Positions 1 to 34,600 of a stretch of DNA of 34,600 nt are shown here, in pieces. Position 1 is the first letter of the stretch; every line of letters begins with the position of its first letter. Below the pieces are notes generated by a model, which saw nothing but the letters and a program-made list of their open reading frames with translations, was not told the origin of the DNA and did not search any database. The stretch comes from Verrucomicrobia bacterium ADurb.Bin018. GTDB taxonomy: Bacteria; Verrucomicrobiota; Kiritimatiellia; CAIQIC01; Lenti-01. A program made the position numbers and the translations under genes. Location of the stretch: the NCBI GenBank assembly GCA_002071335.1, contig MWEZ01000007.1, forward strand, positions 1 through 34,600, given 5' to 3'.

Positions 1-2
1 TA

Positions 3-392
3 GCAGAGTTGAATGGCGTGGGCGAGGATACGGCATGGAAACTGGCCCACGAGTTCTTCGGCTGGCGCGAGTTTCAAAACCGACGACAGGTGGGCAGCGC
101 GGCCGGCTTGACGGGCAGTCCCTATTCCAGTGGAGACAGCCAGCGCGAACAAGGGATCAGCAAGGCAGGCAACGCGCGGGTGCGGCATCTAATGACCGAA
201 CTGGCGTGGCGCTGGCTGCGATTCCAGTCCGGCAGTGAGTTGGCGCGCTGGTATGAACGGCGCTTTGGCGCGGGGACAAAGCGGATGCGGCGGGTGGGGA
301 TCGTGGCGCTAGCCCGCAAGCTGCTGGTGGCCCTGTGGCGCTACGGCGCACATGGGGTGATCCCCCAAGGGGTGCTGATCAAAGCCGCCTAA
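3..392 (+). CDS. IS110-family transposase, C-terminal part
   Basis: This is the last 130 codons of a transposase whose reading frame is open to the window edge, so the true start is upstream. The visible part is the C-terminal Transposase_20 (IS116/IS110/IS902) domain: a helix-hairpin-helix-like GVGEDTAW segment, the AGLTGSPYSSGDS block, and the diagnostic QGISKAGNARVR block, followed by an Arg-rich tail and a terminal helix (RVGIVALARKLLVALWRY). The Ser of the GISK motif is the probable catalytic serine of this DEDD/Ser recombinase family, though I cannot confirm its numbering. These enzymes act with a bridge (seek) RNA made from a non-coding end of the element. No frameshift or internal stop is seen, so the 3' part at least is intact. 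Confidence 0.92.
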   Translation, partial: AELNGVGEDTAWKLAHEFFGWREFQNRRQVGSAAGLTGSPYSSGDSQREQGISKAGNARVRHLMTELAWRWLRFQSGSELARWYERRFGAGTKRMRRVGIVALARKLLVALWRYGAHGVIPQGVLIKAA

Positions 393-690
393 ACGAGGCC
401 AAGAAAAGGGAAACACAACGGAGAAGCTTTGGATGTTCGAGAAACCGGCACAGCCCTGGGTCGCGCACATGCCGACCGTTTTGTAGATGGGTTCTTCTCG
501 ATATAGATTTGAGTCTGAGCATGAACATGCGCAAGCAGCAACAGGTGTTCCACTTCGGTGGGCACGGATAGAAGGTGGTAAGCAAGGGCGGGGTAATTTC
601 CGCCGACGTACCTATCTCAAATCGCATCCAGATCCGATCCGCTTGGAATAAAATAGAAAGGACAGTAAGACAATAAATCCATCGCCATGA
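393..690 (+). other. Non-coding right flank of the IS110 element; possible bridge/seek RNA region
   Basis: No convincing gene is present between the transposase stop and the putative right end. In one subgroup of this family (IS1111-like) the guide RNA is encoded downstream of the transposase. In the other subgroup it lies upstream. I cannot assign the subgroup, so the RNA is only a possibility. A short GGCGG/CCGCC hairpin (587-604) is visible. The open frames here have low-complexity translations unlike any family I know. Confidence 0.2.
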
Positions 691-744
691 CTTGACGGCC
701 CCCATAGAAGGGCTGGAACGGTCGCAGACCTGCCAGCCGCTCCC

Positions 745-778
745 GGCGGGAAGGGTTCATCCCTCAACCATTCCCGCC
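745..778. repeat. 13-bp inverted repeat (hairpin) between IS element and rlmN
   Basis: GGCGGGAAGGGTT (745-757) and AACCATTCCCGCC (766-778) pair over 13 bp with one mismatch around an 8-base loop. There is no T-run on either side. It could be a bidirectional terminator remnant or an intergenic repeat; its role is unknown. Confidence 0.5.
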
Positions 779-808
779 CTACAAAAGCCCGACAAAATCA
801 GCGAAATT

Positions 809-823
809 GTTGGGTGTCCCAAC
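809..823 (-). terminator. Small hairpin downstream of rlmN, possible terminator
   Basis: GTTGGG-TGT-CCCAAC is a perfect 6-bp stem about 65 bases past the rlmN stop. On the minus strand it is followed by a weak T-containing stretch (AATTTCGCTGATTTTG). It is the best terminator candidate for the rlmN end but is not a classical one. Confidence 0.3.
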
Positions 824-888
824 GCGGAACTCAGGTCCACCCGCACGCCATAGCACGGCGCAAAAGCGCGACGGGTTTCGGCTGCCGA

Positions 889-1944
889 TCAGTCGGATGG
901 TTGCGGCAAACGGTGCTGCCGGCGAAGTTGCCCGCAGGCGGCATTCACATCTTTGCCCTTGGATTCACGCAGCGTGACGGATACCCCGCGGGCGGCCAAG
1001 GTCTGCTGAAATTGCTCAATGGCCACGCGCGTTGGCGCTTCGCCGGCAAACTCCGGAACCGGGCTCAATGGGATCAAATTCACGCGGCAGGAAAACGGTC
1101 GCAAATGCTTGGCCAATTCCTCCGCGTCGCGCGCGGAGTCGTTGACTCCGCGAATCAACGTATATTCAAATGTGACGAAGCGTTTGGTTGCCGCGGTGTA
1201 GTCCCGGCAGGCGGCCAGCAGCTCAGTCAACGGATATTTATTTTCGATGGGCATCAGTTGCCGGCGCAGTTCATGGTTGACCGCGTGGAGCGAGACTGAC
1301 AACTCCACTTGCAACCCCTCGCCCGCCAGCCGCCGAATGCCCGGAATCACGCCGCTGGTGCTGATGGTGATGCGGCGCGCGCCGATGTTCAGCCCGTCCG
1401 GGTGATTCAAAATGCGAATGGATTTGAGTACTTCGTCATAGTTGTCGAAGGGTTCGCCCATGCCCATGTACACCACATTGTCCGGCCGGCGGCCCGTAGC
1501 TGCCATGACCAGTTGAAACTGGCCGACGATTTCGCCTGCTGACAGACTGCGCGCAAAGCCGCCCTTGGCGCTGGCGCAAAACGCGCAGCCCATCCGGCAG
1601 CCCACCTGCGTGGAAAGGCAAACGGTAGTCCAATCGCGGGCGGGAATCAGCACGGTTTCGACGCATTCGCCATCGTCCAGCCCGCCCAGCCATTTGCGCG
1701 TGCCGCCGGCATCCGCCGTTTCCTTGATGATGCGGATCGGTTCGGGCGTGTGCGTGGCCGCCAGCGCGGATTTCCAAGCCGCCGGCAAGTTACCCATCTG
1801 CTCCCACCGGGTGGCCCCGCGCACCTGGACCCATTGCCAAAGCTGCTTGGCCCGAAACGCCGGCTGGCCCGCCGCCAGTGCCAGCGCTTGCAGCTCTTCG
1901 GGCCATAATCCTTGCAGGGCGGTTTTCATTTGGCGGGCCAGCAT
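889..1944 (-). CDS. rlmN: 23S rRNA (A2503-C2)/tRNA (A37-C2) methyltransferase RlmN
   Basis: A radical SAM enzyme that methylates C2 of A2503 in 23S rRNA and of A37 in some tRNAs, which affects decoding fidelity. The protein is 351 residues, normal for RlmN. The [4Fe-4S]/SAM motif is C116-x3-C120-x2-C123 (CRMGCAFC), followed by the family blocks VVYMGMGEPFDNYD, RRITISTSG and LSVSLHAVN. The mechanistic cysteine near the C-terminus is C337 in NAACGQL, as expected for RlmN. The start is uncertain: ATG at 1944 has no clear ribosome-binding site, and ATG at 1929 (five residues shorter) is an alternative. It lies 106 bases downstream of the polyamine genes on the same strand and may be co-transcribed with them. 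Confidence 0.95.
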   Translation of the reverse strand: MLARQMKTALQGLWPEELQALALAAGQPAFRAKQLWQWVQVRGATRWEQMGNLPAAWKSALAATHTPEPIRIIKETADAGGTRKWLGGLDDGECVETVLIPARDWTTVCLSTQVGCRMGCAFCASAKGGFARSLSAGEIVGQFQLVMAATGRRPDNVVYMGMGEPFDNYDEVLKSIRILNHPDGLNIGARRITISTSGVIPGIRRLAGEGLQVELSVSLHAVNHELRRQLMPIENKYPLTELLAACRDYTAATKRFVTFEYTLIRGVNDSARDAEELAKHLRPFSCRVNLIPLSPVPEFAGEAPTRVAIEQFQQTLAARGVSVTLRESKGKDVNAACGQLRRQHRLPQPSD

Positions 1945-2050
1945 AGCGCATCCGCACCCGCCGCGCCATTTTTCTTCCCGTGCTGAAGATCACGGCAGGC
2001 GCGGCGATGGAGCCGGATGATCTCCCCGCCACCAAGTTTCCGCAAATGCG

Positions 2051-3190
2051 CTACTGATTGATGTGCACGACCTGCGCGGGAGGGAAGCCGTTGAACCAGG
2101 TGGATGAAGCATGGCTGTAGGCGCCGATGTTCGGGCTGTACACCAGATCGCCCAATTCCAGTTCCGGCAGCGGCTCGGCGAGGCTGATCGTGTCCAACGC
2201 GTCGCAGGTGGGCCCGAAAACCGCGCACAATTGCGTGGGTCCCTTCCGGAAGGCCTTCACCGGGTACTTGCAATGGTCGAAGAGGATGCCCGAAAACGTA
2301 TGGTACACGCCATCATTGATGTAGTAGCAGCGTTTGCCGTTGCGGTCGGCCTTGCCGATGACTTCCGCCACCAGAGTGCAAGCGGTGGCCACCAGGAAGC
2401 GGCCCGGCTCGGCCAGGATTTCCATGTCGGGCGGGAACAGCCGCGTGAACTCCGCGCGCAGCGTCCGGGCCAAGTCCCGGAATGGCCGCACATGCGCATC
2501 GTATGGCGCCGGGAACCCGCCGCCAATGTCGAGAATCCGCACCTGCCGGTGCCCACGCGACCATGCCTCTTTCATCACGCTATCGGCGAGGGCAAGGGCT
2601 TGGATGTAGTTTTGGAAATTCGTGCATTGGCTGCCGACATGAAAGCTAAGGCCTTCCACTGTCAGGCCGGCAGCGGCCGCCGCCTCGATGAGGTTGACAG
2701 CCTCGCCCGGGGGGGCGCCGAATTTCGAGGCCAGTTCCACCACCGAGCCGGTATTGGGCACGCTGAGGCGCAGAATCAAGCCGGCGTCGGGAGCGTATTG
2801 GCGGATTTTGTGCACCTCCGCCAAATTATCGTACGTCACCAATGGTTTGTACGGGTTCAGCTCCTCGAGCGTGCGCTTGTCCTTGATTGGATTGGCATAA
2901 ATGATTTTGTCCCAGATGAAGTCCTGCTGTTTTTTGGGCGGCCAGTCCTTGATGTTGTCCACCACGGTGCGGAATTCCGCAATGGAGGCGACATCGAAGC
3001 TCGCGCCGGCGCGATAGAACGTGCGGACGATCTCGGGCAAGGAATTCGCCTTGACGGCGAAATAAGGCTGTACGCGCGGCAGTTGTTGGCGAAACGTCGC
3101 CAGATTCTTGCGCAAGATGGCGTGATCCACCACAAAGAGCGGCGTGCCGTGCTGCCGGGCCAGGCGTTTGAGCAAAGCGGGCGAGGCCAT
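2051..3190 (-). CDS. Type III-fold PLP ornithine decarboxylase (eukaryotic-like)
   Basis: Decarboxylates ornithine (possibly also lysine) to putrescine. The protein is about 379 residues in the alanine-racemase-like fold III decarboxylase family. Visible motifs are the PLP lysine K47 in YFAVKAN, HVGSQ, the phosphate-binding DIGGGFP, EPGR, and the ornithine decarboxylase signature GPTCDALD with the active-site Cys-Asp donated across the dimer. The C-terminal block is SSTWFNGF. The Cys-Asp motif favours ornithine decarboxylase over carboxynorspermidine decarboxylase. I place the start at ATG 3190, four bases after the upstream gene's stop, with AAGG about 8-11 bases before it. Longer frames begin at TTG 3229 or ATG 3214 inside the upstream gene and lack a ribosome-binding site. 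It is the fourth gene of the polyamine cluster. Confidence 0.88.
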   Translation of the reverse strand: MASPALLKRLARQHGTPLFVVDHAILRKNLATFRQQLPRVQPYFAVKANSLPEIVRTFYRAGASFDVASIAEFRTVVDNIKDWPPKKQQDFIWDKIIYANPIKDKRTLEELNPYKPLVTYDNLAEVHKIRQYAPDAGLILRLSVPNTGSVVELASKFGAPPGEAVNLIEAAAAAGLTVEGLSFHVGSQCTNFQNYIQALALADSVMKEAWSRGHRQVRILDIGGGFPAPYDAHVRPFRDLARTLRAEFTRLFPPDMEILAEPGRFLVATACTLVAEVIGKADRNGKRCYYINDGVYHTFSGILFDHCKYPVKAFRKGPTQLCAVFGPTCDALDTISLAEPLPELELGDLVYSPNIGAYSHASSTWFNGFPPAQVVHINQ

Positions 3191-3194
3191 GGGT

Positions 3195-4367
3195 TCAACC
3201 TTGGCGCGGGGCATCGGGATTATTGGCAAAAAAGACGCGCGTCAGCCGCTTCATCATGGCGCCCCGCTGGTCGTAGAGCCGTTTCAGCTTGCGCGGCTTC
3301 CGTTGCGCCAGCGCGTAATGCGTCAGCAAGGGCAGGCCGACGGTGGAGTCGAGATAGGCCACGACGGCATCGGGTAGTTGGTTCGGGTCCACCTTGCCCC
3401 AACTGACGGCCTCGGAAGGCGTCGCCCCGGAGAGGCCGCCGGTATCGGGCCGCGCGTCGGTGAATTGCAGAAAATAGTCATGACCGACCTCGGGAATGCG
3501 GAGCACTTCCTGGATTTGCGGTTCGGTCTGGAGCGTAAAGTTCTTGGGCGAGCCGCCGCCCACCAACACCACGCCGGTTTTTTTGCGGCGCTGCTTGGCA
3601 TCCAGCACGATGGCCGTGCTTTCGTTGACGTCAATGCTGGGGTTGATCCGCAGTTTGTTGCCGCACAACTCCACGCCGGCGATGTTCATGCCGATGGTCG
3701 AATCGCCGGGCGATGAACAAAAGCAAGGCACGCCGGCGCGGTAGGCCGCGGCCAGGATGGAAGCGTCCTGCCGGCCGGTCTGCTCCTCGAATTGCGCGCA
3801 ATAGCGGCCAAGCAGATAGTGCAATTCCGCTGTGCCCATCTCTTTTTGAAATTCCGGCTGCACAAGCATCTGGCGTAGCACGTCGTCGGTGCGCATCAAC
3901 ACGTCGTTATAGTCGAGGAAGATGTCGTAAATGCGCACAACGCCCAAGCGGCGCAGTTCGGGATCCCGGACGGCGGCCGAACCCTTCCAGAGGGGCAGGT
4001 TCATCGCGTGGTGCATGTCGTGGTAGAGATTGGCGCCAGTGGATACGATCCAATCCACGAAGCCGGCCTTAATCAGCGGCACCACGGCCGCCGAACCCAG
4101 ACCAGCCGGAGTCAGCGCGCCGGCCAAACTCATGCCGACCGTCACGTCATCGCGGGCCAGCATCTTCTCGGTGAACAGGCGGCAGCCTTCCTGCAGTCGC
4201 GCGGCATTATAGGCCAGAAACGTGTGGTTGATCAGGTCGGGCAGCGACTCCCGGCCGGTAATCGGCGAAGGCAGAATGCGCTTGCCGCTTAGGAATCGCT
4301 TCTTGCCCGCCGCAAACTGGTGCGGGTATTGGCTGACGAATTTTTTGGGCAATTTGATCGTGCTCAT
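3195..4367 (-). CDS. speY: Deoxyhypusine synthase-like protein, probable homospermidine synthase (SpeY type)
   Basis: The 390-residue protein belongs to the deoxyhypusine synthase family, but bacteria have no eIF5A to modify. In Anabaena a homologue (SpeY) makes homospermidine by NAD-dependent aminobutyl transfer, and the same role is inferred here. The catalytic lysine is K325 in the conserved block SEAVSWGK. Other family signatures are the N-terminal [25 protein letters not shown], and the NAD-site [18 protein letters not shown] lies seven bases before ATG 4367. The gene sits 22 bases after speB and 4 bases before the ornithine decarboxylase, so both putrescine-forming routes flank the enzyme that would consume putrescine. 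The product (homospermidine or another aminobutylated amine) cannot be told from sequence. Confidence 0.85.
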
Positions 4368-4389
4368 TTTGGGTTCTCCTTGGCAGGTT

Positions 4390-5313
4390 TCAATGTTGGC
4401 GGGACGGTCGCTGATATAAGGCTTGGACGATGATGTTGTGCACCAATTTGGCGGCGAGGAAATCCGGCCCCTTCATACCCGGGAGCGGCGCCAGTTCCAC
4501 CACATCGCAGACCGGCAAAGATGCGGCCTCGCGGCAAACCACGCGCACCACGGCCATGATATCCGCCCAAGACAATCCCCCAGGCTCGGGCGTGCCGACT
4601 GCCGGCATGATGCTCGGGTCAAGGCCATCCAAGTCCACCGTCAGATAGACCGTCCGCCCGCGCACGTAAGCGGCCAGATCATTCAACCAGCCGCGGTCCG
4701 CCAACGCCTCCTCCGCGAAGACGGTATGCACGCGGTCGGTGCTGCGGCGGAAATGTTCTTCGCCGGCCGACAAATTACGAATGCCGATCTGGAAAAGCGG
4801 GGAGACTTCCGCGATGCGCCGCGCGGCGCAGGCGTGGCTGTAGCGGCTGCCTTCGTATTCCTCCCGCAAATCGGCATGCGCATCCACATGCACCGTCACA
4901 AAATCCCGGATGCCGGCCCGGACCATGCCGCGGGCGATGCCGCCTGAAATCGAGTGTTCGCCACCCAGCGCCACCAATAACTCCGGCGCCGGGGAGCCGG
5001 TGAGAATTCCCGCCACGGCTTCGTCAATGGCATTCACCATGGCTTCCGGCGAACGATGGTCCAGCCCCAGCGGTGGCAGCGTATGGATGCCAATGGCCAG
5101 TGCCGGCTCGGTGTTGAATTCGCGGTCGAACCACTCCACTTGGCGGGAGGCCGCGATGATGGCGGCCGGCCCCTCGCGCGTCCCGGCGCCGTAGGAGGTG
5201 GTGCCCTCGTAGGGAATGGGCAAAACCCAGGCGCGGGCCCGCTCGGGGGTAGTCGCCTCGGCCGGCAATCCCAGGAAATTCCATGGCGATTGGAAACGGC
5301 TCAAATCCGTCAT
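4390..5313 (-). CDS. speB: Agmatinase (agmatine ureohydrolase)
   Basis: Hydrolyses agmatine to putrescine and urea using a binuclear Mn centre. The protein is 307 residues in the arginase/ureohydrolase family. All metal-binding motifs are present: GGEH (His120), DAHAD (144-148) and DLDGLDP (Asp227, Asp229), followed by TPEPGGLSW and the VVELAP segment. The longer frame to 5397 begins at TTG and encodes a Pro-rich stretch over a hairpin. ATG 5313 has GGAG eight bases upstream and matches the family N-terminus. It lies between speA, which supplies agmatine, and the SpeY-type gene, which would use putrescine. Guanidinobutyrase or related activity is possible, but the neighbours favour agmatinase. 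Confidence 0.93.
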
Positions 5314-5356
5314 GTCGGCGCTCCGTGGTTTGGGTGGTGGGGGTTCATGGTTTGGC

Positions 5357-5404
5357 GAACCGGCCCGCGCGCCGGCGAAAACCGCCGGCGCCGGCAACCG
5401 GTTC
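5357..5404 (-). promoter_or_regulatory. Strong two-part hairpin between speA and speB
   Basis: An inner perfect stem GCGCCGGCG/CGCCGGCGC (5369-5377, 5383-5391) with a 5-base loop is enclosed by an outer GAACCGG/CCGGTTC pair (5357-5363, 5398-5404) that overlaps the speA stop codon. No T-run follows on the minus strand. It may limit read-through or protect the speA mRNA end, setting different levels of SpeA and SpeB. That is inference. Confidence 0.5.
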
Positions 5405-7328
5405 AGGTTTCAAAATAGGTGTAGCCGCGCAATCCATTTTCATAGGCATCGAGAATTTCCCGCCGTTCCGTCGCGGAAATCCGTTTTTGGCGAACGGCTT
5501 CCTCAGCCAGCTCGCGGAACCGCGCCAACAACCCCTGCGGATTATATTCCACATAGCTGAGTACATCGCCGACGCTATCCCCATCGAATTCCTCCGCGTA
5601 GGTAATCTCGCCGGCGTCATCCACATGGATGCTGGCCACATTGGTATCGCCAAACAAGTTGTGCAAGTCACCCAGGGTCTCCTGATAGGCACCCACCAGG
5701 AAAATCGCCAGAATGTAGTCTTCATCCGGGCCAACGCCATGCACCGGCAGCGCGCCGCGGTTGTCGGGCATGCTGACAAAGTGGTCAATCTTGCCGTCAC
5801 AGTCGCAGGTAATGTCCGAGAGCACCGCCAGCCGGGTGGGTTTTTCGTTAAGCCGCTGGATGGGCATCACCGGGAAAAGCTGGTCAATGGCCCAACTGTC
5901 AGGCAGCGATTGGAAGATACTGAAGTTGCAATAGTAGATGTCGGCCATAAGTTCTTCGAGATCGCGCATGTCATCGGGCACAAAGCGCAACTTGGGCACC
6001 TCGGCTTTGATGCGCGTGAGAATGTGCCAGAAAAGACGGTCGGCCACCGCGTGCTGGCGCAAGGTGATGTCGCCATGTTTGAAGGCCTTCTGGATTTCCT
6101 CGCGGTAAAAAATGGCGTCGTTGTAGAATTCCCCGAGGTTGCGCGTGCGCAGATTGGCGGCCACTTCCATCAGGTTGCGGATGGGTTCCGGAATCGGTTT
6201 GGGCAGCGGCTTTGGGGGATCGGGCACTTCAATGGCGCGGGTGTTGAGCACGTTGACCAGCAGCACCGAATAATAGCCAACCAACGCGCGGCCGGATTCG
6301 CTGATCAAGACCGGATGCGGCACGCCGGACTTGTCGCAAATGTCCATCACGCCTTCGACGACATCGGCCGCATATTCGGCCACATCGTAGTTGGCACTGC
6401 TGGCGCAATTGCACCGGGAACCGTCATAATCAATGGCGAGGCCGCCGCCGATATCGAGAATGCCCATCTTGGCGCCTTCCTTCACCAAACCGGTGTAGTA
6501 TTGGGCGGCTTCGCGCACGGCCTCGCGAATTTCACGGATGTTGGGCACCTGCGAGCCGAGATGGTAATGCACCAATTCGAGGCAATCGAGCATTCCCAAC
6601 TCGCGCAGCCGGTCCACCGCGGCGATCACTTGCGGCGGCGTCAGGCCGAAGACGCTCCCCTCGCCCCCTGATTCCGCCCACTTGCCGCCAACGGAACTAG
6701 CCAGCTTGACGCGAATGCCAATGCGGGGCCGGATGTTTTGTTTGGCCGCGCGCTCCAACAGCAGATCCAATTCCCCCGGCATCTCCAGCACCAGAATCGT
6801 CTGCAAACCCATCTTCAGCGAGAACAGCGCCAGATCAATGAATTCCGCGTCCTTATAGCCGTTGCAAATGATGTAGGCCGCGGGATCATGCAAGTAACCC
6901 AGCGCGGCGATCAGTTCCGCCTTCGATCCTGCTTCCAAGCCATGGTGAAATGGCGCGCCCAGCCGGACCACATCCGCCACTGTTTGATGTTGTTGATTGA
7001 CCTTGATGGGATACACGCCGCGATAACTCCCGGCATAACCAGAGTCGGCAATCGCTTTGGCAAAGGCCTCGTTGATGGCACGAATGCGCGCCGCCAGCAA
7101 ATCACTGAATCGCAGCAACACCGGCAGACTGAACCCACGTTGGTACAGCCCCCGCACAATGTCATGAAACTTGACGCTGACCGGTCCCTGTTGGTTTTGC
7201 AGTTTGACCGCCGCAAAACCATCCTCGGTAATGTGAAAATAGCCGTTGCCCCACGCTTCTACGCCATACAATTCGCTGCTGCGAATGTTGTCCCAGCCAT
7301 CCAACGCTTCCGTCAATCCGCGCGACAT
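5403..7328 (-). CDS. speA: Biosynthetic arginine decarboxylase
   Basis: PLP enzyme that converts arginine to agmatine, the first step of the arginine route to putrescine. The 641-residue length is typical of SpeA. PLP-binding K109 lies in VYPIKVNQQ. HYHLGSQ (about 254-260), DIGGGLAIDYDGS (about 292-304) and SESGRA follow. The active-site cysteine region is ITCDCDGKIDHF (about 506-517). The C-terminal block (LVGAYQETLGDLHNLFGD, then ASIHVDDAGE) is also the family pattern. ATG 7328 is chosen over the longer frame at 7373 because GGAGAACGGAACAAG precedes it. It is the first gene of the cluster speA-speB-speY-odc. A 15-base palindrome lies in its leader. Confidence 0.96.
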   Translation of the reverse strand: MSRGLTEALDGWDNIRSSELYGVEAWGNGYFHITEDGFAAVKLQNQQGPVSVKFHDIVRGLYQRGFSLPVLLRFSDLLAARIRAINEAFAKAIADSGYAGSYRGVYPIKVNQQHQTVADVVRLGAPFHHGLEAGSKAELIAALGYLHDPAAYIICNGYKDAEFIDLALFSLKMGLQTILVLEMPGELDLLLERAAKQNIRPRIGIRVKLASSVGGKWAESGGEGSVFGLTPPQVIAAVDRLRELGMLDCLELVHYHLGSQVPNIREIREAVREAAQYYTGLVKEGAKMGILDIGGGLAIDYDGSRCNCASSANYDVAEYAADVVEGVMDICDKSGVPHPVLISESGRALVGYYSVLLVNVLNTRAIEVPDPPKPLPKPIPEPIRNLMEVAANLRTRNLGEFYNDAIFYREEIQKAFKHGDITLRQHAVADRLFWHILTRIKAEVPKLRFVPDDMRDLEELMADIYYCNFSIFQSLPDSWAIDQLFPVMPIQRLNEKPTRLAVLSDITCDCDGKIDHFVSMPDNRGALPVHGVGPDEDYILAIFLVGAYQETLGDLHNLFGDTNVASIHVDDAGEITYAEEFDGDSVGDVLSYVEYNPQGLLARFRELAEEAVRQKRISATERREILDAYENGLRGYTYFET

Positions 7329-7369
7329 CTTGTTCCGTTCTCCTCGATCACGGTTTATTTGGTCAGATT

Positions 7370-7384
7370 CCACAGGCCCTGTGG
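7370..7384. promoter_or_regulatory. Perfect palindrome upstream of speA
   Basis: CCACAGG-C-CCTGTGG is a perfect 7-bp inverted repeat with a single central base, about 42 bases before the speA start. It could be an operator or a leader hairpin. No clear sigma70 promoter was found for speA, so its position relative to the transcription start is unknown. Confidence 0.35.
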
Positions 7385-7504
7385 TTCATGTCTGGGCGAA
7401 AAAGTGCGGCAAACATTTCGCCAACGCAATAGCAAATCAATGCCAAACGTATTTTTTTTTAGGGCGGAGTTGTCGGGCCTGAGGGGTTGCAGTACCTTTC
7501 GCTG

Positions 7505-7533
7505 GTGACACCGGCTACAAAGCACACTATATT
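7505..7533 (+). promoter_or_regulatory. Sigma70-like promoter for the prenyl synthase gene
   Basis: GTGACA (7505-7510), a 17-base spacer and TATATT (7528-7533) match the -35/-10 consensus at 5/6 each. The predicted start of transcription near 7540 gives a leader of about 29 bases to ATG 7569. Confidence 0.6.
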
Positions 7534-7568
7534 TCCTTCATTCGCAACATGATGAGCCTTCTACACGC

Positions 7569-8492
7569 ATGGAATCGGTTATGGCTGACCGCCCCGGAGC
7601 CGCAGCTGAACGGACGGCCCGCATGAACAGCCCTGCGCCCGCCTGGCCCGGCATTGGTGAACTCCGGCAGCAGATCGAAGCTGAGTTGGAAGCCACCTTG
7701 TCCAACTGCCCGCAAACGGAAGTCATGCGTGCGGCGCGTTACGTGACGCAGGGCGGCGGCCAACGCTGGCGGGGGGCGCTGGCGGTGGCCGCGGGCGCAA
7801 TCTTTCAACCCGATGCCCTCGCCGCCACGTTGCCATTGGCCGCCGCGCTGGAAATCATGCACGCCGCCTCGCTGGTGGTGGACGATTTGCCTTCCATGGA
7901 TCATGCCCAAACCCGTCGCGGCAAGCCCTGCGTGCATTTGGTGTTTCCGCCGTGGGTCGTGGATATGCTCCCCGCGTTTCTGGTAAACTTGGCCTATCAT
8001 GTCGCCGCCCAAAACACCCGGGTTCCTACGGAGAACCGGCTGCGCTGCCTCCTCCTACTGGGCGAAATGGGAATGAACTTGGCACAGGGACAGGAACTCG
8101 ATCTCGCACTGACCGGCCAAGAGGCCACACTCGCGCAAGTGGTCAACTGCCATACCCTAAAGAGCGGTTCGCTCTTTGCCGCAGCCACCGCCGGCGGAGC
8201 ATTGCTATGTGGCGCCAGCGATGATGATGCCGCAACATTACGTAATGCCGGAATGAAATTGGGCCTCACGTACCAAATCATGGACGACCTCGCGGATAGC
8301 GATAACGAACAAGCGGATGTCGCCGGCAAAAGCGGCATTTGGACCTGCTGCACCCCGCAGGAAGCCCGCGCACTGGCCGCCGAGCAACTGGCTGCGGCGC
8401 TATCCCTGCTGACTCCTTTTGGGCCGCCCGCGACAGCGCTACGCGCCCTGACCGCCGAAATCTTTTCCGGCCCCCGCCACCTCCCCGCCTAG
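7569..8492 (+). CDS. Trans-isoprenyl diphosphate synthase family protein (FPP/GGPP synthase-like) with altered motifs
   Basis: Head-to-tail prenyl synthases extend allylic diphosphates with isopentenyl diphosphate. The 307-residue protein keeps the first aspartate-rich motif (DDLPSMDHAQTRRG), a KSGSLF block and a second motif (MDDLAD). Two regions are unusual. The IPP-binding GGKRxRP segment reads GGQRWRG, losing the lysine. The normally conserved AxLAGDALL helix after the first motif is replaced by PPWVVDMLPAFLVNLAYH. The activity may therefore be changed or lost. The start is uncertain. ATG 7569 agrees with the upstream promoter but lacks a ribosome-binding site. ATG 7581 and ATG 7623 are alternatives, and the last gives 289 residues with a family-like N-terminus. 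It is a single gene divergent from speA. Confidence 0.8.
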   Translation: MESVMADRPGAAAERTARMNSPAPAWPGIGELRQQIEAELEATLSNCPQTEVMRAARYVTQGGGQRWRGALAVAAGAIFQPDALAATLPLAAALEIMHAASLVVDDLPSMDHAQTRRGKPCVHLVFPPWVVDMLPAFLVNLAYHVAAQNTRVPTENRLRCLLLLGEMGMNLAQGQELDLALTGQEATLAQVVNCHTLKSGSLFAAATAGGALLCGASDDDAATLRNAGMKLGLTYQIMDDLADSDNEQADVAGKSGIWTCCTPQEARALAAEQLAAALSLLTPFGPPATALRALTAEIFSGPRHLPA

Positions 8493-8783
8493 CCCCTGCC
8501 GAAGAAGCAGAGTTCAGAGGTCAAAGGTCAGACGGGAACAAAAATAAAAATATTCCAAACCCAAAAAATCTCCCCGCCCGTTGAATATTTTTTCACAGTG
8601 TGGAAAAGTTTTTTCCACAGCGTGGAACAATCGGGCCGGCTCATTGCCGATTGAAGTAGTGTTTTTTGGGCAACAACTATCATGCGGGACGGCACTGAAC
8701 GGTAAAACCCAATAATTATCAATCAGATTACGAAGTAAAAAAGTGAGTGGTTCACTGCGTCTTTTTACCCTTCCGTGGCGAGG
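8493..8783. other. Gene-free AT-rich intergenic region
   Basis: This 291-base stretch separates the ends of the convergent prenyl synthase and membrane-protein genes. It is AT-richer than its surroundings, with A- and T-runs (for example around 8540-8560 and 8588-8614) and the paired inverted repeat listed separately. No credible open frame or tRNA is seen. Confidence 0.7.
8588..8628. repeat. Two tandem inverted repeats containing DnaA-box-like 9-mers
   Basis: The first copy (8588-8607) is TTTTTTCACAGTGTGGAAAA and the second (8609-8628) is TTTTTTCCACAGCGTGGAAC. Three 9-mers fit the DnaA-box consensus TTWTNCACA: 8589-8597 (+), 8599-8607 (-) and 8611-8619 (+). Each unit can also fold as a hairpin flanked by A/T-runs, so a bidirectional terminator for the two convergent genes is an equally good reading. 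Confidence 0.6.
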
Positions 8784-9200
8784 TCAGGCGGTGGGCGGGG
8801 ATGCGGGTGCACAGGCATCGTTGCTATGGGCGGTGGCAAACCAAGCGGCAATGAAAAGAATCAGGAAGACAAAATCAATGACTGCGAAGGGCACCCACAT
8901 TCCGGGAATGTTGGCGTGCCACCAATGCCAGCCAATAACGCTGCAATAGGACACTTTCAACAACATCCCATACGGGATCAAGTTGCGGTTCTGCCAGGGC
9001 CGGCGCGCAATGGCGGCAAACATCAGCGCAAACACCAGCAGCAGCGCGGCCGGGAATTGGATGTAGCCCCAGTGATTGGGCGGCGCGACTTTGTAGGCCG
9101 CAAACAGGCGCTCCCCAGCCACCAGGAATGAGCCGCCCAACAAGCCGTCATACAACGCTGCGATGCTGAACACCGTGCGCATACAGGTTTTTCTGCCCAT
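8784..9200 (-). CDS. Small polytopic membrane protein, function unknown
   Basis: A 138-residue protein with about four hydrophobic segments: roughly residues 8-28, 41-62, 73-90 and 98-117. It begins MGRKTCMRTVFSIAALYDG. The Trp/His-rich loop between the last helices (IGWHWWHANIPGMW) could bind a ligand or metal. ATG 9200 has an excellent GGAGG seven bases upstream, which rules out the longer frame to 9314. It begins 13 bases after the radical SAM gene's stop and ends the three-gene operon. I do not recognise a named family. It loosely resembles small DoxX-like four-helix membrane proteins, but without a diagnostic motif. Confidence 0.8.
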   Translation of the reverse strand: MGRKTCMRTVFSIAALYDGLLGGSFLVAGERLFAAYKVAPPNHWGYIQFPAALLLVFALMFAAIARRPWQNRNLIPYGMLLKVSYCSVIGWHWWHANIPGMWVPFAVIDFVFLILFIAAWFATAHSNDACAPASPPTA

Positions 9201-9213
9201 GATTTTCCTCCAT

Positions 9214-10524
9214 TTAGGTTTTGCGCCCGCGCCGCAGTTGGCGGAACCGCTCCCGGCGGCGACGGGTAAACTCTTCACCGTATAAACGTACCACCAACTT
9301 GTGGAAACCGTCATGCAATTCTTGGCGGGTCATGTTGGCGGGTTCGTAATTGATGTCGAACAACGTGCACTTGCGCCAGTTGCGCGGCTCCAGCAGGCGA
9401 CCCTCGCGCGCGAGGCGGGCGTAGAGTGGCGTGCCGGGAAATGGTGTTTGGATGGTCACTTGCACCTCGTAGAGCCCGGACGAGTCCACGAAATCAAAAA
9501 CTTGGTCGAAAATAGCCGGCCCGTGGCCATCGAGGCCAATCACGAAGCAGCCATTGACCGTAATGCCGTGCTCCTGAATGGTCTGAATGGCTTCGCGATA
9601 CTGCGGCAGGCGGCGCGCTTTCCAGTTGGAGTGCTGTTCAAGACCTTGCAGGCCGTCGGCCACGGGACTTTCCAAGCCAACCAGCACTTGCGCGCAGCCG
9701 GTTTCGCGCATCAGCGTAAGCAACTCCGGATTCTGGGCCACGGCCAAATCGGTTTCTGCGAACCAGCGGAGCCCCTGCCCCTTCAATGCCGGCAACAAGT
9801 CCAGCCAGTAGGCGTGATGGACAAAGCTGTTGTCATCCGCGAACTCAATGAACGGCTGCGGCCAGATTTCCTTGATTCGCGCAATCTCTGCCAGCACCTT
9901 GGCCGCAGGTTTTTGTTTGTAGCGCTCGGTCAGGATCACCGAGCTGGCGCAAAACTCGCAGCGGTGTGGGCAACCGCGGCTGGTTTGCACCGTCAGACGG
10001 TTATATTTTTCGATGGCCAGCAATTCAAACGCGGGCAGCGGCGCATCGGCCATGTTGAAATCGTCCGGCGCGGCGCGATAAATCGGTTGCAGCGCGCCGC
10101 GTGCGGCGTCCGCCAGCACGCGCGGCCATGTGGCTTCGCCCTCGCCCACCACGGCGGTGGCGCCGCAGGCCGTAGCTTCTTCGGGGAGCGCCGTCACGTG
10201 CGGCCCGCCCAGCACTACGGCCACCCCCGCCGCACGCAACCGCCGCGCCAATTCATAGGCCTCGTCCATTTGCGCGCTATACGAAGAAATCGCCGCCAAA
10301 TCCAAGCCCGCGGGCAAGGCCTCCAGTTGGTGAACATCCGGCACTTCGTAATAGCTGACATGGTGCTGTCGGGGCGTCATCCCGGCCAGTGTCAGCAGTC
10401 CCAAACTGGGCAATGAAGCGATGGTCTTGCTGCGCTCCACAAAACCGGGCAGCGTAAGCCCCAGTTTGAGCAACTCCGCGTCGCAGACGCGGATGCCACT
10501 CATGGCAAACAGGCCGATATTCAT
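9214..10524 (-). CDS. B12-binding-domain radical SAM protein (DUF4070-like tail)
   Basis: A 436-residue radical SAM enzyme with an N-terminal cobalamin-binding-like Rossmann domain (about 1-150, including VVLGGPHVTALPEEA and VGEGEATWP). The radical SAM core has C185-x3-C189-x2-C192 (CPHRCEFC). The later blocks FADDNSFV, LVGLESP, CFVIGLDGHGP and QTPFPGTPLY are typical of class B methylase-like members. The basic C-terminal tail (YGEEFTRRRRERFRQ) resembles DUF4070 proteins, a group that includes the hopanoid methylase HpnP. ATG 10524 overlaps the upstream stop as ATGA, implying coupled translation. The substrate is unknown. The flanking membrane proteins hint at a lipid or membrane substrate, which is inference. 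Confidence 0.85.
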   Translation of the reverse strand: MNIGLFAMSGIRVCDAELLKLGLTLPGFVERSKTIASLPSLGLLTLAGMTPRQHHVSYYEVPDVHQLEALPAGLDLAAISSYSAQMDEAYELARRLRAAGVAVVLGGPHVTALPEEATACGATAVVGEGEATWPRVLADAARGALQPIYRAAPDDFNMADAPLPAFELLAIEKYNRLTVQTSRGCPHRCEFCASSVILTERYKQKPAAKVLAEIARIKEIWPQPFIEFADDNSFVHHAYWLDLLPALKGQGLRWFAETDLAVAQNPELLTLMRETGCAQVLVGLESPVADGLQGLEQHSNWKARRLPQYREAIQTIQEHGITVNGCFVIGLDGHGPAIFDQVFDFVDSSGLYEVQVTIQTPFPGTPLYARLAREGRLLEPRNWRKCTLFDINYEPANMTRQELHDGFHKLVVRLYGEEFTRRRRERFRQLRRGRKT

Positions 10525-10898
10525 CCTGCCACCAACCGCCACGCGAAACCAATCAGGCCGACCATTGCGGCCAGCGCCGGAATAAAGAATAAATGGCGAA
10601 AAGGCTTTTTCCATGCCGCCAGAAAGCACACCGCCGGCATGCCGACCGCCGCCACCAACAGCAAATGAGAAATCCACGTAAGACCATCCGTCAGGCCCAA
10701 TGCCCGAACAGTCAGACCAAAGAACAAATTAAGTATTCCAATACCAAATAAGGCGATGTGCCCCAGCCGCAACATGCGGCGTGGCCATGAGGCGTAGCCA
10801 CCCAGCCAGTTTGGATCATGGAAAAAGAGACCGATGACCGCCCCCGCCACGCAGCCCAGCGCAAATCCTACCCACCCGGCCTGAATATTGATCATCAT
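10521..10898 (-). CDS. Small four-helix membrane protein, function unknown
   Basis: A 125-residue membrane protein with about four hydrophobic segments: GWVGFALGCVAGAVIGLFF, then IALFGIGILNLFFGL, LLLVAAVGMPAVCFLAAW and FFIPALAAMVGLIGFAW. The central block WPRRMLRLGHIALFGIG is rich in Arg, His and aromatics and looks like a conserved family core, though I cannot name the family. AGGAGG stands upstream of the tandem ATG codons at 10898 and 10895. It is the first gene of the operon and overlaps the radical SAM gene by four bases (ATGA). A promoter lies 36 bases before the start. Confidence 0.8.
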   Translation of the reverse strand: MMINIQAGWVGFALGCVAGAVIGLFFHDPNWLGGYASWPRRMLRLGHIALFGIGILNLFFGLTVRALGLTDGLTWISHLLLVAAVGMPAVCFLAAWKKPFRHLFFIPALAAMVGLIGFAWRLVAG

Positions 10899-10933
10899 GG
10901 CGCTGCGCTGCCTCCTGTTCAGCTTGTGGGGCG

Positions 10934-10961
10934 AGTATAGCCCGCTGGCGGGTGATGTCAA
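10934..10961 (-). promoter_or_regulatory. Strong sigma70-like promoter for the radical SAM operon
   Basis: On the minus strand TTGACA (10961-10956), a 16-base spacer and TATACT (10939-10934) nearly equal the consensus. The spacer contains a perfect inverted repeat CCCGC-TG-GCGGG (10941-10952), which may be an operator. Confidence 0.75.
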
Positions 10962-11045
10962 AGCATGGAACGGGGCACGCCTGAGTTCCGCATTCGTACG
11001 CCCGGTTATTTCACTGATTTTGTGTGGCCCAACCGGAAGCGCAGG

Positions 11046-11804
11046 TCAGAACTCGCCGCGGATATCCACCTGGGCGACGTAGCCGCGCAAAATCTCGGCA
11101 TAGGCCCGCAGAGTGGCGGCGCTGGTTTCCGGCATGGCGCGGCAAGCCGGATCGGGTAGTTCCTCCCGCGGGATGAACGCTTGCAGCACGTGGCGCTGCG
11201 CGCCCTGCACCCACGCGCCAATAGCGTGTATATGTTCGGGGCTGTGCCAAGCTTCGATCACCGTGGTGCGGAATTCATAATTCCTGGCCTGCGCCTGAAT
11301 CAGGCGGATGGATTCCGTTAGCGCGGCGATGTTCTGAAAGCCGGTGCGCGCGGGATAGTCCGCCGGCGCGAATTTGACATCCATCGCCACATAATCCACC
11401 AGCGGCAGCAGCCGGGCCAAGACCTCTGGTCGCGAACCGTTGGTGTCCAACTTGCGCAGGAAGCCCCATTCACGTAGCTGCTCCACCAGCCGGAAAACTC
11501 CGGGATGCAGCGTCGGCTCCCCACCCGTGATGACGGCGCCGGTCACCCAGTTATCCCGATGTCTGCGGCTGAGTTGTTCCACTTCGGCCCACGGCAGCCC
11601 GCGCGCATCCGCGCGACCCATCAATTGAGCGTTATGGCAAAAACCGCAGGTGAAATTGCAACCCGTCAGAAAAAAAACAGCGGCCAGTTGGCCGGGATAA
11701 TCCACCAGCGAGGCGTTTTGTAAAATACCATAGACGGGTGACAACGCGGCGGTCGGTGATTCGGCGGCGGGCTCAGATGCCTTGTTGATTCCCGGCGGCA
11801 TCAT
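11046..11804 (-). CDS. nrdG: Anaerobic ribonucleotide reductase-activating radical SAM protein
   Basis: Activates class III ribonucleotide reductase by using SAM and a [4Fe-4S] cluster to form the glycyl radical on NrdD. The protein is 252 residues from ATG 11804. The cluster motif is C49-x3-C53-x2-C56 (CNFTCGFC) after the family block SLVDYPGQLAAVFFLTGC. ITGGEPTLHP and the DVKFAP and FRTTV segments follow, as in the TIGR02495-type NrdG group. About 25 residues before the conserved start look disordered. Candidate starts are ATG 11804, ATG 11801 and TTG 11813, all without a clear ribosome-binding site, so translation may be coupled to the redoxin gene 13 bases upstream. It is the third gene of nrdD-redoxin-nrdG. 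Confidence 0.92.
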   Translation of the reverse strand: MMPPGINKASEPAAESPTAALSPVYGILQNASLVDYPGQLAAVFFLTGCNFTCGFCHNAQLMGRADARGLPWAEVEQLSRRHRDNWVTGAVITGGEPTLHPGVFRLVEQLREWGFLRKLDTNGSRPEVLARLLPLVDYVAMDVKFAPADYPARTGFQNIAALTESIRLIQAQARNYEFRTTVIEAWHSPEHIHAIGAWVQGAQRHVLQAFIPREELPDPACRAMPETSAATLRAYAEILRGYVAQVDIRGEF

Positions 11805-11817
11805 GGCGGGCAACGGC

Positions 11818-12216
11818 TCAAAGACTCTTGGCCTGCCGCAAGACCGCTTCGATCATCTTGGGCGAAATCACGCCGCGACCGGTCGCGGAATAATCGGTTT
11901 GAATCCCCACCCACGTGTAAAGCGCGCTGGCGCCAACAGGCGGCGTCATAGCGCCGGGCGTCGGATTGGGCAATGGCTCTTGGACACCCGTCACCGGATT
12001 GGCCTTGGACACGTAAAAACCCGGGACACGCTGGGGATTCAAGCACTCGGCTTCGCAGAACTCCACGAGGCCATTTTCGGTTTCGAGGTCGTGATAGACT
12101 TTTTCAAAATCCGCCCATTCGGCTTCTTGGAGCAAATCATCCAAGCGGCCATTAAGCGTGTGGCACTTGTCGCAAGCCGGTTTGCCAAACACATGCACTT
12201 GGTAGGTCTTGGCCAT
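11818..12216 (-). CDS. Thioredoxin/glutaredoxin-like CxxC protein in the nrdDG operon
   Basis: A 132-residue small redoxin with the active-site motif C15-D-K-C18 (GKPACDKCH) after a first beta-strand (YQVHVFG) and a cis-proline-like RVPGFYV near residue 66. Two more cysteines occur in FCEAEC. A C-terminal extension of about 50 residues is not part of a standard glutaredoxin. The gene starts three bases after nrdD (TGGAGG upstream of ATG 12216) and precedes nrdG by 13 bases. Some class III reductases take electrons from a thioredoxin or NrdH-like redoxin rather than formate, and the position suggests this protein does that job for NrdD. The role is inference; the fold assignment rests on the motif and size. 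Confidence 0.75.
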   Translation of the reverse strand: MAKTYQVHVFGKPACDKCHTLNGRLDDLLQEAEWADFEKVYHDLETENGLVEFCEAECLNPQRVPGFYVSKANPVTGVQEPLPNPTPGAMTPPVGASALYTWVGIQTDYSATGRGVISPKMIEAVLRQAKSL

Positions 12217-12219
12217 GGT

Positions 12220-14964
12220 TCAAGCCTCCACCGGTTGCGGCGCGGGGCAAGCCGCGGGCATTGTTTGGGACGCGACGGGCGACGCGGCTTCCACCGCATA
12301 GATGCCGCGTTGTCGTGCGGGCAGTTCGCCCTCGCGCTTGCTCTTGTTCCAGTTGTTGATCTTGCTGAAGTAGCCCACCACGCGGGTTTCGCCTTCCACG
12401 TGCGCGGAGCCGCACGCGGTGCAGCGCTCCTTCAGGCCGCGCATGTTGTGGCCGCAATCGAGGCAATAGGTGAACTCCGGCGAGAGCGTCACTTGGGCTG
12501 ACTGCGTGCGGAAGAAAGTCTCGCGCATCAGGGTCTCGATGGCCTGCGGCGAAGGCCGTTCTTCGCCAATGAACGCGTGCGTGATGGCGCCGCTTTCAAT
12601 GAGGCTGTGGAAACGCGCCTGCTTGCGGATGCGCTCCACCAGCGATACCGGGGCATCGGCGGACAGATGCACACTGTTGGTGTAGTACGCCACATCTTCG
12701 CTGCCACCTTTATATACTTGCAGAGCCTCGTCGCGGTAATACACCAGGTCGGCCTTGGCCAGCCGGCGCGCCGCGCTCTCGGCGGGCGACTCTTCCAACG
12801 TCAGCTTCATCTTGTGTTTCACGGAAAGTTTCTTGCAGCGCAGGAACATGTGGGCCACGAGCTTTTCGCCCAAACGCATGGCTTCTTCGCTTTCGTGGAA
12901 CTCCTGGCCCGTCAGGAAGCGCACGGCATCATTCACGCCAATGAGGCCGATGATGTAGGTGGCCTTGTCGAGCTCCACATACGGCTTGCCATCGCAAGCC
13001 GGCTTGCCGATTTGCCACAGCGGGAAGCCCGGGCCGCTGATCATTTCCGCGATGCGGTTGCGCTTTTGCTCGTGCGCCTTCACGCAGAGGTCCATCATCT
13101 TGTCCACCTCGGCCACCAGCCCCTCAAACGTGCGCTCGCCGGCGCGTGCCGCGCGGTACATGCACTGCGGGATGTTGATGGTCACATTCTGGAATCCGCA
13201 AAACCGCATGCTTTCGGGGTGCCGCAGCATGTAGTTGTCCTGGATGGTCGTGCGCAGCCGACAACAGGCGGACAGTGTCACCTCGTCGCGGTCGAAAATG
13301 AAATAGACCGAGCCATTGCGGCTGGCCACTTCACAAGCGCGCTGGAAGATGGCCAACTGCGCCGGGTCGGTGAAGGTTTCGGCGCTGACGTGGAAATCGC
13401 ACTTGGGGAACTCAAATACGTGGCCGTTGGCGTCGCCGGCCTCCCAGACATTGAGGAGGGCGCGGGTCAGTTCGCGGGCCTCTTCTTCGTAATCGCCATA
13501 GGTCAGCAGGCGTTCGCCACGGGCGGCAAGCGCCTCGGCCACATCGGCGGCATAGCGCTGGCCGTGGCGGGGATCGGGCTCTTCGCGCAGGACGCAGCGG
13601 CGCGTGCCGTCGTCATCCGTCACATACAGCTCCATCAACCGGTTGCCGTTGGCATCCAGCTCGTCGCGAATGACCTCCTCCAGCCGCGCGATGGTGCCGT
13701 CGGCGCGTTGCAGCATGTAGCGCCCGTGCGGGCCAACCGCCGGCACATCCTTCAAGTAAGCCGGCACGCCGGTGTGAATGTTGAAGTCGAGGAAGATGGT
13801 CTGCCCACCGCGTGAGAACGCATTTTGCGCCCCGCCAAAAATCAGGCCCTGCGCCACTTGATGGATTTCCTTGGCGCTCTTGCCGCGCAGGTACGGCGCA
13901 AACATGATGTTGATGTAAGCCAGCCCGAGGGCGCCCGCATAGTTCGCCTGCATGGAAGCCACAAACGTATGAAGGTGGCCAGTCAGCACGTGCGCGCTGG
14001 AGGCCGGTGCGCTTTCGTTGTTCAGGTTGTTCAGCCCGCGTAGGCCGTACTTCTTGATGTATTCCACCGAGTGCGACGAGCAATACACCCGGTGCGGATA
14101 ACCCAGATCGTGCAAGTGCAGTGCGCCCGTGTTGTGCGCGTTTTTCAGGTCGGCGGAAAAGATAGTGTCCAGCGCCCACTGCTTCAACACCAGCTCCGCA
14201 AGGGCCAACTGCACTGCCTCGGGGTTGTTGTTGACGATGTTGCTGTTTTCCTGGCTCTTGGCATACATCAGCCGGTCCACAAACTGCCGCGAAACGCCAT
14301 AGACCGAGAGGTCGCGCAACTGATGCCGGTAACCGCGCAGGGCAAGCTCGTTGTTGAGCAACTCGCGCACCAGCGTGCTATCCACGCTGCCCATACCACT
14401 GGCGATCACTTGGTTCTCAACGGTCTTGGCAATGTTCAGCGCCACCTCTTCATTCAAATCGGTGTGCCGCAGCAACGAGTCCACCAGCTCCTTGCGATCC
14501 CACGGCAGCGTGTGGCCGTGCACCACCGACTCCACCAGCAACATACTGGCGTCAGTCAAATCCACGGGCTTGCCACTGGCGGCCTTTTGCTGGCTGCGCA
14601 CCCGGATGCGCTCGCGTGCCAATTGGCGATGCTTGCGGAAGCGTTTATAGGCCGCAACAATCGGCGCATAGCCTTGCTCGGCCAGCACAATCTCGATCAG
14701 ATCCTGCATATCTTCGATGTGCGGAATGCGGCGACCATGTTCATCGGGCGACACATGATATTCGCTGCGCGGATCGGACAACTGTTGAATCACCAGATCA
14801 GCCATTTGCTCGGGCATGGTTTCGCCCACTTCCACGTGGTCGCGGCGGCGCACCTCATCAGCAGCGCGGAAGATTGCCAACACGATCTTGTCCCGGCGGA
14901 ACGGCACCACCATGCCATCGCGCTTGCGGAACCCGTCGAATACGATCGCTTCAGTCTTGTTCAT
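12220..14964 (-). CDS. nrdD: Anaerobic (class III) ribonucleoside-triphosphate reductase
   Basis: Reduces ribonucleotides to deoxyribonucleotides without oxygen, using a glycyl radical. The protein is 914 residues. An ATP-cone at about 1-115 (VVPFRRDKIVLAIFRAADE, later AAYKRFRKHRQ) gives dATP/ATP control. The catalytic barrel includes LHDLGYP, FDFNIHTGVP-like FLDFNIHTGVP, and a CCRLRT block that probably holds the thiyl cysteine. Near the C-terminus is a zinc site (CLDCG then CTACG), followed by the glycyl radical region RVVGYF with Gly864 and then NNWNKSKREGEL. ATG 14964 has AAGGAG nine bases upstream and replaces the longer frame to 15063. A promoter with an NrdR box lies upstream, and the redoxin and nrdG genes follow. 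Confidence 0.96.
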   Translation of the reverse strand: MNKTEAIVFDGFRKRDGMVVPFRRDKIVLAIFRAADEVRRRDHVEVGETMPEQMADLVIQQLSDPRSEYHVSPDEHGRRIPHIEDMQDLIEIVLAEQGYAPIVAAYKRFRKHRQLARERIRVRSQQKAASGKPVDLTDASMLLVESVVHGHTLPWDRKELVDSLLRHTDLNEEVALNIAKTVENQVIASGMGSVDSTLVRELLNNELALRGYRHQLRDLSVYGVSRQFVDRLMYAKSQENSNIVNNNPEAVQLALAELVLKQWALDTIFSADLKNAHNTGALHLHDLGYPHRVYCSSHSVEYIKKYGLRGLNNLNNESAPASSAHVLTGHLHTFVASMQANYAGALGLAYINIMFAPYLRGKSAKEIHQVAQGLIFGGAQNAFSRGGQTIFLDFNIHTGVPAYLKDVPAVGPHGRYMLQRADGTIARLEEVIRDELDANGNRLMELYVTDDDGTRRCVLREEPDPRHGQRYAADVAEALAARGERLLTYGDYEEEARELTRALLNVWEAGDANGHVFEFPKCDFHVSAETFTDPAQLAIFQRACEVASRNGSVYFIFDRDEVTLSACCRLRTTIQDNYMLRHPESMRFCGFQNVTINIPQCMYRAARAGERTFEGLVAEVDKMMDLCVKAHEQKRNRIAEMISGPGFPLWQIGKPACDGKPYVELDKATYIIGLIGVNDAVRFLTGQEFHESEEAMRLGEKLVAHMFLRCKKLSVKHKMKLTLEESPAESAARRLAKADLVYYRDEALQVYKGGSEDVAYYTNSVHLSADAPVSLVERIRKQARFHSLIESGAITHAFIGEERPSPQAIETLMRETFFRTQSAQVTLSPEFTYCLDCGHNMRGLKERCTACGSAHVEGETRVVGYFSKINNWNKSKREGELPARQRGIYAVEAASPVASQTMPAACPAPQPVEA

Positions 14965-15001
14965 GCTCCTGCGCTCCTTTTCACCGCTCCACAAAATCAT
15001 A

Positions 15002-15035
15002 ACGGAACAGGCAACCCGCAGTTGCCTTGCTCCGT
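15002..15035 (-). promoter_or_regulatory. Hairpin in the nrdD leader
   Basis: AGGCAAC/GTTGCCT (15009-15015, 15021-15027) is a perfect 7-bp stem, extended by an outer ACGGA/TCCGT pair (15002-15006, 15031-15035). It lies in the predicted nrdD 5' untranslated region about 40 bases before the start codon. No T-run follows. Its role is unknown. Confidence 0.4.
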
Positions 15036-15103
15036 TTGATTTTCTGTGTAGCCCAAGGGCCATGCGTCAACAACCCATAAAGCCCCCATCCAGCCAAATA
15101 ATC

Positions 15104-15132
15104 ATTATAGCACAACAACTTGTGGTTGTTAG
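15104..15132 (-). promoter_or_regulatory. nrdD promoter
   Basis: A perfect -10 hexamer TATAAT (15109-15104, minus) is preceded by a 17-base spacer and CTAACA (15132-15127) as a weak -35. A perfect TTGACA at 15139-15134 lies seven bases too far upstream for normal spacing. The predicted leader to ATG 14964 is about 130 bases. The NrdR box fills the spacer. Confidence 0.65.
15110..15125 (-). promoter_or_regulatory. NrdR box (ribonucleotide reductase repressor site)
   Basis: GCACAACAACTTGTGG fits the 16-base NrdR consensus architecture ACACWA-N4-TWGTGT: arms GCACAA and TTGTGG each match 5 of 6, with a 4-base centre. It abuts the TATAAT box, so bound NrdR would block RNA polymerase. NrdR boxes usually come in pairs about three helical turns apart. 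At that distance (15140-15156) there is only a poor match. Confidence 0.65.
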
Positions 15133-15517
15133 TTGTCAAGGCAACTATATTCTGTTATTTTGTGGCCGTAATCGTTTAGTTATCAACAGGTTACGGGCCG
15201 CAAGTCCGGGGCTTTTGCCCCTTGGGCAAATCCACTCCAAAACCGGCCGTTTTCTGCCCCAAAAACAAGCTCGGGCAAGGCTGCAAAAACCCGGACCGCC
15301 CACCGGAATTATCCCCACGATCAGCTGTCGAAAACCTTCTAGCCGTTAGCGGCGAGATGGTGGTGTTCCGCAATCATTCTCGCCCTTCATGAGCCACCGG
15401 ATTGGATTGGAGGGGTGGAGTTTTCGGGCTATCCGCGTCTGGCCGGATCGAACCAGCTCACTTTTCTTTGTGCGGGGACGTTCAGCTTCCCCACACTGCA
15501 TTGTTTTAGCTGTTTCG
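15133..15517. other. Gene-free region between hisD end and nrdD promoter
   Basis: No coding frame is credible here. It holds two hairpins. TTTGCCC-CTT-GGGCAAA (15214-15230) is a perfect 7-bp stem. GTGCGGGGA/TCCCCACAC (15470-15478, 15488-15496) has one imperfect pair, lies about 20 bases after the hisD stop and may help end hisD transcription, although it lacks a T-run on the minus strand. Confidence 0.55.
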
Positions 15518-16828
15518 TTAGCTGGGCGGGGTGAAGCGGATTTTGCCGGCGCGAGCGTGGCCGTCGAGGCCTTCCACCTGCCCCATGATTTCGATGAGCG
15601 GCAGGGTCTCCAAGAGATCAGCGCGGGTGAAAGCAATGACGCTGGAGCGCTTGCGGAAAGAATCCACGGAGAGCCCCGAGAAAAACGCAGCGGTGCCACC
15701 GGTGGGCAGCACGTGGCTTGGGCCGGCCACAAAATCGCCGGCACTTTCCGGTGTCCAAGGGCCAACGAAAATCGCGCCGGCATTTTTGACTTTCTGCAGC
15801 CAGCGGCGCGGCTCCTTGGTCATGATTTCCAGATGCTCCGGCGCGAACCGGTTGATGAGGTCCATGCCGGTATCCAGCGTATCGGCTACCACGAACATTG
15901 CGCCGGCGGCAGCAGCTACTTCGATGGCTGCCCGGCGAGAGAGCGACTCAATCTGTCGTTGCATTTCCGCCAGCACCTTGGAGGCCATGCTCATGTAGGG
16001 CGTCACCAGCAGGGCCTTTTCGTGGCCGGTGCCGTGTTCCAATTGCGAAATCAGATCGGCCGCGACGTGCGCCGGCACGGCGGTTTCGTCGGCCAGCACG
16101 GCGATTTCGCTGGGGCCGGCCACCATGTCGAGGTCCACATCGCCATACACCAGCTTTTTGGCGGCGGTGACATACGGGCCGCCGGGGCCAACAATTTTCT
16201 GTACCTTGCGGATGGTGTTGGTGCCGTAGGCCATCGCACCGATGGCCTGGATGCCGCCAATACGGTAAATCTCGGTGGCGCCGGCCACTTCGAGCGCGTG
16301 CAGCAGATAAGGGTTGACCTTGCCTTGCTTGTCGCACGGGGTGCAGGCCACGATCTCCGGCACGCCGGCCACCTTGGCCAGCGAGAGGCTCATCAGCGCG
16401 GTGGAGACCAGCGGCGCGGCGCCGCCGGGGATATAGGCGCCGACGCGCGCCAGCGGCGTGAACCGCTCGCCGAGCACGCCGCCCTTGGGCGAGGCCATGC
16501 TCCAATCCTTGCGCATGCCGGCCTTGCCAAACCGCACGATGCGCGTGAAAATTTCCGCCGCGCTGCGCTTGAACACAAGGTCCACCTCGGCAGAGGCGGC
16601 AAGGACTTCCTCGCGCGGCACCGCAAACTTGGCCACTGGCAACTGCAAGCCGTTGAATTCCTTGGTGTACTTCTGCACCGCCCGGTCGCCGGTGGCGCGG
16701 ATGTCCGCCAGCACGCGGCGCGCCGTTTCCTCGGCCTTGGGATCAAACGCGGGCCGCAGCAAAAATTTCTCCAATTCAGGCACAGCCTTGTGCGGAGAAA
16801 ATTTTACAATGGGAATACTCAGGCTCAT
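15518..16828 (-). CDS. hisD: Histidinol dehydrogenase
   Basis: Catalyses the last two oxidations of histidine synthesis (histidinol to histidine) with NAD and a zinc ion. The 436-residue protein shows the family blocks RVGAYIPGG, VAGPSEIAVLAD, the zinc/substrate segment SQLEHGTGHE, APEHLEI with the catalytic Glu-His, and AGDFVAGPSHVLPTGG. ATG 16828 has GAGG seven bases upstream; the slightly longer frame begins with TTG at 16834. It is the last gene of the prmA-exbB-exbD-tonB-like operon, 13 bases after the zinc-ribbon gene. hisG lies 4.4 kb away on the other strand, so the histidine genes are dispersed here. Confidence 0.97.
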   Translation of the reverse strand: MSLSIPIVKFSPHKAVPELEKFLLRPAFDPKAEETARRVLADIRATGDRAVQKYTKEFNGLQLPVAKFAVPREEVLAASAEVDLVFKRSAAEIFTRIVRFGKAGMRKDWSMASPKGGVLGERFTPLARVGAYIPGGAAPLVSTALMSLSLAKVAGVPEIVACTPCDKQGKVNPYLLHALEVAGATEIYRIGGIQAIGAMAYGTNTIRKVQKIVGPGGPYVTAAKKLVYGDVDLDMVAGPSEIAVLADETAVPAHVAADLISQLEHGTGHEKALLVTPYMSMASKVLAEMQRQIESLSRRAAIEVAAAAGAMFVVADTLDTGMDLINRFAPEHLEIMTKEPRRWLQKVKNAGAIFVGPWTPESAGDFVAGPSHVLPTGGTAAFFSGLSVDSFRKRSSVIAFTRADLLETLPLIEIMGQVEGLDGHARAGKIRFTPPS

Positions 16829-16841
16829 GGTCAACCTCGCT

Positions 16842-17081
16842 TCAAAAACTTCGGGTGCTTTCGTTCATCGTGCCACATTTTTCGCATTCGGCCATCGGAA
16901 TGTTCCGGTGGTCCAGATAGACATGCCCGCACCCTGTGCAACGGAACACGAAGGGCGCCACGCGGTGGCGCGGGACATGCCGGTACCTGCGCACGGAATA
17001 GTATAGCGTGATCAAGAAGATCAGCGCCAGATGGCTGACGAAAATAACGGCGAGCCAATCGGGCAGTGGGAGCGGAATCAT
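16842..17081 (-). CDS. Small membrane-anchored zinc-ribbon protein, unknown function
   Basis: A 79-residue protein with one N-terminal membrane helix (about residues 9-28, LAVIFVSHLALIFLITLYYS), a basic linker (VRRYRHVPRHR), and a C-terminal zinc ribbon made of CTGC and CEKC separated by 15 residues. The ribbon would face the cytoplasm if the basic linker follows the positive-inside rule. ATG 17081 overlaps the stop of the TonB-like gene as ATGA and has GGAG upstream, so the two are translationally coupled. I do not recognise a named family. The context suggests an accessory part of the ExbBD-TonB-like complex or simply an operon passenger. Confidence 0.75.
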   Translation of the reverse strand: MIPLPLPDWLAVIFVSHLALIFLITLYYSVRRYRHVPRHRVAPFVFRCTGCGHVYLDHRNIPMAECEKCGTMNESTRSF

Positions 17082-17815
17082 GGCTCCGCTCCCGTGGCGG
17101 GGCCGGGCCGCACCCACGCCACCGTGCCCATTCGCGGGGCATTGGGTTCCAGCAGCCGCCACGCGCTGACCGAACGCAGCAGCCGCTGATCCAAGGCCGG
17201 CCAGCCGCTGCTTTCATCCAGCAGGACGGCACGCGGCGTGCCGCGTTCATCGAACTGCAATTCCACCCGCGCGCGCCATGCGGCGTTGGTCCAGTCGTCA
17301 AAGTTCAGGTCAATGCCCGCAAACAACCGCGACTCCCATCCCGGTGAAAAAAGGAGGCGCGCGGACTCGCGCGTGGCGCGGCGCTTGGTCAACACTCCGC
17401 CGGCGGCGGCGCCATCATCCGCGCGCGGCAACTGCCAGCCCCATTCGTCGGCGCTGGATTCCACAACCGGCTCCGGCAACAGATAGGCATAGGCCGGGCG
17501 CTCCATGTGCACCGGGGGCAGCAGCTCCACCTTTTCCCGGCGCAAGGCATGCGTGAAACCGGCGGGCGTGGACAACGCAAACGCTGCCGGGGTGTAGAGC
17601 GTACGGATATCCCATGCGGCGGGCGGCGTGGCGCGCCACCACGTCATGCACGTTGGCGCGGGGCGTTCGGGTCCCGCCGGCGTCGGCGCCAAGCGAAACA
17701 GCAGCGCCATCCCGCCCAGCCAAAACGCCACAAAAACGCCGGCCCAGCGCCAGCCGGTGCGGCAAAACACCTGCCAGCGGCGGGCGGCGGCGGAATGGGA
17801 GCGCAGCTTCGGCAT
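17078..17815 (-). CDS. Divergent TonB-like energy-transducer protein
   Basis: A 245-residue protein with a single N-terminal membrane anchor (about 24-43) after a basic cytoplasmic tail, a long periplasmic part rich in Pro and Ala, and a C-terminal segment VELQFDERGTPRAVLL-DESSGWPALDQRLLRSV (about 190-225) ending in AWRLLEP. That pattern (beta-strand, Gly turn, SSG, xxLDxxxLxxVxxWxxxP) matches the TonB C-terminal domain. It follows exbD by ten bases and exbB before that, the usual TonB-system order. It lacks the long Pro-Lys/Pro-Glu spacer of classical TonB. The start is ATG 17815; the longer frame to 17896 runs into exbD. Likely role: passing ExbBD energy to an outer-membrane partner. Confidence 0.65.
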   Translation of the reverse strand: MPKLRSHSAAARRWQVFCRTGWRWAGVFVAFWLGGMALLFRLAPTPAGPERPAPTCMTWWRATPPAAWDIRTLYTPAAFALSTPAGFTHALRREKVELLPPVHMERPAYAYLLPEPVVESSADEWGWQLPRADDGAAAGGVLTKRRATRESARLLFSPGWESRLFAGIDLNFDDWTNAAWRARVELQFDERGTPRAVLLDESSGWPALDQRLLRSVSAWRLLEPNAPRMGTVAWVRPGPATGAEP

Positions 17816-17825
17816 GCCCCATGCC

Positions 17826-18287
17826 CTATGGCGCCACCGGCGGCGGACGCGTGGCCAGAACCACATTCTGGATGCCGGCTTCGGCAGCCAGGGCATACAC
17901 CTGCATCAAGGTGCCATACGGGGTGCCCTCGTCCGCCTCAACCAGCAGCGCCGAATCGGCCGGCTCATCGCTGCTCTTGGCCAACGCCGCGCCCAAGTCG
18001 GCCAACTCCATCTTCTCGTCGTTGTAAAAGATCAGGCCGCCTTGCGCCAGCGTCAGCACCCGCGCGCCATAGGGCGCGCCGCCGGTGAATGGCGCGGTGG
18101 GCAGCTCCACCCGCACCCCCGGTTGCAAAATGAAGCGCGACGACAAAAACATGAACATCATCACCAGCGCCATCACGTTGAGCAGCGCAGTGACTTCGAT
18201 GGGCCCCACGGCGCGCCGGAAGCGCCCTTTAAAGCGCCGACGCACGCTGCGAAATTGCAGTTGGATGGGCTGGTCCGGGATTCTCAT
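17826..18287 (-). CDS. exbD: ExbD/TolR-family protein lacking the membrane aspartate
   Basis: ExbD/TolR proteins form the proton-driven stator partner of ExbB/TolQ. This 153-residue protein has a basic N-terminus, one membrane helix (about 32-52) and a periplasmic domain with GIQNVVLAT near the end. The family block TPLIDVxxxLLxFFM reads TALLNVMALVMMFMF, so the essential proton-carrying aspartate is Asn37 (codon AAC read directly) and the preceding proline is Ala. Glu31 lies just before the helix. The start ATG 18287 overlaps the exbB stop as ATGA. The protein may have lost proton coupling or use another residue. Family membership is clear from size, position and the rest of the motif. Confidence 0.8.
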   Translation of the reverse strand: MRIPDQPIQLQFRSVRRRFKGRFRRAVGPIEVTALLNVMALVMMFMFLSSRFILQPGVRVELPTAPFTGGAPYGARVLTLAQGGLIFYNDEKMELADLGAALAKSSDEPADSALLVEADEGTPYGTLMQVYALAAEAGIQNVVLATRPPPVAP

Positions 18288-18916
18288 GCCGGCGGGGCCT
18301 CCCGGTTGCGCTTCCACTGGCGCATAAACGTGAGCAACGCCGAGGCCGAGCGCTCCATATCCAGCAAAATGGACTCCACACGCGACACCAGGAGATTGTA
18401 ACCCGCGTACGCGAGGATGGCGATAATCAAGCTCAACGCGGTGGCGGCCAGCGCGTACCAGAGCCCGCCCGTCAGGTCGGCCGACTGCACCAGCGGCGCG
18501 GCTTCCTTGGCCGCCAACAGCATTTGCATCATGCCCAAGACCGTGCCCAGAAGCCCGATCAGCGGGGTAATGCGCGCCAGCGTGGCCAGCCAGCCCAACC
18601 CGCGTTCCATGCGCGGGATTTCCTCCAAACCGGCATCCTCGATGGCGCGGCCGATTTTCTCCAAGCTGTCGTCATGGTTGAGCACGGCGGCCAGCGCGAG
18701 GCGGGCCACCGGCCCGGGGGCATCCTCGCAAAGCGCGGCCGCCTCCACGATGTTATCGCGGTTGAGGACGTTGTAAATCCCCTTGAGGAAGTCGTCCGCC
18801 GGGATTTGCGCACGGTGCAGATTGAACAGGCGTTCAAAGAACACCAGCAGGGCAAAAACGCCGCATGCCAGCAGCAACCCGATCACCAAGCCACCGTTCA
18901 CCAATACATTCCACAT
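18284..18916 (-). CDS. exbB: ExbB/TolQ/MotA-family proton-channel protein
   Basis: Inner-membrane stator subunit that energises TonB-type transport. The protein is 210 residues with three membrane segments: about 6-27, 110-132 (ITPLIGLLGTVLGMMQML) and 148-172 (LWYALAATALSLIIAILAYAGYN). The family signature TPLLGLLGTVxGM is nearly exact. ATG 18916 has GGAG about nine bases upstream; the much longer frame to 19219 lies over prmA and is not credible. It overlaps exbD by four bases and follows prmA by 74 bases, a gap with a run of nine C residues. Confidence 0.92.
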   Translation of the reverse strand: MWNVLVNGGLVIGLLLACGVFALLVFFERLFNLHRAQIPADDFLKGIYNVLNRDNIVEAAALCEDAPGPVARLALAAVLNHDDSLEKIGRAIEDAGLEEIPRMERGLGWLATLARITPLIGLLGTVLGMMQMLLAAKEAAPLVQSADLTGGLWYALAATALSLIIAILAYAGYNLLVSRVESILLDMERSASALLTFMRQWKRNREAPPA

Positions 18917-18971
18917 GGTCTGTTTCTCCGTCCGTTGCTCCCAATGGGAAGTGGTGGGCCAGTCTATGCCG

Positions 18972-18980
18972 CCCCCCCCC
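18972..18980. repeat. Nine-C homopolymer between prmA and exbB
   Basis: A run of nine C (plus strand) sits 10 bases past the prmA stop and about 55 bases before the exbB start. Such tracts slip during replication. Here it is intergenic, so any effect would be on transcription or mRNA structure. Confidence 0.6.
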
Positions 18981-18990
18981 GCCCGCTCAA

Positions 18991-19848
18991 TCACAAAATC
19001 GGCCGCGCGAGCACGATGCCGCACCATTCGCCATCGCCATCGCGCCGGATTTCCCGGGCGCCCAACCGCATGAAAGCATCCGCCACGGAATCGCCCTCGA
19101 ACTCGCGAATCCCGGTCAGGATCAGCCGCTTTTTGGTGGCCTGCCAGAGGTCGGCCGCCGCTGTTAGCAAAACACTCGTCAAAATATTGGCGCACACCAA
19201 GTCCGCCGGCTGCCGGCACCAGCCCGTTTGCAGGATATCGGCCTGATAAAACCGGATGCGGCCCTTGGGCAAGCGGTTCAGAACGGCATTTTCCCGGCTT
19301 TGGGTCACGCAGACCGGATCAAAATCAAAACCCGCCACCTTGGGGACGCCCAATTTGGCGGCGGCAATGGCCAAAATACCGCTGCCGGTCCCGGCATCCA
19401 GCATGGAGCGCGGCTTGATCTCGACGCAGGCCCGCTCGACCTCCTCCAAACAGAAGCGGGTGGTGAAATGGTCGCCGGTGCCGAAGCTCAACCCCGGCTC
19501 TATCCTTATATTGAGTCGCTTCTGGTCGGGAACCTTCTCCCAAATCGGTACGGTTCGCAGCCGTTGGCCAACATCCTGAATCTTGAAATGATGCCGCCAA
19601 AATGTGGTCCAATCCTTCTCATGGCAGGGCATGGCTTGGGCGGCGGATTTGGCAAATCGGGCCGGGATTTTCCGCCGATGGGTCCGGGCTTTGGCGGGGG
19701 TAGCAAAAAATATTTTCACCACGGTTTGGGCCCCGCCGGGCTTTTCAAAGGCCACGGGTTCGGTTCCCCATACCTCTCGGACCCAGTCGCAAAATAATTC
19801 TGCATCTACATTGGGCAGAACAAGTTCCAACTGTCCGATGGTTTTCAT
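18991..19848 (-). CDS. prmA: Ribosomal protein L11 methyltransferase
   Basis: SAM-dependent enzyme that trimethylates ribosomal protein L11. The 285-residue protein has an N-terminal substrate-binding domain and a C-terminal Rossmann domain. The family block GLSFGTGDHFTTRFCLE precedes the SAM-binding motif LDAGTGSGILAIAAAKLG. The acidic loop FDFDPVCV and the ANIL motif (VCANILTSVLL) follow, all as in PrmA. ATG 19848 is the family start (MKTIGQLELVLPN). A promoter-like pair lies so close upstream that the message would be almost leaderless. It is the first gene of the operon containing exbB, exbD and hisD. Confidence 0.93.
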   Translation of the reverse strand: MKTIGQLELVLPNVDAELFCDWVREVWGTEPVAFEKPGGAQTVVKIFFATPAKARTHRRKIPARFAKSAAQAMPCHEKDWTTFWRHHFKIQDVGQRLRTVPIWEKVPDQKRLNIRIEPGLSFGTGDHFTTRFCLEEVERACVEIKPRSMLDAGTGSGILAIAAAKLGVPKVAGFDFDPVCVTQSRENAVLNRLPKGRIRFYQADILQTGWCRQPADLVCANILTSVLLTAAADLWQATKKRLILTGIREFEGDSVADAFMRLGAREIRRDGDGEWCGIVLARPIL

Positions 19849-19857
19849 TCGCCAGCC

Positions 19858-19886
19858 AGTATGCCTTGTGGCCCGGCCCCTGACAA
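19858..19886 (-). promoter_or_regulatory. Promoter-like element directly upstream of prmA
   Basis: On the minus strand TTGTCA (19886-19881), a 17-base spacer and CATACT (19863-19858) match the consensus at 5/6 and 4/6. The -10 box ends nine bases before the prmA ATG, so a transcript from it would be nearly leaderless. Confidence 0.5.
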
Positions 19887-19982
19887 GTCCGGATCAAGGA
19901 TGGGAACAATGTTAGGCGGGCGGGAAAATTGACAATTTGACTTGCGCGGAGAGGCTTTACGTGTATCGTTTTACCTGACGAT

Positions 19983-20627
19983 ATGAAACCGATCAAGTCC
20001 AGCCGTATATGGATCGTTTGGGTGGCCATTTTGGCGTTTCCTCTGGGGGGCACCGCCTTCCGGCCCGCCCCACCCGCCCGCCTGATGACCACCGCTCCGG
20101 CGGAATCCGCCCCCGAAATGGCCGCCGCGGAGACCGTGGAGGCTTTAGACCTCGCCATGGCGGCGGCGGATGAAGAACTGGCCCTGCGAAACGCCCAGTT
20201 ACTGGTGGATGCCATCATTCAAATTGAATCCAATGGCAATCCGCGGATGGTGGGCCGGCATGGGGAGCGCGGCTTGATGCAAATCCGCGCTGGCACATGG
20301 CGGGATATGACCACCCGGCTTTTTGGCCGCCCCCTCCCCTTTGACCGCGCCTTCGAACCCGAGCTGAACCGGCGCGTGGGGACAGCCTATCTGGCCTATT
20401 TGCAAGAAATGCTCCTGCCACAGCAGGCAGCGTGGAAATCGGATGAGCGCTCGCTGCTGCTTGCGGCCTATAATGCCGGTCCGGGAGCGCTGCGGCAAAC
20501 CCACTACAACTTGGCCCAGATGCCCCGCCAAACCCGTGACTACGTGGCCCGCGCCAGCGCCTTGCACGATGTCTATACCTCCGACATCGCCCAAGCAGAT
20601 ACCCGCGAACTCGCCGCGGCCCTGTAG
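19983..20627 (+). CDS. Lytic transglycosylase (SLT/LysM-type goose-lysozyme fold), exported
   Basis: Cleaves peptidoglycan glycan strands to 1,6-anhydro-MurNAc ends. The 214-residue protein has a signal sequence or anchor (about 8-26, IWIVWVAILAFPLGGTAF), a linker rich in Ala and Glu, then the SLT domain. The catalytic Glu82 is in IIQIESNGNP, followed by GERGLMQI, the AYNAGPGAL block and TRDYV, the usual motif order of Slt70-like domains. No Shine-Dalgarno site precedes ATG 19983; an ATCGT/ACGAT inverted repeat lies just before it. Its products could feed the MurU-AmgK recycling route encoded 4 kb away, which is a pathway inference. It is convergent with the lipoprotein gene. Confidence 0.92.
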   Translation: MKPIKSSRIWIVWVAILAFPLGGTAFRPAPPARLMTTAPAESAPEMAAAETVEALDLAMAAADEELALRNAQLLVDAIIQIESNGNPRMVGRHGERGLMQIRAGTWRDMTTRLFGRPLPFDRAFEPELNRRVGTAYLAYLQEMLLPQQAAWKSDERSLLLAAYNAGPGALRQTHYNLAQMPRQTRDYVARASALHDVYTSDIAQADTRELAAAL

Positions 20628-20645
20628 CCCCCCCGCCCCGCAGGG

Positions 20646-21029
20646 TCAGTCAAAATACATCGCGACGTCAAGGCAGTCGAACGAGCCGTTGCACCAGCGC
20701 ACTTGCAGGATGGTCAGCCGGCCATCCAGCACATCCACATCCGCCGCCCAAGCGCGACGGGTGTCCTCGGCATCCAGCACAACGCGGTAAAGCCCCGGCG
20801 GCAAGTCGAAGTAGCGGATGTGCCCGCTGCGAATGCTGTCCAGATATTTTCCTTCCACAAAAATCTGCACGCGCCCGCCGGAGATGTTGTCCACCACAAT
20901 GGTCCCCTGCCCGGCCGGCGGGTCGTGGTCATAGTCGTCATCATCGTGACAACCATTGCCCAACGCGCACACCGCCGCCAGCGCCAACACGCCCAGCCAC
21001 TTGTTCAAAATCCGGTTTTGCCATTTCAT
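20646..21029 (-). CDS. Small lipoprotein with PEGA-like domain and Asp/His-rich linker
   Basis: A 127-residue protein with a signal peptide and a probable lipidated Cys27 (LAAVCALGNGC; the lipobox is imperfect). Directly after the cysteine comes an acidic stretch, HDDDDYDHDPP, which could bind metal ions. The rest resembles a PEGA-type beta-sandwich: GTIVVDNISGGRVQIFVEGK, then the FDLPPGLYRVVLDAED turn typical of surface carbohydrate- or protein-binding repeats. ATG 21029 has GGGAG six bases upstream, and a well-formed promoter lies 30 bases before. The function is unknown. The convergent transglycosylase gene suggests an envelope role but proves nothing. Confidence 0.75.
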   Translation of the reverse strand: MKWQNRILNKWLGVLALAAVCALGNGCHDDDDYDHDPPAGQGTIVVDNISGGRVQIFVEGKYLDSIRSGHIRYFDLPPGLYRVVLDAEDTRRAWAADVDVLDGRLTILQVRWCNGSFDCLDVAMYFD

Positions 21030-21058
21030 GACGCGCTCCCTGTTTAGCAGCCGAAGCC

Positions 21059-21087
21059 AGCATACACCCTGCCGCGCGGCTTGCCAA
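21059..21087 (-). promoter_or_regulatory. Promoter of the PEGA-like lipoprotein gene
   Basis: On the minus strand TTGGCA (21087-21082), a 17-base spacer and TATGCT (21064-21059). The spacer contains the perfect palindrome GCCGCGCGGC (21071-21080). Confidence 0.6.
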
Positions 21088-21132
21088 TCCCGCTTCGCGC
21101 GCGAAACGGGGCGCCATCGCCATTTTCTATTA

Positions 21133-21162
21133 TTGCCCGCCACGCGGCTGTTGGCATAGAAT
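21133..21162 (+). promoter_or_regulatory. Promoter of the hisG operon
   Basis: TTGCCC (21133-21138), an 18-base spacer and TAGAAT (21157-21162, 5/6 of consensus) lie about 62 bases before the hisG start. It is divergent from the lipoprotein promoter. Confidence 0.5.
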
Positions 21163-21224
21163 CCCGCCCGAATTATGGAAGTGGCGGACCAAGGGCCCGC
21201 AGCAAAACGGAAGGATACATTCCC

Positions 21225-22097
21225 ATGGAACAGATTAAATTAGGTCTGCCAAAAGGTAGTTTGCAAGAAAGCACGTTTGCGTTGATGAAGAAAGCCGGCT
21301 GGACGTTCAAAGTCGGCGCGCGGTCATACATGCCGTCGGTCAATGATCCGGCCATCAGCGCGCGGCTGATCCGGCCGCAGGAAATTCCGCGGTATGTCGA
21401 GTTGGGGCTGCTGGATGCCGGGCTGACGGGCTACGACTGGATTTACGAAAACGGCGCGGATGTGGTGGAAGTGGCGGAGCTGTGCTACTCCAAGGCCACC
21501 AGCAACCCGGTGCGTTGGGTGGTGGCGGTGCCAAACGATTCGCCCATCCAAACCGTCAAGGACCTGCAAGGCAAGCGCATCGCTACCGAGGCGGTCGGCC
21601 TCACCCGCCGCTATCTCTCCGAACACGGCGTGACGGCGGAGATCGAGTTCTCCTGGGGCGCCACCGAAGTGAAGGCGCCAGAGCTGGTGGATGCCATTGT
21701 GGAACTGACTGAAACAGGTTCCTCGCTGCGTGCCAACCAACTGCGGATTGTGGACACCGTGCTCACGTCCACCACGCGGCTCATTGCCAACAAGGACACC
21801 TGGGCCGACGCTGAAAAGCGCGCCAAGATTGAGCAAATGGCCATGCTGCTGACCGGCGCGCTCAACGCCGAAAACAAGGTGCTGCTCAAGATGAACGCCA
21901 AGAAGGGCGACGTTCCCGCCGTGTGCGGAGTGCTGCCGGCGCTGCACGCGCCCACGGTCAATTCGCTGGGCGATCCAAGCTGGGTGGCCATCGAAACCGT
22001 GGTGGATGAAGCCATCGTGCGCGAAATCATCCCGCGCCTGAAAATGGCCGGCGCCTCCGGGATTATTGAACTTGCTTTGAACAAAGTCGTGCCGTAA
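21225..22097 (+). CDS. hisG: ATP phosphoribosyltransferase, long form
   Basis: First committed enzyme of histidine synthesis; joins ATP and PRPP. The 290-residue length and the extra C-terminal domain (about 215-290) indicate the long HisG form with an ACT-like regulatory domain for histidine feedback, so no HisZ partner is needed. Family blocks are the N-terminal [18 protein letters not shown], and the PRPP loop [18 protein letters not shown] 21225 has GGAAGGA upstream; the longer frame from 21081 crosses the promoter and is rejected. It opens a plus-strand operon with the bS22-like, TPR and MurU-AmgK genes. Confidence 0.97.
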
Positions 22098-22127
22098 ATA
22101 CAACCGGCAATCTAACAAGGAGTAACC

Positions 22128-22217
22128 ATGGGTTCGGTCAAAAAGAAACGCCGCCTCAAGATGGCCAAGCACAAGCGCCGCAAACGGCTGCGTGCGGATC
22201 GCCACAAGAAGAAGTAG
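22128..22217 (+). CDS. Tiny basic ribosomal protein, bS22/mS38 (AURKAIP1/COX24-domain) type
   Basis: A 29-residue, very basic peptide that begins [20 protein letters not shown] and ends DRHKKK. The pattern MGSVxKKRRxxMxKxKxRKxLRxxRxxxK matches the bacterial AURKAIP1/COX24 domain proteins, known in mycobacteria as ribosomal protein bS22 and in mitochondria as mS38, which sit on the small subunit near the decoding region. It has the best ribosome-binding site in the neighbourhood (AAGGAG, five-base gap to ATG). It lies 30 bases after hisG and 13 bases before the next start. The gene is shorter than usual prediction cut-offs and easily missed. Homology is recalled, not searched. Confidence 0.85.
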
Positions 22218-22230
22218 TGCGGGATACCCC

Positions 22231-24174
22231 ATGCGGGCGGCCAGTATAGTTGGCATTTGCCGCAGTCGCTTCGCACTCGGGTGTCTCGCCATCGGCTTGG
22301 CGGTCGGTTGCCGGTCGCCGCAAGGCCCTCCTCCCGAACCGGGGGGAGGGCTTATTGCGTACCGTGATTCCCTCTCTCCGGAGCAGGAGCGCACCGCGAA
22401 AATCCATGCCCTTTTCGCGCAGGCGGTCCACCACACCCACGCCGACGAGTTTGCCGAGGCCGCGGAATTGTACCGTCAGGCCCTTGCGCTTTCGCCCACC
22501 AACGAAGTACTGGTGGTGCGCCTGGCGGATACGATGCGCGTGCTGCATCAGAACGACGAGGCGCTCGCCCTCGTGGAACATTTCGTGGAGCAAAACCCCG
22601 CGGCGGAAACTGCCATGTTCTGGTTGGCGCTGTTTTACAAGCAGGCCAACGAAACCTCACGCGGCATCGAACTGCTGCGCCGCTTGACGCGCCTGCATCC
22701 CACCCTGCCGGCGGGCTGGCTCCAATTGGCCTCGCTCACCGCGCGCGAAAACGATACCAACGCCGTGGAAAGTATCCTGCGGGAAGGCATCACCAAAGCC
22801 AAACCGCCCACCCCCCTCCGCCGGCAATTGTTGCGCCTCGAACTAATCCGCTACGTCGGCGCCAAGGATGATGGCGAACGCAAAGCCTCCCGCGAGCGCG
22901 CGGTGGAGTTGCTCAACCAGATCATCGCGGCCGTGCCCGGCGACTTCGAGGCATTGGCCGCCCTCGGCGAGCTGCTGACGGAAGCCAACGACTACAAGGC
23001 CGCCAGCGAAATCTTCGAAACCCTCACCCGCCGTCAGCCCGCCGTCACCGAGAATTGGGAAAAGCTCGCCGGGTTGTATTTGCTGCTGGGCGAACGGGAA
23101 CGCGCCATCGCCACGCTGGAACAGGTGGCGCACAAATTGGACCTCCCGCCTGACGCGCACTATTCGCTCGGCAATTTATACCGGGATGCCAAGGATTATA
23201 CGAATGCCGCTGTCCAATATAAACAGGCTGCGGAAGCCTCGCCACACACGCCGCAAATGTGGGTCATGTGGGCGCTCATGTATAGCGAGTCCGAGCCGGA
23301 CAAGACCTTCGAAATCCTCAACCGGGCGCTGGAGTTGAATCCGAAGAGCGCCCAAATCATGGAAATTACTGCGGCGCTTTATCAGCAAAACGCAAAATTT
23401 GCCGAAGCCGCCAAATGGCTGCAAAAGCTCCATGAGCTTGTTGAAAGCGAACAGGCCACCGAGCCCCCCAGCCAGTATTTTTACTTTAATTTTGCGTTGG
23501 TCTGCACCCATCTGCGTCGCACCGAGGAAGCGGCCCAATGGCTGCAACAGGCGGTCGAGCAGGACCCCGCTTTTCTCCCGGCCTATGTGCAAGAAAGTTT
23601 TGGCGCCACTGCCAGCTATCGGCAGCGCGCGCTCCAAGTGTTGCGTGCGCTGGCCAAACGGCCGACCACCTTTTCCGCCGAGGCGCACTTGCACCTGGGC
23701 AATATGTATGCATTCCTTGAGCGCAACAAAGCGGCAGTGGCCGAATATGACAAAGTCCTCGCCATTGTTGCCGCCGATCCGCTGCAAGAAGGAATCCTCA
23801 ACGCGCAGTTTTATTTTTGGTACGGCGTGGTGCTGGACGAGACCGGCCAGACCGAGCGCGCCATCCCCATGTTTGAGCGTTGCCTGGAAAAAGATTCCTC
23901 ATTCGCCAACGCGCACAATTACCTCGCTTATACGTGGGCCGTGCGCAATGAGCGCTTGGATGAAGCCTTGCGCCATATCCAAATCGCGCTGGCCATGGAA
24001 CCGGAGAATGCCGCCTTTTTGGATACACTGGGCTGGGTCTATTTCAAGCAAGGCCAATATGCCGACGCGCTCAAACTCTTGGAAAAAGCCAACGAGTTGC
24101 GCCCCCACGACCCGGAAATCGAGGACCACCTCACCCAAACACGGGAAAAGTTGGCGGCCCCCGCCGGCAAATAA
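22231..24174 (+). CDS. TPR-repeat lipoprotein
   Basis: A 647-residue protein with a signal peptide and probable lipidated Cys27 ([14 protein letters not shown]), followed by tetratricopeptide repeats over most of its length. Clear TPR units include [23 protein letters not shown]-like segments near 70-95, a unit with [20 protein letters not shown] (about 245-265), [20 protein letters not shown] (about 310-330), and a final [19 protein letters not shown] (about 608-626). Such proteins act as scaffolds at the outer membrane, for example in exopolysaccharide export or envelope assembly. No catalytic domain is seen. ATG 22231 was chosen because the longer frame from 22192 overlaps the bS22-like gene. 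It lies 11 bases before the MurU-AmgK fusion. Confidence 0.88.
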
Positions 24175-24185
24175 CTTTCCACCTC

Positions 24186-25883
24186 GTGCGCGCGCCCCGC
24201 AAAGCGTTTATTTTGGCCGCCGGCCTGGGTACGCGTTTACGCCCGCTGACCCTTACAACGCCCAAGCCCATGCTGCCGCTTTGGGATCGCCCCATGCTCG
24301 CGCGAACGCTCGCGATGCTCGCCGATTGGGGCGTCCAGCAGGTGCTCATCAATTTGCATCATGCGCCCGGCCCCATCCTGAACTATCTCGCCAGCCAACC
24401 GTTCCCGCAACTGCGCATTACTGCAGTGTTCGAGCCCACCATCTTGGGCACCGGCGGCGCGCTGCGCAACGCGCGCTGGTTTTTGGATGAACCGTGCTGG
24501 CTGCTCAACGCGGATATTGTGGCCCACGTCTCCCCCCGGCCGCTGCTCCGCGTTTGGCACAAGGAACGCCCGCTGGCCGCGTGCTGGCTCACGGATGCCG
24601 CCGGTCCCAAAACGGTGCGCTGCGCGGATGGCTGGATTCAGGATTTTCATCGCCCGCAAGATGGTCAGGCCACGTTTTGCGGCCTGCAACTGCTGGATCA
24701 ACGCATCTTGCCCTTCATTGCGCCGGAAGGTTTCGATACCATCATTGCCGCCTACCAACGCGCGCAGCAACAAGGCCACCGTATTGCGGGGGTTTGCGTG
24801 CCCGGTTCCTTCTGGGCCGATATCGGCACCCCCGCGCAATACGTCCAAGCCCACCGCGATACCGCCGGCTTGTTTGGCCGCGCCGGTGAGCCCTTCAACC
24901 TGCCCGCAGCCGCAACGTTTTCCTCGCCGGAGCAAAAGTGCCTGCGCATCACTGTGGACCACCCGGTGACGGTCTTGCCGCCGCGCGGTTCCAACCGCGA
25001 GTTTTTCAAGGTTCCGGATTTGCCGGGAATTAGCGGCCCCGCGTTGGTGATTCGTTGGTCGCCTGAGCGCCCCGAAAACAAGCTGTATGCCGGCCACACC
25101 GTGTTTTTGCAGAAACTGGGCATTCCCGTGCCGCGCCTGTTGCTGAATGCGCCGCGCGCACGCCTGCTGGCGATGGAATTCATCGGCCCCGACACGCTTG
25201 AATCCCGTTTACCCCGCCTGACGCCCACGCAAGCGCTCCGTTTGTATCGCCAAGTGCTGACCATCACCTTGCGCTTGCACACGCGCGGGCTGGCCGTGGC
25301 GCGGCGCATCCGGCGCCCGCTCATGCCCGGCTTTACTCCCCAGCTCTACGCATGGGAACACGATTATTTCATTCAACACGTCATGCGCGAGCTGCTGCGC
25401 GCATCGGCTTCACGCTGCGCGAAGGTTGCCGATGAACTGCGGACCGTCGCCAACTTGTTGGCGGCCTCGCCGCAAGCGTTGATCCATCGCGATTGGCAAT
25501 CCAGCAATATCCTCCTGCGCGGGAATGGCCCAGTCATGATTGACTATCAAGGAATGCGCCGCGGGCCCATCGCCTATGACCTCGCCAGCCTGCTTTGCGA
25601 CCCCTACGCCAATTTGCCCGCCGCCTGGCAGCAAAGACTGCTGGCTTTTTATGTGCGCCGGCATCCGCAAGGACGCGCCATTCAAGCCGCTTTTCCCGCT
25701 GCCGCCGTGCAACGCCTGGGCCAGGCCTTGGGCGCGTATGTGGTGCTGTCTGCCAAGCCGGGCATGGCCCATTTCCGCCGGCATATTCCCACCGCCGCCG
25801 CCCAAATGCTACGCGCGCTGTCCACGCTCACGATGCCGGAGCTGGCCGCCGTCAGCGCGGAGTTGGCCGCTTACGTTCCCTGA
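24186..25883 (+). CDS. Bifunctional MurU-AmgK type fusion: sugar-1-phosphate nucleotidyltransferase plus aminoglycoside-kinase-like sugar kinase
   Basis: A 565-residue fusion. Residues 1-235 are a nucleotidyltransferase: AAGLGTRLRPLT (11-22), the KPMLPL block, GTGGALRNA, the metal-site NADI (about 108-111) and WADIGTPAQY (about 210-219), as in MurU. Residues 260-565 are an APH-fold kinase: Gly/Ser-loop GSNREFFKV, catalytic IHRDWQSSN (HRD near 434-436, Asn441), and Mg-binding IDYQGMRRGPIAYDLASLL (Asp452), matching AmgK. In Pseudomonas the separate enzymes AmgK and MurU turn MurNAc (or GlcNAc) into the 1-phosphate and then UDP-MurNAc, bypassing fosfomycin-sensitive MurA. Here both steps would be on one chain. 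The start is GTG 24186. The 3' end overlaps recD2 by 13 bases, tail to tail. Confidence 0.85.
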   Translation: MRAPRKAFILAAGLGTRLRPLTLTTPKPMLPLWDRPMLARTLAMLADWGVQQVLINLHHAPGPILNYLASQPFPQLRITAVFEPTILGTGGALRNARWFLDEPCWLLNADIVAHVSPRPLLRVWHKERPLAACWLTDAAGPKTVRCADGWIQDFHRPQDGQATFCGLQLLDQRILPFIAPEGFDTIIAAYQRAQQQGHRIAGVCVPGSFWADIGTPAQYVQAHRDTAGLFGRAGEPFNLPAAATFSSPEQKCLRITVDHPVTVLPPRGSNREFFKVPDLPGISGPALVIRWSPERPENKLYAGHTVFLQKLGIPVPRLLLNAPRARLLAMEFIGPDTLESRLPRLTPTQALRLYRQVLTITLRLHTRGLAVARRIRRPLMPGFTPQLYAWEHDYFIQHVMRELLRASASRCAKVADELRTVANLLAASPQALIHRDWQSSNILLRGNGPVMIDYQGMRRGPIAYDLASLLCDPYANLPAAWQQRLLAFYVRRHPQGRAIQAAFPAAAVQRLGQALGAYVVLSAKPGMAHFRRHIPTAAAQMLRALSTLTMPELAAVSAELAAYVP

Positions 25884-28084
25884 CGCTGCGCCTCGCGCAA
25901 GCGGCGGCGCAGCGTGGTGTTGCGTCGACCGGCTTCCGCGTTACGCACCGCCAAGCCCACGGCTTTGGTGGTGCCCACCAGCACCACCAACTGCTTGCCG
26001 CGCGTGATGCCGGTATAGAGCAAATTGCGTTGCAGCATCACGTAGTGCTGGGTATGCAAGGGCAGCACCACGCACGGATACTCGCTGCCCTGGCTCTTGT
26101 GCACCGTCACGGCGTACGCCGGGGTCAGTTCATCCAACTCCTGAAAATCGTAGGCCACCTGCCGGTCGTCATACCGTACCAGCACCTCTTGCTCGGCGGC
26201 ATCCACTTTCACGATGGTGCCAACATCGCCGTTGAATACGTCCTTGTCGTAATTGTTTTCCGTCTGCATGACCCGGTCGCGCTCGCGGTATTTCCACCCG
26301 TAGCGCTCCACTTCCCGGCCCTGCGGATTGAGCGCGGCCTGCATGGCCGCGTTCAAATTGCGCGCCCCAAGCTCGCCTTTTTGCATCGGCGTCAAAATCT
26401 GCACGTCGCGCAACGGTTGCAGCCGAAACCGCCGTGGAATGGCCTCGCAAACCAATTTGCGGATCAGCTCCACCCCGTGCGCCGGCGTCTCAGCGCTGAC
26501 AAAATAAAAGTCGCTATGCCCGGCCAACGCCTCATCCTTGCCCGGCAGCACCGGCATCTGGCCGGAATTGACGCGGTGCGCGTTGCGCACAATTTGGCTG
26601 CCATCGCTTTGTCGGAAAATTTCCGTCAACCGGAACACGGGGATGGTGTTGGACTCGATGATATCGCGTAGCACGCAGCCGGGGCCGACGGATGGCAGTT
26701 GGTCCACATCGCCCACCAGAATCAGCAGGCCGTGGCGCGGCACGGCGCGGAACAAATGCACCGCCAGTTGGATGTCAATCATGCTCGTTTCATCCACGAT
26801 CAACACATCGGTTTCCAAGGGCGACTTGGCGTTATAGCGAAAGCGCCCGCTGCCGGGTTCATAGGCCAGCATCCGGTGGATGGTCTTGGCTTCCATCCCG
26901 GAAAGTTCCGTCATCCGCTTGGCGGCCCGCCCCGTCGGCGCGCAGAGCATCAGCCGTAGTTTTTTGGCCGCCAACACCTTGACCAACGATTGCACCAGCG
27001 TCGTTTTGCCCACGCCCGGCCCGCCGGTAATCACCAGCACCTTGTTTTGGAATGCGCCCTGAAACGCCGCCACCTGCCCCGGCGCCAATTCCATGCCAAG
27101 TTGCTTTTGCACCCACTCCACCGCTGCCGGCAAATTGATCTGGGGGCACGGATGTGCGCCTTGACTGATTTCCGCCAACCGCGCGGCCACTTCGCGCTCC
27201 GCCAAATCCAACGCCGCCAAATAAATCCATGTTTCGTTGTCTTCGCCCGGCCCCACCGTCAATGTGCCGTTTTCCAATTCGATGCGCAGCGCCTCTTCCA
27301 TGGTGCCTTGCGGAATCCCCAGCATCTCTGCCGCGCGGGCCAGCAAGGGATCGCGCGGATACGCACAATGCCCTTGGTTCGATAGCTCCAGTAACACATA
27401 CGTCAAACCTGCCCGCGCGCGCAAAATGGAGTCTTTTGCAATGCCCAGCCGCTCCGCAATTTGGTCGGCAATCTTGAAGCCGATGCCGTGAATGTCGCGC
27501 GCCAAGCAGTACGGATCGAGGCGCACCTTGTTGATCGCCTCCTCGCCATAAGTCTTGTAAATCCGGAATGCCCGCCCGGTGCTCACCCCGTGCGCAAACA
27601 AAAAGGACATGATTTCGCGAATCGTTTTTTGTGCCTTCCACGATTCCTTGATTTGCTGCCGCCGCAGTGGCCCGATGCCGTCCACGCGCTCCAGCTCGGC
27701 GGACCGGTTTTCAATCACATCCAGCACCCCCATGCCAAACGCATCCACCAGCTTCTTCGCGTACACGGGCCCGATGCCTTTGATCAATCCCGATCCAAGA
27801 AATTTTTCGATACCCGCTAGCGAATTGGGCACCACCGCTTCCAGATGCGCGGCTTGAAACTGCCGGCCATGCTTGCGGTCAATGTGCCATTTGCCCTCGG
27901 CTTTGATCCATTCGCCCACGTTGATCCGCGGAATCTTGCCCACCACCGCCACCATCTCGCGGAAGCCACGCGCCTTCACTTTCAGCACGCAAAAGCCGGT
28001 TTCCTCGCTGTGGAACGTAATCAGCTCCACCAGTCCTTCCAAGGCCTCATCGTTGGCGGTTTTCATGGTTTCCGGCACGCTCAT
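25871..28084 (-). CDS. recD2: RecD2-type 5'-3' DNA helicase
   Basis: ATP-dependent superfamily 1B helicase, RecD-like but found in bacteria without RecBCD; it acts in DNA repair and fork maintenance. The 737-residue protein has an N-terminal OB-like region, three helix-hairpin-helix segments (KGIGPVYAKKL about 103-113, VDGIGPLRRQQI about 134-145, IHGIGFKIADQI about 198-209), Walker A GGPGVGKTT (about 354-362), Walker B VDETSMID, GDVDQLPSVGPG, and the C-terminal motif V/VI blocks VTVHKSQGSEY and LLYTGITRG. The start is ATG 28084, or ATG 28066 six residues in; neither has a strong ribosome-binding site. It lies 15 bases after the glycosyltransferase gene and is probably co-transcribed with it. 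Confidence 0.96.
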   Translation of the reverse strand: MSVPETMKTANDEALEGLVELITFHSEETGFCVLKVKARGFREMVAVVGKIPRINVGEWIKAEGKWHIDRKHGRQFQAAHLEAVVPNSLAGIEKFLGSGLIKGIGPVYAKKLVDAFGMGVLDVIENRSAELERVDGIGPLRRQQIKESWKAQKTIREIMSFLFAHGVSTGRAFRIYKTYGEEAINKVRLDPYCLARDIHGIGFKIADQIAERLGIAKDSILRARAGLTYVLLELSNQGHCAYPRDPLLARAAEMLGIPQGTMEEALRIELENGTLTVGPGEDNETWIYLAALDLAEREVAARLAEISQGAHPCPQINLPAAVEWVQKQLGMELAPGQVAAFQGAFQNKVLVITGGPGVGKTTLVQSLVKVLAAKKLRLMLCAPTGRAAKRMTELSGMEAKTIHRMLAYEPGSGRFRYNAKSPLETDVLIVDETSMIDIQLAVHLFRAVPRHGLLILVGDVDQLPSVGPGCVLRDIIESNTIPVFRLTEIFRQSDGSQIVRNAHRVNSGQMPVLPGKDEALAGHSDFYFVSAETPAHGVELIRKLVCEAIPRRFRLQPLRDVQILTPMQKGELGARNLNAAMQAALNPQGREVERYGWKYRERDRVMQTENNYDKDVFNGDVGTIVKVDAAEQEVLVRYDDRQVAYDFQELDELTPAYAVTVHKSQGSEYPCVVLPLHTQHYVMLQRNLLYTGITRGKQLVVLVGTTKAVGLAVRNAEAGRRNTTLRRRLREAQRQGT

Positions 28085-28099
28085 ATCGCTGTTTTCATC

Positions 28100-29293
28100 T
28101 TATTTTGACCACCGTGCCTCAAAGCGCCCCGTGAGCGCATTGCCCGCCGCCTGCAACAAGGCCCAATTTACGCCGAAAAACGCCCCCATCAGCCCCAAAA
28201 TCCGGCTGTTGAACCATTTTGCGCCCCAATAGGCCCCCGCGCTGGCCAACATGGCGCCCAACGCCCCTGCCAACAGCCATTTTGCCCATAAAAACCCCTC
28301 TCCAGCAAGCCCCACCAGCGAAAAAAGGGCCAAAATCACCAAAAATGGCGTCAAAAGTCGTAAAAACTTGTGCGAAATCCACTGCCACCAGATCGGATTG
28401 GCCGCCGGCGAGTAAATTTTGGGCATCAAACGCATGGTTTGCCAAATTCCCGCCAATGTGCGCCTTTTTCGCAGATTTTCTTGCCCAAAATGGCTTGTTG
28501 GGCGGTCAAAAACCTGTGCTTTGGGCTCAAAAAGGCAGCGATAGCCCCGCAAAACGGCCTGCATCGGGATCAACACGTCATCCACTAAAGTTTCGGCCGG
28601 AATCGGGGCCAACAACTCGCGCCGAATGGCATATAGCGCCCCTGTTGCACCGGGAACCGCCCAAAAACGGCTTTCAGACAGGCGAATTTGCTTCTCGTAG
28701 CTCCAATAGGAGTCCGCACCCTTTGGCGCACCTCCTTCAGCAGTCTCATACACCAGCGCGCCGGAAACCACGCCCACTTGCGGGTCGGCAAACGGCTCCA
28801 ACAGCGTACTCAACGCGCCCGCGGGAATCCGCTGCCGCGCATCCATCATAACCACCACCGGCTGCCCCGTACGCGCCATCAAATCGTTCAACACCGCCGC
28901 CTTGCCCCGCCGTTCGGCGAACTCCAGCAGCCGTACCACAGGCCGCTTGATCTCTCCGTGCAACCCTTCGCTGAGCGTATCCGAATTTCCATCGCTCACC
29001 ACCCCCAAGCCGCGCACCGCCGCCCCCGTGCCGTCCGTACAACCGTCCAGCCCCAGCCAGATTTCCCGAATCGGCTCATGCGCCGCCCACTCGACCAATG
29101 AAGCGACCTTGTGGCGCAAGGTATCAGCTTCATTGTGCGCGGCGATGAGCACCGAAATGCCACCGGAATAGGGTGCGCGCTGAACCTTGCGCGCGCGCAA
29201 TGTGCCCAAGAGCCAGATCAGCAGTGGATACCCCACATAAATATAGGCCACAAGCCCTGACGTGATGACCAACATCCACAACATGGTCAGCAT
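28100..29293 (-). CDS. Membrane-bound family-2 glycosyltransferase
   Basis: A 397-residue processive-type GT2 protein with an N-terminal membrane helix (about 5-33), a cytoplasmic GT-A domain and about three C-terminal membrane helices (from about 305). Motifs are ISVLIAAHNEADTL, GLDGCTDGT, the metal-site-like VVVMMDARQ (DxD replaced by DAR), GALYAIRREL, and the base-containing VDDVLIPMQAV. A KRRTLAGIWQ segment stands where QxxRW normally occurs. These features fit enzymes that add sugars to a lipid carrier or growing polysaccharide. The donor is unknown. The start is ATG 29293 (or 29284); no ribosome-binding site is clear. It diverges from the GT4 gene across 34 bases. Confidence 0.88.
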   Translation of the reverse strand: MLTMLWMLVITSGLVAYIYVGYPLLIWLLGTLRARKVQRAPYSGGISVLIAAHNEADTLRHKVASLVEWAAHEPIREIWLGLDGCTDGTGAAVRGLGVVSDGNSDTLSEGLHGEIKRPVVRLLEFAERRGKAAVLNDLMARTGQPVVVMMDARQRIPAGALSTLLEPFADPQVGVVSGALVYETAEGGAPKGADSYWSYEKQIRLSESRFWAVPGATGALYAIRRELLAPIPAETLVDDVLIPMQAVLRGYRCLFEPKAQVFDRPTSHFGQENLRKRRTLAGIWQTMRLMPKIYSPAANPIWWQWISHKFLRLLTPFLVILALFSLVGLAGEGFLWAKWLLAGALGAMLASAGAYWGAKWFNSRILGLMGAFFGVNWALLQAAGNALTGRFEARWSK

Positions 29294-29327
29294 CTAACCG
29301 AAAGAGCAGACGCCATTCAACCAAGGA

Positions 29328-30359
29328 ATGCCCGCGCGCATAGTTTTCGCTTGGTTTCCACGGCCCATTTGCTCCATCCTGCTACCCGTGAATGGTCCGT
29401 CCATCTTGACTAATATGGCTTTCCGGCAAAGCCCCGTGTGGGTGGAGGCCACCACGACCATTTGCCATGCCGACGAGTCCCCGGACACCCTCGGCTGCGC
29501 GCGCCAAGTATGGCGGCTGCTGCGCCGGCGCGGGGAATTCGATGTCGTGTTGACGATGGGCTCACGCGTCTCGTTGGCCTACGGACTGCTCTGCGCCCTG
29601 CTCCACTTGCCGGCCAAACACATCATGACAGAAGTTTTTCTGGATGCGTCGCGGCCCGCTTCGCTGACTTGGCGCCTGAAAACAGCGCTTTTTCGGCTGA
29701 TCGCACGCCGCGCGATGGGGATTCTGACCAACAGTTCCGGCGAAGTGGAGTTGATTGCCCCGCGCTTTCAAATCCCAACGGCCAAATTGCGATTTGTGCC
29801 GATGTATTCCACCCTTCCGGAACCCGCCGTAGCTACCACTAATGAAGGCTTTGTATTTTCCATGGGCCGTACGTTGCGCGATTTGCCGACGCTATTTCAG
29901 GCCGCAGCCGATCTCACGGTGCCAGTCGTCGTCGTGGTGGATCAGCGCGACTCTCTTCCCTCTCCCATCCCGACCAATGTGCAGATTCATCGAAATCTAT
30001 CGCTGGCCGCCGGCCGCGAACTAATGCGCCGCAGCACCGTGGTGGCCATCCCCCTGTTGCCCACTGAGCGTTCCACCGGCCAAGTAGTCCTGTTCGAGGC
30101 CATGGCCATGGGCAAGCCGGTAGTCGCTACCCGCGCGGTCGGCACCAGCGACTACATTCGTGACAACGAAAATGGCCTGCTGGTTAATCCCGGCGATCCC
30201 GCCGGCTTGGCCGCCGCAATTCATCGGCTCATCCAAGACCCTGCCCTTGCCGCCCGCCTCGGCAGCACCGCCCACTCCGACACCCTTGCCCGCTGGCAAC
30301 CCGACCACCACGCCCGCCACAAACTCGCCGCCATCGCAGAGCTGTGGCCGGCGGGTTAG
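29328..30359 (+). CDS. Family-4-type glycosyltransferase
   Basis: A 343-residue GT-B fold enzyme, probably transferring a sugar during surface glycan assembly. The C-terminal domain carries the GT4 donor-site block GQVVLFEAMAMGKPVVATR (about 256-274), then GTSDYIRDNENGLLVNPGDP, the usual E-x7-E region, with the first Glu in LFEAMA. The N-terminal acceptor domain is short and less typical, and FVFSMGRTLRDLPTLFQAA is the domain linker. ATG 29328 has AAGGA directly beside it, unusually close, so a downstream start such as ATG 29415 remains possible. It ends exactly next to the convergent 90-residue frame. Confidence 0.8.
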   Translation: MPARIVFAWFPRPICSILLPVNGPSILTNMAFRQSPVWVEATTTICHADESPDTLGCARQVWRLLRRRGEFDVVLTMGSRVSLAYGLLCALLHLPAKHIMTEVFLDASRPASLTWRLKTALFRLIARRAMGILTNSSGEVELIAPRFQIPTAKLRFVPMYSTLPEPAVATTNEGFVFSMGRTLRDLPTLFQAAADLTVPVVVVVDQRDSLPSPIPTNVQIHRNLSLAAGRELMRRSTVVAIPLLPTERSTGQVVLFEAMAMGKPVVATRAVGTSDYIRDNENGLLVNPGDPAGLAAAIHRLIQDPALAARLGSTAHSDTLARWQPDHHARHKLAAIAELWPAG

Positions 30360-30632
30360 TTATCGGGCCGCATTTTGCCGCGAAGTTTTCAGGTCGTTTT
30401 GCAGGGCCCGCATGTAGCGATCCACGTCCCTGAATATTTTCCACAACTTGAAAAGATCGTGGCTGGTTTTGCCTGCCTTACGCTCCTGATGCCGCACCAC
30501 GACTTCCCCGACTTGCTCATCTTCAAGGAGCTCGGCTAGCCGCCCACCGATAAGCAAGGCACCGTCCTGATCTTCCAAGTTGTCAGCACCCGGAATGAAC
30601 GCCTCTCTATCCTGCTCACTACCAATCGCCAC
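30360..30632 (-). CDS. Short hypothetical frame, possibly a glycosyltransferase remnant
   Basis: A 90-codon frame starting at GTG 30632 with no other gene on either strand. The C-terminal half, EVVVRHQERKAGKTSHDLF, then KLWKIFRDVDRYMRAL, resembles the segment (EVPVxHxxRxxGxSK-) that closes dolichyl-phosphate-mannose-synthase-type GT2 domains. It could be the degraded tail of such a gene next to the GT-C gene upstream. The N-terminal half is not recognisable. It may also be a chance frame. Confidence 0.35.
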   Translation of the reverse strand: MAIGSEQDREAFIPGADNLEDQDGALLIGGRLAELLEDEQVGEVVVRHQERKAGKTSHDLFKLWKIFRDVDRYMRALQNDLKTSRQNAAR

Positions 30633-30668
30633 TTAACGCAACGCCCTAACACAAGCGGAACGTTCTTC

Positions 30669-32138
30669 TTATTTCTTGCGCTGCTTGGTCAGCGATATGA
30701 CACAGACGATTAACAGCGGAATGGCGGGCATGTGATGGCGTGCTCCCCCTTCGTATATAGAGTATATAATAATTTTTGATAGGACCACAATACTGGTGGC
30801 AATCTCCAACACCGATGGCGGGAGACGCTGCCATAATGCGGCAGTGGCGCGAACACACCATGCCAAAACCAGCGTCGCCCAGCCGATTTGTATGACAAGT
30901 CTCATGGCTGGATCCAAAGTACCCAATGGTGCGCCATGCCAATTAATGAATTCCACAAAGGAAGTCTCAGTGCCCCATGTATGAAGGAGTTTCAACAAGA
31001 CTAAACGGGTGAACTTGACGGGTTGTTCCCGGATAAACGCCCAAGCCCGTTTATTACAAGAGGCCATATGTGCGAGCATTTCGTCTGAAGTTCGGACAGG
31101 CGTTTCATCGGGAATCGAACTATACAAACCGTTCGATTCCGGGTTGTTGGAGCTATAAAACACCAATGGACCAGCTGTGTTGACCAGCACGGTCTCACCA
31201 AATACTTGTTTATTGCGGATTGTCCATGGGGCCACAACCGATGCCATCATAATACTGAAGATCAGCCAAGCTATCCATCGCTTTCGGTAGTTGGTACATC
31301 CTGATGCGAGCATCCACAAAAAGAGTGTTTGCACCGGTGCCACAAGCAGTGTGGCCTTGGTCAATGCCCCCCACCCTGCTGCAAGTCCGCCCCACGCCGC
31401 GCTGATCCAGTCGTCGGCTCGCGCCAAAATGCGCACCCATGCCCAAACAACGAAAAGGATTGCGACAGTGTACATATAGAAGTAGTACGGCGTGACGAGA
31501 ATATAGGCGTTCAGTCCCGGGTATATTCCGATGCATAATCCCGCCCAACGTGCTTGCCGAGTGGGTGTAACGCGACGCGCAATGATATATCCTAACAACG
31601 GAATGAGTGCAGCCAAAGGCAATTGACATAGCTGTGCGGTCAGAAAGGACGAACCAAAGAGCTTGAAGAACAAAGCATAGTACCAAATCTGCGCGGGTGC
31701 ATAGTAGGTCAGTGGATCCATGCCTCCTGTTTCCAGCAAGCGACAGGCTTCTCGATAGACAAAAAAGCCATCGGAAGCTGGCTCAGGTCTAAAGATGAGG
31801 ATCAGCGCAAACTGAATACCAACAGAAAGAATGAGAAGAAGAACATAATAACGCGCCTCAGAAAAAGATTGAAGTCCTGATTGGATGAGATTGTAAAACC
31901 CCTCTCCCCCCCGGAGCAGAATCGCGGCCAGAAGCAACGGAAGATATCCCGCCCAAACGCCCTTGTACGCAGGAAATACAAAAAGCATGATTGCCACAGC
32001 GATGGCGACAAACCGGAACGCCGTAACCAACATCCAAATAAGACTCTCTGCTAAACGATGCATGAACAACAATTCGCGATGACACCATGCAAGATAACGT
32101 GATTGAAGCAAGTTTGAAGTATATTTCTCCGGTTTCAC
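30669..32138 (-). CDS. GT-C family membrane glycosyltransferase (ArnT/PMT-like, GT39/GT83 superfamily)
   Basis: A 489-residue polytopic protein with about ten membrane helices. The first periplasmic loop carries acidic residues (FRPEPASDGFFVYREACRLLE) where GT-C enzymes keep their catalytic acidic motif. The LVFYSSNNPESNG segment in the C-terminal part (about 327-339) resembles the NNP-x-G motif of this superfamily. Such enzymes move a sugar from a lipid-linked donor to lipid A, protein or glycan in the periplasm. GTG 32138 opens the frame; ATG 32063 is an alternative, and neither has a good ribosome-binding site. The DNA is visibly AT-richer than neighbouring genes, which suggests horizontal acquisition. 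It diverges from the FkbM gene. Confidence 0.8.
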   Translation of the reverse strand: MKPEKYTSNLLQSRYLAWCHRELLFMHRLAESLIWMLVTAFRFVAIAVAIMLFVFPAYKGVWAGYLPLLLAAILLRGGEGFYNLIQSGLQSFSEARYYVLLLILSVGIQFALILIFRPEPASDGFFVYREACRLLETGGMDPLTYYAPAQIWYYALFFKLFGSSFLTAQLCQLPLAALIPLLGYIIARRVTPTRQARWAGLCIGIYPGLNAYILVTPYYFYMYTVAILFVVWAWVRILARADDWISAAWGGLAAGWGALTKATLLVAPVQTLFLWMLASGCTNYRKRWIAWLIFSIMMASVVAPWTIRNKQVFGETVLVNTAGPLVFYSSNNPESNGLYSSIPDETPVRTSDEMLAHMASCNKRAWAFIREQPVKFTRLVLLKLLHTWGTETSFVEFINWHGAPLGTLDPAMRLVIQIGWATLVLAWCVRATAALWQRLPPSVLEIATSIVVLSKIIIYSIYEGGARHHMPAIPLLIVCVISLTKQRKK

Positions 32139-32196
32139 TTACCAACGCAAGCGGGAAACAATTGGAATCTTTTCGCCTCCGCGCTAGGATGTGGCA

Positions 32197-32877
32197 ATGA
32201 GTGAATACCCAATAATCAAACGAATCGCGGCCCGTTTGCCCGCCCGTTGGCAAACGGAACTGAAGCGCATCCGCTGCGCCCGCCAAATCCGCAAGGGAAC
32301 ATTCGCCACCAACGAGCCGGAATACGATCGCTTGGCCGAATGGCTCCGCCCCGGGGATTGGGTCTTGGACATCGGCGCCAATGTGGGTCATTACACCAAA
32401 CGATTTTCCGAGCTGGTCGGCGCGCAGGGGCGGGTCATCGCTTTTGAACCGACGCCCACCACATTCTCCTTGCTGGCCAGCAACAGCCAACACTTCGCCC
32501 ATCCCAACGTGACGCTAATCAACGCGGCCGTCTCCGATCGCGCCGACCTTGTGGGCCTGGCCATCCCCCAGTTCGATTCCGGTCTCGTCAATTACTATGA
32601 GGCCCATCTTGCGCCGGCCCGCCCCGGCACATTAGCAGTCATGACCCTGGCCATTGATTCTTTGCAGATCAATCACCGCATCGCGCTCATCAAAATTGAC
32701 GCGGAAGATCATGAAGCCGCCGTCTTGGCCGGCATGAAAAATCTGCTCGCCAGAGACCATCCCATCCTGATTGTGGAAACAGGCGCCCAGACCGTTGTGG
32801 ATGCCTTGACCGCGTCTGGCTATGCGTCTCACAAGCTCCCGGGATCGCCCAATTTTTTATTTATGCCGGCAATCTAG
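32197..32877 (+). CDS. FkbM-family SAM-dependent methyltransferase
   Basis: A 226-residue methyltransferase. The SAM-binding motif I is VLDIGANVGHYT (about 57-68), followed by VIAFEPTPTTF and the FkbM hallmark LIKIDAEDHE (the usual KIDAEGHE with Gly replaced by Asp), then ILIVETG. FkbM enzymes O-methylate hydroxyls, often on sugars of surface polysaccharides, in keeping with the glycosyltransferases around it. ATG 32197 has AGGA seven bases upstream; GTG 32191 would add two residues. TTGGAA, 17 bases and TAGGAT just before the start also look promoter-like, so a near-leaderless message is possible. Confidence 0.9.
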   Translation: MSEYPIIKRIAARLPARWQTELKRIRCARQIRKGTFATNEPEYDRLAEWLRPGDWVLDIGANVGHYTKRFSELVGAQGRVIAFEPTPTTFSLLASNSQHFAHPNVTLINAAVSDRADLVGLAIPQFDSGLVNYYEAHLAPARPGTLAVMTLAIDSLQINHRIALIKIDAEDHEAAVLAGMKNLLARDHPILIVETGAQTVVDALTASGYASHKLPGSPNFLFMPAI

Positions 32878-33011
32878 CCGCCTGGCTGCCGCGCGCGGAT
32901 TAGGGCGCAAACTCGGCAACGCCTGTCTGCCTAACAAGGGCATACTTGCACATGGCCGCGGGTATCCCTATATTGCCGGCGTGGGGTTTGCCCACGAGAA
33001 AGCAGGCGTAT

Positions 33012-33893
33012 ATGGCATTGATCAATTTTGATTGCCCGGAATGCGGACATAATCTGGAAGTGGACGAACGCGGGGCGGGTTTCATCATCAAGTGCCCCGA
33101 GTGCGCCAATCCGCTGCAAATTCCGGAATTGCCCAAAGCACGCCGCATCCGGAAAATCACAATGGCCGCCATCACCTTGGTGGCGTTGGTGGTCCTCTGC
33201 CTCAATAACATCTATTTGTGGCAACGCGGCAACCGGCTGCGCCAAGAAGTCGCCAATTTGCAACCGCTCCAAGTGGCCCTGCAACAAGCGCAGGAAATCA
33301 GCATGCAGCAGGAGACCGAGATCAGCCGCCTGCAAGGGCAGTTGAAGTCCATCAAAGTGCCCGACATGACCGCTTGGCATGAAGCCGCGCAGGCCGCCGT
33401 GAACGAGGCCGAACTGCTCGCCCGCGAATTGGAAGACACCAGCCGCCGCCTGCTCGACAGCAGCGCAGACGAACGCACCGCCTTGCTCCGCCGCTACATG
33501 GCCAAAGAAATAGCCGCAGCCAAGGATGGCTTGCCCGCGCAACCGATCATCAAGGATGTCAACCCAGGCCAAGGGATCAATGGTCGGCAAATCATCTTTC
33601 CGATTTTGCCTGGTCCGGAAGGCCAAGTGCTGCGCGAAAATGCTGAAATCATTGCAGTTGATGGCGACAAAGTCTCCGTGAAACATTCCGGCGGAGTCCA
33701 CACTTACTCCCTGCCGGAGTTGCATCGTGGCGTAGCCGCCTTCCTGCCAGTGGACCCCTTGCTGGTGCTGCCGCGCAACCAGCGCAACGCCACGATCCTG
33801 CATGTACACCAAACTCAAAACGCCATCCGCGACCAAAAAATCAAGCAACTGCGCGATACGTTGGATGACCTGCTCGCGGCCACCGAACCGTGA
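33012..33893 (+). CDS. Zinc-ribbon, single-helix membrane protein with coiled coil
   Basis: A 293-residue protein of unknown function. It starts with a zinc ribbon (CPEC at about 8-11 and CPEC at about 28-31, in the pattern INFDCPECGHNLEV...IIKCPEC), then a basic stretch, one membrane helix (about 49-69), a coiled coil of about 60-70 residues (LRQEVANLQPLQVALQQAQ onward) and a C-terminal domain (about 160-293) with no recognised family. The N-terminal ribbon would be cytoplasmic and the coiled coil outside. ATG 33012 has AGG seven bases upstream; the longer frame from 32946 is less likely. It lies 14 bases before the UDP-glucose pyrophosphorylase gene. Confidence 0.8.
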   Translation: MALINFDCPECGHNLEVDERGAGFIIKCPECANPLQIPELPKARRIRKITMAAITLVALVVLCLNNIYLWQRGNRLRQEVANLQPLQVALQQAQEISMQQETEISRLQGQLKSIKVPDMTAWHEAAQAAVNEAELLARELEDTSRRLLDSSADERTALLRRYMAKEIAAAKDGLPAQPIIKDVNPGQGINGRQIIFPILPGPEGQVLRENAEIIAVDGDKVSVKHSGGVHTYSLPELHRGVAAFLPVDPLLVLPRNQRNATILHVHQTQNAIRDQKIKQLRDTLDDLLAATEP

Positions 33894-33907
33894 GGGCCAA
33901 CGTTGAC

Positions 33908-34600
33908 ATGAACGCATCATCCGTTGCCGAACAAATCCGTGCCCGCATGGCCACCGACGGCGCGCCGCCGTTGGTCATGGAAGCATTCCTCCAAAATGTG
34001 CAGCGCTGGAACGCGGGTGATGTGGGCACCATTCCCGGCGCCAGTCTCGCCCCTCTCGGGCGGTTGCCGCGCCTAGACGAATTGGATGAATTCAATCCGG
34101 CCGGCGAAAGCGCCATCGCGCAGACGGTCATTATCAAGCTTAACGGCGGCCTTGGCACCAGCATGGGGCTGGAGCAGGCTAAATCACTCATCATCGCCAA
34201 AAACGGACTGTCATTTTTGGATATCATCGTCCGACAGGTGGAATTCCTGCGCCAGCGCTGCCGAGCGCCGTTGCCGCTGCTGTTGATGAATAGCTTTTCG
34301 ACGGAGACCGATTCGTTGGCGGCCTTGGCCCAAACCCACCCGCGCTTCCACAATCCAGCGGGTTTGCCATTGTCATTTGTGCAGCACCGGGTGCCAAAGC
34401 TATCATTGGCAACGCGCGCGCCGGTCTCGTGGCCGACGCAACCCGAGTTGGAGTGGTGTCCGCCGGGACACGCAGATATTTATTACGCGCTGCAAACGAC
34501 CGGGTTGCTCGATAAACTACTGGCTGGTGGCTTCCGCTACGCATTTGTTTCCAACGCGGACAACTTGGGCGCACTGTTGCACCTGGGCATTCTGGGCCAT
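33908..34600 (+). CDS. UTP-glucose-1-phosphate uridylyltransferase, eukaryotic (UDPGP) type, N-terminal part
   Basis: Makes UDP-glucose from UTP and glucose-1-phosphate, a donor for glycans. The frame is open for 231 codons to the window edge, so only the N-terminal half is seen. The nucleotide-binding loop VIIKLNGGLGTSMGLEQAKS (about 74-93) is the signature of the UDPGP family rather than bacterial GalU. The substrate-site PPGHADIYYAL (GHGD in many members) and FVSNADNLGA follow in the right order. ATG 33908 has GAGGG upstream. The related UDP-N-acetylhexosamine pyrophosphorylases share the loop, but the TSMG variant and the PKSLI-like AKSLI block favour UDP-glucose. Confidence 0.9.
   Translation, partial: MNASSVAEQIRARMATDGAPPLVMEAFLQNVQRWNAGDVGTIPGASLAPLGRLPRLDELDEFNPAGESAIAQTVIIKLNGGLGTSMGLEQAKSLIIAKNGLSFLDIIVRQVEFLRQRCRAPLPLLLMNSFSTETDSLAALAQTHPRFHNPAGLPLSFVQHRVPKLSLATRAPVSWPTQPELEWCPPGHADIYYALQTTGLLDKLLAGGFRYAFVSNADNLGALLHLGILGH

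Follow-up and report, generated by a model that had tools for sequence, protein, structure and literature searches.

A membrane aspartate is held to be the essential proton carrier in ExbD, TolR and MotB. An exbD gene that specifies asparagine at this position, within an otherwise complete ExbB-ExbD-TonB-like operon, raises the question of whether the encoded complex is still driven by protons, perhaps through another residue, or whether it has become a structural assembly. We address this question for an operon in a 34,600-nucleotide stretch of DNA (hereafter the window) from a 2.75 Mb verrucomicrobial metagenome assembly of 429 contigs, using its orthologues and paralogues in related genomes, the conservation of its partner genes and the distribution of candidate replacement carriers.

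An ExbD with asparagine at the proton-carrier position

The operon lies on the minus strand and comprises four genes. The exbB gene (18284..18916), encoding a pentamer-type subunit of 210 aa, is joined by an ATGA overlap of reading frames to exbD (17826..18287; 153 aa), which is followed by a tonB-like gene (17078..17815; 245 aa) and, through a further ATGA overlap, by a gene for a zinc-ribbon-like protein of 79 aa (16842..17081). The next gene past the operon, on the same strand, is hisD, encoding histidinol dehydrogenase (15518..16834). Elsewhere in the window, a run of adjacent genes (2051-7373) looks by eye like a polyamine set (arginine decarboxylase, agmatinase, and deoxyhypusine-synthase-like and carboxynorspermidine-decarboxylase-like genes) and, by eye only, a frame at 9-392 is similar to the C terminus of IS110-type transposases.

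The exbD product is a clear member of its family, scoring 64.8 bits against the ExbD/TolR profile PF02472 (cut-off 25.4), with a single N-terminal membrane helix (approximately residues 29-50) and an ExbD/TolR-like periplasmic domain. The best Foldseek matches of its predicted model, which is of moderate confidence (pLDDT 62), are the periplasmic domains of ExbD and TolR (E 7.5e-6 to 6e-5). The hallmark of the family, the membrane aspartate corresponding to Asp25 of ExbD, is absent: the helix reads PIEVTALLNVMALVMMFMF, and the position is occupied by Asn37 (codon AAC, 18177..18179, minus strand). Asn37 pairs with Asp25 of E. coli ExbD in MAFFT alignments and with Asp25 of Serratia ExbD (PDB chain 7ajq_F) in a phmmer alignment. 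An earlier reading of the locus from sequence only had described an ExbD lacking its proton-carrying aspartate, and both alignments bear this out.

Loss of the aspartate in the order, class and phylum

BLAST with the ExbD protein recovered orthologues at every level from the genus up to the class. The resulting alignment of homologues, a check suggested by the sequence-only reading, shows that the aspartate is missing from all 24 orthologues of the order, 22 of which have asparagine, one threonine (G005) and one alanine (G002). Paralogous ExbDs of the same order retain it in 47 of 47 cases (all six others of the window genome and 41 of 41 further proteins), which rules out aspartate loss as a general habit of ExbDs in these genomes. 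Because the residue is gone from every orthologue and kept in the paralogues, neither chance nor sequencing error accounts for the pattern, and the loss affects this orthologue specifically and is long-standing within the order. The sequence-only reading had reasoned that an aspartate in every close homologue with this operon setting would point to an error or a recent loss in one strain; instead, asparagine is conserved in the relatives, and the loss, far from being confined to a single strain or operon, is seen repeatedly in the class and also in other parts of the phylum.

Of 240 genomes sampled from the class, 220 gave a match to a profile of the orthologue at E <= 1e-14, and the weakest of these matches may be paralogues. 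Overall, the 125 class orthologues comprise 67 with aspartate, 48 with asparagine, 8 with serine and one each with threonine and alanine. These were drawn from 127 orthologous loci that were read, and they were placed on a tree built from ExbB and ExbD with the aspartate column removed; L125 was excluded, as past the second helix the ExbB in G100 seems to carry a frameshift or an alignment fault, possibly through an assembly error. At least 17 changes between aspartate and other residues are required on this tree, and 14, 11 or 7 after branches with SH-aLRT support below 80, 90 or 95, respectively, are collapsed. Aspartate is present in all three outgroups, which are TolQR-like pairs encoded by the window genome, and this makes repeated loss the likelier direction, with some gains possible. 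At the family level, aspartate is present throughout f10 (9/9), f21 (10/10) and f31 (10/10) and absent from f5 and f27, while f8, f15, f19, f23 and f28 are mixed; f19, a genus-level group, contains six aspartate and two asparagine forms.

A further 20, weaker matches were inspected, of which 19 lie outside the class. Two (L242 and L246) seem to be different paralogues, and the one class member (L241) has aspartate. Among 17 similar operons outside the class, read by eye, nine have aspartate and eight do not, the latter carrying asparagine (L237, L243, L247, L250 and L252), serine (L248 and L254) or threonine (L251).

Conservation of the operon

The genes around exbD are strongly conserved. An exbB gene lies upstream in all 127 orthologue loci and a tonB-like gene downstream in 122, and the order exbB, exbD, tonB-like gene, zinc-ribbon gene is kept in the class. 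The zinc-ribbon gene, the usual fourth member in the window and in relatives L038-L040 and L061-L074, was found by BLAST in 15 of 17 class neighbourhoods and by profile in most of the operons read outside the class; hisD follows the operon in 16 of the same 17 neighbourhoods. Between pairs of aspartate-less operons, a counting method puts dN/dS at roughly 0.02-0.27 (exbD) and 0.03-0.21 (exbB), with the tonB-like gene evolving faster (0.12-0.70). As synonymous sites are saturated in some pairs, these values were used solely to infer purifying selection, under which, by this measure, both exbB and exbD are evolving. The view that the set is maintained rather than decaying is therefore upheld by the conserved operon together with the low dN/dS. 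Literature searches, which had partial coverage, returned nothing relevant on a link between ExbD and hisD and no account of naturally aspartate-less ExbD operons or of the four-gene set. The proteins belong to known families, and the four-gene envelope system that they form across the phylum is apparently undescribed.

ExbB and its channel residues

The window ExbB scores 90 bits against the MotA_ExbB profile (PF01618; cut-off 22.9). The sequence-only reading stated that it keeps its channel signature, which holds for the equivalents of the pore threonines T148 and T181 and fails at two other positions, where tyrosine replaces E. coli Glu176 and leucine replaces Pro190. The Thr148 equivalent is present in 67/67 aspartate-bearing and 56/58 aspartate-less orthologues. 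Within the window's family, leucine stands at the Pro190 site, and the Glu176 site, which directly follows GGLW, varies greatly (Y, A, T, N, H, S, R or E) in what is otherwise the best conserved subunit. Four further ExbBs of the window genome, read by eye, have E, Q or S there, so that this site is weakly diagnostic alone. A separate difference is seen at residue 3 of ExbB (18908-18910), which is acidic in 81% of aspartate-bearing and 33% of aspartate-less orthologues.

TonB-like and zinc-ribbon partners

The third protein falls below the TonB cut-offs of both Pfam (12.8 vs 24.6) and NCBIfam (18.8 vs 27.1). It has one N-terminal transmembrane helix and, in an AlphaFold model built from 4 sequences (pLDDT 62-77 over the C-terminal domain), a long low-confidence linker followed by a strand-strand-helix-strand C-terminal domain. 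The first 12 PDB matches to this model are all TonB-type domains, with a best E of 0.0067 for what is, at pLDDT 49 overall, a weak model.

No TonB-type histidine (H20/SHLS motif) occurs in the helix predicted for the window's TonB-like protein. When helices were delimited by a simple hydrophobicity window, a histidine was found in the TonB-like helix of 39 of 64 aspartate-bearing operons vs 8 of 56 aspartate-less ones, and at least two of these eight sit at the helix edge. Contingency tables lean towards co-loss with the aspartate for both this histidine and Pro190, with the association between aspartate and histidine inflated by clade sizes. Strict co-loss of the aspartate with the TonB-like histidine, ExbB Glu176 or Pro190 was not significant in independent-pair tests, for which there were too few pairs. 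We regard these associations as a pattern that falls short of proving co-loss. In the fourth protein, a single hydrophobic N-terminal segment is combined with a CxxC...CxxC zinc-ribbon-like end, and its Pfam matches are limited to sub-threshold zinc-ribbon hits.

Receptors and other ExbDs in the same genomes

The window genome has two TonB-dependent-receptor plug matches. In a set of 28 genomes chosen as aspartate-less (27 confirmed by sequence, with G276 unread), plug matches are absent from eight, five of which are at least 90% complete. The operon is thus kept in genomes with no recognisable TonB-dependent receptor, and a role as a dedicated receptor energiser is disfavoured. Most of the aspartate-less genomes examined also encode other, aspartate-bearing ExbDs; the paralogues are only about 20-30% identical. 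In one genome, G331 (locus L282/L243; 87% complete), a single ExbD was found, the asparagine form, and no receptor plug.

Search for a replacement proton carrier

The sequence-only reading had proposed that Glu31, just before the ExbD helix, might take over proton carriage. In the window's family this position is acidic in all 14 orthologues (the divergent G002 row excluded), and the same is true of 91% of the order's tree rows, the exceptions including G018 and G022. In the class as a whole, an acid is present at position 31 in 25 of 58 aspartate-less orthologues and absent from the other 33, compared with 23 of 67 aspartate-bearing ones. It does not track the loss of the aspartate, and general compensation by this residue is therefore unsupported, leaving Glu31 as a possible substitute within the window's family.

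A new acid elsewhere in the membrane segments of ExbD or ExbB was sought as well, and none emerged as a carrier. The core of the ExbD helix has no acid in 52 of the 58 aspartate-less orthologues; in the remaining six, a helix acid lies near the periplasmic end. Across the 125 orthologues, none of the columns in ExbB hydrophobic segments is enriched in acids upon loss of the aspartate. This includes residue 131, part of the second membrane helix, where 71% of the family have an acid and the window ExbB has glutamine; the acidic fraction there is 0.33 among aspartate-less and 0.40 among aspartate-bearing orthologues. As far as these alignments go, the aspartate is not replaced by a comparable side-chain carboxylate in the ExbD helix.

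A proposed assembled but uncoupled complex and its alternatives

Since no conserved substitute carrier was found, the evidence favours a complex that assembles and is uncoupled from proton flow. In such a complex, an ExbB pentamer would surround an ExbD dimer in the inner membrane, with the TonB-like protein reaching through the periplasm and the small membrane zinc-ribbon protein joining the assembly. Asparagine, or occasionally serine, threonine or alanine, would imitate a permanently protonated aspartate, so that the complex could still assemble while proton flow would presumably no longer be turned into rotation. The uncoupled complex might then tether the inner membrane, the peptidoglycan and the outer membrane. 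With regard to the substitution itself, MotB D22N mimics the protonated state (PMC9389320), and E. coli ExbD(D25N) and TonB(H20A) are described as inactive mutants that fail to crosslink (PMC11658791). Of the options raised by the sequence-only reading, a complex that is not proton-driven and one with a structural role fit best. On sequence grounds, we lean slightly towards a Ton/Tol-type complex that is uncoupled from proton flow and serves as an envelope scaffold or tether. The broader proposal, that a verrucomicrobial branch of 5:2 motors has many times independently become a proton-independent structural complex with a TonB-like and a zinc-ribbon partner, is plausible but falls somewhat short of being probable. 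Against uncoupling, a proton or water path still in use would likewise account for the near-invariance of the ExbB T148 equivalent in aspartate-less operons, Glu31 is constant in the window's family, and aspartate-bearing ExbDs encoded elsewhere in the genome could co-assemble.

The last of these points leads to an unlikely alternative, in which the asparagine ExbD enters a mixed dimer, or its ExbB takes up an aspartate-bearing ExbD or TolR, such that one aspartate is enough and the asparagine copy is regulatory or supporting. The window genome encodes six other ExbDs, all aspartate-bearing, and for AglR, pairing with two different B subunits (AglQ and AglS) is theoretically possible (PMC9389320). 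The operon, however, supplies one ExbD together with its own ExbB, the low identity of the ExbD paralogues speaks against mixing, and G331 has the asparagine form alone, although at its level of completeness a second ExbD could be missing. Distinctly unlikely, in our estimation, is a complex still driven by protons or other ions through a different group, be it Glu31 or a polar or acidic residue at ExbB position 131. The family-wide acid at the former position, the frequent acid at the latter and the precedent of GldLM, where the carrier can reside in the pentamer subunit (PMC8986121), speak for it; yet neither acid is associated with loss of the aspartate in the way that a substitute should be, G018 and G022 lack the first and the window the second, and in GldM a glutamate likewise numbered 31 and near the helix was dispensable (PMC8986121).

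It is less probable again that the position is weakly constrained, the complex never having been strongly proton-coupled in this phylum and aspartate, asparagine and serine drifting in a near-neutral manner. Repeated changes in many families, including the mixed genus-level group f19, and the asparagine, serine and threonine forms elsewhere in the phylum are what such drift would produce, but the aspartate is fixed in three families (f10, f21 and f31) and 57 of the 58 replacements are small polar residues, which together indicate a constrained site. Finally, errors in sequencing or assembly, or decay of the operon, could be suspected, given that the window comes from a metagenome-assembled genome of 429 contigs; with the substitution shared by independent genomes, intact reading frames and low dN/dS, we reject this explanation as having almost no chance of being correct.

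Relation to known systems and implications

The operon resembles the Ton system (ExbB-ExbD-TonB) in its gene order, domain types, pore threonines and ExbD periplasmic fold and, going by the weak model, perhaps also in the C-terminal fold of the third protein. It differs in lacking ExbD Asp25, the TonB-type histidine and ExbB Glu176 and Pro190, and its type adds a zinc-ribbon gene and persists in genomes with no receptor-plug match. The subunit families are also those of TolQ-TolR-TolA, and NCBIfam ranks TolR and TolQ models over those of ExbD and ExbB, all below cut-off; on the other hand, TolR has a conserved aspartate, the window operon has no TolB or Pal, and its third protein is nearer to TonB than to TolA by fold ranking. 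GldL-GldM (PorL-PorM) is likewise a MotAB-like inner-membrane motor, with its carrier in the other subunit (GldL E49, PMC8986121), but it is a Bacteroidetes system of another architecture with strict conservation of the GldL glutamate, in contrast to the absence of any conserved carrier from our alignments. The recently described vWA-tethered TolQ-linked systems are unusual 5:2 motor relatives that also occur in Verrucomicrobia (PMC12204202); unlike the present operon, those with a trans-pore helix are described as keeping the proton-binding aspartate, and their B subunit is a vWA protein instead of ExbD (PMC12204202).

The aspartate-less operons and their aspartate-bearing sisters constitute natural pairs for asking if a 5:2 complex remains functional when no protons flow through it, and could separate the parts of the machine needed for assembly from those needed for fuel. 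Many Verrucomicrobia keep a Ton/Tol-type operon in which the aspartate has been replaced, apparently on many independent occasions, with the remaining parts still under selection, and the complex may no longer be run by protons. If the uncoupled reading is true, the operon would encode a naturally occurring "motor without fuel", made up of ExbB and ExbD together with TonB-like and zinc-ribbon proteins.
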